Source: Gemmatimonadota bacterium
GTDB lineage: Bacteria > Gemmatimonadota > Gemmatimonadetes > Gemmatimonadales > Gemmatimonadaceae
Direction of reading: 5' to 3'
DNA: 64,000 bases
Assembly (NCBI GenBank): GCA_026387915.1
Contig: JAPLKS010000009.1
Span: 1-64,000 of the forward strand
The first letter of the stretch is position 1; every line of letters begins with the position of its first letter. Below, in pieces: positions 1 to 64,000 of the stretch. A program made the translations under genes and the position numbers. Below the pieces are notes generated by a model. The model was not told the origin of the DNA. It did no database searches and saw only the letters and a program-made list of their open reading frames with translations.

Positions 1-140
1 CGCGGGCCGACATCTTCGACTACATCGAGCGCTTCTACAATCCCACCCGGAGGCACTCGACCCTCGGCAACAAGAGCCCGATCAACTTCGAGCGGGCGGC
101 AGTAGCTTAACTCCCTGTCTACCGAACCCAGTGCATCTCA
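1..140 (+). mobile_element. Right end of an IS3-family insertion sequence
   Basis: The window opens inside an IS3-family element. Positions 3-110 encode the C-terminus of the transposase, and 111-140 are the right end. Read inward on the minus strand, the terminal bases begin TGAGATGCACTGGG and continue through TTCGGTAGACAGG, which fits the usual IS3-family terminal pattern (TGA, then TGCAC, then GGTAGACA). The element end is placed at 140 because the TCA at 138-140 is both the expected terminus and the point where the neighbouring NrfD reading frame stops. The left end and the target duplication lie outside the window, so the exact boundary is inferred. Confidence 0.75.
3..110 (+). CDS. IS3-family transposase (OrfB), C-terminal fragment
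   Basis: Only the last 35 residues are in the window. They contain the motif [20 protein letters not shown], the typical end of the DDE integrase core (rve) domain of IS3-family OrfB transposases, followed by a stop at 108-110. The full protein would catalyse transposition and is usually made by a programmed frameshift from OrfA. The gene is cut only by the window boundary, so nothing can be said about its activity. Confidence 0.85.
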
Positions 141-584
141 AACATCCATCACACCCAGTGCAAGCATCCAATACAGCGTCCGCATGGGAGCGGACTTGGC
201 GTTGGTGGACAGATAGACGATGTCGGTACGGTAGAGCAGCCAAATCTCCACCGCGAGAATGAACATGTACGTCGTGTAGATAAACCCGAATCCCGCCATC
301 GCCGACGTCAGATTGGGGGTAAACATGATGTTCAGCGCTCGCTCTGGGTGCCCGAGGTGCGTGAGCAAGGGGAGTGTAGCAAAGAGCAGGAAGGCCAGTG
401 CCATGAGCATCGCAAAGCGACTGACCGGCTTCAGTTCCTCCTTTCCGAACACATGGTACAGCGAGGAGATAATAAACGCGCCGGCGACGATGCCCGTGAT
501 ATATGGATACAGCACGATCATCGTCGTCCAATAGATGTGCGCCTGATTCGGCAGCACGTAGCCTTCGGTGATGTAGTGATGCAT
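138..584 (-). pseudogene. NrfD-like polysulfide reductase membrane subunit, truncated by IS
   Basis: This 148-residue open frame contains about four hydrophobic helices and resembles the N-terminal half of NrfD/PsrC quinone-interacting membrane proteins, including a loop with LGHPERALNIMFTPN. Family members are normally about 300-450 residues with eight or more helices, so at least half is missing. The stop codon TGA at 140-138 is the first three bases of the adjoining IS inverted repeat, so the gene was broken by transposition. It lies 2 bp downstream of the ferredoxin gene and would have anchored that subunit to the membrane quinone pool. Loss of the quinone-site half predicts a non-functional or altered module unless the remainder is translated beyond the IS. 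Confidence 0.85.
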
Positions 585-586
585 AG

Positions 587-1411
587 CTAGATCACATCCG
601 AGTCGAGGCCGATGTAACGCGTGCGCGGATTGGTTCCGAGATACGACTTGAGCACTTGCACGCGGTTCGTGGCGAGAATCCGGCTGATCTCACTGTTCGG
701 ATCGTTTACATTGCCAAAGATGCGCGCTTCAGCGGGGCAGCACTCCACACAGGCCGGCTTGAGCCCCTTCGTTATGCGGTGATAGCACCAGGTGCACTTG
801 TCGGCCGTGTTGGTCTCTGGGTTGAGAAAGCGCGACCCAAAGGGACAGGCCTGCACGCAGTACCCGCATCCCACGCAGCGCTGCGGATCCACAAGCACCA
901 CGCCCTCGGGTGTCTTGTACGACGCGCCGACCGGACACACCTGTATGCACGGAGTGTCGATGCAGTGATTGCACAGCTTCGGAACAAAGAACCCGCGGGA
1001 GGGCAGTTGGCCAATCTCTGCCGGTTGGTTGCGATCCGGAGCGTCGTCGGGGAAGCCGTTCTCACCGCCTTTGGGGGAGTTCACGACGACTTCGCCGTTC
1101 GGGTAGAACGTGTACTCCTCCACCCACGTGCGGCAAAATCCGTCCGGGACGTTGTTCTCCGCCTTGCAGGCGCGAACGCACGAGCCGCAGCCGATGCATT
1201 TGGTGGTGTCCACCACGAAGCCGTAGATCACCTCGGGCGCACGCTTCTTGCGTTTGGCAGGCGTTGTGCCAGGGGTGGCATCCTGCGGCAGACGCATCAA
1301 CGCTGTGGTGACGAAGAGTCCGCCGAATACAAAGGTTTGGGCGCCCGTCGTAGCGACTTTCTCGAGAAAGGAGCGGCGGGTCAGGTCGCCGTCGCTCAAC
1401 GGTTGTGTCAT
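587..1411 (-). CDS. NrfC/DmsB-like four-cluster ferredoxin subunit
   Basis: Predicted periplasmic electron-transfer subunit of a NrfCD-type quinone module. Beginning with MTQPLSDGD it carries a twin-arginine signal (RRSFLEK), then four cysteine clusters: CIGCGSCVRAC, CNHCIDTPCIQVCP, CVGCGYCVQACP and CTWCYHR followed by CVECCP, the standard set for four 4Fe-4S centres. The start at 1411 is preferred over an upstream in-frame ATG because it gives an ATGA overlap with the preceding haem-protein gene and puts the Tat motif near the N-terminus. It is followed after 2 bp by the truncated NrfD gene, its usual membrane partner. Family and cofactor content are clear; the physiological substrate is not. 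Confidence 0.9.
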   Translation of the reverse strand: MTQPLSDGDLTRRSFLEKVATTGAQTFVFGGLFVTTALMRLPQDATPGTTPAKRKKRAPEVIYGFVVDTTKCIGCGSCVRACKAENNVPDGFCRTWVEEYTFYPNGEVVVNSPKGGENGFPDDAPDRNQPAEIGQLPSRGFFVPKLCNHCIDTPCIQVCPVGASYKTPEGVVLVDPQRCVGCGYCVQACPFGSRFLNPETNTADKCTWCYHRITKGLKPACVECCPAEARIFGNVNDPNSEISRILATNRVQVLKSYLGTNPRTRYIGLDSDVI

Positions 1412-1926
1412 TTGACCACCGTCGTGTGTGGATTGTGGCAGTCGGTGCACTTGGACGCGGCCGTATATTTGCCGCCGGTCTCGATGATGTGCCGCTCGAC
1501 GTTCTTGATGCTCTTGAGCGTGCTGGGCCGCTCAAATGTTTTGAGGTGACACCACTCGCACTCTTGCATGCCGCTGGTGACGCGGAGTGCTTTGGGATTC
1601 TTTTTGATTACGTCTGGATAGGCGTCCACGGAGTCTTCGCTCATGACTTTCACGTGGAGCAGGCCAGGGCCGTGGCAGTTCTCGCACTGCGGCGTATGAT
1701 GCTTGCCTTTGGCCCAGGCGTCATTGATTTTGGCGTGGCAGTCGGAGCAGGCTTCGCTGCCGAGGTGGCGCGGTTCGCGCTTGGCGGCTTCAGGAATCGC
1801 GGAAGCCCGGAAGGGCCCTTGCGTACCAAAGTCTTTGGGCACCACTTGCGCGCGGGCGCCGAGAAACGCGATCACGACGATCGCGACGAGTCCGAAGAGT
1901 CGAACAAAGTGTCGTGCGTGCCCCAT
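1408..1926 (-). CDS. Four-haem c-type cytochrome, secreted
   Basis: About 172 residues with an N-terminal signal peptide (hydrophobic stretch after MGHARHF, ending near GARAQ) and four CxxCH haem motifs: CSDCH, CENCH, CEWCH and CTDCH. It is likely a periplasmic electron carrier. The ATG at 1926 is chosen over one 30 bp upstream because it places the signal peptide at the terminus. It follows the MtrB-like barrel gene across a 101-bp gap containing a strong hairpin, and overlaps the ferredoxin gene by four bases. In context it probably links the ferredoxin/NrfD quinone module to the decahaem cytochrome; this is inference from gene order. Confidence 0.85.
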   Translation of the reverse strand: MGHARHFVRLFGLVAIVVIAFLGARAQVVPKDFGTQGPFRASAIPEAAKREPRHLGSEACSDCHAKINDAWAKGKHHTPQCENCHGPGLLHVKVMSEDSVDAYPDVIKKNPKALRVTSGMQECEWCHLKTFERPSTLKSIKNVERHIIETGGKYTAASKCTDCHNPHTTVVK

Positions 1927-1977
1927 GAACTGCCCCTGGCAGAAAGGTGGCCGCAATTTGGCAGATCAGGGAAAAGC

Positions 1978-2010
1978 GACGGCGATGGAGCCAGTGACTC
2001 CATCGCCGCC
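1978..2010 (-). terminator. Intercistronic hairpin after the MtrB-like gene
   Basis: GGCGATGGAG (1981-1990) pairs perfectly with CTCCATCGCC (1998-2007) around a 7-nt loop, and the stem extends about three more pairs outward including one G-U. On the minus strand it is followed by a short T run (CTTTTC). It lies between the barrel gene and the four-haem cytochrome gene, so it may be a leaky terminator or a processing/stability hairpin that lowers expression of the three distal genes. Confidence 0.6.
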
Positions 2011-2027
2011 TCTCCCCGATTACCACA

Positions 2028-4349
2028 TCAGAACGTCGGTCGCCCAGTTTCGAGCGGGAGTGCCGACGGGTGCCAGCTGACCGTGAACGTCAGCCAGTTT
2101 GCGGTATACGGGTTGTAGTTGTTTCCGAGGAAGTGGTACTGACCGGTGTTGGTGCCAGAGGTGGCGCCAATGTTGCCGGGCAGGTTCCCCGAGAAGTTCG
2201 TGGCCACGGGACCACCGGCAAGCGTCGTCGTCGTAAAGACCGGCGCCAACGTGCGGAAGTCGTTCTGCTTGTAGGTCTCACCCTGATAGCGCAGCGTGAA
2301 CGCCCAGTTCTCATCCATCCGGTAACGGAGGGCGAGGGCCATCGGCTGGAGCTTCTGGGTAACCTCCGGCCAATCCTCGGCCGTGGCAGTCAGGTTCTGC
2401 GCGGCCGTGCCACCCGTGGGTGCCGCCGCATTGCGGTTGTACACCCAGAAGTGTCCTTCCGTGCTCGACGCGCTGGCGGTCATGTCCAACACGTCCGGAA
2501 TCAACACCGCGTTGACGCTGACGAACGACGTCGTGCTCTTGTCGCTGTTCGTGTTCGTCCACTTGTACGTGGGGTTGTCATACGTGGCAGAGCCCACCGC
2601 GCCCGTGCGGAGGCGCATGTTCAGGATGTTGTCGATGTTTTCATTGGAGTATCCCACGCTCACGCCGACGCGTTTGTTGGGGGTCCAGTCGACATCCACG
2701 CCCGTCATCGTGCTCTTGTCGCTCGCCGTGCCGTACTGCGCGCCGGGGAACTGATCGTCACCCGTCTGGTAGGTGAGCGCAACCGTAAGCTCGTCAATCG
2801 GTGTCACCGTCGCCAAGAAGTTGAGGCGCTTGCGGTCACGGTTGGAGATGTCGAAGCGGCGAAAGCCCAGGATTTCCGTGCCGGATTCCGTATACCACCC
2901 GTACCGGCGCTCGCCAGCCGAGTAGCTCGCGTGCAGCGAGATCCAATCCAAACCGTTGTAGTCAAGGCTGATGCGCGGTGTTTTTTCACGCGTTGTCTGC
3001 GCATTGCGCTCTTCCACGCTCCGGTTCCAGTCTTCCACCGAGTACCCAACGGCCAACGCGAGCGACCGTACCAACTCGTACGTGGCGCTCACTTCCGTGT
3101 TGATCTTGTTGTACGGCACGACTTCGGTGTACAGCGAGTCTCCGAGCGCAATGCTGCGATCGCTCACGACCATCGCCTTGATATGGAACTGGGCGGTGGA
3201 GTTGTCGTAGCTGTGGTTCCGGTACCGTGCCGCCAACGTCAGGCCCGCAAACGGCCGGCTCGTCGCCGAGAAGTTGACGGTGGACTGCTTCACCTTGCCG
3301 TCGAGGCTCGCTCGGGCGTTCGAGACCAAGCCATAGTTCACGTTGGACTTCAACGAGTCGTTGTTGGTCTGGGCAAAGAACGGATCGTTCTGGTACTGCC
3401 AGCTCCCCGACACCGACCCCGTGACGCGCGTTTTGTACGGGAGCGAGATAGCACCCACGATCGTGGCCGCATGCGCCGTGTTGTCTGGCGCAAGTGATAC
3501 GAGTGAGCTGGCCGCGCCGAGGGTCGGCGAACTCAGGGCCTGCATCGGGTTGTCTACCATCACCGACTTCACCGCGTTCTGGAACCGCGAGTAGTCGTAT
3601 GAGACGGTGAACTGATAGCTCTTGATCACCTTGCCGAGGATGCCGTCTGGCCCCTTGGCAGAGGTGAACGACTGCGCGAGGCGAATGTCGCTCGTGGTCT
3701 GGTCAATTGGCGAAACAAACTCGCGCTGCGGCCCGCTGGAGCCATTGAAGCTGATCGATTGCGGGATGCCGCCCTTCTTGGCCGTGTGGATGTACTCAGC
3801 CTTGAAGTCGAGAGCGGACGTCGGCGTAATTCCAAGCGACATCTTCATGGGATCCCACACCGAGCGGACGTTCCCGATGTACGGCGCATTGCGCCACGCG
3901 GTCGAATCGGGACGCGGGACCGGCAGGGTATTGAAGCCGGGGACAACGTTCTCGGCGCCTGGCGAACGGGCGTCCGACGAATACAGGTGCTGGAAGCGGC
4001 TCCAGCTCAGGTCAAAATCGTAAAGGCCCGGGCGCTTGGCTTGCAACCAGAGGTTCTGGTCGGTGTCGCCGGGGCGCCGGTAGGTGAGTTGATACGTGCC
4101 GAAACTGTCGGCTGGCGTATAGATGAGTTTGAGGCGCTCTAAGAGCATGCCCGCGGGTAGCGAGCGATACTCCTCGAACTTGCCTCGATCTAAAGCCGAC
4201 GGTTCCGTGGTGAACGTTCGTACGCCCACCTCGGCTGCGGCTGAAACGCTCCCGCTCTTGGGCGACGCCTGTCCGGAGCCTGTCGAGGGAATCCCCAGGA
4301 CCACTCCGCAGGCGACGACGCACGCGGTCAATGTCTGAAAATGACGCAT
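2028..4349 (-). CDS. MtrB/PioB-family decahaem-associated outer-membrane beta-barrel
   Basis: 773 residues with a signal peptide (cleavage near GSGQA) and a long body of alternating hydrophobic/polar strands rich in Tyr, Ser and Thr, ending in Phe (RPTF), typical of outer-membrane barrels assembled by Bam. Length, strand-rich composition and its position 24 bp after a decahaem MtrA/DmsE-type cytochrome gene identify it as the MtrB/PioB sheath. In known systems the barrel surrounds the decahaem cytochrome so that electrons cross the outer membrane. A Shine-Dalgarno-like AAGGA sits 8 bp before the ATG. Sequence conservation in this family is low, so the call leans partly on neighbourhood. Confidence 0.85.
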   Translation of the reverse strand: MRHFQTLTACVVACGVVLGIPSTGSGQASPKSGSVSAAAEVGVRTFTTEPSALDRGKFEEYRSLPAGMLLERLKLIYTPADSFGTYQLTYRRPGDTDQNLWLQAKRPGLYDFDLSWSRFQHLYSSDARSPGAENVVPGFNTLPVPRPDSTAWRNAPYIGNVRSVWDPMKMSLGITPTSALDFKAEYIHTAKKGGIPQSISFNGSSGPQREFVSPIDQTTSDIRLAQSFTSAKGPDGILGKVIKSYQFTVSYDYSRFQNAVKSVMVDNPMQALSSPTLGAASSLVSLAPDNTAHAATIVGAISLPYKTRVTGSVSGSWQYQNDPFFAQTNNDSLKSNVNYGLVSNARASLDGKVKQSTVNFSATSRPFAGLTLAARYRNHSYDNSTAQFHIKAMVVSDRSIALGDSLYTEVVPYNKINTEVSATYELVRSLALAVGYSVEDWNRSVEERNAQTTREKTPRISLDYNGLDWISLHASYSAGERRYGWYTESGTEILGFRRFDISNRDRKRLNFLATVTPIDELTVALTYQTGDDQFPGAQYGTASDKSTMTGVDVDWTPNKRVGVSVGYSNENIDNILNMRLRTGAVGSATYDNPTYKWTNTNSDKSTTSFVSVNAVLIPDVLDMTASASSTEGHFWVYNRNAAAPTGGTAAQNLTATAEDWPEVTQKLQPMALALRYRMDENWAFTLRYQGETYKQNDFRTLAPVFTTTTLAGGPVATNFSGNLPGNIGATSGTNTGQYHFLGNNYNPYTANWLTFTVSWHPSALPLETGRPTF

Positions 4350-4373
4350 CGTTGGTTTCCTTTGCGAGTAGCG

Positions 4374-5297
4374 TCAGCGAGTGAAGAAGGCGCCGGCGGG
4401 ATGATTCGAACCGTGGATGTTCAGGTGGCAGTTGCTGCAACCTTTGTTGTAGGCGAAGCGGGACGTGGCCTGATCGGTCGCCTTTGCGAGTGAGCCGCCG
4501 TGCGCGGTGGGATGGCACTGCTGGCACAGACGAGGACGCGACACCTTGAGCATCTTTTCCTTGTTGCTGCCGTGCGAGTCGTGACAGTTGGCACAGCTCT
4601 CAATCACCGGCGTGTGCTCCCAGAGGAACGGACCACGCTTCTCCTGGTGACAGCTGAAGCACGTTTCCGCCACGGTCACGCCATTCAAGAGCTTGTCATT
4701 GGCGGAGCCATGCGGATTGTGGCAGCTGGTGCATTCCATTTTCTTTTCGCCGAGCGGCATGTGCGAATACTTGGCGATGGCCGCCTTCTTCTGCGCGTGA
4801 CAGGTGCCGCAGGTGGCCGCGACGGTCGACTTCTTGAGTGCGCCACGCTCCGACTCGTGATGCATCACGGCGTGACAATCCGTGCACGCCACGTTCCGCG
4901 CTTCGTGCGCGCTGCCTTTCCACAGCGTCCGCGCGGTCTTCTCATGGCACTGCAGACACACGGCGTTGCGATCGGCAACCGTGGTCGTGGTCTTGCGGCT
5001 GTAGGTGATCATCTCACCCTTTTCTTCGCCGCCGGAGTTCGCGTGCGTCTTGCTCGGGCCGTGGCACGATTCGCAGCCCTTCTTCTCATGCTCGGTGCGG
5101 GGGCGACCCATCAAGAGCTGCCCTTTGCCAGACTCGAGAAACGGTGTGGCCATTTTCTTGTGGCACTCAATGCACGATTCGTTGCCGGCATAGCCCGCCG
5201 CCGGCTTTTGCGCGTGCGCCGCCGACGGCAACACGGCGACCGCCAATGCGGTCACCGCAATCGCCACGCCACGGAACAGATGTTGTATCGCTGTCAT
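4374..5297 (-). CDS. Decahaem c-type cytochrome, MtrA/DmsE family
   Basis: 307 residues with a Sec signal peptide (ending near AAHAQ) and exactly ten CxxCH motifs: CIECH, CESCH, CLQCH, CTDCH, CGTCH, CTSCH, CFSCH, CANCH, CQQCH and CSNCH. Length, haem count and spacing match the MtrA/PioA/DmsE family, periplasmic electron wires that insert into an MtrB-type barrel. The barrel is the next gene, 24 bp downstream. A GAGGAAG ribosome-binding site lies close upstream. No large extracellular MtrC/OmcA-like decahaem cytochrome is visible, which resembles PioAB or DmsE-type systems more than the full Shewanella MtrCAB set. Confidence 0.93.
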   Translation of the reverse strand: MTAIQHLFRGVAIAVTALAVAVLPSAAHAQKPAAGYAGNESCIECHKKMATPFLESGKGQLLMGRPRTEHEKKGCESCHGPSKTHANSGGEEKGEMITYSRKTTTTVADRNAVCLQCHEKTARTLWKGSAHEARNVACTDCHAVMHHESERGALKKSTVAATCGTCHAQKKAAIAKYSHMPLGEKKMECTSCHNPHGSANDKLLNGVTVAETCFSCHQEKRGPFLWEHTPVIESCANCHDSHGSNKEKMLKVSRPRLCQQCHPTAHGGSLAKATDQATSRFAYNKGCSNCHLNIHGSNHPAGAFFTR

Positions 5298-5357
5298 TTC
5301 ACTTCCTCTGGCCGCCCACGGTTGGGGCGGCGCGTCGGGGTAGGGTAATAGCCAGAA

Positions 5358-5690
5358 TTACGGCTTGGCCTTCGCGGCGAGCTCGTGCACGTACTTCGAC
5401 ACAGCGGCCATTTCCTCTGGCTTCATCTTGTCCTTGAACGACTTCATGTCTTCGCTCTTCCCCTTCTGCAGCACCTTCACCACGGAATCCTCGGTCCGCT
5501 TGGCCATAAATTCCGCGTCAAACTTTTTGATCTTTTCGAACTTCTTGATCATCGTCTGCGGCGGCGATCCGATTACCCCGTGGCACTTCTTGCAAAACTC
5601 GTCGTAAAGCGCCTTGCCGTCGGGGGCCTGCGCGGCCGCGCTGGTTGTGAGAGCCGTGGCGAGGATGCCAACCATCAGGAAAGCACGCAT
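5358..5690 (-). CDS. Small class I cytochrome c
   Basis: 110 residues: signal peptide (to about SAAAQ), one haem site CKKCH near the N-terminus of the mature chain, lysine-rich body, and methionines near the C-terminus (EDMKSF, DKM) that can supply the distal ligand. It is a soluble periplasmic monohaem carrier. The gene starts 3 bp after the cytochrome b gene with an AGGAG site 6 bp before the ATG, and is followed by the decahaem gene, so it is well placed to shuttle electrons between the Rieske/cytochrome b complex and the porin-cytochrome conduit. Confidence 0.88.
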   Translation of the reverse strand: MRAFLMVGILATALTTSAAAQAPDGKALYDEFCKKCHGVIGSPPQTMIKKFEKIKKFDAEFMAKRTEDSVVKVLQKGKSEDMKSFKDKMKPEEMAAVSKYVHELAAKAKP

Positions 5691-5693
5691 GGG

Positions 5694-7178
5694 TTACTCC
5701 TTGGATTTGGGCGCAGGTGGAAACGTGTCAACAAACTCGGGCTTCTTGAGATCGCCATTGGGACCGCGCAACGTCACGAGATAGCGCGTCATCTCCTCGA
5801 TCTCCTGGTGGGACAACGTCGGCGGGCCAAAGCTCGGCATCTTCGTTTCCGGGTGGAACCGCAGCGGGTTCTCGAGGAACGAGTGGAGCCAAGCGCCCGA
5901 GTGCTTCAAGCCAACTTCGGTGAGCGGCGGCGCGTCTTCCTTGGTTCCGCCACCCTTGCCGCCAATCGCGTGACAACTCCCGCAGCCTTGCGCCGAATAC
6001 AGCGCGCGGCCGGCTCGTTGTACATTGCTCAACGGACGTCCCGTTTCTGCTGCCACTGCTTCCGCACTGTCTTCAGCCATGGAAGCGCCGACGAGCAACA
6101 CGCAGCTGCCCGCAATCGCCAGCAGTGAGGCGCGGGCCAACGGACGCTTCGAGAACGATCGCGTGCTCTTGCGATCGAAGAACGGCAGCAGCACGAGCAC
6201 GATCACCAGCACCGCGGGGATGCCCACCGCGACAAAGCTTTCCATCGAACCGGGGACCAGTTTCAGCAACTGGAAGAACGGTAGGAAATACCATTCGGGA
6301 CGCGGCACATACGAGCTGTCCGTAGGATCGGCCGGCGGCTCGAGTCCCGCACCAAAGCTGCGGGCCAGTTGCAGCAGGATCAGCACGATCGCCGCACCCA
6401 TGACCACATCTTTCGTCGTGATGTCGGGCCAGAACGGGACGCCAGCGCCCTTGCTGCGCTCGTACGCCTTCTTATAGAAGGCGGAATACTCGGCATCGCT
6501 GGTACGCGTCGGCGCATCGGCGTCGAGCGCCTTCGTGCGCGGCGCAATGCCCTGGCGCACGATGATAGCCAGGTGCAGGAGCACGGCAATGAAGAGCATC
6601 AGCGGAAGCAACAGCACGTGGAGTGCGTAGAACCGCGCCAACGTGGCGGCGCCGAGTTGGCTGCCACCGCGGAGCAAACGCACCATAATCCCGCCGACAA
6701 TCGGCGCGGTGCCGGCGATGTTCGTGCCCACCTGTGTCGCCCAGTACGCCTTCTGGTCCCACGGCAGCAGATAGCCAGTAAAGCCGAAGCCGAGGACGAT
6801 GAAGAGCAACACCACACCAATCAGCCAGTTGATCTCGCGCGGATACTTGTACGCGCCCATCACGAACACGCGGGTCATGTGCGCCAGCACCAACACCACC
6901 ATCGCCGACGCGCCCCAGTGGTGAATGCCACGGAGCGTGCTCCCGCTCACGACCTGATCCTGCAAATACCGGATGCTGTCGTACGCGTGGTCGGGCGACG
7001 GCGAGTAGTACATCGCCAGCACAATCCCGGTCACCACTTGCACCGCGAACACCGTCAACGATGCGCTGCCGAGCGTGTGGAACCAGGTCAGTCCGCCGGG
7101 CATCTTGCGGTCGAGCAACGCCTTGCGCACGCCAACGAGGTCCACCCGCTCGTCGATCCATTTGAATGGGGAGGCCAT
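5694..7178 (-). CDS. Cytochrome b (bc/b6f type) with C-terminal fused cytochrome c domain
   Basis: 494 residues. The N-terminal part is a cytochrome b: haem ligand pairs at His86/His100 and His187/His202 (13 and 14 residues between, the latter as in b6-type proteins) and the quinol-site PEWY motif at 294-297. After the last membrane helices a cytochrome c domain follows, with CGSCH at about 399-403 and a likely axial Met near 447 (KMPSF). This merges cytochrome b, subunit IV-like and cytochrome c functions in one chain, a layout seen in several non-proteobacterial bc complexes. The gene begins 2 bp after the Rieske stop. The complex would oxidise quinol, or run in reverse, and pass electrons to the small cytochrome c encoded next. 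Confidence 0.93.
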   Translation of the reverse strand: MASPFKWIDERVDLVGVRKALLDRKMPGGLTWFHTLGSASLTVFAVQVVTGIVLAMYYSPSPDHAYDSIRYLQDQVVSGSTLRGIHHWGASAMVVLVLAHMTRVFVMGAYKYPREINWLIGVVLLFIVLGFGFTGYLLPWDQKAYWATQVGTNIAGTAPIVGGIMVRLLRGGSQLGAATLARFYALHVLLLPLMLFIAVLLHLAIIVRQGIAPRTKALDADAPTRTSDAEYSAFYKKAYERSKGAGVPFWPDITTKDVVMGAAIVLILLQLARSFGAGLEPPADPTDSSYVPRPEWYFLPFFQLLKLVPGSMESFVAVGIPAVLVIVLVLLPFFDRKSTRSFSKRPLARASLLAIAGSCVLLVGASMAEDSAEAVAAETGRPLSNVQRAGRALYSAQGCGSCHAIGGKGGGTKEDAPPLTEVGLKHSGAWLHSFLENPLRFHPETKMPSFGPPTLSHQEIEEMTRYLVTLRGPNGDLKKPEFVDTFPPAPKSKE

Positions 7179-7180
7179 GA

Positions 7181-7747
7181 TTACGACACCACCCGCTCGG
7201 CAATGCCGAGGCGGAAGTCGCGGTACCGCACATACACGGCGCTCTCGCGCACTTCAACTTCCAGCTCATCCAGCGGGCGCGGCGGCGGGCCGTCCATCAC
7301 CTTGCCGGTCTTGATGTCAAACTGGCCGCGATGGCACGGGCAGTAGAACGCTTTCTTTTCCTTGTCGTGGACGTAGGAGCAACCGAGGTGCGTGCACTTG
7401 GCGTTGTACGCTTTGAATTTTTCGCCATCTTCGGTGAAGAGCCATACACCGTTCAGCGTACGCGTCTCAATCCACGCGTCCTGGTCCGTTTTCACAAAGT
7501 TCACGCGCACGGGCTCGCCGACGTCAATCAATGCGACGTCATCCGCCACTTTGATCCAATCGTCAGTCGCCTTCTTCGGAAGCGCGGGAGAGACAAAGGC
7601 CCCTGCCGCCGGAACACCAACCGCCAAGGCGGTCAGGCCGGCGCTCACGGTGCTCACCTTGTGCAGGAACCCGCGACGATCGATGGTGCCGGTGTCCGGC
7701 GCCTCGCCTTCGGGTTGGAGCTTCTGGGTGGGAGTGGGCTCGTCCAT
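7181..7747 (-). CDS. Rieske 2Fe-2S protein of a cytochrome bc complex
   Basis: 188 residues from the ATG at 7747. A twin-arginine motif (DRRGFLHK) precedes a single membrane anchor, and the C-terminal domain carries both cluster-binding boxes, CTHLGC and CPCHRGQF, each giving one Cys and one His ligand. It is the first gene of the respiratory operon and is followed 2 bp later by cytochrome b. An in-frame ATG 75 bp upstream exists but would sit almost on the predicted sigma-54 -12 element, so the 7747 start is preferred. The predicted transcription start lies about 60 bp before the ATG. Confidence 0.93.
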   Translation of the reverse strand: MDEPTPTQKLQPEGEAPDTGTIDRRGFLHKVSTVSAGLTALAVGVPAAGAFVSPALPKKATDDWIKVADDVALIDVGEPVRVNFVKTDQDAWIETRTLNGVWLFTEDGEKFKAYNAKCTHLGCSYVHDKEKKAFYCPCHRGQFDIKTGKVMDGPPPRPLDELEVEVRESAVYVRYRDFRLGIAERVVS

Positions 7748-7817
7748 ATAGGTAGCGTCAATCCTGTAGAGGGTGTGGCATTCGCTCCGATTCACTGGTC
7801 GGCGCAATCTTTGTATG

Positions 7818-7833
7818 TGCAAGGTGCGAGCCG
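7818..7833 (-). promoter_or_regulatory. Predicted sigma-54 (-24/-12) promoter for the Rieske/porin-cytochrome operon
   Basis: On the minus strand the bases read CGGCTCGCACCTTGCA, against the RpoN consensus TGGCACG-N4-TTGCA. The invariant GG (7832-7831) and GC (7820-7819) are present at the exact 12-bp register. A start about 12 bp further on (near 7807) leaves roughly 60 bp of leader before the Rieske ATG. The adjacent gene pair encodes an NtrB-like kinase and an NtrC-type sigma-54 activator, which supports the call. Activity is not shown. Confidence 0.65.
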
Positions 7834-7910
7834 AACTCGGTATTTCTACGTAAGTTGAGCTACAGCAACTTGTTAGAGCTCATTGCTTGACACGTAACGC
7901 GAGAAGCCAA

Positions 7911-7928
7911 ATGGGGGAAATCCCCCAT
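7911..7928. promoter_or_regulatory. Palindrome, candidate enhancer site for the NtrC-type activator
   Basis: ATGGGGGAAATCCCCCAT has perfect 7-bp arms (ATGGGGG/CCCCCAT) around AAAT. It lies about 110 bp upstream of the predicted start of the sigma-54 promoter, the usual range for an upstream activator sequence bound by an NtrC-family dimer. Only one copy was noticed in this region, whereas such activators often use two. Confidence 0.5.
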
Positions 7929-8104
7929 CTTTAGCGGTGTTGTGCTAATATTTGTGGGGCATATCACCATGCGGCGGTGGCGTGCCGATACACGCAACTC
8001 CTTTGTAATCAGCGCGATACAGGCTTTGCGGTGCGAGGCTCTCATCTTGCAGTAGCTCTTCTTCGCGCTCACAATCGCAGGTCACTCCGTATCCCGGAGA
8101 CTCG

Positions 8105-9982
8105 ATGGCGTTGTCGCAACAGCCGGCACCACGCCCCACGTCGTGGGTGCATCGTGTGTACGGTCGCCTCAATCGGCGGCTGCTCGCGTGGTTCCTGCTG
8201 TTCTCGCTCCTTCCGGTCCTCGGCACCAACGCGGTCGGCTACGGCCGCAGCGCGACCATCATCACCTTGATCGTGGAGCGCTTTTTGGTGGCCTATGCGC
8301 GCCTCGAGGCACAGCACGTTGGGGACCGCATTCAGGAGCGCCTCAAAACGCTGCGCGCGATGGCGTCTGGCAATGAGACGTTGCTCGCCGGCGTGATGAA
8401 CGTCAGCGGCAACGGAGGTCGCGCGTCCACCGGTGGAATCTCTGCGCTCGCGGCGTCCCCAGACGCCGTACAGCGCTACCTCGTACGGGCTCGGCAAGAG
8501 ATGCGCGCCTTTGATGCGCTCGCCCTCTTTGCCGTGGACGGACGCATGGTGGCGGCGACCGATTCACTAATTGTGTGGGGAGCGCCACCCGTCGCGCATG
8601 TGCGCAGCGGATTCGCCGAGTTCGTGCAAGGGGGAGATGACGCCCCGGGAACGCTCGTGCTCCGGCTTATCGTGCCGATTTTGCGCGACGACTCGCTCCC
8701 CGTTGGCTATCTCGTGGCGTCGGTCCGACGGAGTTCCGCCGCAGCGTTTCTCCAACTTCCTGACTATCGAACCAGCGGTATCGAAGGAATTATTTTTGAT
8801 GCCGAAGGGCATTCGATGATTTCAACGATGCCGCACGCCAATGTTGCCGAACGCTCCACGGTGTTTCACCCCGCACTGACGCCGTCATCCGAGGCGGTGA
8901 GTCGCTATTACGACGGCAACGGCCGTCAACGGATTGCCGCGGTCTCGGACATTCCGCAATCGTCTTGGTTCTTTGTTGCCGAGGTTTCGGCGGAAGATGC
9001 CCTTGCACCGCTGCGTCGCCTCGGTGGGCTCTCGCTGCTGCTCGAAGTGCTCCTCGCTGTGGTGCTCATTGCGACGGCCGTCGTTGTGGCGCGCGAGATT
9101 GTCGCCCCGGTGCAACGGTTGGCGGTAGCGGCACGCCGTGTGGCTGCTGGCGATCTTGCGGTGCGCATCCCTGTGCGCGGCCACGACGAAGTGTCGGAAC
9201 TTGGACACGCGTTCAATGAAATGACGAGAGCCCTCGCCGACGCCACGGAACGTGTGGCCGAAATGCACCAACGCGAAATTGAGCGCGCCTCGCAGCTCGC
9301 GACGGTCGGCGAACTCGCCAGCGGTCTCGCGCACGAAATCAAGAATCCCGTCGTCAGCGTCACGAACGGATTGGACCTCGTGCGGCGCCGGCACGGCGAC
9401 GACCCCGGGCTCCAGCCAATCTTCGATGAAATGGGGAAGCAGTTGCATCGTATTGAGGCCACCGTACACGATCTCTTGGCCTTCGCGCGCCCAGCGGCGC
9501 CGCGGCTCGGACAGGTGAACGCCAATGCCGTGGTGGCTCGCGCTGTGTTGCTCACGCAACCCGCCGCAGAGCAGGCCGGTGTGCGCATGGTCGTAGAGGC
9601 GGAGGCGGACGATCCGCAGTTGCAGGCCGATGAAGGGATGGTGTATCAAGCCCTCGTGAATCTCCTGATGAACGCCATGCAGGCCACTCCGGCAGACGGC
9701 TCGATTCGTATTGCGACGCGCATCGACGGACGTGATGTGCTCATTGACATCGCCGACACGGGCAAAGGCATTGCCGCGGCCGATCTCCAGCAGGTGTTCC
9801 GTCCGTTCTTCACCACACGACACAAGGGCACCGGACTCGGTCTCTCGATTACACGCGGTATCATCGAGCGCCACGGCGGCACCCTCACGATTGAAAGCGC
9901 CGAAGGGGTTGGCACAACCGTGCACATTCGGCTTCCCAAACGCATTGACGACTCCGCTCCCCCAGAGGCGACCCGTACATGA
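8105..9982 (+). CDS. Membrane sensor histidine kinase, NtrB-like
   Basis: 625 residues. A first membrane helix (about 27-45) is followed by a large extracytoplasmic sensor region (about 60-300, Cache-like by layout only), a second helix (305-330), HAMP (331-385), a dimerisation/phosphoacceptor domain with His410 in LAHEIKNPV, and an intact ATP-binding domain (N box LLMNAMQA, G1 DTGKG near 551, F box RPFFTT, G2 GTGLGL at 575-580). It overlaps the response-regulator gene by ATGA and is divergent from the Rieske operon, so it probably senses a periplasmic signal and controls that operon through the partner regulator. The ligand is unknown. Confidence 0.9.
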   Translation: MALSQQPAPRPTSWVHRVYGRLNRRLLAWFLLFSLLPVLGTNAVGYGRSATIITLIVERFLVAYARLEAQHVGDRIQERLKTLRAMASGNETLLAGVMNVSGNGGRASTGGISALAASPDAVQRYLVRARQEMRAFDALALFAVDGRMVAATDSLIVWGAPPVAHVRSGFAEFVQGGDDAPGTLVLRLIVPILRDDSLPVGYLVASVRRSSAAAFLQLPDYRTSGIEGIIFDAEGHSMISTMPHANVAERSTVFHPALTPSSEAVSRYYDGNGRQRIAAVSDIPQSSWFFVAEVSAEDALAPLRRLGGLSLLLEVLLAVVLIATAVVVAREIVAPVQRLAVAARRVAAGDLAVRIPVRGHDEVSELGHAFNEMTRALADATERVAEMHQREIERASQLATVGELASGLAHEIKNPVVSVTNGLDLVRRRHGDDPGLQPIFDEMGKQLHRIEATVHDLLAFARPAAPRLGQVNANAVVARAVLLTQPAAEQAGVRMVVEAEADDPQLQADEGMVYQALVNLLMNAMQATPADGSIRIATRIDGRDVLIDIADTGKGIAAADLQQVFRPFFTTRHKGTGLGLSITRGIIERHGGTLTIESAEGVGTTVHIRLPKRIDDSAPPEATRT

Positions 9983-11343
9983 TTAAGCCGCGCGTCCTCA
10001 TTTGCGATGACGAAATGCTCATTCGACTCTGGCTCGGCGAGCATCTCGCCGAGGCGGGGTACAACACGGAAACAGTAGAAAACGGCAAGGAGTTGTTGGC
10101 GGCGTTTTCGCGTGAGCCGGCAGACCTCGTCTTGCTCGACCTTCGCTTGCCCGGTGAGACGGGGCTTGAGTTGTTGCCCAAACTCAAGGCCATGGACGCC
10201 ACCTTGCCGGTGATCATGATGTCGGCGTACGGCGAGGTAGAAACGGCCGTGGCAGCGGTCCGTGCCGGGGCGTTTCATTTTCTCGAAAAACCCATCGCTC
10301 TCCCCGAACTCACGTTGTTGCTCGAGCAGGCGCTGGAAACGCGACGCCTTCGCTCCGACGTAGACCGGTACCGTGAAACCAATAGTTGGCAGTTCGCCGA
10401 TGTCGCGCTCGTCGGTCGCTCGCCCGCGCTCCGCCGCATTGCGGAGACCATCGCGCGGGTCGGGAGCAAGGGAAGTGCGGTCAACATTCTCATTCGCGGT
10501 GAGAGTGGGACGGGCAAGGACGTTGTGGCGCGCGCCATTCACGCGCGCGGCCCTCGACGTTCGCAGCCTTTTATTAGTGTGAATTGCACGGCGATGCCCG
10601 AGCATCTTGTGGAGAGCGAACTCTTTGGCCACGAAGCGGGCGCGTACACGGACGCCAAGGAAGCCAAAAAAGGGCTGTTCGAACTCGCGGACCGCGGCAC
10701 GCTGTTCCTCGACGAAATCGGCGATATGCCGCGCGCGCTGCAGGCCAAGCTGCTGCAGGTACTCGAGACGCATCGGTTCCGCCGCATCGGCGGCGTGCGC
10801 GATATCGAAGTGGATGTGCACGTGATCACGGCGACCAATCGGGACCTTGAGGCAGCGCAAAAAGCAGGGGACTTTCGTGAGGATTTGTTCTACCGCCTCA
10901 ACGTGCTCCCAATCATGATGCCGCCGCTCCGCGAACGGCCGGAGGACATTCAGCCGCTCGCCACGCACTTTGGCGGGGTGCTCGCCCGCGAACTGGGACA
11001 GCCGGTGCGCGAGCTCGCTCCTGAAGTGGCGCGCGCCTTTGACCGGTACTCCTGGCCGGGAAATGCGCGGGAACTGCGGAATGTGCTCGAGCGCATCCTC
11101 CTCATCGAGGACGACACGATGGTGCGCCTCGAGCACCTGCCTCCCACGATCGCAGGGGTGGCGCCTACGAGACCGAACGCGTTGGTGCTTCCCGCCGAGG
11201 GGCTCGATCTCGACGAAACCGAGCGGGAGCTGATTGTGCAGTCCATGGCCCGGGCGGGCGGAAACAAGACAGCCGCCGCCCGTCTGCTAGGCCTCACCCG
11301 TGATACCATGCGCTACCGCCTTGAGAAGTTTGGTATCCAATAA
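9979..11343 (+). CDS. NtrC-family sigma-54-dependent response regulator
   Basis: 454 residues in three parts: a receiver domain (Asp10/Asp11 pocket, phosphoacceptor Asp54 in LLDLRLPG, Lys104), an AAA+ domain (Walker A GESGTGKD at 174-181, Walker B TLFLDEIGD near 241-249) and a Fis-type helix-turn-helix at about 415-454 (NKTAAARLLGLTRDTMRYRL). The sigma-54 contact loop is GAYTDA (221-226) rather than the canonical GAFTGA; GA[FY]TDA variants occur in the family. It is translationally coupled to the kinase. The nearest candidate target is the sigma-54-type promoter upstream of the Rieske/porin-cytochrome operon. Confidence 0.93.
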   Translation: MIKPRVLICDDEMLIRLWLGEHLAEAGYNTETVENGKELLAAFSREPADLVLLDLRLPGETGLELLPKLKAMDATLPVIMMSAYGEVETAVAAVRAGAFHFLEKPIALPELTLLLEQALETRRLRSDVDRYRETNSWQFADVALVGRSPALRRIAETIARVGSKGSAVNILIRGESGTGKDVVARAIHARGPRRSQPFISVNCTAMPEHLVESELFGHEAGAYTDAKEAKKGLFELADRGTLFLDEIGDMPRALQAKLLQVLETHRFRRIGGVRDIEVDVHVITATNRDLEAAQKAGDFREDLFYRLNVLPIMMPPLRERPEDIQPLATHFGGVLARELGQPVRELAPEVARAFDRYSWPGNARELRNVLERILLIEDDTMVRLEHLPPTIAGVAPTRPNALVLPAEGLDLDETERELIVQSMARAGGNKTAAARLLGLTRDTMRYRLEKFGIQ

Positions 11344-11421
11344 CCGCCACGAACCGATGGGTCCACTCCTTGGCAGTACTTCCATTGCCTGAGTGCGTGG
11401 CGACGACTTATTTGTATACAT

Positions 11422-11832
11422 ATGGAACGCCCAATTCGAGTACTCGTTGCCAAGCCCGGTCTTGACGGCCACGACCGCGGCGCCAAAGTTGTCGCCGCGG
11501 CCCTCCGTGACGCGGGCATGGAAGTCATCTATACCGGCCTGCATCAGACGCCGGAAATGATTGCCAGTGCGGCCGTCCAAGAGGATGTGGATGTGGTTGG
11601 CCTGTCGATTCTCTCTGGCGCGCACATGACGCTCTTTCCCCGCGTGAAAACACTGCTCGACGCGCAGGGGCGGAGTGACATCCTCGTCACCGGCGGCGGC
11701 ATTATTCCCAAGGAAGACATGGATGCCCTTGCCGCACTCGGCATTGGCCCCCTGTTTGGACCAGGGACCTCCACGCAGGATCTCGTGGAATACATTCGAG
11801 GGTGGTTCGCCGCGCGACCGCAGGGCGTGTGA
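11422..11832 (+). CDS. B12-binding domain protein, methylmalonyl-CoA mutase C-terminal/small subunit type
   Basis: 136 residues comprising one cobalamin-binding Rossmann domain: the base-off signature DxHxxG is present ([10 protein letters not shown]), followed by GLSILSGAH and VTGGGI segments typical of the C-terminal domain of methylmalonyl-CoA mutase and relatives. A catalytic TIM-barrel subunit is absent from the window, so this is a stand-alone B12-carrier domain that must pair with a mutase encoded elsewhere. It is the first gene of a 4-nt-overlapped operon with an acyl-CoA carboxylase subunit, which fits propionyl/methylmalonyl or branched acyl-CoA metabolism. No clear ribosome-binding site precedes the ATG. 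Confidence 0.85.
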
Positions 11833-13454
11833 CCACACGACTGCGCGATCTGAGCGACGCGACCCGCGCGCTTGAAGCCACGCTCCGCCTAGGCGGCGGA
11901 CCGGAAAAGGCAGCGAAACAGCACCAACAGGGCAAGCTCACGGCTCGCGAGCGCGTGACGCAGCTGATGGACGCCGATTCACATTTTCTCGAAATCGGGT
12001 TGCTCGTCGCGCATGATCGCTACGACGGGCAAGCGCCTGGCGCCGGGGTCATTACGGGTGTCGCCATGGTCGCCGGACGTGAATGCGTGGTGGTGGCCAA
12101 TGACGCCACCGTCAAAGCCGGAAGCTGGTGGCCAGAGACCATCACCAAGATTCTCCGCGCGCAGGAAGTGGCCATGCGTTGCCACATTCCCATTGTCTAT
12201 CTCGTGGACTCCGCGGGCGTCAACCTCCCATATCAGGGCGGCGTCTTTCCAGGGCAGTACGGCGCCTCGCGCATTTTCTATTACAACTCACTCATGCGGC
12301 GCTACCTCAAAGTGCCGCAGATAGCCGCCGTTATGGGGCAGTGCGTCGCGGGCGGCGCATACCTGCCCGCGCTGTCCGACGTCATTCTTATGGTGAAGGG
12401 CACCAGCTTCATGGGACTCGGCGGACCGAATCTCGTGAAAGGCGCCACCGGTCAGACCATCGATGGCGAAACGCTCGGTGGCGCCGTGACCCACACCGAG
12501 ATCAGTGGTGTGGCGCACTACGCGCTCGACAGCGATACCGACTGCTTGCGGAAAGTGCGCGAGCTGGTGGACCGGCTCCCGAAGGCGCGCGTCGCGGCGA
12601 TGGAAGCGACCATTTCCAACGCCAAGGCGCCAACCACCGAGCCCGAACGGCTCTACGATTTACTGCCGCAGGATCACCGCATGTCGTATGACATGCATGA
12701 ACTCCTTCGGTGCGTGTTGGACGATGGCGCGCTCGATGAATTTCAGCCGCAGCTCGCCAAGGAACTCATTTGTGGTGATGCGCGCATCAATGGCATCTCG
12801 GTGGGTGTCATTGCCAATCAACGCGGCCTCATCAAGGGTCGTGAAGGCGAACGGCCGCGTTTTGGCGGCATTGTGTACGCCGAGAGCGCGGAGAAGGCGG
12901 CGTTCTACATTGATCGCTGTAATCGGCAGGGACTCCCGCTGTTGTTCGTGCAGGACGTCTCGGGGTTTATGGTGGGTCCCGAGTCGGAGCACGAAGGCAT
13001 CATTCGCGCCGGCGCTCGTTTTGTAGAAGCGATGGCAACGGTGATTGTGCCGAAGATTGTGCTCACGGTGAATCACGCCTCTGGCGCCGGCTACTACGCC
13101 ATGGCGGGGCAGGGCTTTGACCCTGATTTCATTTTTTCCTGGCCGACCGGACGCATGGCGGTGATGGAGGGCGAGTCGGCCGTGCAAGCCGTGCACGGTC
13201 CGGCCATTGCTGCCGCCAAGAAAGCTGGGACCGCTGTCTCCGACGAGGTTGCGGCCTCTATGGCCGAAATGCGCGCGGATTATGAACACCAACTCGACGC
13301 CCGCTTTGCTGGGGCGCGTGGCTATATCGACGCTATCGTGTATCCCGAAGACACTCGCACCGCACTGACCATGGCACTGCGCAGCACGTTGCAAAATCCC
13401 GGCCCGCATCTTGGCCCCTTCGTGCTTCCGTCACGACTCGAGGTGGACGCATGA
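11829..13454 (+). CDS. Acyl-CoA carboxylase carboxyltransferase (beta) subunit, MccB/AtuC-like
   Basis: 541 residues from a GTG start whose GTGA overlaps the stop of the preceding gene; an earlier GTG at 11802 is possible. It has the two crotonase-fold carboxyltransferase halves, with [15 protein letters not shown] (oxyanion region) and [11 protein letters not shown] plus [12 protein letters not shown] in the second half. Length and motifs fit methylcrotonyl- or geranyl-CoA carboxylase beta subunits better than propionyl-CoA carboxylase. The biotin-carboxylase/biotin-carrier alpha subunit is not adjacent and must come from elsewhere. The following AtuA-family gene favours a branched or isoprenoid acyl-CoA substrate. 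Confidence 0.85.
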
Positions 13455-14824
13455 CCGCGCCAAAGATTGTTCGCGTTGCTGGAGGACAGGGCTTTTGGGG
13501 TGACTCGCTGGACGCGCCGCGTCAGCAAGTCACACGCGGCCCCGTTGACTATCTCATGCTCGACTACCTCGCCGAAGTCACGATGTCCATTCTGCAAAAG
13601 CAGAAGGAACGCGACCCGAATATGGGGTACGCCCGCGATTTCATCGGCGCCATGGAGAGCGTCCTCGACGCCGTGGTCAACAACGGCGTCAAGGTGATCG
13701 CCAATGCTGGTGGCGTGAACCCGGAAGCGTGCGCCGCGGCGGTGCTCGAGATGGCCGCGGCGAAAGGTGCCGCTGGGAAACTCAAAATCGGTGTGATTAC
13801 CGGCGACAATCTGCTCAGTCGCATTGACGAGCTCATTGCCTCTGGCCACGAACTGCGCAACATGGATACGGGCGAACCACTCTCCGTGGTGCGGGACCGC
13901 GTGGTGGCGGCGAATGCGTACATCGGGAGCACGCCCATCGTCGAGGCACTCGCCAAGGGCGCGAACGTCGTGATCGTCGGACGCTCGACCGATACCGCAC
14001 TCACTATGGCGCCGCTGCGTCATGAGTTTGGATGGGGCGCTGAGGATTGGGATAAGCTTGCGGCCGGCATCATTGCCGGGCACATCATTGAGTGCGGGGC
14101 GCAATGTTCGGGTGGCAACTGCTTGCACGACTGGCGCTCCATTGAACACCTCGAAGACGTGGGCTATCCGATTGTCGAAGCCACTGCCGACGGCACCTTT
14201 GTGGTGACCAAGCACGCGGGCACTGGTGGGAAGGTGTCGGTGCCCACGGTGTCAGAACAGCTCGTGTATGAAATGGGCGATCCGCATTCCTACATCACGC
14301 CAGACGTTGTCGCGGACTTTTCCTCGATTCGCCTCTCGGCGGATGGTGAGAACCGCGTACGCGTTCATAGCATTGTGGGCCGACCGGCCACCGATAAACT
14401 CAAGGTGTCCATCGCCTACCGCGCGGGTTACAAGGCAGTCGGATCGCTGGTGTATTCGTGGCCGGACGCGCTCGAAAAGGCGCAGGCTGCTGAGCGTATT
14501 TTGCGTGAGCGACTCATTCGCCTTGGATTGCACTTTGAACACATCCTCACGGAGTTTGTTGGCGCCAACGCGACGCATGGGCGCCTCGCTGGACCTGACG
14601 CCGGCAAGGATGCTCCCGAGGTGCAATTCCGCATTGGTGTGCGCGACGCAGACAAAAAGAAGGTCGAGCGCTTTACCCGTGAAATCGCGCCGCTCGTGCT
14701 GAACGGGCCGCCGAGCGTGACGGGGTTCGCCGGTGGACGGCCGAAGGTTGAAGAGATCGTGGCCTACTGGCCGGCGTTGGTGGACAAGTCCGTCGTGCAG
14801 ACGCACGTGGAGGTGATCTCATGA
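13451..14824 (+). CDS. AtuA-family protein (acyclic terpene utilisation, DUF1446)
   Basis: 457 residues beginning with the family-typical region around [14 protein letters not shown], followed by [11 protein letters not shown] and [14 protein letters not shown]. AtuA is named from the citronellol/geraniol pathway of Pseudomonas, but its biochemical function is unknown. The gene starts with an ATGA overlap on the carboxyltransferase and ends with an ATGA overlap on a small protein that corresponds to the AtuA C-terminal region. Clustering with a carboxyltransferase matches the atu arrangement, but the remaining atu genes are missing. Confidence 0.88.
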
Positions 14825-15180
14825 AGGTTCGTCTGCTCGACATCGCGCACGCACGTTCCGGCGACAAAGGCGACACGGCGAACGTCGGCCTCATCGCTCT
14901 GAAGCCGGAGTGGTATGCCGTCTTGGCTCAGCACGTGACACTCGATCGCGTGGTGGAGCATTTTCGCGGCGTCATCAATGGCGGCGTGGAACGATTTGAA
15001 CTGCCCAACCTGCATGCCTTGAACTTTCTGCTGCATGGAGCGCTCGACGGTGGCGGTACGCTTTCGCTCAAGACGGATGCACAGGGGAAAGTGTATTCCA
15101 CCGCCATGCTCCGTCTCGTGCTCGACATTCCCGACGCCGAGGCACGCGCGCTGAAGTTGCCCGCGTATCTCGGCGCGTGA
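14821..15180 (+). CDS. AtuA C-terminal-domain-like protein
   Basis: 119 residues starting [21 protein letters not shown], the hallmark of the small domain that follows AtuA, fused in some bacteria and separate here. The conserved SGDKGDTAN segment and a short terminal hydrophobic/basic stretch are visible; no catalytic function is known. It overlaps AtuA by four bases and the next gene by four bases (GTGA), implying equimolar synthesis and probably a complex with AtuA. Confidence 0.85.
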
Positions 15181-16250
15181 CGGTCGCAGGGGACGTGCTG
15201 ATCTACGGCGCCAACGGCTATACGGGCCGGTTGATCGTCGAGGACGCGATTGCAAAGGGGCTACGTCCAATTCTTTCTGGACGTAATGCTGCTGAAGTGA
15301 ACGCACTCGCGGCAGCGCATGGGCTGGACGCACGTCCCGCTTCACTCGATGACGCCGCGGCGCTCGACCGCGCATTGGCGGGATGCGCCGTGGTGATTCA
15401 CTGTGCGGGGCCGTTCTCGCGCACCGCGCGTGCCATGGCGGACGCCTGCCTTCGCACGGGCACTCATTATCTCGACATCACCGGAGAAATCTCGGTGTTC
15501 GAGGGAATGGCGGCGCTGAACAAGGAAGCTGCCGCAGCGGGTGTCATGCTGATGCCAGGCGCGGGCTTTGATGTGGTGCCGAGTGATTGTCTGGCGGCCT
15601 TTCTCAAGTCGGCGCTTCCCGATGCCACCTCGCTGACGCTCGCGTTTACGGGAGGCACGGGGCTCTCGCGCGGAACCGCCACCACGATGATCGAGAATGT
15701 GTCGGAGGGCGGTGCCGTCCGTCGCGGAGGCAAGATTACCCGCGTGCCGTCGGCGTGGCGCGAACGCGATATCGACTTTGGCGATCGCGTGCGGCACGCC
15801 GTCACCATTCCATGGGGCGATGTGTCCACCGCTTGGCATAGCACCCGCATCCCCGACATCGAAGTCTTTACCGCAGCAACGCGCGGCACCGTGCGCGGCA
15901 TGCGACTCACCCGCTACATCGGGTGGCTACTCGCCACGGCGCCGATGCAGCGCTGGCTCAAGGCGCGCATTCGCGCCGGCGCGGCAGGCCCCAACAGCAC
16001 ACAACGCTCGAAGGCCGTCGCGCGCTTGTGGGGTGAGGTGCGCAATGCCAGCGGCGCGTCGGTGCAGGCGCGGTTGCAGACGCCCGATGGCTACACGCTA
16101 ACGGCGCTCACCGCGGTGGCTGCCGCGCAAAAGGTGATCGCGGGTGGGGCCGTGCCGGGATACCAAACACCATCCCGCGCATTCGGCGCCGATTTTATTC
16201 TCGAAATTCCGGGGACGGTGCGTACGCTGGTGCCCGCCGCAGCGCGGTGA
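15177..16250 (+). CDS. Saccharopine-dehydrogenase-like / trans-acting enoyl reductase-like oxidoreductase
   Basis: 357 residues from a GTG start. The N-terminus has a Rossmann nucleotide-binding motif GANGYTGRLI, followed by IHCAGPFSRTA and YLDITGE, typical of saccharopine-dehydrogenase-like NAD(P)-binding proteins and the trans-acting enoyl reductase group. The second half (DVVPSDCLAA, GTGLSRGTA) is also family-like. Lysine biosynthesis is not suggested by the neighbours; in this operon it is more likely to reduce an acyl or isoprenoid intermediate, but the substrate cannot be told from sequence. Confidence 0.8.
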   Translation: MTVAGDVLIYGANGYTGRLIVEDAIAKGLRPILSGRNAAEVNALAAAHGLDARPASLDDAAALDRALAGCAVVIHCAGPFSRTARAMADACLRTGTHYLDITGEISVFEGMAALNKEAAAAGVMLMPGAGFDVVPSDCLAAFLKSALPDATSLTLAFTGGTGLSRGTATTMIENVSEGGAVRRGGKITRVPSAWRERDIDFGDRVRHAVTIPWGDVSTAWHSTRIPDIEVFTAATRGTVRGMRLTRYIGWLLATAPMQRWLKARIRAGAAGPNSTQRSKAVARLWGEVRNASGASVQARLQTPDGYTLTALTAVAAAQKVIAGGAVPGYQTPSRAFGADFILEIPGTVRTLVPAAAR

Positions 16251-16252
16251 CC

Positions 16253-16423
16253 ATGCGCCCGGCGACCGTCGCGAAGCTCGCGTTGGCTGGCGCGGGAGTG
16301 GCCGTCTTTTTGATTGGCGTTCGCGCAGACAGTTCCGTGCTCCGGTGGATCGGCACAGGGCTCGTCGCGGTGGCGTGGCTCCTGCGGTTCATCAAGGACG
16401 TGCCGCCGAGCAGCGACGCGTAG
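16253..16423 (+). CDS. Small membrane protein (56 aa)
   Basis: A short frame starting at ATG 16253, or at the in-frame GTG 16247 whose GTGA overlaps the previous stop. The predicted 56-residue protein begins MRPATVAKLALAGAGVAVFL and has two hydrophobic segments separated by a short polar turn (RADSSVLRW), then a charged tail ending PPSSDA. Tight coupling to the upstream operon supports it as real. It matches no family I recognise. Confidence 0.5.
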   Translation: MRPATVAKLALAGAGVAVFLIGVRADSSVLRWIGTGLVAVAWLLRFIKDVPPSSDA

Positions 16424-16490
16424 CGATATCGTGGAGCGTCAGAGGCGATGACGCTGGCTGCGCAGGGACCATCGCGACGCGGGTGCCGCG

Positions 16491-17297
16491 CTACGACACC
16501 TTCGTCCAAAGAATGATCACGCCACATGTGTTACGCCGCTGCGGATACTCCGGCGGTGCCTGCGCGGAGCCAGCAAAGTATTCGATAGCTGCCAACTGAT
16601 TGGCTGGCACGCTGTTGATATCAAATAGCATTTCCCCCGGCAGCGCCGAATAGACCGGCGATCCATCGAGGTACACCGTGGCGTAGCAGTTGCGGTCGCT
16701 TGCGCCGCGCCGCCGGTCGGCAGACGTCACCGCGACGTTGCCGGAGTTGATGGCCATGCGCCCGCCGGCCACCCACGTGGCACCCGTGTTGGTAGAACGC
16801 ACCAAGTGCGGCCCCGGAATCTGCATGATGATGTCCGCGGTCACGCGCGATGAGCCCTTGTCGAAAACTTCCGGGCCAATAAATGATCCAAAGCCAGTGG
16901 AGCGGCGGCGCTCGAAACCTTCGAGCTTGATTTTGCTGAGGTCTCGTGCAACGACGTCAACTTCCGGAAGTGTCGTGGCGGCAACCGAAAGGCCAATCTC
17001 GCCGTCGAGCGTGTCGCCAGGGGTGAAGTCGAGCACCGTGGTGACGGCCTGAAAGCCAATCCGCCGCACCGTCACGATCTGGCGGCCACTCGGCACGTTC
17101 CCGAGGTGAAAGCGCCCGGCCGAGTCGGAGAGCGTCTGGATGCGGGTGCGATTGATGGCGATCTGTGCGCCAACGACGGGCACGTTGGTGCTATCCACGC
17201 GCACCACGCCAACAAACGTGCTCGTGCGCTGCGCCGCAGCGGGGGAGCTGAGGGCCAGCAGGACGAACGGCAGAACTGTGCTCCGGGGGAAGCGCAT
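16491..17297 (-). CDS. Carboxypeptidase-regulatory-domain protein with TonB-plug-like region, no barrel
   Basis: 268 residues: signal peptide (to about PAAAQ), a beta-sandwich CarboxypepD_reg-like domain at about 30-110 (VVGAQIAINRT, SGRQIVTVRRIGFQ), then a region that resembles a TonB-receptor plug (YLDGSPVYS, AAIEYFAGSAQAPPEY), ending with a Cys-containing segment NTCGVIILWT. The roughly 600-residue barrel of a TonB-dependent receptor is missing and the frame ends cleanly, so it is a short secreted or outer-membrane-associated protein. A GGGAG site lies 9 bp before the ATG. The next gene is a clear paralogue. Confidence 0.75.
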   Translation of the reverse strand: MRFPRSTVLPFVLLALSSPAAAQRTSTFVGVVRVDSTNVPVVGAQIAINRTRIQTLSDSAGRFHLGNVPSGRQIVTVRRIGFQAVTTVLDFTPGDTLDGEIGLSVAATTLPEVDVVARDLSKIKLEGFERRRSTGFGSFIGPEVFDKGSSRVTADIIMQIPGPHLVRSTNTGATWVAGGRMAINSGNVAVTSADRRRGASDRNCYATVYLDGSPVYSALPGEMLFDINSVPANQLAAIEYFAGSAQAPPEYPQRRNTCGVIILWTKVS

Positions 17298-17373
17298 GCC
17301 GTGAACTCCCGAAAGGATGATGCTTAGTCTACCACGCGGGCGGTTACGCCGTCACATCCGGAGTTCGCGCGGC

Positions 17374-18177
17374 CTAACGCATCCAGAGAACGATCGCTCC
17401 GCAGGTATTGCCTGAGAAGTTCAGTTCAGGGGGGAGCGTGGCATTGCCCCCATAGACCTCGATCCCGGCTAAGTTCTTGGGGCTCAAGGTGTTGAGGTCA
17501 AATAGCATCTGCCCGGGACGTCCCGTGAACACCGGCACGCCGTCGAGCACCACAGCGGCGTAGCACTGGTTCGGTGGCGCGCCACGGTTGAGGTCGTACT
17601 GCTCAACCTTGAAGACGCCGTCGACAGATTGCTGGCCGCGGGAGCTTACGGCCCAGGCCGCCGTGCTCACGTTGGAGCGATAGACGCGCAACGCGGGCAC
17701 CGTGTTCATCACGTCAGAAATGGCACGCCCCTCGGCTTTATCGAGGTCTGCTTCCGTGAGAAAATGCCCAAACCCGCTTTCACGCCGGCGCTCGAAGTCA
17801 GCCATGCGCGCGGAAGACTTCTTTCCTTTCACCTGCACACCCGGTAGGGTCTGCGCCGCGCGAAGCATCAGGAAGTCGGTGTCGATGCTGTCACCGGCCG
17901 CAAAATTCAGCTGCGTCGTAATCTGCTGAAACCCTACCCGGCGGACGGTGACGATTTCGCGTCCGGCTGGGATGCCGCTCAGGCGAAAATGCCCAAGAGA
18001 ATCGGTCATCGCCGAAATCCGAAGGCGGGGAAGCGACACCTCTGCCGCGCGAATTGGTAGCTCCGCGGAGTCCGTGAGCACCTGGCCTCGTAACACAGCA
18101 AGCTTCTGCTGCGCGGACAAAACCGCGGGGCAGGTGACGGCGACGAGCAAAGCAGCGATAAAGGCAGTACGGCGCAA
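17374..18177 (-). CDS. Paralogous carboxypeptidase-regulatory/plug-like protein
   Basis: 267 residues when started at TTG 18177, which has a GGAG ribosome-binding site 8 bp upstream, gives an immediate signal peptide (RRTAFIAALLVAV...LSAQ) and matches the 268-residue length of the neighbouring paralogue; the first ATG (18246) would add an unlikely 23-residue leader. Shared blocks include GREIVTVRRVGFQ, FERRRESGFGHF, CYAAVVLDGVPVF, GQMLFDLN and NTCGAIVLWM. It lacks a barrel like its paralogue. The two genes are tandem, suggesting duplication. Function unknown; surface binding or sensing is a guess. Confidence 0.72.
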   Translation of the reverse strand: MRRTAFIAALLVAVTCPAVLSAQQKLAVLRGQVLTDSAELPIRAAEVSLPRLRISAMTDSLGHFRLSGIPAGREIVTVRRVGFQQITTQLNFAAGDSIDTDFLMLRAAQTLPGVQVKGKKSSARMADFERRRESGFGHFLTEADLDKAEGRAISDVMNTVPALRVYRSNVSTAAWAVSSRGQQSVDGVFKVEQYDLNRGAPPNQCYAAVVLDGVPVFTGRPGQMLFDLNTLSPKNLAGIEVYGGNATLPPELNFSGNTCGAIVLWMR

Positions 18178-18275
18178 CGGGACGTCTCCAGAGGGGAACC
18201 CCTCATAATACCCGCGTGGGTTCCCCCTGTCAGCGACTTGGCGCAAAAGCGGCTGGTACGGACGCCCGACCGAGT

Positions 18276-18587
18276 CTATCTCGGGCCGGGGCCGAGGATA
18301 TAGCCGCTTTTGACGTCGCGGGCCCCCGCACTCACGCCAAGCCCCACGCTGAGGCCAACGGCAAGCGCCGTTCCGCCCCCTACGAGGGAGCCCACCAGCG
18401 GAATCCAGTGCAGCAGGGCGACCACAGGCCAGGCCACGACGAGCGCCACGATGCCCGCGACGATTGCCGCCGCTGGCTTCAACGCCGCCTCAACGTACCG
18501 CAAGCGCTCGCGCACAAACCGTCGTGCGGCGCCATAGCTCAACCACGAAGCCGCGAGAGTCGCGACCAGTCCGAGGAGTCCCCACAT
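18276..18587 (-). CDS. Small multi-pass membrane protein, unknown function
   Basis: 103 residues with hydrophobic segments at about 1-20, 38-60 and 62-88 separated by a basic stretch (RRFVRERLRYVE). The third segment is glycine-rich (VGSLVGGGTALAVGLSVGLGV). A GGAGG site lies 4 bp upstream of the ATG. It resembles no named family that I can identify. It lies between the two plug-like genes and a divergent DinB gene. Confidence 0.6.
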   Translation of the reverse strand: MWGLLGLVATLAASWLSYGAARRFVRERLRYVEAALKPAAAIVAGIVALVVAWPVVALLHWIPLVGSLVGGGTALAVGLSVGLGVSAGARDVKSGYILGPGPR

Positions 18588-18673
18588 ACGACCTCCGTTT
18601 CCTCACTCTACGCTTGGCGTGGCTTGCAGGTTTCACCTGTCGCGCGGCACGCGGATGCGCCAAATTCATCCGC

Positions 18674-19207
18674 ATGCATTCACGCCTAGTCGAAATCAAC
18701 GCGGCCAATGCCGCCGTGCGCGCCGAACTGGCCGCCTTCCTGAGCAACTGCACCCCCGCGCAACTCCAGCGCAATCCGGGGGACGGAAAATGGTCGGTGA
18801 CGCAGGTGGTCGAGCATCTCGGGCGTACCGAAGGCTCCATCGCCAAGCTACTCGAAGGGCTCTTTGCCAAGGGCGTCGCAGAGGGACTTCCGGAAGACGC
18901 CGGAACCGCCTCGCTGATGGCGTCGCTCGATCGCTTTCGGGTGCAGAGCAGGCACGCGCCGCTCTCGGCGCCTGAGCGACTGGTGCCCTCAGCGCAGCCG
19001 GTTTTTGCAGAGGCTTGGGCGTCGCTGCAACAGGTCCGCCAGCGGACGTTGGCCGCCGTCGCGACCGTCGATGGGCTCGACATCACGCGTGTGAGCGCGC
19101 CGCATCCATTTCTTGGGGCACTCGACGGCTACCAATGGGTGCTCTTCCTAGGCCAGCACGAAGCGCGGCACCTCGATCAAATCCGGGAGATTGTCGCGGG
19201 CGCGTAG
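18674..19207 (+). CDS. DinB-superfamily protein
   Basis: 177 residues from the ATG at 18674 (the longer upstream frame is unsupported). It shows the DinB/YfiT four-helix pattern: an early His in VVEHLGRTE and a C-terminal HEARHLDQI that together give the three-histidine metal site of the fold. Members include thiol-dependent S-transferases and many uncharacterised proteins. There is no operon partner besides the following U32 gene 42 bp downstream. The specific reaction cannot be assigned. Confidence 0.8.
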   Translation: MHSRLVEINAANAAVRAELAAFLSNCTPAQLQRNPGDGKWSVTQVVEHLGRTEGSIAKLLEGLFAKGVAEGLPEDAGTASLMASLDRFRVQSRHAPLSAPERLVPSAQPVFAEAWASLQQVRQRTLAAVATVDGLDITRVSAPHPFLGALDGYQWVLFLGQHEARHLDQIREIVAGA

Positions 19208-19249
19208 CCGGAGCACGATTCACGAGCTCGGTTGTACTATCTTTGGTCG

Positions 19250-21748
19250 ATGCCCCGCCCAGAACTCCTCGCCCCCGCAGGATCCCTTGACGCCGTTCGT
19301 GCGGCGGTCGCGAATGGCGCCGACGCCGTGTACCTCGGCGTCGAGAAGTTCAACGCGCGTGACGAAGGCGCCCAGCTGACCCTCGACGATCTTGAGCAGG
19401 CCTGCCTGATCGCGCACGAGCGTGGCACGCGGGTGTATCTCACGCTCAACATCCTCGTGAAGCCGGACGAAATCGAGGACGCCCTCTTTCATCTGGGCGA
19501 GTGTGTTGATCGGGGGATCGACGCCGCGATTGTGCAGGACATTGGGTTGGTGCGACTCATTCAGCGCACGTACCCAGGCTTTGAGATTCACGGCTCCACA
19601 CAGATGACCGTGCACGACGGCAGCGGTGCGCGCGTGATGCAGCAACTCGGTGTAGAGCGCGTCGTGCTCGCGCGCGAAAATACGCTCGATGATATCCGAG
19701 CGATTCGGGCCGAGGTGCCGGGGCTCGGACTCGAGAGCTTTGTGCACGGGGCGCTCTGCATCTCGTATTCCGGGCAATGCTTCATGTCTGGCATGATCTC
19801 CGAGCGCAGCGCGAACCGCGGCTCCTGTGCCCAGTCGTGCCGCAAAGACTACGTTCTCACGGACATCGACAGCGGCGCGGAGTTGGATCGCGGCTACTTG
19901 ATCTCGGCCAAAGACCTTGGGGCCTGGTCCCATCTGCAGGAATTGGCAGACGCTGGGATCGGCTGCCTCAAAGTTGAGGGGCGCAAAAAGAAACCCGAGT
20001 ATGTGGCGACCGTGACGCGCACCTATCGCGAGTTTTTCGACCGCGTAGAGCGCGGCGAGTTCGTGGAGCCGGCGGAGTCCGAGACCGAACCGTTGGTGCA
20101 GATCTTCAGCCGTGGTTTCACGGGCGGGATGTATGGCGGGCGAGCGGGTCGCGACTATATCACCCGCACCCAACCTGACAATCACGGCCTTGAACTCGGT
20201 GTGGTGGTGGGCTCGGAGCGCGGCGAGTTGCTGATCGACGTCCGCACCCCAGTGGTTGCAGGCGATGGGCTCGGCTTTGAGCCAGCGCGCGGGGGCAATC
20301 CGGATGAAACGCGCGGCTTCGCGGTGAGTGCCGTGCGTACGGTGTCGGAGCGGGGCGGGGTGGTGCGACAGGCCCTGGCCACGCGCTCGCATATTCCCGC
20401 CGGCTGGACGGTGCTCAAAACATCCGATGTGCAACTGCTGGAACGGGCGCGGAAGAGCTTTGCTCCCCTCGAGGGACCCGCGCGCGTGCGCCGAGTGGCG
20501 CTCGACGTTCGTGTGTTTGGTAGTGCGGGCGCGCCGCTCAAGGCGTTATTCGCGGCGGACGGAGAAGAAGTCACCGTGACGTCGGAAATCGCGCTTGCAC
20601 CGGCGACCAAACGGGCGCTCGACGCTACGGTTTTGCGTGAGCAACTCGGGCGCGTCGGTGAGACGCCGTTCGTATTGCGCGCGCTCGAGACGAGCGGGCT
20701 TGCGGACGGCCTCTTCATTCCGGTCAGTGAAGTCAATCATCTGCGGCAGCGTGCCACCGATGAGCTCACCGTGCGCCGCGATTGGGCGCATCAGGCACTG
20801 CTCGCTGAGCGGCGCGCTGCTATTGCCGCGGCAGCCCACGTGGAGCCCGTGGCGCGTGGGCCGGAAACGGAGACCGTCGCGGATTCCAACGCTTTTGTGT
20901 TGTCGGCCGAAGTGTGGAACGCCGACGATGCGCGAGCCGCACTGAGTGCTGGCGCCACGGAGATTGTGTTCGACCCATTCCTTCGGCATCCGGCGCCCTC
21001 GCGGACGAGTATCACGCAGCTGGCGGCCGAGGCCGCCGCGCTCGGCGTGACCTTCCGCATTCGCACGCCGACCATTGTGCGCCCCGAGGATCGGCGTTCG
21101 CTCCTGCCGTGGCTCGCGCTCGGCTTGCCTATACTCAGCGGCCATATCGGCCTTGTCGCTGAGTTGGCGGCGCAGGGGCGCGAAGTGAGCGCTGACTATG
21201 CGGTCAACTGCTTCAACGCGCAGACGGCGGTTGAATTGTTCCGCATTGGTGCACGGCGCGTCACAGCCTCGGTGGAACTGACCGTCGACGAGCTCAGTGC
21301 GATGGTGTTGCCGTGGGAAGGGAAGGGTTTTGAGGTCATGCTGTACGGCCGCCCGGAAGGGATGACCATTGAGCATTGCGTCCTCTCGGCCGCGTTCGAG
21401 CGTGAGCCTACCACCTGCCGCGATTTGTGCGTGCAGAAGCACCCGAACGTCGAGCTGGCCGATCCCAGTGGCTACGTCTTTCCGGTCGCCACTGATAGCG
21501 ATTGCCGGAACCGGTTGTTGCATTCGCGGCCGATTGAAGGCGGCGAGTACGTGCCGCGTTTATGGCGCGCCGGTATTCGGTCGTATCGCGCGGTGTTCGG
21601 TATTCCCGGCGAGAATGTGACCGGCGTTATCGCGGGCTATCGTGCGATGCTATCGGCCGTTGCCGCAGGAGAGCGGACCGACGTGATGACGGTCCGCGCC
21701 GCGATCGGTGGCGAGTTTACGCGTGGCCACTTCGCGAGAGCGGTGTAG
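19250..21748 (+). CDS. U32-family peptidase/hydroxylase-like protein (long, two-lobed)
   Basis: 832 residues starting MPRPELLAPAGSLDAV, the standard N-terminus of U32 proteins. The U32 signature is present (ESFVHGALCISYSGQCFMSG) along with a further Cys pair (RGSCAQSC). After a central domain (DUF3656-like position, about 385-540) a second U32-like TIM-barrel lobe follows, with CRDLC near the end. Long U32 proteins such as RlhA (YdcP) carry out 23S rRNA C2501 hydroxylation, and this could be the equivalent. The start at ATG 19250 is preferred to a TTG 18 bp upstream. Its 3' end overlaps the convergent kinase gene by 32 bp. Confidence 0.82.
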   Translation: MPRPELLAPAGSLDAVRAAVANGADAVYLGVEKFNARDEGAQLTLDDLEQACLIAHERGTRVYLTLNILVKPDEIEDALFHLGECVDRGIDAAIVQDIGLVRLIQRTYPGFEIHGSTQMTVHDGSGARVMQQLGVERVVLARENTLDDIRAIRAEVPGLGLESFVHGALCISYSGQCFMSGMISERSANRGSCAQSCRKDYVLTDIDSGAELDRGYLISAKDLGAWSHLQELADAGIGCLKVEGRKKKPEYVATVTRTYREFFDRVERGEFVEPAESETEPLVQIFSRGFTGGMYGGRAGRDYITRTQPDNHGLELGVVVGSERGELLIDVRTPVVAGDGLGFEPARGGNPDETRGFAVSAVRTVSERGGVVRQALATRSHIPAGWTVLKTSDVQLLERARKSFAPLEGPARVRRVALDVRVFGSAGAPLKALFAADGEEVTVTSEIALAPATKRALDATVLREQLGRVGETPFVLRALETSGLADGLFIPVSEVNHLRQRATDELTVRRDWAHQALLAERRAAIAAAAHVEPVARGPETETVADSNAFVLSAEVWNADDARAALSAGATEIVFDPFLRHPAPSRTSITQLAAEAAALGVTFRIRTPTIVRPEDRRSLLPWLALGLPILSGHIGLVAELAAQGREVSADYAVNCFNAQTAVELFRIGARRVTASVELTVDELSAMVLPWEGKGFEVMLYGRPEGMTIEHCVLSAAFEREPTTCRDLCVQKHPNVELADPSGYVFPVATDSDCRNRLLHSRPIEGGEYVPRLWRAGIRSYRAVFGIPGENVTGVIAGYRAMLSAVAAGERTDVMTVRAAIGGEFTRGHFARAV

Positions 21749-24278
21749 TCTCGCCACCCGGCGTTACATCGAGTGCGGCGCGGACGGAGCCAAGCAGTTC
21801 TTCTGGGGTGAACGGCTTCGCGAGAAATCCCGCTGCGAGGTCGGCGATTTCTGCTTGATGCGCCATAGCGGACGTGTAGCCGGACATCAGAATCACGCGC
21901 ATGTCAGGGCGACGCGCGCGTAAGCGACGCGCGAGTTGCGCCCCATTAGTCTGCGGCATGACGAGGTCAGTGACCAAGAGGTGAATCGTCCCGACGAATG
22001 CCCGTGCTTGTTGTAGCGCGTCCTCGCCGTTCGAGGCCGCCAGCACCGTGTAGCCTTTCGCCATCAGCATGCGTGCCGCCGCCGTGCGGATAGACGGATC
22101 GTCTTCGGCGATGATGATCGTTTCGGTGCCGCCCGGTGCATTCGCGAGGGATGCTGAGGGGTGGACGGTGGACGGTGCCTCGTGATGCCGCGGTAGAAAA
22201 ACACTGTAGCTGCGCGCGTTGCCTGCTGCCGGCGCACTCCACAGCACGCCCTGCGCCCGCGAGACGATCGCGCGCGTGACCTCCACATTACTCCGCGAGT
22301 CGGCCGCAGCCGCACGCGCCGCTGCATCGGGCAAGCTGCGCGAACCACTCCCGGTCACGCGGAGCGTCACGTAGTCGCCAGGCGGCACTGGTGGGCCGTC
22401 GCCGCGCATGGGAATCGCGACGTGAAGCGTGGACGTCTCAATGGAGATCGTGCCGCCGGCTCCGGTTGCCGCACGCTCGGCCACGGCCAGATTGACCAGC
22501 AGCTGCTCAAACTGACCGGCGTCCATGCGCACCGTCCAGTCGAGATCGTCGAGGCTCGTCCGGATGCGCACGTCATCACCTAAGAAACGTTGCAACATCA
22601 CGTCCACTTCCGACACGCGCTCACCGGGCACAAAGACTGTCATCTCGCCTGAAGTTTCGCCGGCAAATGACTGCAGTTTGCGCACAAGCCCGCGCCCGCG
22701 TTCCGCGACAATCGCGATCTCCGCGAGATCCGTGGCCTGCGGATCCCGGACGCGTGCCAGCGACACCATGCCAAAGATCGCGGTGAGCACGTTATTGAAA
22801 TCGTGCGCAACGCCCGACACGAGCCGTCCCAAGCTCGCGCCGCGCTGCCGTTGCCGGAGTTCGGCCTCCAAGGCATGGCGCTCGGTCACATCACGTGCAT
22901 TCAGAATAAGTGTGGGCTCGCCGTTCGTGCCCATGGCGAGGGTCGCCACGCCGTCGAGAAGGCGTAGACCGCCCGCCCGATGGCGGAAGCGAAACAACAT
23001 GGGACGCGGCACCGAAGGTCCGCACTGCGCATCGTGAAACACACGACGCACACTTTCGGTGTCATCGCTGGCACAGAACATCAATACGCTGCGCCCGATC
23101 AGATCCTCGCTTTTCCAGCCGAGCAGTCGCTCCACGGATGGCGTGATGAACAGGATCGCACCATCGGGGTCCACACGGAACACCACGTCGGTGGCATGTT
23201 CACTGAGCGCGCGGAACTCTTCATCGCGGGCGTGGAGCTGTTCCGCGAGTCGGCGTAGCTCACTGGCGTCGCGGCTGCTCACGGCGACGCCGATCACACG
23301 GTCGCCGTGACGTACGGGCGACATGGTCACCGCTTCGATCAGCGACTCACCGTCGGGTAAGGGTGTGGTCGCGTCGAGTTGCAGTGATCTTCCGGTCAAC
23401 ACGCTGCTATAGCGCGCTTCCCACGCGGGGAGATCCCGCGAGGCGTGAAACTGCTCGACGGTGTGACCCACGAGCGGTTCGTGTCCCGCACTGCGGATCA
23501 TGCGGGAGCGGAAGGTGTCGTTGTACGCCACGAGCCGGAGTCGGTCGTCTACGATGTGCACCGCGTCGCCGCTGACATCCATGATCGCGGCGCGCTCCAC
23601 ATGCGAGCGGGCGAGCGCGGCCTCGGCCTCGGCCATCGCGGGAAGTGGGACCGTGTCAGGGGCGCGTTCATCCGCTGTGGCGGCGGCGAATGCGCCGACT
23701 GCAATGGAGGTCCACGCCGTGGCCGTAATGAACGCTCCCAGCCATTCCTGAGACGATGGCGCCAACACCGTCTGCAACCCCCCGGCGAGCTGTCCAAACG
23801 CGAGGACCGTAAAGCCCAGCGCCAGTACCTGATGCCCAGCGGTCAGCGACTGTCTTTCGCGGAACGCCTTCGCACACCAAGCCGACGTTCCGCCTGCGAG
23901 GAGCAGGAGCGTCACAGGTGCGACCCACGTTCCTGCTATTTCAATCGGCACGCACGCGGCGGCAATAGTACAGGTCGCGGCGGTCAGCACCGCGCGCACA
24001 ACGCGCTCGCGGCGTCGTCGCCGCGTTTGCAGCGTATTCATCGTCGCACTCACCACGGACCACGCGAGTGCGCTGGCCACAACCACGCCCGCGACACGAA
24101 GTGTCCACAGCCCAGCACTCTGATGCGCGACCGTACGAACGAGCGCCTCTCCGGCCGCCAATGAAGCGACCGCCGCCCACCAGCCAGCCTTTCGCGCGCG
24201 TCCGCCAAACCACGCCGTCCCTAACACAAGGGCGCAGGCGGTGGCAACGACGAGCTCGAGAAGCGGGGCAAAAGGCAT
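21717..24278 (-). CDS. Hybrid histidine kinase with degenerate ATP-binding domain
   Basis: 853 residues: six or so membrane helices in the first 200, two PAS domains (about 230-340 and 355-465), a HisKA-like segment with His492 (GVAHDFNNVLTAI), a catalytic-domain region (about 585-695), and a receiver domain (acidic pair Asp726/Asp727, phosphoacceptor Asp771, Lys821). The catalytic region is abnormal: the N box reads NLAVAERA without the second Asn, the G1 box is VTGSGS instead of DxGxG, and F and G2 boxes are absent. It is probably not an active ATP-dependent kinase; it may be phosphorylated by another kinase or signal through protein contact. Function unknown. Confidence 0.85.
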   Translation of the reverse strand: MPFAPLLELVVATACALVLGTAWFGGRARKAGWWAAVASLAAGEALVRTVAHQSAGLWTLRVAGVVVASALAWSVVSATMNTLQTRRRRRERVVRAVLTAATCTIAAACVPIEIAGTWVAPVTLLLLAGGTSAWCAKAFRERQSLTAGHQVLALGFTVLAFGQLAGGLQTVLAPSSQEWLGAFITATAWTSIAVGAFAAATADERAPDTVPLPAMAEAEAALARSHVERAAIMDVSGDAVHIVDDRLRLVAYNDTFRSRMIRSAGHEPLVGHTVEQFHASRDLPAWEARYSSVLTGRSLQLDATTPLPDGESLIEAVTMSPVRHGDRVIGVAVSSRDASELRRLAEQLHARDEEFRALSEHATDVVFRVDPDGAILFITPSVERLLGWKSEDLIGRSVLMFCASDDTESVRRVFHDAQCGPSVPRPMLFRFRHRAGGLRLLDGVATLAMGTNGEPTLILNARDVTERHALEAELRQRQRGASLGRLVSGVAHDFNNVLTAIFGMVSLARVRDPQATDLAEIAIVAERGRGLVRKLQSFAGETSGEMTVFVPGERVSEVDVMLQRFLGDDVRIRTSLDDLDWTVRMDAGQFEQLLVNLAVAERAATGAGGTISIETSTLHVAIPMRGDGPPVPPGDYVTLRVTGSGSRSLPDAAARAAAADSRSNVEVTRAIVSRAQGVLWSAPAAGNARSYSVFLPRHHEAPSTVHPSASLANAPGGTETIIIAEDDPSIRTAAARMLMAKGYTVLAASNGEDALQQARAFVGTIHLLVTDLVMPQTNGAQLARRLRARRPDMRVILMSGYTSAMAHQAEIADLAAGFLAKPFTPEELLGSVRAALDVTPGGETTPLSRSGHA

Positions 24279-24418
24279 GCGGCGGTGATTTCAGGTGACG
24301 GATACGTCCAGTACCCCCAGACACATTGTCCGGATGGGCTACAGGCAGAGTATCGGCCGCCTGCTACATGCAACTGAAGTAAATTGTTCAACGAAGCGTG
24401 TATTTGTGCTGACACACC

Positions 24419-26482
24419 GTGCCGCATCGGCTATTGTTCCGCGTGACCCCCGAACTCCTTGCTCGTGCGCGCCAAGTCCTTCGTGATCAGTTTGGTCACG
24501 AGGCGTTCCGTCCTGGTCAGGAACAGGCCGTGGCGTCGGTGCTCGAGGGGCATGACACGTTGGTCATTCTCCCCACCGGCGGCGGAAAATCCGTCTGCTA
24601 TCAGGTGCCGGCGCTTGTGCTCGACGGGCTCACTGTCGTGCTCTCGCCCCTCATCTCCCTCATGAAAGATCAGGTGGATGCCCTCGAGGCGAAGGGTATC
24701 CCCGCCACGTTCATCAATAGTTCGCTCGGCGCTGCCGAGATCAGCGCGCGGCTCGCGCGCGTGCAGCGCGGCGAAGTCCGACTCTTGTATGTGGCACCAG
24801 AGCGGTTTGACGTGGGCTCGGCGGCGGAGCGGATTGCCGCGGTTGGTGTGCGGCTCTTGGCGGTGGACGAGGCGCACTGCATTAGCGAGTGGGGTCATGA
24901 CTTCAGGCCGAGCTATCGGCGCGTGCGCTCGATCCGAGAGCGATTGGGTGAGCCGCCCACGGTCGCCCTGACCGCTACGGCGACCCCGGAAGTGCGCCGC
25001 GACATCGCGCGGGTTCTCGCGCTCCGCGAACCGCGCGTCATCGTCACTGGGTTCGACCGTCCGAACCTGCGCTGGCACGTGGTGCGCACGAAGAACGACG
25101 CCGAAAAGGACGGCACCCTCGCGCATCTTCTCGAACGCCACACTGGGGCGGCCATCGTTTACGCCGCGACGCGCAAGACCGTCGAACGCGTGGCGACGCG
25201 TCTCGAGCGCGCCGGCATTCGCGCCGCCGCGTACCACGCGGGGCTCGATGATAGTCGACGGCGCGAGGTGCAAGAGTCGTTTATGAATGAAGGGCTTCGC
25301 GTCATCGTCGCGACCAACGCGTTCGGCATGGGGATTGATAAATCCAACGTGCGATTGGTGGTGCACCACGCGATGCCCGGTTCGCTGGAGGCCTATTACC
25401 AAGAGGCCGGTCGAGCCGGACGCGACGGCAAAACGGCGGACTGCGTGCTGCTCCACGCCTTTCAGGACCGTTTCACTCACGAGTTCTTTATCAAGGGAGC
25501 GAGCCCTGAACGATCGGTGGTTGAGGCTGTGTACGCCGCCGCGCGTCAGCGCGCCGATGCCGGTGGCATTGTTGAGGGCGACCTCGCCTCGCTCGCGGCG
25601 GCTGCGCGCGGCAAGGTATCAGATCGTGAGGCCGAGTCGGCCGTGCGAGTGCTCGTCACGGCTGGGGCGATGCATCATTCCGCCGGATCGTGGTCGTTGG
25701 CGCGCGTGCGCTTGCTGGCCACGCACGAGCGCATCCGGCTTGAGCTCGACGGCGACGCCAATCTGCAGCGCGATCTGCTCCGTGCGCTCTGGCGCCTCTC
25801 GCGCGGCCGCATCGCGGACGGTGCGATTGTCGATCTCAGTGCGCTTCCTCCCGGGCTCGGTGATCCGCCAACCCTTGCCGAACAACTCGACGATCTCGAA
25901 CGGCGGCAGTTTCTCGTGTGGGACCGTGTGGGTGAAGGGCTCGTACTCGACAACCCGGCGAACGCCATTGACCAGTGGCCGGTGGATTGGGAGTCACTCG
26001 AACGGCGACGGCAGGCCGAACTCTCCCAACTCGAGATGGTGCAGAAGTACGCGTATACCGATCGGTGCCGCCGCGCCTTTGTGCTGCGCTACTTCGGCGA
26101 TCCGCCCGCCAACGCCACCTGCGCGCAGTGCGACAACTGCCTGCACCTTGGCCACGAAGCCGTGCGCGATGAGGTCGAGGCGTCGCCAAAGAGTGGGCGC
26201 GCTCTGGTCAAGAAAACGCGCGCCAAACGCCAATCTCCCGAGGAGCTCGACGTCCTGAGCGATGACGATCAGGCATTGCTCGACCGCCTTCGCGAGCTGC
26301 GGCGCGACATCTCAAAGCGCGAGGGGGTCCCGGCGTATGTGGTGTTCCCCGACAAAACGCTTCGCGCCATGGCCGTCGCCAAGCCCCGCACCCCGGGCGC
26401 CTTGGCCGATGTGCACGGGGTAGGGCCCGCCAAGATGGAGAAATACGGGCCGGCATTCCTCGGCGCGGTACGCGGCGACTAG
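24419..26482 (+). CDS. recQ: ATP-dependent DNA helicase RecQ
   Basis: About 687 residues from GTG 24419; a second GTG at 24443 is also possible. Helicase motifs are clear: Walker A PTGGGKS, DEAH box VDEAHC followed by SEWGHDFRPSY, and motif VI QEAGRAGRDG. The RQC zinc site is seen as C...CAQCDNC near 570-590, and an HRDC domain closes the protein (LADVHGVGPAKMEKYG). RecQ unwinds DNA 3'-5' in recombination and fork repair. It is divergent from the hybrid kinase, with a 140-bp intergenic region. Confidence 0.93.
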   Translation: MPHRLLFRVTPELLARARQVLRDQFGHEAFRPGQEQAVASVLEGHDTLVILPTGGGKSVCYQVPALVLDGLTVVLSPLISLMKDQVDALEAKGIPATFINSSLGAAEISARLARVQRGEVRLLYVAPERFDVGSAAERIAAVGVRLLAVDEAHCISEWGHDFRPSYRRVRSIRERLGEPPTVALTATATPEVRRDIARVLALREPRVIVTGFDRPNLRWHVVRTKNDAEKDGTLAHLLERHTGAAIVYAATRKTVERVATRLERAGIRAAAYHAGLDDSRRREVQESFMNEGLRVIVATNAFGMGIDKSNVRLVVHHAMPGSLEAYYQEAGRAGRDGKTADCVLLHAFQDRFTHEFFIKGASPERSVVEAVYAAARQRADAGGIVEGDLASLAAAARGKVSDREAESAVRVLVTAGAMHHSAGSWSLARVRLLATHERIRLELDGDANLQRDLLRALWRLSRGRIADGAIVDLSALPPGLGDPPTLAEQLDDLERRQFLVWDRVGEGLVLDNPANAIDQWPVDWESLERRRQAELSQLEMVQKYAYTDRCRRAFVLRYFGDPPANATCAQCDNCLHLGHEAVRDEVEASPKSGRALVKKTRAKRQSPEELDVLSDDDQALLDRLRELRRDISKREGVPAYVVFPDKTLRAMAVAKPRTPGALADVHGVGPAKMEKYGPAFLGAVRGD

Positions 26483-26554
26483 CTGCTTCGTTGGCGCATT
26501 TTTAAGGTGGAAAGCCATTCCGATTTTGCGTCCCCCTGTCATATTTGATGCACT

Positions 26555-27778
26555 ATGGATGACAGCGTTTATTTCTCTGAGCAGCACCTCGCCGTACGCG
26601 ATATGGTGCGCTCGTTCGCCCGCGAAGAAGTCGCACCCGTTGCCGCACGCTTTGACGAGAGCCAGGAGTTCCCCTGGGAGAACGTCCGAAAAATGGGCGA
26701 ACTCGGCCTTCTCGGCATTCCGTGGTCCGAAGAACTCGGCGGCGCGGGGCTCGACATTACGAGCTTCATGATCGCCATCGAGGAGCTCGCGCGCGTCTGC
26801 GCGTCGCACTCGATCACGATTAGCGCGCACACCACGCTTGGCACCTCGCCTATCGTCAACTTCGGCAATGACGCGCAGCGGAAGCGCTACGTGCCGCTTC
26901 TGGCCTCCGGCAAAGTGCTCGGCGGCTTCGGACTCACAGAGCCCGGCGCTGGCAGTGATGCCGGCGGAACGCGCACCACCGCGGTCAAGAAGGGGCATCA
27001 TTACCTGCTGAACGGTTCCAAGCGATTCATCACGCACGCCGGAGTCGGCGAGATTTTTGTGGTGACCGCCGTGACGGATCCGACCAAAGGCACGAAAGGG
27101 ATCAGCTCGTTCATCCTGACCAAGGAAACGTGCGACCTCGCAGCCGCGCGCGAGGTCGGAGTGGGACACGACAGTTCACTCCCCGTGTTGTCGGGCTTTA
27201 CCTCGGGGCGCAAGGAAGACAAACTCGGCTGGCGTGCGTCCGACACACGTGAACTGATTTTTGACGACGTCGAAGTGCCCGAAGAAAATCTGCTCGGTAT
27301 TGAAGGGCAGGGGTTCATCAACTTTATGCGCACGCTCGATACGGGGCGCATTGGCATCGCCGCCCTTTCGCTCGGCATTGCGCAGGGTGCGTTTGATCTC
27401 GCGCTCCGCTACGCCGCCACACGGAAGCAGTTTGGACAGGCGATCATCGAGTTTCAAGGGTTGCAGTTCCAGCTCTCCGATCTTGCAACGGAACTCGAAG
27501 CCGCGCGCCATCTCACGTACCATGCCGCCTGGCTCGCGCAGACCGGACGTCCGTACGGCAAGGAAGCGGCCATGGCCAAGCTGTACGCTTCCGAGCTGGC
27601 CATGCGCACCACCATCAAGGCCATTCAGGTGCACGGCGGCTACGGCTACACCAAGGATTACCCGGTGGAGCGAATGATGCGCGACGCCAAGATTGGCGAG
27701 ATCGGCGAGGGAACCTCCGAGATTCAGCGCATCGTCATTGCCCGTCATCTCCTCAAAGAGCTCGGCTCGGTTCTGTAG
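26555..27778 (+). CDS. Acyl-CoA dehydrogenase
   Basis: 407 residues with the three-domain acyl-CoA dehydrogenase layout: N-terminal helical domain ([12 protein letters not shown]), beta domain with the FAD/substrate signature ([19 protein letters not shown]), and C-terminal helices ending with the FAD-binding motif [20 protein letters not shown] and a predicted catalytic Glu in IGEGTSEIQ. An extended loop (about 190-215, rich in Ser/Gly) makes it slightly longer than the usual 380 residues. It catalyses alpha,beta-dehydrogenation of acyl-CoA with ETF as acceptor. The substrate chain type is not clear. Confidence 0.92.
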
Positions 27779-28311
27779 CACCGGCCCTTGATTTGCGCCC
27801 TGCCGCGCGACGGAAGTCGTTGCGCGGCAGTAGTATGCCGCCGTTCCATCGCAGCACAATTGGCCCCACAGGCCATTGCGAATACGCCCGTCACTCCGTT
27901 AGCTCTCAGGGTCGCCTTGTGCGACAAATGGAGCCCCCCGGCGCATCCTGACCCGGCTGTGACGTGGGGAGCCAGCATGAACAAAACGGCCAGCCGGAGC
28001 ACCATCGGTTGGAAAGACGGTTTGTTCGCTTCCTTCTCGTGCCGCCTGACGAATCGACAGGATGCCAATCGCATTTGATCGCACGACGCGCCACACCAGA
28101 CCGGTCACTCCGCATCTCGCGGCGGTTCACCGGGTGGACGCATCGTGTCCGATCACGAGCGAGCAGGGAAGCCCGTGTCTTCCGGTTCTGCGGCAGGCCC
28201 GCCGCGCAGTACGCGCAGCGAGCCGGCTGCCTGCCCCTCACGTTCCCAACTCCTGGATGATCGCGCCGGCGTTTGCCGGGTCGGGCCGCGCGATGCTCCA
28301 GTTGGTGTTTG
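27779..28311. other. Intergenic region without a supported gene
   Basis: This 533-bp gap separates the acyl-CoA dehydrogenase and RNase genes. Frames here are short and unlike any family; a minus-strand frame with a hydrophobic start near 28008 lacks a ribosome-binding site and runs antisense into the dehydrogenase. A hairpin at 27800-27830 lies just after the dehydrogenase stop. The rest probably contains the RNase promoter and leader, but I recognise no -10/-35 pair. Confidence 0.5.
27800..27830 (+). terminator. Hairpin downstream of acyl-CoA dehydrogenase
   Basis: CTGCCGCGCGAC (27800-27811) pairs with GTCG plus GCGCGGCAG (27816-27830) with a small bulge and a GGAA loop. No T run follows, so it may be a stabilising 3' hairpin rather than an intrinsic terminator. 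Confidence 0.4.
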
Positions 28312-29949
28312 ATGAAGCGAGAGATTCTGATCAGCGCCACGCAGCGCGAAATCCGCGTGGCTATTCTCGAGGACGACCAACTCGTTGAGTTGGCGGTTGA
28401 ACGCCCCGAAGCGCGCCGCATGGTCGGCGACATCTATTGGGGAAAGGTCGACGCCGTGTTGCCGGGTATTCAGGCAGCGTTTGTTGATATCGGAACGGAA
28501 AAAAGCGCCTTCCTCCACTCGTCCGACCTCGTCTTCGATGAAGATGAAGATGACGACGACGATGATGAAGACGATGATGCCGACGACGCCGATGACACCG
28601 AAGGCGCCGACGAGCAACCCGAGAACGCCGAAGCCGCCGCCAAAGCCGAAGCGCCTGCGCCGCGTAAGCCGCGTGGCCGCGGCCGTCGTCCGCGCAAAGA
28701 GCCGCCCCAGATTCAGGATGTCCTGAAGCGCGGGCAGTCCATCATTGTGCAGGTCTCCAAGGAGCCCATCTCCACCAAGGGGCCGCGCGTCACCGCGCAG
28801 GTCTCGCTGGCGGGGCGCTTCGTGGTGTACATGCCGGCCGCGTCGCGCGTCGGCGTCAGCCGTAAGATCGGCGAACGCGCCGAGCGTCAGCGCCTGCGCG
28901 AGCAGGTGCAGAAGATCCTCCCCAAGAACTCCGGCGGCATCATTGTACGCACCGTCGGCGAAGATGTCACCCCCGAGACGTTTGAGCGCGAGATCACCAC
29001 GCTCATCAGTCAGTGGAAGCGCATCGAGAAGAAGACCAAGTTCGTGGGCTCGCCGCCTAAGCTGTTGCATCGCGAGACGTCGCTCACCCGCGGCATCATT
29101 CGCGACCTGTTCAGCACCAAGGTCGACAAGCTCACCGTAGACTCCAAACAGGTCTACAACGAAATCACCGAGTACCTCAATGCCATCGCGCCAGAGTTGC
29201 AGGATCGCGTGGTGCTCTACGAGGAACAGGTGCCGCTGTTCGACAAAGCGGAGGTCGAAACCGAAATTCGCGACCTCTTTAAGCGCCGCTGTGATCTGCC
29301 AAGCGGTGGCTACCTGATCATTGAGCCAACCGAAGCGCTCGTTTCTATCGACGTCAACTCGGGACGCTACACGGGCAAGAAGGATCCGGAAAAGACGAGC
29401 CTGCGCACGAATGTCGAGGCGGCGCGCGAAGTGGCACGCCAACTGCGACTGCGAGACGTGGGTGGCATTATCGTCTGCGACTTTATTGACATGGACACCA
29501 AGGGCAATCGCGACAAGGTGCTGCAGGAGCTGCGCACGCACCTCGGTCGCGATCGTGCCCGCACCAAAGCCTTCGCGGTCAGTGACCTTGGGTTGATTGA
29601 GATGACGCGCCAGCGCGTGCGACAGAGCCATCTCCAGCAGATGACCGAGTCGTGCCCCATTTGCAACGGCACGGGTCGCGTCTTTACGCCCGAGACGATC
29701 GTGCGCCGCATGGAGCGGTCGGTACGCCGCATTGCCGTGGAAGGGCGCAAGGACAGCCTCGTCGTCAAGCTGCACCCCGATACCGCGATGTATGTGCTCG
29801 AAAACGAGCGTGACCTCATCAAGAAGCTCGAGAAGGGCCTCGGCTTCACCCTTGAGATGCGCGACGATCCGCTCCTTCGCCCCGACGAGTTCAAGCTGGT
29901 CGTCAAGGGCGCCGGCCGCGACGTCACACAGCAGTACGCGGTGGCATAA
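28312..29949 (+). CDS. rng: Ribonuclease G/E with acidic/basic insert in the S1 domain
   Basis: 545 residues starting MKREILISATQREIR. The core is a standard RNase E/G: S1 RNA-binding domain, catalytic aspartates in LVSIDVNSG and VCDFIDMD, and the Zn-link CPICNGTG. Length is near RNase G plus an insert; the long C-terminal scaffold of RNase E is absent. Between two S1 strands (about 60-125) there is a run of about 25 mostly Asp/Glu residues followed by an Ala/Pro/Lys/Arg-rich stretch (RKPRGRGRRPRKE). It processes rRNA and decays mRNA. The start was moved from an upstream ATG because homology begins here; no strong ribosome-binding site is visible. Confidence 0.92.
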   Translation: MKREILISATQREIRVAILEDDQLVELAVERPEARRMVGDIYWGKVDAVLPGIQAAFVDIGTEKSAFLHSSDLVFDEDEDDDDDDEDDDADDADDTEGADEQPENAEAAAKAEAPAPRKPRGRGRRPRKEPPQIQDVLKRGQSIIVQVSKEPISTKGPRVTAQVSLAGRFVVYMPAASRVGVSRKIGERAERQRLREQVQKILPKNSGGIIVRTVGEDVTPETFEREITTLISQWKRIEKKTKFVGSPPKLLHRETSLTRGIIRDLFSTKVDKLTVDSKQVYNEITEYLNAIAPELQDRVVLYEEQVPLFDKAEVETEIRDLFKRRCDLPSGGYLIIEPTEALVSIDVNSGRYTGKKDPEKTSLRTNVEAAREVARQLRLRDVGGIIVCDFIDMDTKGNRDKVLQELRTHLGRDRARTKAFAVSDLGLIEMTRQRVRQSHLQQMTESCPICNGTGRVFTPETIVRRMERSVRRIAVEGRKDSLVVKLHPDTAMYVLENERDLIKKLEKGLGFTLEMRDDPLLRPDEFKLVVKGAGRDVTQQYAVA

Positions 29950-30006
29950 CCTTCAGTGCTTCGCTCGTCACGGTGTGCGTGGCGCGTCGGTGTACAGGAA
30001 GACAAA

Positions 30007-30039
30007 AGCGCCGGAGTGGCCACTCGCCACTCCGGCGCT
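30007..30039. terminator. Bidirectional terminator hairpin between rng and the SPFH gene
   Basis: A perfect 14-bp stem (AGCGCCGGAGTGGC at 30007-30020 with its complement at 30026-30039) closes a CACTC loop. On the minus strand it is followed by TTTTGTC, so it best serves the SPFH gene ending at 30059; it also lies 58 bp after the rng stop. Confidence 0.8.
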
Positions 30040-30058
30040 CTGTTATCTCGAGCGTTCG

Positions 30059-31330
30059 CTAGTCTTTCTTGGCGCCCAGCCCCGCTTGCTGCACCATCTG
30101 CGCCGCGAGCACGGTCTGGATAACTGTCGCGACGTTCGATGCGGTTGACCCCGCCGCTCCGCCGTCCTCGCCACCGGAGATCGTGATCATCTTCGCCTGC
30201 GCCAGCGCGGCTGCAATCTGCGGCGCGATGAGCGGCAGCATCTCAATCTGGCGGTACCGGAAATAGCTCTCGCCGCCGGCCTTGATCGCTTCATTCACCT
30301 TCTGAATGCTCTCGGCGTTGGCCGATGCAATGGTTTTAATCTTGATCGCTTCGGCGTCCGCACTCGCCGAGGCTTCAATGCGCACACGCTCGGCGTCGGC
30401 GCGGGCCTGCGCGATCTGCGTGGCTTCGAGTTCCGCCACGCGCTGAATGCCCATGGCCTCTTGGCGTTTGGCTTCCGCCTGTGCAACCAGCGCGGCGTTC
30501 GACGCTTTGGTTTGTTCGAGTTCACGATTCTTGTCGGAGATCACGCGCTCGGCTTCGAGCTGCGCTTCCTTCGCGCGACGCGACTGCTGCGCCGACACAA
30601 TATCCGCATTGGCCTGCGCCTCAGCGGCCGACATGCGGCGACGCGCCTCCGCGACTTCCGACTGCACCACCTTGATGTTGAGCGAGTTGAAGATGAGCCC
30701 AAGGTCGGTCAGCTCGCGCGAGCACGCCTTGCGAATGATGACAGCCAACGGATCGTCGTCGTCCTCGAGTTCGTCGTGCCCAACGGTGAGAGCGGTATGC
30801 TCCACCACGCGAACGACTGGCAGTGGGGCCGGCTCGCCGCCCGGAAATGAGCGCGTGGCCGCCTTGGCAGAAAAGAGTTGGTCGTGCGTGAGCAGGTTCA
30901 CCGCGCGACGCCCCGAGCTGGAGAGCAAATCGGTGAGCGTGCTGAGCTGATCATCCGTCGATTTCGAAAAGAATCGATTGGCGGCGGTCTTGATGAGCGT
31001 GTCCGTGTCGCCGACCGAAACGATCGCGCTCGCGAGCACGCGCACCTTGATCGGCTGCGGCTGGCCGTTATCGGCGACATCAGCCGTTTGATCGGTGATG
31101 TCGAGGTCCACGTTGATCACCTTGCTCGAGATCGTCGTGCCCGTGGTGAGGAGCGGGATTTCTTTAGACTTGCCCGGCCCGCGGTACATCACGGTTCCGC
31201 CGTTGAGCCAACTGACAATGCGGATGGTGCCCGCGTCCACGTTGCGAAGAAAGCTGGCGACGATGGCAGGAATGGCGACGAACACGCCAATGAGCACAAA
31301 CCCAATGAGTAAAACGGGACTGAGATTCAT
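30059..31330 (-). CDS. SPFH/flotillin-like membrane protein
   Basis: 423 residues from the ATG at 31330: N-terminal membrane helix (LSPVLLIGFVLIGVFVAIPAI), a band-7/SPFH domain (about 35-220), then a long Ala/Glu-rich coiled coil (about 225-350, with EARRRMSAAEAQANADI and repeated EA/QA heptads) and a Gly/Ala C-terminal tail, as in flotillins that scaffold membrane microdomains. An ATG 39 bp upstream would add 13 residues. It lies just downstream of an NfeD-like membrane protein gene, the usual partner of flotillins in bacteria. Confidence 0.88.
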   Translation of the reverse strand: MNLSPVLLIGFVLIGVFVAIPAIVASFLRNVDAGTIRIVSWLNGGTVMYRGPGKSKEIPLLTTGTTISSKVINVDLDITDQTADVADNGQPQPIKVRVLASAIVSVGDTDTLIKTAANRFFSKSTDDQLSTLTDLLSSSGRRAVNLLTHDQLFSAKAATRSFPGGEPAPLPVVRVVEHTALTVGHDELEDDDDPLAVIIRKACSRELTDLGLIFNSLNIKVVQSEVAEARRRMSAAEAQANADIVSAQQSRRAKEAQLEAERVISDKNRELEQTKASNAALVAQAEAKRQEAMGIQRVAELEATQIAQARADAERVRIEASASADAEAIKIKTIASANAESIQKVNEAIKAGGESYFRYRQIEMLPLIAPQIAAALAQAKMITISGGEDGGAAGSTASNVATVIQTVLAAQMVQQAGLGAKKD

Positions 31331-31375
31331 GGGAGGAGAGGGGGAGTGGGAAGCAATGCAGAGCAACAATTGCGA

Positions 31376-32137
31376 TCAGCGAACGATCGACACCACACAA
31401 CGGCCGCGCGCGGTATCGACTTCTTCAATACGCACCATCTCGCCGGCCCGAACGCGCCGCGCTTCTCCGCGGTCATCCGCGCGAAGTGATGCGAGCACCT
31501 GCACCACCTGACCGTCAACATCCACCGCGATGAGCCCCTGACCGTTCGCGTCAAAACCTGTGACCGCCATGGCCGTGTCGGTCAGCGCACTCTCGAGCGT
31601 GAGTGCAGGGTTAGAGGCAAAGCGGAAGAGAAAGTTCCAGAACGGGCCCACGAGCAGGAGTTCGAACAGCACGCCGCCAGCCACGGCCGCTGCGAGGACG
31701 GCGATCGGCCCCACCACGGGAATCGCACCGAGCAGGCCACGCAGGATGATGCCAGTGGTGCCGAAGCCCACGAGCACGCTGAACCAGAGGCGCGGCGAGA
31801 GCAGGGCGCCGAGTCGATCGCTGAGCTTGGACTGGGCCGAGGCGACCAGCTGTGCTGCGCCGGAGGCGAGGTCGTGTCCTCCGTGGGCGCCGTCAGGGGC
31901 GCCAGCGTGCCCGCTGCTGGCCGAATGGGCGACGTGCCCACCCGGAGGGCCTCCGTGGCCGTGCAGAGCCCCAGAATGGCCGGAGGGACCGACGTGGCCG
32001 GTATGGCCGGCATGCCCGCTATGGCCGGTGTGTCCACCGTGCGAACCGGTAGCACCGGCCCTCGCTGCGACGCCGCCAAGCGCCATCAGGCCGAGTCCCG
32101 CGGTACCGAGAATTAGGCTGCCAGTATAGAGATCCAT
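31376..32137 (-). CDS. NfeD/YuaF-like membrane protein with Gly/His-rich loop
   Basis: 253 residues: a short N-terminal membrane helix, then a Gly/His-rich low-complexity segment (about 31-90) with repeats of GHxGH and HGGH, then two further hydrophobic helices (about 115-170) and a C-terminal beta domain (about 185-253, VDVDGQVVQVLASL and MVRIEEVDTARGRCVVSI) of the OB-fold kind found in NfeD proteins. It precedes the flotillin-like gene on the same strand, 45 bp away (or 6 bp if the longer flotillin start is used). The His-rich loop could bind metal; that is a guess. Confidence 0.75.
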   Translation of the reverse strand: MDLYTGSLILGTAGLGLMALGGVAARAGATGSHGGHTGHSGHAGHTGHVGPSGHSGALHGHGGPPGGHVAHSASSGHAGAPDGAHGGHDLASGAAQLVASAQSKLSDRLGALLSPRLWFSVLVGFGTTGIILRGLLGAIPVVGPIAVLAAAVAGGVLFELLLVGPFWNFLFRFASNPALTLESALTDTAMAVTGFDANGQGLIAVDVDGQVVQVLASLRADDRGEARRVRAGEMVRIEEVDTARGRCVVSIVR

Positions 32138-32256
32138 TGCGCGACGGCCGGGATAGGAAGCGGCCGCCCCTCCGCACGGAAGTGAAGATGCCCGTGGGCA
32201 CGGAATGCCGCCAGCGGGGCCTCGAAAGGCGACGCACGATTTATTGGCGCTACCGC

Positions 32257-32285
32257 TTGACCTCCAACCTCCAATCAGCTATAAT
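32257..32285 (+). promoter_or_regulatory. Sigma-70-type promoter of rplU-rpmA
   Basis: TTGACC (32257-32262) and TATAAT (32280-32285) are separated by 17 bp, a near-perfect match to the housekeeping consensus. The predicted start is around 32292, about 35 bp before the rplU ATG. It is the clearest vegetative promoter in the window. Confidence 0.85.
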
Positions 32286-32325
32286 CTTAGGCTCGCGATT
32301 AACTCATCTGGAACAGAGTCGCCAC

Positions 32326-32643
32326 ATGGCATACGCAATCATCAAAACCGGCGGGAAGCAGTATCGTGCTGAGCCGGGCAAGACGCTCCGGGTCGCCACC
32401 TTGCTGGGTGACGCCGGTACGAAAGTCGAGTTCAACGAGGTGCTGCTCGGTTCCGACGGGCGCACCGTGAAGGCTGGCGTGCCGATGCTCGCGGGGGCCA
32501 AGGTCACCGCTGAGATCGTCAAGCATGGACTCGGCGACAAAATCGTCGTGTTCAAGTTTCGTCGGCGTAAGAACTACGCCAAGAAGCAGGGCCACCGTCA
32601 GGCTTTCACTGAAATCCGCATCAACGACATCACGCTCGGCTGA
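32326..32643 (+). CDS. rplU: 50S ribosomal protein L21
   Basis: 105 residues, [19 protein letters not shown] to the end, matching the universal L21 start and length (about 103). It contains the conserved [19 protein letters not shown]-binding segment and ends RINDITLG. It binds 23S rRNA domains of the large subunit. The upstream in-frame extension to 32137 is rejected because the promoter lies inside it. rpmA follows 26 bp downstream, the usual order. Confidence 0.97.
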
Positions 32644-32669
32644 CGCCGGCTGTTTTTTGAGAGGGTAAC

Positions 32670-32954
32670 ATGGCACATAAAAAGGGCGTTGGTTCCTCCC
32701 GTAACGGGCGCGATTCCAACCCGCAGTATCGCGGGATCAAGAAGTTTGGCGGCGAGCAGGTGCGCGCCGGCAACATCATCCTGCGTCAGTGCGGTACCAA
32801 GTGGCACCCGGGCACGAACGTCGGCCTTGGCACGGACTACACGATTTTCGCCCTGATCGACGGGCACGTGAAGTTCGAGCACAAGAACAAGCGCCGCTAC
32901 AAGGTGTCGGTTGTGCCGCTCGTACCGCGCGAGCCGATGGCTGCGACCGCCTAA
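32670..32954 (+). CDS. rpmA: 50S ribosomal protein L27
   Basis: 94 residues, [20 protein letters not shown], with the conserved RNGRDS and [11 protein letters not shown] segments. The N-terminal tail reaches the peptidyl-transferase centre in known ribosomes. No N-terminal pre-sequence of the Firmicutes type is present. A strong terminator follows 26 bp after the stop. Confidence 0.97.
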
Positions 32955-32980
32955 CGATCGCTTTTTCTGCGAACGTGTGA

Positions 32981-33018
32981 ACGGCTCGACCTCAATGGTC
33001 GAGCCGTTTTTCGTTTTG
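32981..33018 (+). terminator. Intrinsic terminator of rplU-rpmA
   Basis: A perfect 11-bp stem (ACGGCTCGACC with GGTCGAGCCGT) closes a TCAAT loop and is followed by TTTTTCGTTTT. It is a textbook rho-independent terminator. Confidence 0.93.
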
Positions 33019-33110
33019 TCGGTACCGAGCGGTGCGCCTCAGCTGCCCCGTGCCGAAACCTTGGGTACGTGCGCCGCGTAAGGAGCACGGGACCTATCCC
33101 AGGGGAAACC

Positions 33111-33464
33111 ATGAGTGTCTGGTCGATGCTGTCCGCCGAGCTGAAGAACGCCGGTCGGGCCGCGCAGGGTGCGTTGGACGAGGGCAAGGTGCGGCTTGAG
33201 CTGTTTCGCATTGGACAACTCTGCGACAAAGCGGCGCGCGACCTTGGCTACGCGGTTCATCGAGCGCATCGCGAGGGGCGTACGATGGAGCCGGAGCTGT
33301 TCGCTCGATTGGCGGACGCGTTGAGCACGCACGAGGATGAACTCAAGCGGCTAGAGGCCGATTTGGCCGCGCAGTCGGCGGCGACCTCGGGTGCCGCACC
33401 TGACTCCGCGCCCAACCCTCAGTCCGCTGGCGATCCCCCGGCCAAAGGCGGACCGGCCTCCTGA
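33111..33464 (+). CDS. Hypothetical helical protein, 117 aa
   Basis: Starts MSVWSMLSAELKNAGRAAQG with an AGGGG ribosome-binding site directly upstream. The first 85 residues are rich in Ala, Leu, Glu and Arg and look alpha-helical or coiled (ELKNAGRAAQGALDEGKVRLELFRIGQL, LSTHEDELKRLEADLAAQ), followed by an Ala/Pro/Ser-rich tail. No signal peptide or membrane segment is seen. It belongs to no family I recognise. It sits alone between the ribosomal terminator and the cupredoxin-like gene. Confidence 0.65.
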   Translation: MSVWSMLSAELKNAGRAAQGALDEGKVRLELFRIGQLCDKAARDLGYAVHRAHREGRTMEPELFARLADALSTHEDELKRLEADLAAQSAATSGAAPDSAPNPQSAGDPPAKGGPAS

Positions 33465-33573
33465 TGGGCCTTCCGAAAATCCTCCGAAGAAAGGGGGAAT
33501 TTCGGATTGCACTTTTTGTTTTCCCCCTCCATTCTAGGGTCAGTCTGTCATCCCCCCAGAGCGAGGAGGCCTG

Positions 33574-34092
33574 ATGTTCGGTCGCGGAGTGGTGCGCGCA
33601 GTGCTCATGACGGTCGCGGTTCTCGGGCCGTTGGCCGTGAGCGCCCAGAACGCCCCCACGGAAAAAGTGCAGTACGTGCGCGTGGTTGGGGCCGACTATC
33701 AGTTCACGGCTCCCACGTCGATTACTGAAGGGATCGTCACCTTCCATCTGCTGAACTCAGGCGCCGACGTGCACCAGATGTCGGTGATGGAAATTGGGAT
33801 CGGTCATACCGTCAAGGAATTCTACGACGCCATGCACGCCAAGGGTGTGCCGCCGGCGTGGGCCGTGACGGTTGGGTCGACGTCGATCATCCAAAAGCAA
33901 ACGGAAACGTTTCTGACGCTCCGTCTCCCGCCTGGCAAGTTCGTGCTGGCCTGCCTGATTCCGGCGAGCGATGGTCGCTCCCATACGGAAAAGGGGATGT
34001 ATCAGGCGATGAACGTGACTCCGCTTGCTCCCGCGAAACCGACGGCCCCCGCGGCTTCGGCGGCCCCAGCGGCTCCGGCGAAAAAGCCGTAG
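33574..34092 (+). CDS. Secreted cupredoxin-like protein
   Basis: 172 residues with a signal peptide (ending near AVSAQ), then a beta-sandwich with candidate type-1 copper ligands in order: His in ADVHQMSVME, Cys in FVLACLIP, His in GRSHTEKGM and a following Met (KGM or YQAM). The spacing Cys-loop-His-Met fits the plastocyanin/azurin pattern. The C-terminus is a Pro/Ala-rich tail ending AKKP. It could be a periplasmic copper protein or electron carrier; metal binding is predicted, not shown. Confidence 0.75.
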   Translation: MFGRGVVRAVLMTVAVLGPLAVSAQNAPTEKVQYVRVVGADYQFTAPTSITEGIVTFHLLNSGADVHQMSVMEIGIGHTVKEFYDAMHAKGVPPAWAVTVGSTSIIQKQTETFLTLRLPPGKFVLACLIPASDGRSHTEKGMYQAMNVTPLAPAKPTAPAASAAPAAPAKKP

Positions 34093-34116
34093 CGGTCGCC
34101 GGCGGTTCGGCGGCGG

Positions 34117-34806
34117 CTAACGGGGGAAGAGTGTTCGGGCGAGGGCGACGTCGTCGGTGCACAGCGCATCGACGCCGAGCGCCGCGAGTGCCGACATGGC
34201 GGCCGCATCGTTGACCGTCCACGCCACGATGCGCGCGCCCAATGCGTGCGCGTCGTGGACGAGGGTTTGGTCAATCATCTCCCATTGTTGCCAGAGGTCG
34301 CGCGCGTGCACGCTGGTCAGTCCAGCGAGCGGTTGCACGTGGTAACTCACCTCCAGCACCCCGCGCGGGAGCGGTGCCGCGAGTCGTTCCGCTTCGGCCA
34401 CCTGACGGTGGTCGAATGCGTGCACGGCATGACGGGGGGCGCCGCCCGCGAGTAGCGCACACGCCGCTGCGGTCGTGCCGGCGCCTTTGAGTTCGCAGTA
34501 GACGTTGAGGGTGCTCCCAACAGCGTCCAACACGTCCTGCAAGCGTGGAATGGGCTCGCCTCTCACTCGGAACCGGGAGACCTCGCCCCACGAGAGTTCG
34601 TGGAGAGCTTTGCCCATAAGCGCCGGTTCCGGAGCCTCACGCGGGATCGCATCGTGGTGGACGACCAACACGCCGTCGGTCGTGAGATGCACGTCAAGCT
34701 CAACACCGTCAGCGCCAAGTAGCTGCGCCCGCCGGAACGCCGCGAGGGTGTTTTCGGGCGCTTCACGGGAGGCGCCACGATGGGCGATGATTTCGGGCGC
34801 ACGCAC
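34117..34806 (-). CDS. Glycerophosphodiester phosphodiesterase
   Basis: 229 residues from a GTG start. Family motifs: IAHRGASREAPENT (catalytic His and Arg/Glu), GVELDVHLTTDGVLVVHHD (metal-binding Glu/Asp and second His), YCELKG and the C-terminal VNDAAAM...GVDALCTDD. It has no signal peptide, so it is a cytoplasmic GDPD of the UgpQ type, hydrolysing glycerophosphodiesters to glycerol-3-phosphate and an alcohol. It is convergent with the cupredoxin-like gene and divergent from the ECF sigma gene. Confidence 0.93.
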   Translation of the reverse strand: MRAPEIIAHRGASREAPENTLAAFRRAQLLGADGVELDVHLTTDGVLVVHHDAIPREAPEPALMGKALHELSWGEVSRFRVRGEPIPRLQDVLDAVGSTLNVYCELKGAGTTAAACALLAGGAPRHAVHAFDHRQVAEAERLAAPLPRGVLEVSYHVQPLAGLTSVHARDLWQQWEMIDQTLVHDAHALGARIVAWTVNDAAAMSALAALGVDALCTDDVALARTLFPR

Positions 34807-34892
34807 GGCTGGCTCCGGGTCCGAGAACTGAGTGGCGGGGTAACCACTCTATATTAACGCCGTTCCCCCAGCGGCGTCTCATTTTTGAACCA

Positions 34893-35450
34893 ATGCGAGT
34901 GCCGACAACGCAGGACGACGCGGCACTCGACGCCGCGCTGATCGAACGATGGAAACTAGGCGACCAGCGGGCGGCGACCGAGATCGTAACTCGGCACGCG
35001 CCAGCGCTCGCCCGTTTTGCTGCGAGTTCTGGGGAGCGTGACGGGATTGATGAGCTGGTGCAGGACACGTTTGTGCGGGCGTTCAACGCGCTCGATGCGT
35101 TTCGCGCCGACAGTTCGCTCCGGACATGGCTCTTTACGATTCTGCGGCGTCTGGTGCTGGATCGGCAACGAGCCGAGCGTCGTCATGGTGGAGCCGTGGA
35201 GTTAGCGGAGGACCACGCCGTGCAGGGCTACAACGCGCTCGACGCACTCGTGGCTGACGAGACGGCGGCGCGGGTGCGGCAGGCGGTACAACGGCTTTCG
35301 ACGATGCAACGAGAAGTGTTTGTGTTGCGAGTCACTGAGGGGTTGGTGTACGCCGAAATCGCGAAAACGCTCGACAGCACCGAAGGGGCGTGCCGAGTGC
35401 ATTATCACAATGCGATGCGGGCAGTGAAGGAGTTTCTCAATGATGCATGA
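34893..35450 (+). CDS. ECF-family RNA polymerase sigma factor
   Basis: 185 residues with sigma region 2 (DELVQDTFVRAFNALDAF, followed by LRTWLFTILRRLVLDRQR) and region 4 (LSTMQREVFVLRVTEGLVYAEIAKTLDSTEGACRVHYHNAMRAV). The gene overlaps the next one, which encodes a membrane anti-sigma factor, so its activity is likely controlled by envelope signals. The operon continues into two Spy-like periplasmic protein genes, its probable targets along with itself. Confidence 0.93.
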   Translation: MRVPTTQDDAALDAALIERWKLGDQRAATEIVTRHAPALARFAASSGERDGIDELVQDTFVRAFNALDAFRADSSLRTWLFTILRRLVLDRQRAERRHGGAVELAEDHAVQGYNALDALVADETAARVRQAVQRLSTMQREVFVLRVTEGLVYAEIAKTLDSTEGACRVHYHNAMRAVKEFLNDA

Positions 35451-36048
35451 TTGCGAAAACGGAGAGATGCGCGACCAGTTGCCGGCCCTCGTGCACGGCA
35501 CGCTAGCTGCGGCACCGGCACGCGCCGTGGCCGCGCACGTCGCGCAGTGCGCGGACTGTCAGGCTGAAGTGACGCTGTTGCATCGCGTCCGATCGTCATT
35601 CGAAACGCCGCATATCAATACCGATCGTATCGTGGCCATTCTGCCGCTCCCCGGCGAGGTGATGGCGCGCACGGCACGTCTGCGTCGTTGGCGGCTGGCG
35701 GCGGCTGCCGCAATCGTTCTGGCCGCTGCGGTCTCACTGGCCTCGTTGCGTCAGCTGTTCGACGGTGGGTCAAGCGCGGCGCGCTCGGCCAATACGATCG
35801 CTGCAAGCCGCAGCGACGGGCCGGTGATGCCGTCGATCGTGCCCGACGAGAGTGTGCAGGTGGCCGGACTCGCGCCCGTCAGTCGGTCGACCTCCCCGGT
35901 CACGATTGGCGCCGCGAGGCATTTGTCCGATGCCCATCTACGCTTGTTGCTTAAGGAAATGGACGGACTGAAGGCGCTCCCCTGCGCTGATCCCGAAGCA
36001 CCGCATTTAGCGCGTGTGCAAACTGACTCAACCGAGGACCGCCCGTGA
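35440..36048 (+). CDS. Membrane anti-sigma factor with zinc-finger domain
   Basis: 202 residues. The cytoplasmic N-terminus has the zinc anti-sigma signature HVAQCADC, a single membrane helix follows at about 85-105 (LAAAAAIVLAAAVSLASL), and the rest is periplasmic. It overlaps the ECF gene by 11 bases (a second ATG lies one codon later), which is the usual sigma/anti-sigma coupling. It should hold the sigma factor at the membrane until a periplasmic signal releases it. Confidence 0.88.
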   Translation: MMHDCENGEMRDQLPALVHGTLAAAPARAVAAHVAQCADCQAEVTLLHRVRSSFETPHINTDRIVAILPLPGEVMARTARLRRWRLAAAAAIVLAAAVSLASLRQLFDGGSSAARSANTIAASRSDGPVMPSIVPDESVQVAGLAPVSRSTSPVTIGAARHLSDAHLRLLLKEMDGLKALPCADPEAPHLARVQTDSTEDRP

Positions 36049-36536
36049 TGCGACGTATCGTGGCAATCGTAATGCTGGTCGCGCCCGTACTGGCCGCTGC
36101 CCAGGGACAGCGCGGCGTTCGTCCCGTGCTGGAAGAACAGGTGCGCGCCCAGTTGGAGCGCGTGTTGCGCTCGCAGGTGGGGCTCAACGACGGACAGCTG
36201 CAAAAGGTGCAGGAGCTGACGAGTCGTCTCGAAGCGCAAAAGGTATCGCTCAATCAGGAAGAGAGTCGCGTACGGCAGGTGCTCCGCGACGAGGTGCTTT
36301 TGGGTGATACGAGCCGGAATGTCCGCGTGGCGGAGTTATTGGATCGCATTATCAAGATCACAAAGCAGCGGAACGATCTGCCGGAGCAGGAGCAGAAAGA
36401 GCTCGCGCTGTTCATGTCGCCGATGCAGCGCGCCAAGTACTTCGGCGTGCAGGAGCTATTTCAACGGCGTGTGCGGGAACTGCTTCAGGAGCAGCGGCAA
36501 GAGCAGGCGCAACAGAAGCCTCCCGAAAGACCCTAG
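36048..36536 (+). CDS. Spy/CpxP-like periplasmic protein
   Basis: 162 residues: signal peptide (to about LAAAQ) and an all-helical body with long charged amphipathic helices (LEEQVRAQLERVLRSQVGLND, ELTSRLEAQKVSLNQEE, then FMSPMQRAKYFGVQELFQRR). Arrangement resembles Spy/CpxP chaperone-like proteins, with the second-repeat LxxLQRxK-type motif. ATG 36048 overlaps the stop of the anti-sigma gene (TGATG); a GTG one codon earlier is also possible. Likely the periplasmic sensor or chaperone partner of the ECF pair. Confidence 0.75.
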   Translation: MRRIVAIVMLVAPVLAAAQGQRGVRPVLEEQVRAQLERVLRSQVGLNDGQLQKVQELTSRLEAQKVSLNQEESRVRQVLRDEVLLGDTSRNVRVAELLDRIIKITKQRNDLPEQEQKELALFMSPMQRAKYFGVQELFQRRVRELLQEQRQEQAQQKPPERP

Positions 36537-36682
36537 GCTCGGTGCGCGCGCTGGTGACCAGGCGGCTAACCGGGTGACGAGCGCGCCGGTCTAACGCTTT
36601 TCAAAACCCAGCGGTCATCACGATGAAGACACGCGCCACAGATGGTGGACGGCGCGACTCGGAACTCTTGGAGGATGACTCT

Positions 36683-37651
36683 ATGAAACGCACCGTAATG
36701 CAGGTCGCAGGAATGCTTGCCATGGCCGCTGGCGCGCTCGCCGCGCAGGGCGGCGGGGCTCAGGCTCCGCGGCGTCCCGCTCCGCCTGCACAGGCTGGGC
36801 AGGGTCCCGGTCGCGGAATGCCGATGGATAGCGCCGCACGTGCGCGCCGCCAGCAGGATATGCATCAGGCGATGGCGCAGGGGCTCAAGGCGCGCTTCGG
36901 TCTCAATGACGCGCAGATTGCCAAGCTCGAAGGCGTCCATAAGAAATACGGTGAAAAGCGGCAGCTGCTGGCAGAGCAGGCGCGCGACATTCGCATGTCG
37001 CTTCGCGACGAGATGTTGCGCCCCGATTCTGCTCGCACGGCTCAGTTGACGACGCTCCTCGATCGCCAGGCCCAGTTGGGCCGTCAGCGCTTTGAAATGC
37101 AAGAGGCTCAGCAAAAGGAACTCGCCAGCTTCCTCACGCCACTGCAACGCGTGAAGCTCGGTGCCGCCATGATGGGCGGTGGCCGTGGCGGAATGGGTGG
37201 CGGTCGTATGGGGATGGGCAGTGGCCGCGGCGGGATGGGTGGCGGTCGTACGGGGATGGGTGGCGGTATGGGAATGGGCGGCGGCCAGGAGATGCGTCGT
37301 GGTCCGGGTCAGGGCGGTGGGCAGGGTATGCGGCGTGGGCCACAGGATGGTGGGCAGGGCATTCGCCATGGTCATGGCCAGGGTGGCATGATGGGGCAGA
37401 TGGATCGTGGCATGGGGCAGATGCATCAGGGCATGGGGCAGATGGACTGCGCCATGATGGGACGCATGGGTGGCATGGGGCAGATGGAGCCGGGTATGGG
37501 AGGCCGTATGGGAGGCGGTATGGGTGCGCCGCCGTGCGCTCCGACGGCTCCTAACGGCCCGCCCAACGGCCCGCCGGCAGCCGGCCAGCCGCAGCGCCGT
37601 CCCGCGCCAGCGGTCCGCCCAGACTCGGTGAAGAAGCCGAACGAAGGCTGA
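36683..37651 (+). CDS. Spy-like protein with long Met/Gly/Arg-rich C-terminal tail
   Basis: 322 residues from ATG 36683, which has GGAGGAT 8-9 bp upstream. A signal peptide (AMAAGALAAQ) is followed by a Spy-like helical domain (about 55-165, with FGLNDAQIAKLEGVHKKY and FLTPLQRVKLG), then about 150 residues built from short repeats of Met, Gly, Arg and Gln (GGMGGGR, GMGQM, MRRGP) ending in a Pro-rich tail. Methionine clusters in periplasmic proteins commonly bind Cu(I), but binding here is untested. It closes the ECF operon and is followed by a strong terminator. Confidence 0.78.
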   Translation: MKRTVMQVAGMLAMAAGALAAQGGGAQAPRRPAPPAQAGQGPGRGMPMDSAARARRQQDMHQAMAQGLKARFGLNDAQIAKLEGVHKKYGEKRQLLAEQARDIRMSLRDEMLRPDSARTAQLTTLLDRQAQLGRQRFEMQEAQQKELASFLTPLQRVKLGAAMMGGGRGGMGGGRMGMGSGRGGMGGGRTGMGGGMGMGGGQEMRRGPGQGGGQGMRRGPQDGGQGIRHGHGQGGMMGQMDRGMGQMHQGMGQMDCAMMGRMGGMGQMEPGMGGRMGGGMGAPPCAPTAPNGPPNGPPAAGQPQRRPAPAVRPDSVKKPNEG

Positions 37652-37674
37652 TCTCGCCGTACGACTGGAAGGGA

Positions 37675-37722
37675 AGGCGCGCCGTCACTAGCTTCACGCT
37701 GGTGACGGCGCGCTTCTTTTTG
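37675..37722 (+). terminator. Intrinsic terminator of the ECF/Spy operon
   Basis: A 12-bp stem GCGCGCCGTCAC (37677-37688) with GTGACGGCGCGC (37702-37713), loop TAGCTTCACGCTG that can pair further, followed by TTCTTTTTG. Confidence 0.88.
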
Positions 37723-37752
37723 TTGAGCGCAGGCGCCCACCACCGGTCTCGG

Positions 37753-37836
37753 GCCGGGATGGCGGAACTGGCAGACGCAGCGGACTCAAAATCCGCCGAG
37801 CGCAAGCTCATGTGGGTTCGATTCCCACTCTCGGCA
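37753..37836 (+). tRNA. tRNA-Leu (anticodon CAA)
   Basis: 84 bases with a seven-pair acceptor stem (GCCGGGA with TCTCGGC, one G-T), D arm with GGCGGAACTGGCAGACGC, anticodon stem GCGGA/TCCGC around loop CTCAAAA giving anticodon CAA, a long class II variable arm, and T loop GGTTCGATTCC. CCA is not encoded. Decodes UUG. Confidence 0.96.
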
Positions 37837-37846
37837 TAGCAACAGC

Positions 37847-37877
37847 AAAGGGCCGGCGATGATCTCGCCGGCCCTTT
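37847..37877 (+). terminator. Terminator after tRNA-Leu
   Basis: AAAGGGCCGGCGA pairs with TCGCCGGCCCTTT over 13 bp around TGATC, beginning 10 bp after the tRNA. The A run before and T run after make it usable in both directions, serving the tRNA and the convergent OmpW-like gene. Confidence 0.85.
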
Positions 37878-37900
37878 GTCGTACAGGTGAGCGCCGGTGA

Positions 37901-38530
37901 CTAGAAGCGGAAGCCGTAGCCGATGCTGATCAGAATCGGATCAACCTTCACGGCCGACACCTTTGTACCACCCTTGGTGACATCAGTGCCAATCGTCACC
38001 ATCTTGGCGTCGATGTTCAGGAAGCGTCCTGCGGACAGCTTGTAGTCCGCGCCGATCTGCCCGGCAACACCAACCGACGAACTTCCGAGGTCGAGCGCAC
38101 CAACGCCGGAGACGTTGATGTCGGTGTTCATGATGAGCGTCAGATTGGCGCCGACGCCAACATACGGACGGAAGTCAGCGTCCGGCATGAAGTGATACTG
38201 GGCCAGTAGAACCGGCGGCAGATGCGAGAACTTGCCGATCTTGGCGCCATTCAGCTTGACGTCATGTTCCTGCGGATACGTCAGGATCAGTTCGGCGGCC
38301 CAGTTCTTCTGGAAGAAATACGAGATGTCGACTTCCGGGAAAATCTTTGAGCTGACGGTGATGGCGTCCGCCTTGACGCCGAGCGACGGAATGGCATCAG
38401 ACTTATTGGCTGGCGTGAGCGAGAGCGCACGAATGCGAATCATCCACGGGCCTTCGGCGGACTGTGCAACGGCGGATTGCGTTACGGCGAGCAAAGCGCC
38501 AGCGAGGAGCAGCGGGCGTAGCATACGCAT
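37901..38530 (-). CDS. OmpW-family outer-membrane protein
   Basis: 209 residues: signal peptide (ending SAVAQ), beta-strand-rich body with FPEVDISYFFQKNWAAELI, LPPVLLAQYHF and PYVGVGANLT, and a terminal Phe (GYGFRF) for barrel insertion. Pattern and length match OmpW, an eight-stranded outer-membrane channel for small hydrophobic molecules. It is a single-gene unit sharing a terminator with the convergent tRNA. Confidence 0.87.
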   Translation of the reverse strand: MRMLRPLLLAGALLAVTQSAVAQSAEGPWMIRIRALSLTPANKSDAIPSLGVKADAITVSSKIFPEVDISYFFQKNWAAELILTYPQEHDVKLNGAKIGKFSHLPPVLLAQYHFMPDADFRPYVGVGANLTLIMNTDINVSGVGALDLGSSSVGVAGQIGADYKLSAGRFLNIDAKMVTIGTDVTKGGTKVSAVKVDPILISIGYGFRF

Positions 38531-38662
38531 AAATGGTGACTCCGAGTTGAGTGGAACGAACGAGCCTCATACATACGGCCGTTGTGCACTCGGCGGAGTC
38601 GGGTACGGGAAACGCGATCTGTGAGGGTGCGCCTGACAAAGAGCAACCCGTGTCCGGAAATT

Positions 38663-38698
38663 CAAATCCCCGTCAGCATGAGTGCTGACGGGGATTTG
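38663..38698 (-). terminator. Hairpin downstream of LVIVD-repeat gene
   Basis: A perfect 16-bp stem (CAAATCCCCGTCAGCA with its complement) around TGAG, 22 bp after the stop of the minus-strand gene. Only a weak T run follows, but the stem is strong. Confidence 0.75.
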
Positions 38699-38719
38699 CC
38701 AAACGTGACGCGCTGCTGG

Positions 38720-40651
38720 TTACTTCGCTAAGTCGCCAATCGCGCTGGCGAGGGTGTGCGCCTTCGGTGCATCGGACGATCCGCGCGCATCGCCGTGCAA
38801 CTGTGTGGAGAGCTTGCTGAGCGCGTCCTTCCGCGCCTGACCGCTGAGTTTCTCCGCTGCCGAGAGTTCAGCGCGAATGCTCGACAGCTTGTCCGCGGAA
38901 TATCCCTTTGAGCGTTCGAGTTGGTCCACATACGAGCGCGACAGTGCAAAAGATGCCGGCCACACGAGCTTCTGTTGGCCTTGCACGTTGAGGTATTCGA
39001 ACTTCACCGTCTTGGCGGCGTCAATTTCGTTTTGCGAAATGAACGCACTCGGCTGCAGTTCGAACACATCGAGCCCACGGGCAATCTCCGAGCTGTACAT
39101 GTAGCCGTTGTACCAGTACACGGACCATGAGCCACCGCTGGCGCCAGCGCTTGACGTATCGATGGGGCCGCGATCCATAAAGGCGATTTCTTTCGGGTGT
39201 GCGTTATCGGTCCAGTCGAGTAGCGATACGCCGCCCTGGTACCACGCCTGAATCATGACGTCACGTCCCGGAATCGGTACGAGCGATCCGTTGTGCGCCA
39301 CGCAGTTCTCGGCGCTCGTTTGGGCCGCCGGCATTTTGTAGTAGCTCGTAAACGCCAGCGTCTTCTTGTTCACGATGTTAAACAGCGCGTCGGCACCCCA
39401 TTCGTAGTGATCGGTCACGCGGCAGCGCGGCGCGGAACCGCCGCCCCATTCGTCGCTGAAGAGCACTTTGGTGCCGTCGTTGCTGAACGTCGCGGAATGC
39501 CAGAACGACATATTGGAGTCGGCCGCCGCATACAGGCGTACCGGATGCGCGGCGTCGCGGATGTCGAGGAGCACGCCGTAGCCACCGCACGCACCGCCCG
39601 CAAATCCTGACGCGGGATACACGGTGATATCGTGGCACTGCACGGGGCCACGATTCGCCGGAACCGCACCACGACCACCGCGACCCGCGGCGGGCGCTGC
39701 GCCACCGCGTCCGCCGGCCCGACCACCACGCGCGGCTGCCTGCGCGGCACGATCGGTGGAATCGGAAGCGCTGCGGCCCGAGTTCTGTGGTGCGCGGCCC
39801 AAGTCGGCGAGAATCGGAGCCTTGGTTACGACATGCGCCGCCACTGGGTTCGCGAGCGGCACTTGAATGATTTCAATTTTGAACAGTTCGCTGTTCGGAT
39901 CCAGCGCGGGGTCGAGGTCCGAGCAACCCGGCAGTTCCGTCGGCGAGCGCACGCCAGCCGAACCCGAAACATAAATGTAGACGTTGGCCTTGTCGTTCAG
40001 ATCTTCGACCACGGTGTGCGTGTGCGAGCCGCGGCACGTCTGGACACTCTGGATGTACTTCGGGTGCTTCAGATCCGTCGCATCAAAAATGCGAATGCCG
40101 CGAAAGCGATCCTTGCTCACGGAATCCGGAATGCCGGCGAGGCCGCAGTCGAGGCGACCGCTTGGGGCTTCACCCGAAACGAAAATTAGGTTGCCGTACA
40201 CCGACACGTCGCTCTGCGATCCGCGGCATACTTCCTGGTGGAACAGCTTCGGGTCACGAGGATTGGAGATATCAAAAATCTCGTAGCCATCGTAGTTGCC
40301 CTGCACCACATAGTTGCCGCGGAAGGCAAGGTCGGAATGCGTGACGCCAACAAACGGTCCAACCGGGAGCACATTCTTCACGAGACGCATGTTCCACGAA
40401 GCTTCCGCGGCGGGCGTGCTGACCATACGACGCGTAGTGTCTGCCGGCAGCTTAGCGAGCGTGCCTGCTTTGAGTCCGACACGTGGATCGGGACTCGGCG
40501 CGGCGGTGCTCATGTTCACGGCGGGCGTCGGAGCTACGCCAGCGGAGGCAGAGCTCTGTGACGCGCATGCCGACGCGTACAGCGCCGTGACGGCCAACGT
40601 CGCCGTCAAAACGCCGGCCGCGAACTGCCGGATGTTCGGTACTGATGCCAT
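38720..40651 (-). CDS. LVIVD-repeat secreted protein, probable lipoprotein
   Basis: 643 residues. The N-terminus has a signal-like stretch ending ALYASAC, a possible lipobox, then Ser/Ala/Pro-rich linker. The body is built of beta-propeller-like LVIVD units with motifs such as YEIFDISNPRDPKL, IRIFDATDLKHPKY and VLLDIRDAAHPVRL. A Gly/Arg-rich insert sits near residues 302-333 (RGGRAGGRGG). Histidine/cysteine-bearing loops (CHDITVYP, RGSHTHTV) are present but no enzymatic motif. It is downstream of DUF305 on the same strand, 53 bp apart. Function unknown. Confidence 0.82.
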   Translation of the reverse strand: MASVPNIRQFAAGVLTATLAVTALYASACASQSSASAGVAPTPAVNMSTAAPSPDPRVGLKAGTLAKLPADTTRRMVSTPAAEASWNMRLVKNVLPVGPFVGVTHSDLAFRGNYVVQGNYDGYEIFDISNPRDPKLFHQEVCRGSQSDVSVYGNLIFVSGEAPSGRLDCGLAGIPDSVSKDRFRGIRIFDATDLKHPKYIQSVQTCRGSHTHTVVEDLNDKANVYIYVSGSAGVRSPTELPGCSDLDPALDPNSELFKIEIIQVPLANPVAAHVVTKAPILADLGRAPQNSGRSASDSTDRAAQAAARGGRAGGRGGAAPAAGRGGRGAVPANRGPVQCHDITVYPASGFAGGACGGYGVLLDIRDAAHPVRLYAAADSNMSFWHSATFSNDGTKVLFSDEWGGGSAPRCRVTDHYEWGADALFNIVNKKTLAFTSYYKMPAAQTSAENCVAHNGSLVPIPGRDVMIQAWYQGGVSLLDWTDNAHPKEIAFMDRGPIDTSSAGASGGSWSVYWYNGYMYSSEIARGLDVFELQPSAFISQNEIDAAKTVKFEYLNVQGQQKLVWPASFALSRSYVDQLERSKGYSADKLSSIRAELSAAEKLSGQARKDALSKLSTQLHGDARGSSDAPKAHTLASAIGDLAK

Positions 40652-40704
40652 GTGTGCTTCCCGGGTGGGTGTGGGTCGTGCGTGATCGTAAAGGCGTGGC
40701 CGTA

Positions 40705-41340
40705 CTAGTGGCGCGAAGTTGGCGGCACGGTGGAGAGCATCTTCTGCATGCGCTCGATCTCGGTGGTTTGGTCGGCGAACACATCGGATGCGAAGCGGTA
40801 CACGACATCGTCGTTTCCGGCGTTCTTGGCGCCGAGGAGATCGTTCACCATGGCCACAGCGCCTGCGTGGTGGCCGATCATCGCTTCAAGGAAGAGGCGG
40901 TCGAAGTCCGCGCCGCGCGATTTATCGAGTGCGGCCAGTTGCTCCGCGTTGAGCATGCCTGGCATGAGCATGTCGTGCACCATGCCGTTCATCTTCATCT
41001 TGTGGTGCGTGGCATCGGCGGCGGGCACCTCTTCGCCGCGATCGCGGAGCCAGCGCTGCATTAGCGCGATTTCATCGCGTTGCCCCACGACAATGCGCTC
41101 ACAGAGCACCGCGACATCGCGACGGGCGCCATGCGACGGCGCCCAGCCTGCGATCAGGACCGCCTGCGCGTGGTGGGGAATCATGCCCGACATGAATTCG
41201 ACGTCGGCCTCAGAGCGCACGCGGGTGGTCGCCGCTTGTGCGTGCAACGCCCACGGCGACACGATGGCCTGGGTGATCAAAGCAAGCACGACAATCGCGA
41301 CGCGACGCGACCAGCCCGTTGGCGAGGACAGGATCTGCAT
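40705..41340 (-). CDS. DUF305 family protein
   Basis: 211 residues from ATG 41340: a signal/anchor segment (VAIVVLALITQAIVSPWALHAQ) and two DUF305 half-repeats, marked by FMSGMIPHHAQAV and FLEAMIGHHAGAVAMV. The paired Met/His residues lie on helices and fit a metal-binding role; some relatives are linked to copper or silver handling. The 26-residue upstream extension to 41418 is rejected as it lacks a signal peptide at its terminus. It is probably co-transcribed with the LVIVD gene. Confidence 0.87.
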   Translation of the reverse strand: MQILSSPTGWSRRVAIVVLALITQAIVSPWALHAQAATTRVRSEADVEFMSGMIPHHAQAVLIAGWAPSHGARRDVAVLCERIVVGQRDEIALMQRWLRDRGEEVPAADATHHKMKMNGMVHDMLMPGMLNAEQLAALDKSRGADFDRLFLEAMIGHHAGAVAMVNDLLGAKNAGNDDVVYRFASDVFADQTTEIERMQKMLSTVPPTSRH

Positions 41341-41651
41341 GGTGGAGAGTCTCCGGAGACTGCGGCGGGGCGGGCTCCTCAACCGCGAGGGATCTCTCGC
41401 GGCGGAACCACGCGCCAAGCGTAACTGCCAAACACGATACTATCATATACGGCCGCCTTTGGATAGCCGCTGGATCGGGCACTGCCGCCAGGTCCGGCGG
41501 CCAGCGAAGCCCTGCTTTTGCGCGTATGTTCTTGCGGCTTAGTCTCGTGCCTCCGAGGAGGCCGAGACGCCCGGTTTGTACGTGGTTTGGAGCCACACAC
41601 TCCCGCCGGCGGTAGTAGCGTCGGCGCCCTCACCCGAGAGTGCCAGGAGGC
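41341..41651. other. Divergent intergenic region (DUF305 / M14 peptidase)
   Basis: This 311-bp region holds the promoters for the DUF305 gene (minus) and the M14 gene (plus). It contains an inverted repeat CCGCGAG-N6-CTCGCGG at 41383-41402 and an AT-rich patch (ACTATCATATACG) near 41450. I cannot place -35/-10 elements with confidence. No gene is supported. Confidence 0.5.
41383..41402. promoter_or_regulatory. Inverted repeat, candidate operator
   Basis: Perfect 7-bp arms CCGCGAG and CTCGCGG with a 6-bp spacer, 43 bp upstream of the DUF305 ATG. Size and position suit a dimeric repressor site, but the binding protein is unknown. Confidence 0.35.
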
Positions 41652-44591
41652 ATGATGTCCCGTTGGAACAGGTCCGCCCGTCGCGTCACGTGGGCGATCG
41701 CCGCAGTTGGCTTTTTGCTCCCCGTTGCGACCTTCGCCCAGCAGAAGCAGGACGAGGAGTACGGCAAGAAAATCAAGGAATATCTGCAGGATCCCCGGAT
41801 CAGCACGGAGCTCGTGGATCACCTGCCTGCGTCCAACACGGTGCCGACGCCGCTCAAGTTCCTCGGAAGAATCGTCGGCACGCCCGGCGAGTTGACCTCT
41901 GCCAAGGACATCCACCGCTACCTCGAGGCCATCGCCAAGGCCGCGCCCGGTCGCGCCAAGTTCTTCAAGATTGGCAAGACCGAAGAAGGGCGCGACATGG
42001 TGATGCTCGCGATTGGTGACGAGGAGACCATCCGGAACCTCGACAAGGTCAAGGCTGATGCCGCGGCGCTGACTGACGCGCGGACCACCACCGAAGAAAA
42101 GGCGCGCGCCCTCATCAAGACGGCCAAGCCAGAATATTGGATCACCAGCGGTATGCACTCGCCGGAGCGCGGTGGCCCCGAGATGCTAATGGAGTTGGCG
42201 TATCGCCTCGTGGTGGAGGAGACGCCCTTTATCCAGAACATCCGCAAGAATGTGCTCACGCTCATCACGCCGGTGATCGAGGTGGACGGGCGCGAGAAGA
42301 TGGTGGACAACTACTACTACAACAAGACGCGCGCCGCCGGCACGGGCACGCTCCCGCTGATGTACTGGGGCAAGTACGTGCAGCACGACAACAACCGTGA
42401 CGGCATGGGCCAGTTCCTCGCCCTCACGCGGAACGTGACGAAGACGTTCCTCGAGTGGAAGCCGATCATGATGCACGATCTGCACGAGGCGCAGACGTAT
42501 CTCTACTCGTCCACCGGCACGGGCCCGTACAACAACGAGCTCGATCCGATTGTCGTGGGTGAGTGGTGGCAGTTCGCGGAGAACGACGTGGTGGAAATGA
42601 CCAAGCGCGGCGTGCCCGGCGTCTGGACCTACGGGTTCTACGATGGCTGGGTGCCGAACTACATGTTCTTTATTGCGCACGAACACAACGCCATTGGCCG
42701 CTTTTACGAAGTGCAGAGTTACGGCCCCGAGAACTCCGTGGTGACGCCGCCCGCGACGACCACGAGCAAAGAGTGGTTCCGGCCGAACCCGCCGCTGGCG
42801 CGCATCAACTGGGGCCCGCGTAACAACACGAACATTCAAGAGTCCGCCATTTTGTTCTCGCTGCAGCATATGGCGCGCAATCGCGAACTGTATCTCGAGA
42901 ACTACTGGCTCAAGAACAAACGCGCCGTAGCGCGCGGTAAGGACGGTCCGACGTACGGCTGGGTGATTCCCGCAGGGCAGCATCGCAAGGCCAACACCGC
43001 TGAGGCGATCAACGATCTGCGAACGCAGGGACTCGAAGTGCACATCGCGTCGGCCGCATTCAAGGCCGGTGCCGTGGATGTGCAACCGGGCGATTACATC
43101 GTGCGTGGCGACCAGCCCTATCGCACGCTCGCCGATATGTATTTCTCGCTGCAGAACTTTGCGCCGGGCAATCCGTCGCCGTACGACGACACCGGCTGGA
43201 CGTTCCAGCTGATGCGCAACCTCACGATCACGCCGGTGAGCGACAAGAGTCTCCTCGACGCGAAGATGGCGCTCGTGACGGCACCGGTGAAGGCGGCCGG
43301 TGGTGTGACGGGATCGGGGAGTGTGATCATCGTGGAGAACGCCGCTGACAATGCCCTCACGGGCTTCCGCTATCAGTTCAAGGATGTGAAGATGGCGGCG
43401 GCCGAGGAAGCGTTTGAGGCGGGCGGCCACAAGTTTGCGGCGGGTGCGTTCATCATCGCCAACGGTGACCGCGCAAAGCTCGATGCCGCCATCAAGGATG
43501 CTGGCCTCTCGGCGTGGGCCGTGTCGGCAATGCCGACGGTGAAGGCGCACGACCTCGACATTCCGCGCATTCTGTACCTGCACAGCTGGAACCGCACGCA
43601 AGACGAAGGCTGGGTGCGTGCGGCGTTCGACACCTACGGCGTTCCGTACACCTATGTCGGTGACAAAGAACTGAAGGGGATGACCAATCTTAAGGCGAAG
43701 TACGATGTGGTCATCTATCCGCACGTGAGCGGCAATGCCGCGTCGATGGTGAGCGGTGTGCCTATGACGTCGGGGCCTGCTATCCCGTACCAACGCTCAG
43801 AGAAGTTCCCGTCGCTGGGCTATCCCGATTCCACCTCCGACGTTCGTGGCGGCATGGGGATGGAAGGGTTGATGAACCTGTACAAGTTCGTCCAGGACGG
43901 CGGCACGCTGATCACGGAAGGGGCGACGGCCACGCTGTTCCCCGAATACAACCTCACGCCTGGCGTGACGGTGGAAACGCCGGCCGGGTTGTTTGCGCGC
44001 GGCACGATTCTGCGCGGTGTGTTCAACGACGCCAAGAGCCCCATCGCGTACGGCTACACGGATCGTTCGCTGCCCGTGTATTTCAGCCAAGCGCCGGTGC
44101 TGAATGCCGGCGGTGGTGGTGACCTCGGTGGCTTCGGAGGCGGTGCCCGCGGCGCGCCGGGGATTAGTCAGAACGTGACGCCGAATGCCACGCCGCTGCG
44201 GTTGTCTCCGTTCGATGCGACTGCGGAACCTGCTGCCGCGGCCGGTGCCGCTGCTGGCGGACGCGGCGGTCGTGGCGCAGGTGGTGGTGGTGGCGGCGGA
44301 CGCGGCGGGGCAGGTGGTGCACTCGGCGATCGGCCGCGCATCATTCTGCAGTTCCCGTCCACGAGCGCGGACATGTTACTCTCTGGAACGCTCGCCAACT
44401 CCGATGGCCTCGCGAATCGCGCGCAGGTGGTGGATTCGCCGATCGGAAAGGGACATGTGGTGATGTTTGCGATTCGTCCGTTCTGGCGCTGGCAGACGCA
44501 GGGTACCTACGCCCTCGGCTTCAACGCCATCCTTAACTGGAACGATTTGGACGCTGGCAAGGCAGCAACGCCAGCGCCCGGCGGTAACTAA
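41652..44591 (+). CDS. Secreted M14-family zinc carboxypeptidase (large)
   Basis: About 979 residues with a signal peptide (RRVTWAIAAVGFLLPVATFAQ). The N-terminal M14 domain (about 25-400) has the zinc-site motif GMHSPERGG and the third ligand in MMHDLHEA. A long C-terminal half follows, with a Rossmann/GATase1-like part (VVIYPHVSG, GGTLITEGATATLF) and a Gly/Arg-rich insert near residues 860-895. It ends LNWNDLDAGK. AGGAGG lies right before the tandem ATG codons at 41652/41655. It is a periplasmic or extracellular peptidase; a paralogue is encoded at 45446-48508 in the opposite orientation. Confidence 0.88.
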   Translation: MMSRWNRSARRVTWAIAAVGFLLPVATFAQQKQDEEYGKKIKEYLQDPRISTELVDHLPASNTVPTPLKFLGRIVGTPGELTSAKDIHRYLEAIAKAAPGRAKFFKIGKTEEGRDMVMLAIGDEETIRNLDKVKADAAALTDARTTTEEKARALIKTAKPEYWITSGMHSPERGGPEMLMELAYRLVVEETPFIQNIRKNVLTLITPVIEVDGREKMVDNYYYNKTRAAGTGTLPLMYWGKYVQHDNNRDGMGQFLALTRNVTKTFLEWKPIMMHDLHEAQTYLYSSTGTGPYNNELDPIVVGEWWQFAENDVVEMTKRGVPGVWTYGFYDGWVPNYMFFIAHEHNAIGRFYEVQSYGPENSVVTPPATTTSKEWFRPNPPLARINWGPRNNTNIQESAILFSLQHMARNRELYLENYWLKNKRAVARGKDGPTYGWVIPAGQHRKANTAEAINDLRTQGLEVHIASAAFKAGAVDVQPGDYIVRGDQPYRTLADMYFSLQNFAPGNPSPYDDTGWTFQLMRNLTITPVSDKSLLDAKMALVTAPVKAAGGVTGSGSVIIVENAADNALTGFRYQFKDVKMAAAEEAFEAGGHKFAAGAFIIANGDRAKLDAAIKDAGLSAWAVSAMPTVKAHDLDIPRILYLHSWNRTQDEGWVRAAFDTYGVPYTYVGDKELKGMTNLKAKYDVVIYPHVSGNAASMVSGVPMTSGPAIPYQRSEKFPSLGYPDSTSDVRGGMGMEGLMNLYKFVQDGGTLITEGATATLFPEYNLTPGVTVETPAGLFARGTILRGVFNDAKSPIAYGYTDRSLPVYFSQAPVLNAGGGGDLGGFGGGARGAPGISQNVTPNATPLRLSPFDATAEPAAAAGAAAGGRGGRGAGGGGGGGRGGAGGALGDRPRIILQFPSTSADMLLSGTLANSDGLANRAQVVDSPIGKGHVVMFAIRPFWRWQTQGTYALGFNAILNWNDLDAGKAATPAPGGN

Positions 44592-44607
44592 TCTTCGAGT
44601 AGGAATA

Positions 44608-44650
44608 CAAAGCGGCCCGCACCGAAACTTGGTGCGGGCCGCTTTGCATT
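44608..44650 (+). terminator. Terminator between M14 peptidase and fasciclin genes
   Basis: A 16-bp perfect stem CAAAGCGGCCCGCACC / GGTGCGGGCCGCTTTG with loop GAAACTT. The built-in A and T runs allow termination in both directions for this convergent pair. Confidence 0.85.
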
Positions 44651-44698
44651 GGGGGGGCTTCGTTGCCGGCGGGTGGGCCGGATGAACGAAGGCGATCC

Positions 44699-45250
44699 TT
44701 ACTGCTTCGGGCGAGCGATCACGGCGTCCACAACATGGACCATGCCGTTCGACGCTTTCACCGAAGCGATAATCTTGGCGCCGTCAATGAACGTGTCGTT
44801 GCCTTTCTTGGTGATCGTCGCGGAGGTGTTGTCGGCCATGCCGAGCACCTGACCGTCGGAGAGCGCGTCCACAGAGAGCGCCGACGTCGTGACATGGTGC
44901 TGCAGCACGAGCTTCAGCGTTTCTTTGTTGGCTGGCTTGAGCAGATCATCGACGGTGCCCTTCGGGAGTTTCTCGAATGCGGCGTTCGTCGGGGCAAACA
45001 CCGTAAACGGGCCAGCGTTAGCGAGCGCGTTCACCAGGTCGCCCGCCTGAAGTGCTGCCACGAGCGTGGTGTGATCCTTGGAACCGACGGCGACCTTCAC
45101 GACGTCCGGCGTGGATTCATTGTCCTGCACGGACGCCTGGCCCACGGGAGCGGCAGCGGCGGCTCCTTGGTCGGCTGGGGCGGCGGTGCAGGCGACTGCG
45201 GCCAGCACAGCGAGAGAGAGCGAAACGCGAGACAATGACATGTGGAACAT
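44699..45250 (-). CDS. Fasciclin-domain protein, probable lipoprotein
   Basis: 183 residues. Signal peptide with a possible lipobox (VLAAVAC), a low-complexity linker of Ala/Gln/Pro, then one fasciclin (FAS1) domain containing GPFTVFAPTNAAFEKLP (H1 region), LVLQHHV and the terminal VHVVDAVI (H2 region). FAS1 domains mediate adhesion or protein binding at the cell surface. It is convergent with the M14 gene. Confidence 0.92.
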   Translation of the reverse strand: MFHMSLSRVSLSLAVLAAVACTAAPADQGAAAAAPVGQASVQDNESTPDVVKVAVGSKDHTTLVAALQAGDLVNALANAGPFTVFAPTNAAFEKLPKGTVDDLLKPANKETLKLVLQHHVTTSALSVDALSDGQVLGMADNTSATITKKGNDTFIDGAKIIASVKASNGMVHVVDAVIARPKQ

Positions 45251-45339
45251 GGAGGCTCCGAAGTGCGGTGGATGGGGGCATAATGTGGTATGTCACCTGC
45301 AACAATGGGGCATCAGACGGCGCTCCGCAGTCAGGAAAC

Positions 45340-45377
45340 ACCGGACGCCCGGTTCCAAAAGGAACCGAGCGTCCGGT
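45340..45377 (-). terminator. Hairpin downstream of the second M14 gene
   Basis: A 17-bp inverted repeat (one mismatch) around AAAA, between the fasciclin start and the stop of the minus-strand M14 gene. On the minus strand it is followed by GTTTCC. Likely a terminator for the M14 gene. Confidence 0.7.
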
Positions 45378-45445
45378 TACTACATTCGCCCCGTTTGGAC
45401 CGACGAACTATGTCAGGCTTCGTACGAGGGAGAGAGCGGTGAACA

Positions 45446-48400
45446 TTACTTCGAATCGAGCTTCCGGCCCGCGTTCAGGTTGTCGAAGTGGAGGATCGCG
45501 TTGAACACCATTGCGTAGCTGCCGATGGTCTCGCCGCGCCACACCGGATTGATGGCGAACATCACGATGTGCCCCTTTTGCATTGGCACATCCACGACAA
45601 TCGGACGCTGCGCGATTTCGGTGCCGCCGTCGAGCAGGCCGCTGACCAACAAATCACGCTGCTCCGAGAACCGGAACGCCACGCGTGGACGCTGGTCCGG
45701 GGGAATGACGTTGAGCGGATTGCGCAGCTGATCGTCGGTGATCGGCGCGGCTTGCCACGGCTGCACCGGCACCCGGGGCAGTGCCTGAAAGCGCGCGTCG
45801 AGCGCGGGGCGTCCTTGCACTTCGTCCGGATCGTCGGCGGTGCCGCGTCCGGTCGCACGAGGGCCACCACCGCCAGCGCCGCCGCGACCACCGCCGCCGC
45901 CGCTGGTGTTACTCACCGTGAACGCTTCGCCGGCGTCGCTATACACGGCCAGATTGTCGTTGATGCCGTACGTGAGCGGGCTGGCATCATCGACGACGTG
46001 CGACTTGAGCAGCGAGCCGACCACCTTGCCGCGCGGAAGCGATACCGCTCCGACGCCAGCGGCAAAGCCATTCTGCAAGGCAAAGTCGGAGGTGCCGAGC
46101 GACGTCACCAGCACGCCACCGCGTGCCGCGAACCCACGCAGGTTGGCGAGTCCGGTCAAGCCGAGACCAGGACGCGTGTCGTCCGTCTGGGCCCACGTGC
46201 CGATGTTTGGCGTTTCCGGCGTGTTCTTCCACGGCATCGGGTTGCGCCACATCGGCAAGCCTTCGACGATCGCCCCGCTCGCGGTCGGCGGAAAGAGAAT
46301 GACGTCGTACTTGGCGTTGAGGTTGGCGTCCTTCGCAACATCCTGCGTGCTGATGTACTCAAACGGAATCTGATTGAAGTCGAGCGCAAAACGCCACCAG
46401 CCCTCCGTCTGCGTGCTGCTCGACCAGGCGTGCAAGACGGCAATGCGTGCGGCGCGCGCCGGATGTGTCTTGACGCTCGGAGCCGCCGACAGCGCGGTCA
46501 CCTTGACACCCAAGTCGACGGCGGCCTTCTCGAGTTCGCTCCGCTCCACACCGCGTACGAGGTATGACCCGCGAGCGTACTTTGCACCGCCCGCTTCGAA
46601 CGGTTCTTCGGCACTCTGGAAGTCGGCCGTCTTGAGCCGATACCGGAGCGTGGTGAGCGCGTTGTCGCTGTTGTTGTTGATCGCGTAGACGCCGCCCGTT
46701 CCGGTTACTCCACCTGGCGAACGCACCTCTCCCGTCACGCGCTCCATGGGCGTATCGAGCACCTTGGCGTCGGTGACGCGCACGGCCTGCACGTTGAATC
46801 CTTCGGGGAAGGTCCAGCCGGTGTCGTCGTACGGGCGCTTCTGCGGGTCGGTCGGGCTCCAAAACTGGTAGTCGAGGAGCGCGTCCGCGATGCGCGAATA
46901 CGGTTGATCCATGCGGATGATGTACGATCCGGCGGGGAACTGCCGTGTCTCCGTCGCGGGGCCAGCCGGAGCGGCTGGTGTGTCGCCGCCGGCCGCCGCA
47001 CCGCGGCCACCGCGACCGCCGCCAGCCGCCGCCGCGGCACGCTTCACCGGCAGGGTGACGCTAAAAGCGGCCGTCGCGCGAGAAATCTCCACTTTCTGCT
47101 TCTGCATAAGGCGAAGCAGTTCCGCCTGTGCGCCGAGGCGCGGATCATTGGCGGAAAAGACGTACGCGCCCGGGCCTTCGGTGCGCGCCTTCAGGATGGA
47201 GCGCTTGCTCTTTTCGTAGAAGTTCGTGAGGAACAGGTGACGATTGTTGGCAAAGTACTGCAGCGAGACAAGGAGCCCCGTCTGCTCGTAGTTGTTGTTA
47301 TTCCGTAGCGACCATTTGACGCGCGGCAACGGCGGATTCTGCCGGTACCAGGTGCGTTCGGTTTCGTTCGACGAGAGCGTGCGATCCACGGTCTCGGCGG
47401 TGCCGCCGTTGCCGTACGTCTCGTAGAGGCGGCTGATGCCGTTGTGCGTTGCGGCAATGAACATCAAATAGCCGGGCGACCAGGTGTCGAACGTGCCGTG
47501 CGCGAACACGCCGGGCATACCAAGCCGCGTCATCTCCTGCACGTTGTTCCAGCCCATCATTTGCCATTCGTTGGTGAGGAGCGGGTCGACCCACGCATTG
47601 AACGGGCCGTCGCCAACGGTGTTGTCGTAGAGGAAGGCCACGGACTCGTGCAGATCGTGGAGCACCTGCGCCTTCCAATCCACGTAGGTGTTCAGCACGT
47701 TCTGGGTGAGCTTGAGCGTCATCCCCATCGCGTCGCGATTGTTATCGTGGCGGACGTAGTGTCCCCAGTACGCAAGCTCGGGCGCGGTCTCACCCGGATG
47801 TTTGACGTGCCAGTTGTACAAGTCCACCATGCGGTCGCGGCCATCGACCTCGACCACGGGCGTAATGAGCGTGATCACGTGATCGCGGATGTTGCGGACG
47901 TACGGGCTCTCGTCCACTGCGAGACGGTACGCCAGTTCCATCAAGGCCGTCGGTGCGCCGGCTTCCGTCGAGTGAATCGTGCCGGTGATGTAATAGATCG
48001 GCGTGGCGTCGCTCGCGATCTTTTCCGCCTCGGCGTCGTTCATGCCGATCGTGCGCGGATCGGCAAGTTTGGCGAGCTTGGCCCGATTGGCGTCAAGATT
48101 ATTGATGAGTTTTTCGGACGCGATTGCCACGGCAATCATCTCGCGCCCTTCTTCCGACGTGCCGATGGAAACCACCTTCACACGCGGACTCGACTTGGCG
48201 AGCAGCCGCATGTAGGCGTACACCTCATGCGAGTACGGGAGCTTGGTGGGCGAGCCGGCGATGTCGCCGAGCACGGCCTTTGGGGTGGGGACGGTCTTGG
48301 ACGCGGGGAGATAGTCCACGAGCGGAGAGAGAAAGAACTTCTCGGTGGTGTACTCGAGGATCTTCTTCGTGTACTCCTCGTCAATCGCTTGGTTCGGTGC

Positions 48401-48508
48401 GCGCCCCGGTTTGGCGGCGGCGGGATCGCCGGACTGGCCGCGAGCGGCGAAAGCAGGCATCGCCACGAGCAGGGCAAGAGCGAACGCGGAAACGGCGTGA
48501 CGCCGCAT
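45446..48508 (-). CDS. Secreted M14-family zinc carboxypeptidase, paralogue
   Basis: 1020 residues from ATG 48508, which has GAGG 5 bp upstream; the ATG 30 bp further up has none. Signal peptide (RRHAVSAFALALLVAMPAFA), M14 domain with GTIHSTEAG and LHDLHES, then a GATase1-like half (DVILFPPTASG, GGVLVTSLGTSDFAL). Two Gly/Arg-rich inserts occur near 489-516 and 866-890. Tail GSYAMVFNAILHFDNLNAGRK matches the end of the other M14 protein. The two genes are clear paralogues flanking the fasciclin gene. Confidence 0.88.
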   Translation of the reverse strand: MRRHAVSAFALALLVAMPAFAARGQSGDPAAAKPGRAPNQAIDEEYTKKILEYTTEKFFLSPLVDYLPASKTVPTPKAVLGDIAGSPTKLPYSHEVYAYMRLLAKSSPRVKVVSIGTSEEGREMIAVAIASEKLINNLDANRAKLAKLADPRTIGMNDAEAEKIASDATPIYYITGTIHSTEAGAPTALMELAYRLAVDESPYVRNIRDHVITLITPVVEVDGRDRMVDLYNWHVKHPGETAPELAYWGHYVRHDNNRDAMGMTLKLTQNVLNTYVDWKAQVLHDLHESVAFLYDNTVGDGPFNAWVDPLLTNEWQMMGWNNVQEMTRLGMPGVFAHGTFDTWSPGYLMFIAATHNGISRLYETYGNGGTAETVDRTLSSNETERTWYRQNPPLPRVKWSLRNNNNYEQTGLLVSLQYFANNRHLFLTNFYEKSKRSILKARTEGPGAYVFSANDPRLGAQAELLRLMQKQKVEISRATAAFSVTLPVKRAAAAAGGGRGGRGAAAGGDTPAAPAGPATETRQFPAGSYIIRMDQPYSRIADALLDYQFWSPTDPQKRPYDDTGWTFPEGFNVQAVRVTDAKVLDTPMERVTGEVRSPGGVTGTGGVYAINNNSDNALTTLRYRLKTADFQSAEEPFEAGGAKYARGSYLVRGVERSELEKAAVDLGVKVTALSAAPSVKTHPARAARIAVLHAWSSSTQTEGWWRFALDFNQIPFEYISTQDVAKDANLNAKYDVILFPPTASGAIVEGLPMWRNPMPWKNTPETPNIGTWAQTDDTRPGLGLTGLANLRGFAARGGVLVTSLGTSDFALQNGFAAGVGAVSLPRGKVVGSLLKSHVVDDASPLTYGINDNLAVYSDAGEAFTVSNTSGGGGGRGGAGGGGPRATGRGTADDPDEVQGRPALDARFQALPRVPVQPWQAAPITDDQLRNPLNVIPPDQRPRVAFRFSEQRDLLVSGLLDGGTEIAQRPIVVDVPMQKGHIVMFAINPVWRGETIGSYAMVFNAILHFDNLNAGRKLDSK

Positions 48509-48751
48509 AGGGCACCTCAGTGGGAGACGGAAGAACAACGTGCTGGTATTCTACGCCGAAATCCGACGGGGGCAAATCGGATGGCGGCGGCCATCGCGGT
48601 CGGCGTCCGGATTCCGAGGCCCAGCCACGGGGTGGGGGCGGGGCGTCGCGGTGGCGCCCGGCTGGCCGCCAGCGGATCAGCCGCCTGTGACGTATGGTAT
48701 AGATGGCGCCCGAGCGCACTGTATTCGTCTTCTGATTCGAGGAATCATCTG

Positions 48752-51493
48752 ATGCGGAACCGTTTTGTTCCTGTCGTCGTACTGGCTGGTTTGGCGATGT
48801 TGACGTTGACCGCTTCGCTGGGGGCGCAGGCCTCCACCACTCGCGATAGTGCGCAGAACACCCCCGCGTGGCTTGCCGCCAATCGTGCGCAGCTCGGGAA
48901 GGAATCCTACGCCGCGCCCACGGACCTGATTTCCAAGCTCGTGACGGCGCCCCGGCACCTGAACGTGTCGCTGACGTTGGCGAGCCCGAACCGCAAGCTA
49001 TTCCTCAAGGAGCAGAGCGAAGGGATGCCGAGCGTGACCACGTTCGGAAAGCAGCACTATTACCTTGGCGGCTTACAGGTGGACGGCAAGGCCAATCGCA
49101 ATCGCTCCCTCACCAACCGCGGCGCCACGGGTTTGCAACTGGTGGATCCGGCCACGGGAAAGACCATCGACATCGCGGCACCCAAAGGCGCATCGCTGAG
49201 TGGTGCCGTCTGGGCACCGGATTCCAAGCAGATCGCGTTCCTCGCGAACTTTGATGACGCCACGCAGGTCTTCGTCGCTGACGTTACCACCGGCAAGTCC
49301 GTACAGATCTCCAAAACGCCACTGCTCGCCACGTTGGTGACCGCCGTGGATTGGACGGCCGACGGCAAGGGCATTACCGTCGTGCAGCTTCCGGACGGAC
49401 GAAAGGCTGAGCCAAAGCGCCCGGAGATTGCGACGGGCCCGCTCGTGCGCACGTGGACCGATGGCAACAAGGATCCCGAGCGGAACTTCTGGAGCCTGCT
49501 TCAGGATCCGTATGAGCAGGAGCTGCTCGAGTACTACACGACTGGTCAGCTTGCGTTACTCGACGTGAAGACCAAGACCTCACGCAAAATCGGCGCACCG
49601 GCGATGATCTCGGCGATCGACGCCTCGCCGGACGGCTCGGTCTTCCGCGTCACCACGATGCAGAAGCCGTTCTCGTACGTGACGCAGTACACGAGCTTTG
49701 GCACCAACGAAGAGCTCTGGGATGCGAGCGGCAAGCTGCTCGCTACCATTCAGAAGCGCCCGCTCCGCCTCGGCAGCGACACAACGGGCGGTGGCGCCGG
49801 TGGTCGCGGCGGACGGGGCGGCGAGAGCAAGCGCGGGTTGGCGTGGATGCCCGCCGGTCCTGGGCTCTACTTCATTGAAAGTGTTCCGGCCGCACGCGGT
49901 GATTCGGCAAATGGCGCTGGCGCTGGCGCGGGACGTGGTGCCGCCGGTGGTGGGCGCGGTGGAGCGGGGGCGGGTGCCGCAGCGCGACCGGATCGCGTGG
50001 TGCAGTGGACGGCGCCGTTCGGCACGGCGGACACCAAAGTGATGTACACGGCCGATGGCCCGATCACCAACCTCAGTTTCACGGACGACGCAAAAATGCT
50101 GTTCGTCGCCGCGACCAGTAACGGTACGGGCGATTTGTACGCCGTAAACCTTGCTGAGCCGACCAAGAAATATTCGCTGATTCGCCAGCGTGGCTTTACG
50201 CCGTCGTTCCTGAGCGGGCGCGGTGGACGTGGCGGCGGTGCTCCGGCCGGTGGGCGCGGCGGCGCAGGCGACGACTCGCTTTCCTTCTTTACGAATCCTG
50301 GCGCGATGATTACCCGCCGCGGCACACTGGGCGGCTCCGTGGCGATGGTCTCCTCGGACGGTGCGGTGTTCCTGCAGGGCACGCAGTACTTCCGCGATTA
50401 CCTCGCGAGTGCACCGCGTGAGTTCGTCGACAAGGTCGACATCAAGACCGGCACGAAGACGCGCATTTTCGAAGGGGCCAAGGATGCCTACGAAGCGGTT
50501 GGTGCGGCGCTCGATGATGACTTCTCCAAGATCATTGTGACCCGTGAAACCGCGACCGCTGTTGCCGACGCGTATGTGCGCGACGTCAAGGCGGGGACCG
50601 GAACCAAGCTCACGAACAACGTGGATTACTCGCCCGAGTTCACTAACCTCGTGCGCAAGCGCGTGACCGTGACGCGCCCGGATGGCATCCATTTCATCGT
50701 CAAGCTCACGTTGCCCGCGAACTATCAGGCCGGCACACGGCTTCCGGGGATGTTCTGGTTCTATCCGTATGAGTACACGGATCAGGCCGGCTACGAGCGG
50801 ACGCTTCGCACCGAGAACGTGAACCGTTTCCCAGTGGCAGGCCCTCGCACGATTGAATTTCTCGCGACGCAGGGCTATGCCGTCGCGAATTTCGATCCGC
50901 CAATCATGGGTGAAGCGGGGCGAATGAACGACAACTACATCTCCGATTTGGTGATGAACCTCTCGGCGGTGATCGACGAACTCGACAAGCAGGGATTCAT
51001 CGATCGGGCGCGACTCGGCATCGGTGGCCATTCGTACGGCGCCTTCAGCACCATGAACGCCATGACCCACACGCCGTTCTTTAAGGCGGGCATCGCGGGT
51101 GACGGTATGTACAACCGCACGCTGACACCGACGGGGTTCCAGAGCGAACGGCGCGATCTGTGGAGCGGCCAGAAGACGTATCTCGAGATGTCGCCGATGC
51201 TGGTCGCCGACAAAATGCAGGGCGCAATCCTTATGTATCACTCGCTCGAGGATCAGAACGTCGGCACCGATCCGGTGAGCTCGATTCGCATGATGCAGGC
51301 GCTGCGCGCCAATGGAAAGACGGCGTCGCTGTACATGTATCCATATGAAGATCACGGGCCGGCCACCAAGGAGACCATGCTCGACCAGTGGGCTCGTTGG
51401 ACCGCTTGGCTCGATACGTACGTGAAGCACGCGGGCGATCCGGCGCTCAAGAAGGCACCGCCGGCCGCTCCGGCAACGCCGATCATTCCGTAA
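48752..51493 (+). CDS. Secreted S9-family prolyl oligopeptidase
   Basis: 913 residues from ATG 48752, with GAGGA 9 bp upstream and a signal peptide (PVVVLAGLAMLTLTASLGAQ). An N-terminal propeller region with repeated strand patterns (LSGAVWAPDSKQIAFLANFD) precedes the alpha/beta-hydrolase domain: catalytic Ser in GGHSYGAF, Asp in HSLEDQNVG and His in YEDHGP. Three Gly/Arg-rich inserts (near 345-358, 387-413, 487-508) sit between blades. A long in-frame open stretch upstream of the ATG (from 47444) is antisense to the M14 gene and is not part of this protein. Confidence 0.9.
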   Translation: MRNRFVPVVVLAGLAMLTLTASLGAQASTTRDSAQNTPAWLAANRAQLGKESYAAPTDLISKLVTAPRHLNVSLTLASPNRKLFLKEQSEGMPSVTTFGKQHYYLGGLQVDGKANRNRSLTNRGATGLQLVDPATGKTIDIAAPKGASLSGAVWAPDSKQIAFLANFDDATQVFVADVTTGKSVQISKTPLLATLVTAVDWTADGKGITVVQLPDGRKAEPKRPEIATGPLVRTWTDGNKDPERNFWSLLQDPYEQELLEYYTTGQLALLDVKTKTSRKIGAPAMISAIDASPDGSVFRVTTMQKPFSYVTQYTSFGTNEELWDASGKLLATIQKRPLRLGSDTTGGGAGGRGGRGGESKRGLAWMPAGPGLYFIESVPAARGDSANGAGAGAGRGAAGGGRGGAGAGAAARPDRVVQWTAPFGTADTKVMYTADGPITNLSFTDDAKMLFVAATSNGTGDLYAVNLAEPTKKYSLIRQRGFTPSFLSGRGGRGGGAPAGGRGGAGDDSLSFFTNPGAMITRRGTLGGSVAMVSSDGAVFLQGTQYFRDYLASAPREFVDKVDIKTGTKTRIFEGAKDAYEAVGAALDDDFSKIIVTRETATAVADAYVRDVKAGTGTKLTNNVDYSPEFTNLVRKRVTVTRPDGIHFIVKLTLPANYQAGTRLPGMFWFYPYEYTDQAGYERTLRTENVNRFPVAGPRTIEFLATQGYAVANFDPPIMGEAGRMNDNYISDLVMNLSAVIDELDKQGFIDRARLGIGGHSYGAFSTMNAMTHTPFFKAGIAGDGMYNRTLTPTGFQSERRDLWSGQKTYLEMSPMLVADKMQGAILMYHSLEDQNVGTDPVSSIRMMQALRANGKTASLYMYPYEDHGPATKETMLDQWARWTAWLDTYVKHAGDPALKKAPPAAPATPIIP

Positions 51494-51516
51494 GCGCGAA
51501 GCAACCCTGTAAGACA

Positions 51517-51556
51517 GAAGCGGCGACGGTCAGGTGACCGTCGCCGCTTCTCGTTT
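51517..51556 (+). terminator. Terminator after the S9 peptidase gene
   Basis: GAAGCGGCGACGGTCA pairs with its complement over 16 bp with a very short loop; the stem follows the stop by 23 bp and leads into TCGTTTCC. It also lies near the end of the convergent TonB-domain gene. Confidence 0.8.
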
Positions 51557-51610
51557 CCGTACCGCTCGCTTTGGAGCGGGCAAGGTGTGCTGAGGTGTGG
51601 CTACGCGTGT

Positions 51611-52051
51611 TTACTGGTGGCGCGGCGTTCCACTCTGAATGCCCTTCGGGCCGTGCGGCGCCGCCTTGGACGGCATCGCAAACACGAATGGGGTCTGATA
51701 CAACTGGCGCACCTTCTGTCCCTTGAGTTCAGCGGGGGCAAAACGCATCTCGGGCAATGCCGCCTTGACGGCATTCGCGAACTCGACGTTGGTCGTCTTG
51801 ATCACCTTGAAGGTGTCGAGGATCGGCGTGCCGTCCACATCAACCACAAACTGCGCTAACACCTCGCCTTGAATACCGGCGGCCTTGAGTGCCTCGGGAT
51901 ACTGCGGAAAGAGAGTCCCCGGCTTCTTCATGGCCGGGCGATCAACCTGAGCTTCGGCGTACACCTTGTCGCTGGAGGCCAGGGCGGGCGCTTGAGCGCG
52001 GGCAGCGGTGGCCAGAACAGCGATGAGGGGGAACACGTGCCAGACACGCAT
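51611..52051 (-). CDS. Secreted TonB C-terminal-domain protein
   Basis: 146 residues from ATG 52051: signal peptide (VWHVFPLIAVLATAARAQ) then a TonB-type C-terminal domain (GTLFPQYPEALKAAGIQGEVLAQFVVDVDGTPI, FANAVKAALPEMRFAPAELKGQKVRQLYQTPFVF). It lacks the membrane anchor and Pro-rich spacer of true TonB, so it is a free periplasmic TonB-like domain, a type common in Gemmatimonadota-like genomes. Energy coupling is unlikely without an anchor. An upstream in-frame ATG is rejected because it would bury the signal peptide. Confidence 0.8.
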   Translation of the reverse strand: MRVWHVFPLIAVLATAARAQAPALASSDKVYAEAQVDRPAMKKPGTLFPQYPEALKAAGIQGEVLAQFVVDVDGTPILDTFKVIKTTNVEFANAVKAALPEMRFAPAELKGQKVRQLYQTPFVFAMPSKAAPHGPKGIQSGTPRHQ

Positions 52052-52153
52052 GGTGAATCGATCTCCAAATGGGAAAGAACCGTGAGGAATACATCCAGGC
52101 AGATACCCGCCTGCCAACAGTATCACTAGTTACTCACGGGCGTTCAGTCGGTG

Positions 52154-52198
52154 AAAAGCCCCGATCGGCGTCCGGTAATCCGGAAGCCAATCGGGGCT
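52154..52198 (-). terminator. Terminator downstream of fhs
   Basis: A 9-bp outer stem (AGCCCCGAT at 52157-52165 with ATCGGGGCT at 52190-52198) plus GGC/GCC and an inner CCGG-TAAT-CCGG hairpin. On the minus strand it is followed by TTTTC. It ends the formate operon, 26 bp after the fhs stop. Confidence 0.88.
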
Positions 52199-52223
52199 CT
52201 AGCCCCACCGTTCCCCGACGAGC

Positions 52224-53897
52224 CTAGCTGAGCCCGACGATGTCCCCATCGGCGTCGATCGACATCCCCTCTGCCGCCGGCACCTTGGGGAGCCCAGGCA
52301 TGGTCATGATGTCACCGGCCTTCGCGACCACGAAGCCAGCCCCAGCCGACCCGTACACCTCATTGATCGTGATCCGGAAGCCCTTGGGCACGCAGAGCCG
52401 CGCCGGCTCGTCCGTGAGCGAGTACTGCGTCTTGGCAATGCACACCGGCGTTTCGCCGAGTCCAATGGAGGTCAGGTATTCGATGGCGCGTTCAGCCGCG
52501 GGCGCGTAGTCCACGCCATCGCCGCCGTACACCTTCTGCACGATCGTCTCAATCTTCTGTTTGATGGGCAACTTGGCATCGTACAACGGGGCGTAGTGTC
52601 CAGTCTTGGCGGCGAGCATCGCCAGCACTTCCTTGGCCAGTTCCTCGCCACCGGCACCGCCCTTAGCCCACACCTCCGTCAGAATCACCTTCACGCCGAG
52701 CTTGGCGGCGTAGTCTTGCACCATCTTGAGTTCCGCGTCGGTGTCGCTCAGGATGCGGTTGAGTGCCACCACAACTGGCACGCCGAACTGTTGCACATTT
52801 TTCACATGGTGGGCGAGGTGCGGCAGGCCGCGTTCAAGCGCACCCAAGTCTTCGGTCTTCAGATTCTTCTTGTCGAGTCCGCCCTGCATCTTGAGCGATC
52901 GAATCGTGGCGACCAGCACGGCAGCTTCGGGATTCAACCCGCCGAAGCGGCACTTGATGTCAAAGAATTTCTCGGCGCCAAGATCGCTGCCAAACCCGGC
53001 TTCCGTGACCACGACATCGCCGAGGGCCAATGCGGTCTTGGTCGCGATGATCGAGTTGCAGCCGTGCGCAATGTTACCGAACGGCCCAGCGTGAACGAGG
53101 GCAGGGCCTCCTTCGAGTGTCTGCACGAGGTTCGGGCGAATCGCATCCTTGAGCAACATCGCCATCGCGCCAGACGCTTTGATGTCGCGCGCACGTACGG
53201 GTTTGCGATCCTTGCCCGCCGTCGCGCCAATGATAATGCGGCCCAAACGTTCCTCAAGATCCTCGCGGCTCGACGACAGCGACAGGATCGCCATGACTTC
53301 GCTCGCGGGGATGATCACCCAATGCTCTTCACGCACCACGCCGTCGCCCACACCGCCGAGTCCGATCACGGCGTTCCGGAGCGCGCGATCATTCATGTCG
53401 ATGGTGCGCGGCCAGGTGATGCGTCGCGGGTCGAGGTTCGTCTCGTTCCCTTGCTGCAGATGATTGTCCATCATCGCCGACAACAGTGCATGCGCGCTTG
53501 AGATCGCGTGAAAGTCGCCCGTGAAATGGAGATTGATATCCTCCATTGGAATCACCTGCGAGTAGCCACCCCCTGCGGCACCGCCCTTCACGCCGAACAC
53601 CGGGCCGAGTGATGGCTCGCGAATGCAGAGTACGGCGTTGGTGCCAATCCGGCGCATCGCCTGCGCGAGACCAACGCTGACGGTGCTCTTGCCTTCGCCA
53701 GCTGGCGTTGGGCTGATGGCGGTGACCAGCACCAAGCGCCCCTTGGCCGGACGTTGCGACAACTCCAGGGGAAGCTTCGCCTTGAACTTGCCGTACTGGT
53801 CAATGTCGTCGGGCGTCAGCCCGAGATCAGCGGCGACTTCCGTGATGGGACGCGGCTTGGCGGCCTGGGCGATTTCAATGTCGGTCGGGAACGTCAT
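52224..53897 (-). CDS. fhs: Formate-tetrahydrofolate ligase
   Basis: 557 residues, the normal length, starting MTFPTDIEIAQAAKPRPI. The ATP site is seen in TPAGEGKSTVSVGLAQAM and further conserved blocks include GGAAGGGYSQVIPMEDINLHFTGD and TEAGFGSDLGAEKFFDIK. It converts formate, ATP and THF to 10-formyl-THF. It follows fdhD by 10 bp and ends the formate dehydrogenase operon, so formate can be both oxidised and channelled into one-carbon metabolism. An upstream in-frame extension to 54041 overlaps fdhD and is not used. Confidence 0.96.
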   Translation of the reverse strand: MTFPTDIEIAQAAKPRPITEVAADLGLTPDDIDQYGKFKAKLPLELSQRPAKGRLVLVTAISPTPAGEGKSTVSVGLAQAMRRIGTNAVLCIREPSLGPVFGVKGGAAGGGYSQVIPMEDINLHFTGDFHAISSAHALLSAMMDNHLQQGNETNLDPRRITWPRTIDMNDRALRNAVIGLGGVGDGVVREEHWVIIPASEVMAILSLSSSREDLEERLGRIIIGATAGKDRKPVRARDIKASGAMAMLLKDAIRPNLVQTLEGGPALVHAGPFGNIAHGCNSIIATKTALALGDVVVTEAGFGSDLGAEKFFDIKCRFGGLNPEAAVLVATIRSLKMQGGLDKKNLKTEDLGALERGLPHLAHHVKNVQQFGVPVVVALNRILSDTDAELKMVQDYAAKLGVKVILTEVWAKGGAGGEELAKEVLAMLAAKTGHYAPLYDAKLPIKQKIETIVQKVYGGDGVDYAPAAERAIEYLTSIGLGETPVCIAKTQYSLTDEPARLCVPKGFRITINEVYGSAGAGFVVAKAGDIMTMPGLPKVPAAEGMSIDADGDIVGLS

Positions 53898-53907
53898 GGT
53901 GTGGTGT

Positions 53908-54750
53908 TTAGGAAGTGAGAATGCGGGAAGGATGACAATACACATTCGCCGACTCCCCGCGCAGGAGGCCAACGAGCGTGATGCCGGCGCCGTCGCCGAG
54001 CCGTACGGCGAGTCCGGTGGGTCGTGAGATGGCCGCGACAATGGAGACGCCGGCGACCGCGGCTTTCTGGATGAGTTCGTAACTCAGACGACTGGTGAGC
54101 AACAAGAAGCCGCTCGCGGTGTCGGTGTCTGCGCGCCATAGAGCGCCGAGCACTTTGTCGAGCGCGTTGTGCCGGCCCACGTCCTCCCGCACCACGAGCA
54201 GCTCGCCGTCGGCTGACACCCAAGCTGCCGCGTGCACACTGTGCGTGTCTCGATTCAGTGTTTGCGAGGCGCCCAGCGACGCGCCCGCTCGGTAGAGTGC
54301 GGCGTCCGTCACCCGTTGCGTGCCGGTCACGGTGGGCACGGCACGCACGGCGTCGTCAATTGCTTCGACGCCGCACAGTCCACAACCGGTGCGACCGGTC
54401 AACGAGCGCGATCGCGCCGTGAGTTGATTCCGCACGGATTCCGCGACAGCGATACCGAGTTCGATGCCGCGGCTGTGGCGCGTGACCGTCACCTCGCCAA
54501 TCTCCTCGCGCGTTGCAACGATCCCTTCCGAGAGCGTGAAGCCAATCGCCAAATCTTCTAAGTCGCTTGGCGTACACATCATCACAGCGTGCGAATGCCC
54601 CGCATAGACAAAGGCCACGGGCACTTCCTCGGCGAGCGTCGCCTGGTGATCGTGCTTCACTCCACTAGCCACATGCACGAATGCACGAGCACTCGTCGGA
54701 GCCCCGTAGCCCACGCCAGGGTCAGCGCCGAGAGCGATTTCGTCAGCCAT
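53908..54750 (-). CDS. fdhD: Formate dehydrogenase accessory sulfurtransferase FdhD
   Basis: 280 residues from ATG 54750. The conserved Cys pair is in GRTGCGLCGVE, with VREDVGRHNALDKVLG and SRLSYELIQKAAVAG typical of FdhD. FdhD passes sulfur from IscS to the bis-MGD cofactor to give the essential sulfido ligand on Mo or W. It overlaps the upstream iron-sulphur subunit by 8 bp. A start at 54909 would overlap that gene extensively. Confidence 0.95.
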   Translation of the reverse strand: MADEIALGADPGVGYGAPTSARAFVHVASGVKHDHQATLAEEVPVAFVYAGHSHAVMMCTPSDLEDLAIGFTLSEGIVATREEIGEVTVTRHSRGIELGIAVAESVRNQLTARSRSLTGRTGCGLCGVEAIDDAVRAVPTVTGTQRVTDAALYRAGASLGASQTLNRDTHSVHAAAWVSADGELLVVREDVGRHNALDKVLGALWRADTDTASGFLLLTSRLSYELIQKAAVAGVSIVAAISRPTGLAVRLGDGAGITLVGLLRGESANVYCHPSRILTS

Positions 54751-55723
54751 CACGCGTCGTTGCGCTGTCCGCGCTCGGGCCAGGCTGCACGTACTGCCAG
54801 CCGAACCGGCCTTTGACGCACAAGTTGCCGAGTGTGATGGTGTTCTCGAGCGGCGAGGTTGCCTTGACGATCGTGTTGTCCTGCACATGCAAGCTGAGCG
54901 TGCAACCAACGCCGCAGTACGGGCAGATGGTGTCGGTTGTCGTTTGCGCGTCGGCGTTCCACGTACCCGCCGCGCGCATATCGAACTCCGGCTTGGCCAT
55001 CAACGCACCGGTCGGGCACACCGCAATACAGTTGCCGCAGTACACGCACGCGGAGTCGGGAAGCGACACCGCCATCTCGGTGGAGATGCGCGCGTTGAAA
55101 CCGCGCCCCGCCACCGCAATGGCAAAGGTGTTTTGGTGGTCCGTGCCACAGGCCTCTACGCACTTGTAGCAGAGGACGCACTTTGCGTAGTCGCGCACAT
55201 AGAGATCGTTGTCCACCTTCACCGGTTGGCCAACGGTGGCTGCGAAGTCGGGATCAGGAGCCGCGTGGTGTCCGGCGATCGCGGCATCACGTTCGCCTGA
55301 GAGCGCATGTGGCTTGGGCGGCCCGTAGCGCTCTGGCTTGCAGTCGTACTCCGCAAGCAACTCCGCCATTCCCGGCGTCGTGGAGAGGTCCACACTCGAG
55401 GCAAGAAACTCAAGCACGAGACGGCGCGCGTGGATGACTCGCGCTGATTTCGTGTACACCACCATACCGGCTTCTGCGGCGCGCGAACAACTCGGCGCCA
55501 ACACCCGCGCACCTTCTACCTCTACTACGCACAGTCGGCAAACGTTTACCGGACGCAGCGTCTCGAGAAAGCACAGGGTCGGAATCTCAATGCCGATCGT
55601 GCGGCAGGCGGCGAGAATCGTGGTACCTTCTTCCACCGTGACCGAACGACCATCGATCGTGAACGCCACCGGTTTCTTGGGCGCTCGTGCGGGCCGCTCG
55701 ATGGAAATCAGCGTCGTCGTCAT
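54743..55723 (-). CDS. Formate dehydrogenase iron-sulphur subunit, NuoG-N-like plus molybdopterin Fe4S4 domain
   Basis: 326 residues from ATG 55723 (ATGA overlap with the NuoEF-like gene). Domains in order: a 2Fe-2S ferredoxin with CRLC (about 50-105), a His/Cys region, two 4Fe-4S clusters (CVLCYKCVEAC, CVYCGNCIAVCP at about 180-245), and a C-terminal Fe4S4 domain (about 265-310) with CPYCGVGC and NLCVKGRFGW, normally the N-terminus of the molybdopterin-binding catalytic chain. The frame ends after GRFGW plus about 17 unrelated residues. So the part of FdhA that holds the cluster next to the active site is on this separate protein. Confidence 0.88.
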   Translation of the reverse strand: MTTTLISIERPARAPKKPVAFTIDGRSVTVEEGTTILAACRTIGIEIPTLCFLETLRPVNVCRLCVVEVEGARVLAPSCSRAAEAGMVVYTKSARVIHARRLVLEFLASSVDLSTTPGMAELLAEYDCKPERYGPPKPHALSGERDAAIAGHHAAPDPDFAATVGQPVKVDNDLYVRDYAKCVLCYKCVEACGTDHQNTFAIAVAGRGFNARISTEMAVSLPDSACVYCGNCIAVCPTGALMAKPEFDMRAAGTWNADAQTTTDTICPYCGVGCTLSLHVQDNTIVKATSPLENTITLGNLCVKGRFGWQYVQPGPSADSATTRDG

Positions 55724-57600
55724 GCGGTGCCTCCCTGAAACAGATGCAGGCGCTTGACCGCCGACTCCACGGCGGCGTACGCCGTCTGGCCGAGGCCGCA
55801 AATAGAGGCGTCGCGCATGGCCACGCCGATCTCTTCAAGCAAGGCAAACTCTGCTTCCGTCCCGCCGCGCGTCTTGCCGCGCGCCAAACGGTGCAGCGCC
55901 TCTTCTTGGCGGACGGTTCCAACGCGGCAGGGCACGCACTGGCCGCACGATTCATCTCGGAAGAACGCGGCAATACGGAGCACGGCCGCTTCGAGGTCCT
56001 GCGAGTCATCAAACACCATCACCACACCGGAACCGAGTGTGGTCTCTGCCGCTCGAGCGCCTTCAAGCGACAGCGGAATATCGGTATCCGCGGCCGGTAG
56101 GAATGTGCCCGCGGCGCCACCGAGGAGCACGGCACGCATCCGCGGCGACGCTCCTGCTGTGTGGAGCAGCGCCTTCAGTGAAGTTCCAAATGGTGCCTCG
56201 TACACGCCCGGCCGCTCCACGGCTCCGCTCAAGCAAAAGAGTCTCGTTCCCGTGGATTGCTCGGTGCCAGTAGCAGCAAATGCGGCGCCACCGTGTAACA
56301 CAATCGGCAGCACATTCGCGAGTGTTTCGACGTTGTTGACCAGCGTCGGTTTTCCAAATACACCGGATTGCACAGGGAAGGGTGGTTTGCTCCGCGGCTC
56401 GCCGCGCTTGCCTTCAATCGACTCAAACAACGCGGTCTCTTCGCCGCAGATGTACGCGCCCGCGCCGCGACGAATCTCGATGTCAAATCGGAATTCGCCA
56501 CCGAGAACACTCTCGCCGAGCAGGCCTGCCGCCCGCGCGTGATCGATCGCTCCCTGTAGCCGTTCGTTGGCCAGTGGGTACTCTGCGCGCAGATAGACGA
56601 ATCCGTGCTCGCAACCCGTGGCGAATGCCGCGATGGTCATGGCTTCAACAATCGCAAACGGATCGCCCGTGAGCAGCACGCGATCTTTGAAGGTGCCCGG
56701 CTCACTCTCATCAGCGTTGCAGATCAGATAGTGCGGGGTCGCGCTCTGCGTTCGTACCGCCTCCCACTTTCGTCCCGTTGGAAATGCGGCGCCTCCACGG
56801 CCCACCAGCTTGGACGCGGTCACCTCAGCGATGACGCCCTCTGCGCCGAGTTGCAGCGCGCGCGCGAGGGCCGTGTAGCCGCCAGCGTCGCGGTACGCAT
56901 CGAGCGACGTCGGGTCTACGACCCCAACACGCCGGAGCAGTACAAGCGAGGGATCTCCCACCTGCGGTACCACCGTGTTCGCCAGCGCGTCTGCGCCAGG
57001 TGCGGCACCGGCGAGCAAGGCGCGGGCCACATCAGGCGTCACGTGCCCTAGCAATCGCTCGACCGCAGGATCACCAGCGTCTGTGACGAGCACCGCCGGA
57101 GCACGATCGCACAGACCAAGGCACGGAGAATGCATCCACGCGGGCGTGTTGGCGTCGAGGTTCATGTGCGTACCCGACGGCTCATGCGCCACCGCAGAAC
57201 CACCGGCAGCCAGCAAGGCAGCTTCTACTTCGCGCCCTCCTTTGTCTCGGCAACCGACGTCGTCGCACATGTGCACTACGCGCCGAGGGCGCGGTGACGT
57301 GGCGAGCAACGCGTAGAACGTCGCAACGCCCCACGCCTCAGCGGGTGGCACCTGCAGTCGCTCGCACACATAACCCAAGCCACCCTCGCTGATCCACCCC
57401 ACGCGCGCCTGGAGCGCCTGCAGCGCCGGCACGAGTTCGTGGCGGCGTTCACGCATGGCACGCCCACCGTAGGCGAGGTGCGAGTCTCGCGCCGTGACGC
57501 GAGCTCCGCCATCCCAGCCCGAGGCTGGAGCTCCGAGCACCGCATCAACGGCAGCGCGTTCCGCTTCGGAGGGCACGGCGTCCAGCAGTCGGATATCCAT
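55720..57600 (-). CDS. NAD-dependent formate dehydrogenase flavin subunit, fused NuoE-NuoF
   Basis: 626 residues. The N-terminal NuoE-like domain (about 45-190) carries a 2Fe-2S site (MCDDVGC and PCLGLC). NuoF-like region follows with FMN/NADH motifs GRGGAAFPTGRKW and GAGAYICGEETAL, and a C-terminal 4Fe-4S site ESCGQCVPCR plus Cys in SICGLG. The arrangement is that of FdhB/FdsB-type or HoxEF-like diaphorase subunits and would transfer electrons between formate oxidation and NAD. Its ATG overlaps the last base of the fdhA stop (TGATG). Confidence 0.92.
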   Translation of the reverse strand: MDIRLLDAVPSEAERAAVDAVLGAPASGWDGGARVTARDSHLAYGGRAMRERRHELVPALQALQARVGWISEGGLGYVCERLQVPPAEAWGVATFYALLATSPRPRRVVHMCDDVGCRDKGGREVEAALLAAGGSAVAHEPSGTHMNLDANTPAWMHSPCLGLCDRAPAVLVTDAGDPAVERLLGHVTPDVARALLAGAAPGADALANTVVPQVGDPSLVLLRRVGVVDPTSLDAYRDAGGYTALARALQLGAEGVIAEVTASKLVGRGGAAFPTGRKWEAVRTQSATPHYLICNADESEPGTFKDRVLLTGDPFAIVEAMTIAAFATGCEHGFVYLRAEYPLANERLQGAIDHARAAGLLGESVLGGEFRFDIEIRRGAGAYICGEETALFESIEGKRGEPRSKPPFPVQSGVFGKPTLVNNVETLANVLPIVLHGGAAFAATGTEQSTGTRLFCLSGAVERPGVYEAPFGTSLKALLHTAGASPRMRAVLLGGAAGTFLPAADTDIPLSLEGARAAETTLGSGVVMVFDDSQDLEAAVLRIAAFFRDESCGQCVPCRVGTVRQEEALHRLARGKTRGGTEAEFALLEEIGVAMRDASICGLGQTAYAAVESAVKRLHLFQGGTA

Positions 57601-59531
57601 CAGCGCGCCCCGGCCGCAACGACGAGCGATTCAATGCGAACCGCACAGGCTTTAAATTCCGCCGTGCCAGACCGAAGGTCGTATGCGTCGTTGGTGAGCA
57701 CGTTGGTATCAACGCTATCTGGAAAATGAAATGTCATAAAAACCAGGCCAGCGCGCAGCGCGCGGTCGATCCGTACGGGCGCAGTGACCGCGCCGCGCCG
57801 AGAACTCACGCGCGCGAGATCCCCATCCGCAAACCCGAGCATCGCCGCATCTTCGGGTGACATATCAACCGTTTCGCCGTAATGCAGTGGCGACGCGTAT
57901 CCGCCCGTTTGCACACCCGTGTTGTACGACTCGAGCCGACGGCCGGTGGTGAGCAAAAACGGATACGCCGCATCGGGCTGCTCCGCGGGACCCGCATGCT
58001 CCACCACAGAGAACGGCGCCGGGCGTCCGCGCACGGGAGTCTCCCAGAGCCGTCCATGTAGGAACGTTTCGCCTGGGTGCGATTCGTCGGGGCAGGGCCA
58101 CTGAATGCCGCCCAACGATTCGAGACGCGAGTAGCTCATGCCGCCAGCGAAAGCAGGCGCCACCGTTCGGAACTCATTCCAGAGTTCCTCGGCGGTCGGA
58201 TTCCCGAGATCGGTGCCGAGTCGCCGCGCGAGCTCCGCGAGAATCCAGAGTTCATCGCGCGCCCCAGCTGGCGGTTCTTTTGCTTTGCGCACACGCTGGA
58301 CGCGGCGCTCGCTGTTGGTGACCGTCCCTTCGGCTTCGCACCAACTCGCCGTGGCGGGGAGCACCACGTGCGCGAGTTGCGCCGTCTTGGTGAGAAAGAT
58401 CTCCTGCACCACGAGGTGGTCGAGTCCGCCGAGGAGTCGCGCAACTTTATTGCCGTCCGCGTCGCTCTGCACGGGGTTCTCGCCGGCGCACAGCAGCGCT
58501 GTGATCTCGCCGTGCTCCATGGCGTGCAGCATCTCGGTGAGATTCTTGCCGTACTGCGGCTGAATCGGCACCCCCCAGTGTCGCTCAAACGCCTCGCGCA
58601 CCGTGGGGTCGAGAATGTCCTGAAAGCCAGGCAAGCGATTGGGAATCGCCCCCATGTCACCGCCGCCCTGCACATTGTTCTGCCCACGCAACGGATTGCA
58701 GCCGCAGGCCCAACGGCCCACGTGACCGGTGAGCAGACAGAGATTGATCAACGACAGCACGTTATCGACGGCGTTGTGGTGCTCGGTAATTCCGAGGGTC
58801 CAGCAGATCATCGCCTTGTCAGCTGTGGCGAAGGTGTGCGCGGCCTCGCGAATCGCGGTGGCCGGAATCCCCGTGAGCTGTTCCCCGACGTCGAGCGTGT
58901 AGGGCTCAACCGCCGCGCGGTACGCGTCAAAGCCCGTCGTGCCGTTCGCAATGAACGCCGAGTGCGCGAGTCCGGCGTGAATGATTTCGCGCGCCATCGT
59001 ATTCGACAGCGCAACGTCGGACCCCACGTTGAGCCCCATCCACACGTCCGCCCACTTAGCGGAATCGGTACGGCGAGGATCCATCACGTAGAGCCGCGTC
59101 CCATTGCGCACGCCTTTGAGCAGATGGTGAAACCAGATCGGGTGCGCGGCGCGCGCGTTCGATCCCCACAGGAAGACGACGTCCGTCTCTTCCACTTCCG
59201 CATAGGAGTTGGTGCCGCCTCCCGCTCCAAACACTGTCGCCAGACCGACGACGCTAGGGGCGTGTCACGTTCGATTACAGCTGTCGATGTTGTTGGTCTT
59301 GAACACCAACCGCGCGAGCTTGCCCGCGAGGAAGTTCATTTCGTTGGTGGACTTCGAGCAGCTGAAGATCCCCAGGGCGTTGGGACCACCGCGATCGAGA
59401 TTCCGCCGGAATCCCGCCGCGGCGACATCCAGTGCCTCATCCCACGTCGCCGAGCGCAACACGCCGCCCTCGCGAACCAAAGGCGTGGTCAGGCGCTGAT
59501 ACGCGCCGGCAGGAGCATTTTGACGTTTCAT
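57600..59531 (-). CDS. fdhA: Formate dehydrogenase catalytic subunit, selenoprotein (molybdopterin domains)
   Basis: 643 residues if the TGA at 59267-59265 is read as selenocysteine (Sec89). The frame runs without interruption through that TGA: the residues before it are NNIDSCNRT and after it HAPSVVGLAT, the exact active-site context of formate dehydrogenases, where Sec or Cys precedes His. Downstream come MPT-oxidoreductase motifs (VVFLWGSNARAAHP, GAIPNRLPGFQ, LPATASWCEAEGT) and a molydopterin dinucleotide-binding C-domain. The usual N-terminal Fe4S4 domain is missing and is found in the third gene of the operon. The start MKRQNAPAG has only a weak GAGA upstream. First gene of the operon. 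Confidence 0.9.
59236..59267 (-). promoter_or_regulatory. Selenocysteine UGA with SECIS-like hairpin
   Basis: TGA is at 59267-59265. Counting T as 1, positions 16-21 (GUCGUC) pair with 27-32 (GGCGAC), leaving loop GGUCU at 22-26. The GGU at 22-24 and U at 17 match, from memory, the positions of the SelB-binding bases in the Escherichia coli fdhF element. The hairpin is 59252-59236. selA/B/C/D genes are not in the window. Confidence 0.85.
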
Positions 59532-59714
59532 ACGCGCGTCTCAATAAAGGGGACGGCATCAACTACTTACCGCGATGGAGTCTGGCGCCCGTAACCAGTC
59601 TGGGCAAGCGGCATTTCCCTCACGCCCTCGTCCGGCGGGGCGACCGAGCGCCAATCTCCTTACGTCGCTGGCGGTTGCGGTGCTGAGCGCTCGCGGCGGG
59701 ATTATCTTTCCCGT

Positions 59715-60875
59715 ATGCCAAATGCCCGCCGCACCCTGACGTTCACTGAGTCGGTCATTCGCGAGATGACCCGTGTCGCCAATCAATACGGCGCCGTGAA
59801 CCTCTCCCAAGGTTTTCCCGACTTTCCCATGCCAGAGGAAATGAAGGAAGCCGCCTGCGACGCGATCCGTCGCGACTTCAACCAGTACGCCACGACGTGG
59901 GGCACCAAAACGCTCCGCGATGCCATCGCCGGGAAATACCTCCGGCGCTACGGCATGACGGTGGATCCTGAAGCCGAAATTACCGTAGCCTGCGGCGGCA
60001 CCGAGGCGATGGCCTCCGTCTTTTTGGCGCTCATTGATCCGGGCGACGAAGTGCTGATTTTTGAGCCCTTCTACGAGAACTACGGACCCGACGCCATTCT
60101 CAGTGAGGCCAAGCCCGTCTTTGTGCCCCTGACGGTTCCCGACTGGAAGCTCGATATCGACGCCCTCAAGGCCGCCGTCACGCCACGGACGCGCGCGCTC
60201 GTGCTCAACTCACCGCACAATCCCACGGGCCACGTATTTGATCGTGCGGAACTCGAGGCGATTGCGGAGGTGTGTATCGCGAACGACATCATCGTGATCA
60301 CCGACGATCCCTACGAGTACATCCTGTTCGAAGGCACCCATATTCCCATCGCTACGCTGCCAGGCATGCGTGAGCGCACGGTGACGACGTCGAGTCTCTC
60401 CAAGACCTTCAGCATCACCGGCTGGCGACTCGGCTACGCGATTGCGAGCCCCGAGCGCTCCGGCGCCATTCGGAAAGTGCACGATTTTCTCACCGTGGGG
60501 GCGCCGGCACCGCTGCAGCAGGCCGCGGCCATCGGGTACGCCTTTCCGGATTCGTACTATCAACAACTCTCCGACGATTACAAAGCTCGGCGCGAGTTCT
60601 TGGCAGGCCCGCTGCGCGAGGCCGGTTTCCGCTTTACAAACCCGAACGGCGCGTACTACTTCTTTGCCGATTTCTCGGGGCTGAGTTCACAGGACGACGT
60701 CACATTCGCCAAATGGATGACGAAGGAATTCGGAGTGGCAACGGTGCCGGGGTCGAGCTTTTATCGCCCTGGTGCGCCCGAGGGAAAACGCTTCGTGCGC
60801 TTCGCGTTCTGCAAAAAGCGTGAAACGCTGGAAGCGGCGGTTGAGCGGTTAGCGAAGCTCAAGTCGTTGTTGTAG
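59715..60875 (+). CDS. Class I/II pyridoxal-phosphate aminotransferase
   Basis: 386 residues of the fold-type I aminotransferase family. The PLP lysine is in SSLSKTFSITGWRLGY; NSPHNPTG and DDPYEYILF are the other cofactor-contact motifs, and RFAFCKK near the end carries the substrate-carboxylate Arg. The start (NLSQGFPDFPMPE) resembles the kynurenine/methionine/glutamine transaminase group. It lies divergent from the fdh operon across 183 bp. Substrate not assignable. The last 17 bp overlap the convergent DUF983 gene. Confidence 0.9.
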   Translation: MPNARRTLTFTESVIREMTRVANQYGAVNLSQGFPDFPMPEEMKEAACDAIRRDFNQYATTWGTKTLRDAIAGKYLRRYGMTVDPEAEITVACGGTEAMASVFLALIDPGDEVLIFEPFYENYGPDAILSEAKPVFVPLTVPDWKLDIDALKAAVTPRTRALVLNSPHNPTGHVFDRAELEAIAEVCIANDIIVITDDPYEYILFEGTHIPIATLPGMRERTVTTSSLSKTFSITGWRLGYAIASPERSGAIRKVHDFLTVGAPAPLQQAAAIGYAFPDSYYQQLSDDYKARREFLAGPLREAGFRFTNPNGAYYFFADFSGLSSQDDVTFAKWMTKEFGVATVPGSSFYRPGAPEGKRFVRFAFCKKRETLEAAVERLAKLKSLL

Positions 60876-61257
60876 CCCGATCGCGCGCTGTTGGCGGCGA
60901 GAACGACAGGTCGAACGCCAGCCACAGCGTCTTCGTAAATGGGTAGGTCGTCAGCGGCGCGACGATGATGGCGACCACCGCGATGTATTGCAGCGCATCC
61001 CACGTCACGGCAGGCCAGGTCGCATACACGATGGATCCCACGAGCGTCGCGAACAGCACTTCCGCAATGATCAGGTTGATCAAGTACGCACCAATGAAGA
61101 AATCGCGCGAGCCACGATCCAACAGTAGGTGACAGTGCGGGCACGCCGGCCGCATGGTGAACCAGGACGAGAAAATCCCGCGTCCGTCACAGTCAGGGCA
61201 GTGCAGGCGCAGACCTCGCAGTAAGCGAGCGGAAGCCGTGGGCAGCGTGTCGGTCAT
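60859..61257 (-). CDS. DUF983 family membrane protein
   Basis: 132 residues. N-terminus with two CxxC pairs (CPDCDGRGIF and CPHCHLLLDRGSRDFF) followed by two membrane helices (about 55-78 and 86-110): the standard layout of DUF983 proteins. The cysteines probably bind zinc. Function is unknown. The 3' end overlaps the aminotransferase gene by 17 bp, and its start lies 22 bp from the divergent dehydrogenase start. Confidence 0.88.
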   Translation of the reverse strand: MTDTLPTASARLLRGLRLHCPDCDGRGIFSSWFTMRPACPHCHLLLDRGSRDFFIGAYLINLIIAEVLFATLVGSIVYATWPAVTWDALQYIAVVAIIVAPLTTYPFTKTLWLAFDLSFSPPTARDRATTTT

Positions 61258-61279
61258 CCCTCAATATACCTCGTCAAAC

Positions 61280-62248
61280 GTGCCACGCCCCATCGTAACC
61301 GTCACGCGTCGTCTTCCCGAAACGGTAGAGGCGCGACTCCAGCAACTCTTTGACGCGCGCACCAATCGCGACGATCTCCCGCTCGGTGTCAGCGGGCTCG
61401 CGGCGGCGATGACTGAATCCGACGCGGTCCTCTCCACCCTCGGTGATCCACTCAACGCGGCCGTCCTCGGCGCATTGCCGCGTCGCGCTCGCATCATTGC
61501 CCAGTTCGGTGTTGGCTACGACAACATCGACGTCCGCGCGGCCACCGCGGCAGGGATCATTGTCACCAATACGCCGGGCGTGCTCACCAACGACACGGCT
61601 GACCTCGCGATCATGCTGCTCCTGAGCGCCGCGCGACGCGCGTCAGAGGGAGAGCGGGAGCTTCGCCGGGGTGACTGGACGGGGTGGCGACCCACGCACA
61701 ACCTTGGCACCCGCGTTACGGGCAAACGGCTCGGGATTGTTGGATTCGGCCGCATTGGCCGAGCCGTGGCAGATCGGGCCCGTCTTGGGTTCCGGATGCA
61801 AGTGCAGGCCTTCAGCCGGTCGCTCACGGATGCGGCGGCACGCGACGCCGGCGTGACGCGTGCGGAAAATCTTGAGGCACTGCTCGCCAGCTCCGACTTC
61901 GTCAGTATTCACGTGCCATCAACCGCCGCGACTCGGCAGCTGTTCGGCGCGCATCTTCTGGGGTTATTGCCTCCGCACGCCGTGCTGGTGAACACCTCTC
62001 GCGGCGACGTGGTGGATGAGGCGGCGCTAGCGGACGCGCTCCAGGCCGGGCGACTGGCGGCCGCTGGGCTTGATGTGTTTGAGCGGGAACCAACGGTGAG
62101 TTCCGCCTTGCTCGGCCTGCCCAATGCCGTCCTCCTGCCGCACATCGGCAGCGCAACCGTCGAAGCCCGTACGGCGATGGGGCACCTCGCGGTGGATAAT
62201 CTTGTGGCGTTCTTCGAGGGAAAAACCGTGCCAAACCCTGTGGCGTAG
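61280..62248 (+). CDS. D-2-hydroxyacid dehydrogenase (glyoxylate/hydroxypyruvate reductase-like)
   Basis: 322 residues from GTG 61280 ([13 protein letters not shown]), chosen because the family alignment begins here; the longer frame overlaps the DUF983 gene. NAD(P)-binding [16 protein letters not shown], the catalytic Arg in [10 protein letters not shown], Glu in FEREP and His in LLPHIGSAT are all present. Likely reduces glyoxylate or hydroxypyruvate, or oxidises D-glycerate; exact substrate not fixed. Confidence 0.92.
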
Positions 62249-62355
62249 CGGTGGAGCGGTTTCACGGTGCGGCGAGAATATCGTCTGCTTCCTTGAACCG
62301 TCTTGAGCCACTTCCTAACTTTGATGTACTCACCCGATTCCGAGAGCAACACACC

Positions 62356-63603
62356 GTGACTCAATACAAGTACGCAACCGTGCCGCAGGGCGGCGAACGC
62401 ATTCAGGCCTCCGGCGGTGTCTTTACTGTGCCGGACCAACCGATCATCCCGTTCATCGAAGGCGACGGCACCGGCCCAGATATCTGGAAGGCCTCTGTTC
62501 GCGTGTTCGATGCTGCCGTGGCCATTGCCTACGGCGGCAAGCGCAAGATCCATTGGATGGAAGTGCTGGCTGGTGAAAAAGCGTTCAACGCCACCAAGGA
62601 GTGGATGCCCGCCGAAACGCTCGAAGCCATTCGCGAGTTCAAGATCGCCATCAAAGGCCCGCTCACGACGCCGGTTGGCGGCGGCATTCGTTCGCTGAAC
62701 GTGGCGCTGCGGCAGGAACTCGACCTCTACGCCTGCATTCGCCCCGTGCGCTACTTCCAGGGCGTCGGCGCGCCCATGAAACATCCGGAAAAACTCAATA
62801 TCATCATCTTCCGTGAGAACGTCGAAGACGTCTACTCTGGGATTGAGTTCAAGGCCGGCACGCCCGAAGCCGAGAAGCTCCGGGCCTTCCTGAAGACCGA
62901 GTTCAACAAGAACGTGCGTGAAGGCTCGGCCATCGGTATCAAACCGATGTCGCCGTTCGGCTCCAAGCGCCTCGTGAAGATGGCGCTCGAGTACGCACTG
63001 AAGCGCGGCTGCAAGTCTGTCACGCTGATGCACAAGGGCAACATTATGAAGTTCACCGAAGGTGGCTTCAAAGACTGGGGCTACGAAATCGCGCGCGAGC
63101 AGTTCGCGTCGACCGTTGTGGCCGAGGCCGATCTCGGCAAGGCTGGCAACGGCGCACGCGCCGACGCCGTGGTCCTCAAAGATCGTATTGCCGATTCGAT
63201 GTTCCAGCAGCTCTTGCTGCGCCCAGAAGATTACGAAGTGATTGCCACGCCAAACCTTAACGGCGATTACGTCTCCGACGCGGCCGCTGCACAGGTGGGT
63301 GGCCTCGGCATCGCTCCGGGCGGCAACGTCGGTGATGACGCCGCCGTGTTTGAAGCGACGCACGGCACCGCGCCGAAGTACGCTGGCCTCGACAAGATCA
63401 ACCCAGGCAGCGTGATCCTCTCCGGCGTGATGATGCTCGAGCACATGGGATGGCAGGAAGCCGCCGATCTCATCGTGCGTGGCATGGAGCACGCGATTGC
63501 CGCCAAGACGGTGACGTACGACTTGGCCCGTCAGATGCCAGGCTCCACCGAAGTGTCCACCTCGGCGTTCGGCGACGCCATCATTACCGGGATGAAGAAG
63601 TAA
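62356..63603 (+). CDS. icd: NADP-dependent isocitrate dehydrogenase
   Basis: 415 residues from GTG 62356 ([15 protein letters not shown]). Length matches E. coli Icd (416). Substrate loop [15 protein letters not shown] contains the regulatory Ser equivalent, and metal/substrate motifs [27 protein letters not shown] and [11 protein letters not shown] are present. Catalyses isocitrate to 2-oxoglutarate in the TCA cycle. Followed 4 bp later by pepA. Confidence 0.95.
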
Positions 63604-63607
63604 CTCT

Positions 63608-64000
63608 ATGACTCTCGTCTTGTCGTCCCACGCCGGTGATCCGGCGCAGCTCTCCACGCCACTGCTCGCGCTCGCGTTGTCCTCCGACGCAAAGTTTCCG
63701 AGAGCACTGGCCGCGCTGGATGTGGCCTCCGGTGGCGGCATTGGGCGCGCCATCAAACAGCGTGACTTCAAGGGAAACCGCGACGAGACGTTGTTGCTGT
63801 TCACCACGGGCCGCGGGCCGCAGCGTATTCTGCTGATCGGCATGGGCGCGTTGCCCGCGGCGGGTGCCGTCACGCGAGCGGCGTCTATTGCCGGTCGCAG
63901 GGCCAATGGGATGGGTGTAGGGAAGATGGCGTTCTGGGCCGACGGCCTCGACGCTCGCGGTATTGAAAATGCCGCCGTTGGCGTCAGTCTCGGTGCGTGG
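63608..64000 (+). CDS. pepA: Leucyl aminopeptidase (M17), N-terminal part
   Basis: First 131 codons in the window; the gene runs off the right edge. It starts MTLVLSSHAGDPAQLSTP and continues with IKQRDFKGNRDETLLLF and RILLIGMG, the N-terminal domain of M17 cytosol aminopeptidases. The zinc-binding catalytic domain lies outside the window, so the call rests on the N-terminal pattern. It begins 4 bp after icd and is probably co-transcribed with it. Confidence 0.75.
   Translation, partial: MTLVLSSHAGDPAQLSTPLLALALSSDAKFPRALAALDVASGGGIGRAIKQRDFKGNRDETLLLFTTGRGPQRILLIGMGALPAAGAVTRAASIAGRRANGMGVGKMAFWADGLDARGIENAAVGVSLGAW

Follow-up and report, generated by a model that had tools for sequence, protein, structure and literature searches.

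A formate dehydrogenase gene in a Gemmatimonadota genome almost certainly inserts selenocysteine at an in-frame UGA codon. We come to this reading from the position of the codon, the conservation of a hairpin behind it and the selenocysteine machinery encoded in the same genome. The protein is a sound and essentially ordinary selenoprotein of known type in a little-studied phylum; its architecture, with an alpha chain split between two genes, is more unusual than its selenocysteine codon.

Catalytic gene and operon

The window, by which we mean the whole 64,000-nt stretch of DNA that was analysed, belongs to a genome of 3.58 Mb in 23 contigs whose nearest relatives are Gemmatimonadota. Positions 57600..59531 of its minus strand encode the catalytic (Mo/W-bis-MGD) subunit of a formate dehydrogenase, 643 aa in length with the motif UH...RGQ, the closest solved relatives of which are formate dehydrogenases and the formate dehydrogenase subunit of a CO2 reductase. 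Translated from 59531 to 57600, the frame is interrupted by a single TGA (59267-59265) and is open on both sides of it. A preliminary description had placed this TGA at the active-site selenocysteine position, and the alignment bears it out: within NNIDSCNRT-U-HAPSVVGL the codon (59265..59267, minus strand; predicted Sec89) occupies the metal-ligand position and lines up with the Cys or Sec ligand of relatives, as in the bacterial selenoprotein FdhA (UHxP). The frame is otherwise intact, and the relatives continue in frame past the TGA instead of being frame-shifted downstream, which that description had named as evidence that would speak against it.

The score of the catalytic subunit lies below the NCBIfam cut-off for Fdh-alpha, probably because the N-terminal Fe-S domain is encoded by another gene. 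The subunit aligns to residues 307-932 of FdsA and is without the Fe4S4 domain. That Mo-proximal domain and the motifs for one [2Fe-2S] and two [4Fe-4S] clusters make up a gene of their own, a division of the alpha chain that the preliminary description had missed (54743..55723, minus strand; matching FdsA 22-303), downstream of a beta subunit (55720..57600, minus strand) in which NuoE-like [2Fe-2S] and NuoF-like FMN/NADH domains are fused. The start of the Fe-S subunit at 55723 is a chosen ATG that overlaps the beta stop; its open frame extends to 55801. Also on the minus strand, with starts picked by inspection, are fdhD (53908..54750), encoding the sulfurtransferase for the bis-MGD cofactor, and a gene for formate-tetrahydrofolate ligase (52224..53897), which is probably in the same transcription unit as the formate dehydrogenase genes. 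Many actinobacterial loci have the ligase upstream of the formate dehydrogenase, whereas it lies downstream in the Gemmatimonadota window.

The order catalytic subunit, NuoEF-like beta, Fe-S subunit is seen again in Gemmatimonadota, Actinomycetota, Acidobacteriota, Chloroflexota and Planctomycetota, whether or not selenocysteine is present, and some of these loci include intervening genes or a contig end. More distant formate dehydrogenases of the phylum have frames of ~700-1550 codons, mostly 900-1100, lengths that suggest fusion; an extra TAG in some of these matches probably marks where the gene itself ends, as the matches concerned run a few residues further. All 16 Cys for the four clusters of the Fe-S subunit are kept in 53/53 relatives compared. 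A His-ligated [4Fe-4S] motif is absent from the window's Fe-S subunit, and the one pattern match among the 53 relatives (L058) falls in a different Cys motif. Papers on formate dehydrogenases, searched for a few terms, gave no account of an FdsA-type alpha chain divided in this way, and the layout may be an undescribed variant. We regard the chances as evenly balanced that these genes form a widespread, apparently undescribed NAD-linked subclass across several phyla, with a split alpha chain, the Mo-proximal [4Fe-4S] on a separate subunit without a His-ligated cluster, and an ancestral dependence on selenocysteine that gave way to Cys once, in actinobacteria, before the SECIS was lost. The split puts the Mo-proximal cluster on another chain and may interest those working on CO2 reduction.

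The genes most likely specify a NAD-linked formate dehydrogenase of the cytoplasm with a link to one-carbon metabolism, a role less certain than selenocysteine insertion. In the complex that the subunits would assemble, formate would be oxidised (or CO2 reduced) at a Mo or W atom liganded by Sec89, and electrons would travel by way of the separate Fe-S subunit, with its [4Fe-4S] and [2Fe-2S] clusters, to FMN in the NuoEF-like beta and on to NAD. FdhD would sulfurate the bis-MGD cofactor, and the neighbouring ligase, sharing formate as substrate, would link it to one-carbon metabolism. It is improbable, though by no means negligibly so, that selenocysteine is inserted into an enzyme that is not an NAD-linked formate dehydrogenase, one that uses another acceptor or acts physiologically as a CO2 reductase: the acceptor is read from the NuoEF-like subunit only, the alpha chain is split and the Fe-S subunit has no His-ligated cluster motif of the kind found in FdsA-type enzymes, but the FMN/NADH-binding NuoF domain, the UH...RGQ active site and the solved relatives named above all favour NAD-linked formate oxidation.

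SECIS hairpin and its conservation

With the U of UGA taken as nt 1, nt 16-32 read GUCGUC-GGUCU-GGCGAC (59236..59252, minus strand), where nt 16-21 pair with nt 27-32 in a 6-bp stem and nt 22-26 (59246-59242) form the loop GGUCU. We identify it as a bacterial SECIS hairpin from its fold and its comparative conservation. In the stretch that was folded, the minimum-energy structure includes the hairpin, although shuffled sequences match it in folding energy (z -0.51), so that single-sequence folding proves nothing by itself. Scanned at Rfam gathering thresholds, the window yielded tRNA-Leu only; the SECIS is thus covered by no Rfam family at that threshold. The bSECIS model of PMC13188914 calls for a loop of 3-9 nt with G in its first positions, located 16-37 nt from UGA, and the Gemmatimonadota hairpin agrees with it in downstream position, loop and distance. 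The preliminary description gave the hairpin correctly and likened its GGU at nt 22-24 to Escherichia coli fdhF, a comparison that holds against the E. coli genome collection: a 41-nt fdhF stretch, matched at a coverage of at least 80%, is present in 5368 of 5426 genomes, with annotated fdhF among the matches listed, and its GGU is in the same register as that of the Gemmatimonadota gene.

Relatives were taken from genome contigs and from the phylum and, with the window counted, comprised 95 sequences with TGA and 16 with TGC or TGT. All six pairs and the loop GGTCT are present in each of the 81 distinct TGA sequences (81/81), whereas the six pairs are complete in none of the 16 distinct Cys sequences and the loop is retained in one; conservation of this kind is not due to chance. 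Within the stem, the pair nt 18/30 flips between C-G and G-C via synonymous changes (GTC..GCG to GTG..GCC), and the remaining pairs vary as U-G, C-G and U-A. When synonymous codons were permuted among the sequences, the six pairs formed in a mean of 63% and a maximum of 77%, against 100% observed, a contrast inflated by the relatedness of the sequences. In a set of 18 sequences less than 88% identical, every pair forms, and the covariation score, the number of paired cells and the number of cells changed on both sides all exceed those of 500/500 shuffles. Sliding the register by +3 also gave fairly high pairing (81.5%).

Across 93 aligned genes, the invariant Gly96 over the loop is GGT in 100% and the invariant Leu there is CTG in 99%, whereas the commonest single codon reaches at most 81% in the other 25 invariant Gly columns and at most 67% in the other invariant Leu columns; the constraint acts on RNA, not protein. 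The Sec and Cys orthologues amount to a natural experiment in which the SECIS appears as an RNA constraint distinct from that on the protein. One internal stop does split the frame, as would be seen in a pseudogene whose active-site codon had mutated to a stop, or after a sequencing error. However, 81 distinct relatives, drawn from several phyla and assemblies, have the same TGA, their frames stay open downstream of it and they lie in operons; synonymous codon choice across the hairpin is constrained as well. Conservation of both the TGA and the hairpin refutes the pseudogene reading, to which we give almost no credence.

Selenocysteine machinery and its distribution

A selenocysteine pathway had been predicted from the gene alone, and a search of the genome confirmed it, finding selA, selB, selD and tRNA-Sec (selC). 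SelB is encoded in one 646-codon frame; the active site of SelD appears to be Cys, not Sec; and the tRNA-Sec adjoins selD, scores 83 bits (gathering score 47) and has the anticodon UCA. In the mechanism we propose, SelB and Sec-tRNA(UCA) would bind the hairpin right after UGA and insert Sec89. That code reassignment or a suppressor tRNA instead makes the UGA encode some other amino acid is exceedingly improbable: the frame would be open whatever residue TGA encodes, but TGA also ends the catalytic gene itself and therefore serves as a normal stop, tRNA-Sec and all the sel genes are present, and orthologues with a decayed hairpin have Cys in place of the TGA residue.

Selenocysteine had been called unexpected for such a bacterium, which proved wrong, since selA is above cut-off in 220 of the 298 Gemmatimonadota genomes sampled (74%). 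A close homologue of the formate dehydrogenase (at least 64% identity) occurs in 33 genomes of the phylum, each with exactly one TGA, and selA is over cut-off in 31 of them; the two others, G210 and G038, are both draft assemblies with no strong selA match. Among the genomes listed with a more distant TGA-bearing formate dehydrogenase, selA was found in 54/54. In other phyla it is over cut-off in 19 of 21 TGA genomes versus 4 of 14 Cys genomes. On a quick tree with a midpoint root, all Cys forms make one actinobacterial clade, sister to the Allonocardiopsis Sec form and nested in the Sec clade, for which a single Sec-to-Cys change in actinobacteria would be the simplest reading.

A literature search combining Gemmatimonadota, Gemmatimonadetes or Gemmatimonas with selenocysteine returned no paper on the subject, as judged by title or the start of the abstract, and the selenoproteome papers examined do not mention Gemmatimonadota in their main text. 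With selenocysteine use common in genomes of the phylum but described in no paper that we found, genes of this kind are at risk of being mistaken for truncated or broken ones.

Two further family searches gave a partial sample of the genome's selenoproteome, and the genome probably holds at least two selenoprotein genes besides the formate dehydrogenase. A peroxiredoxin (AhpC/TSA; FFPKARTKG-U-TVQM) on contig C7 has a TGA at the TxGU position (L136, G000:C7:317500-321000, locus 2072-2074), sits beside a tandem Cys paralogue (FFPKARTTGCTAQM) and shares its TGA with many relatives; it is a probable second selenoprotein. The probable third is an AhpD/CMD-like protein with an in-frame TGA in a CRYU motif (L137, G000:C22:244500-247500, locus 1473-1475, minus strand), a TGA found in 6/6 genomes with a match. 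Both motifs fall within selenoprotein families listed in PMC13188914.

Comparison with known systems

The Gemmatimonadota enzyme shares with E. coli FdhF (formate dehydrogenase H) the UH...RGQ active site, the TGACAC context of the Sec codon and GGUCU at nt 22-26. The two differ in the sequence of the hairpin stem and in the [4Fe-4S] domain, which is part of FdhF itself and is on another polypeptide here. FdhF is not known to have a NuoEF-like partner.

With FdsABG (Rhodobacter capsulatus, 6TGA; Cupriavidus necator) the enzyme has its domain set in common, namely the Fe-S and catalytic parts of FdsA, the NuoF-like beta and the NuoE-like gamma. The NuoE/NuoF-like partner is in the operon as in those systems, though with gamma and beta fused, and the His-ligated [4Fe-4S] motif is missing. 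FdsA, which carries Cys, is one alpha chain with N-terminal Fe-S domains; the Gemmatimonadota counterpart is divided between two genes in the order catalytic, beta, Fe-S, and has Sec. The actinobacterial orthologues of the Nonomuraea, Lentzea, Kutzneria and Nocardiopsis type have the same split operon at 61-65% identity and differ in carrying Cys for Sec, without the SECIS hairpin.
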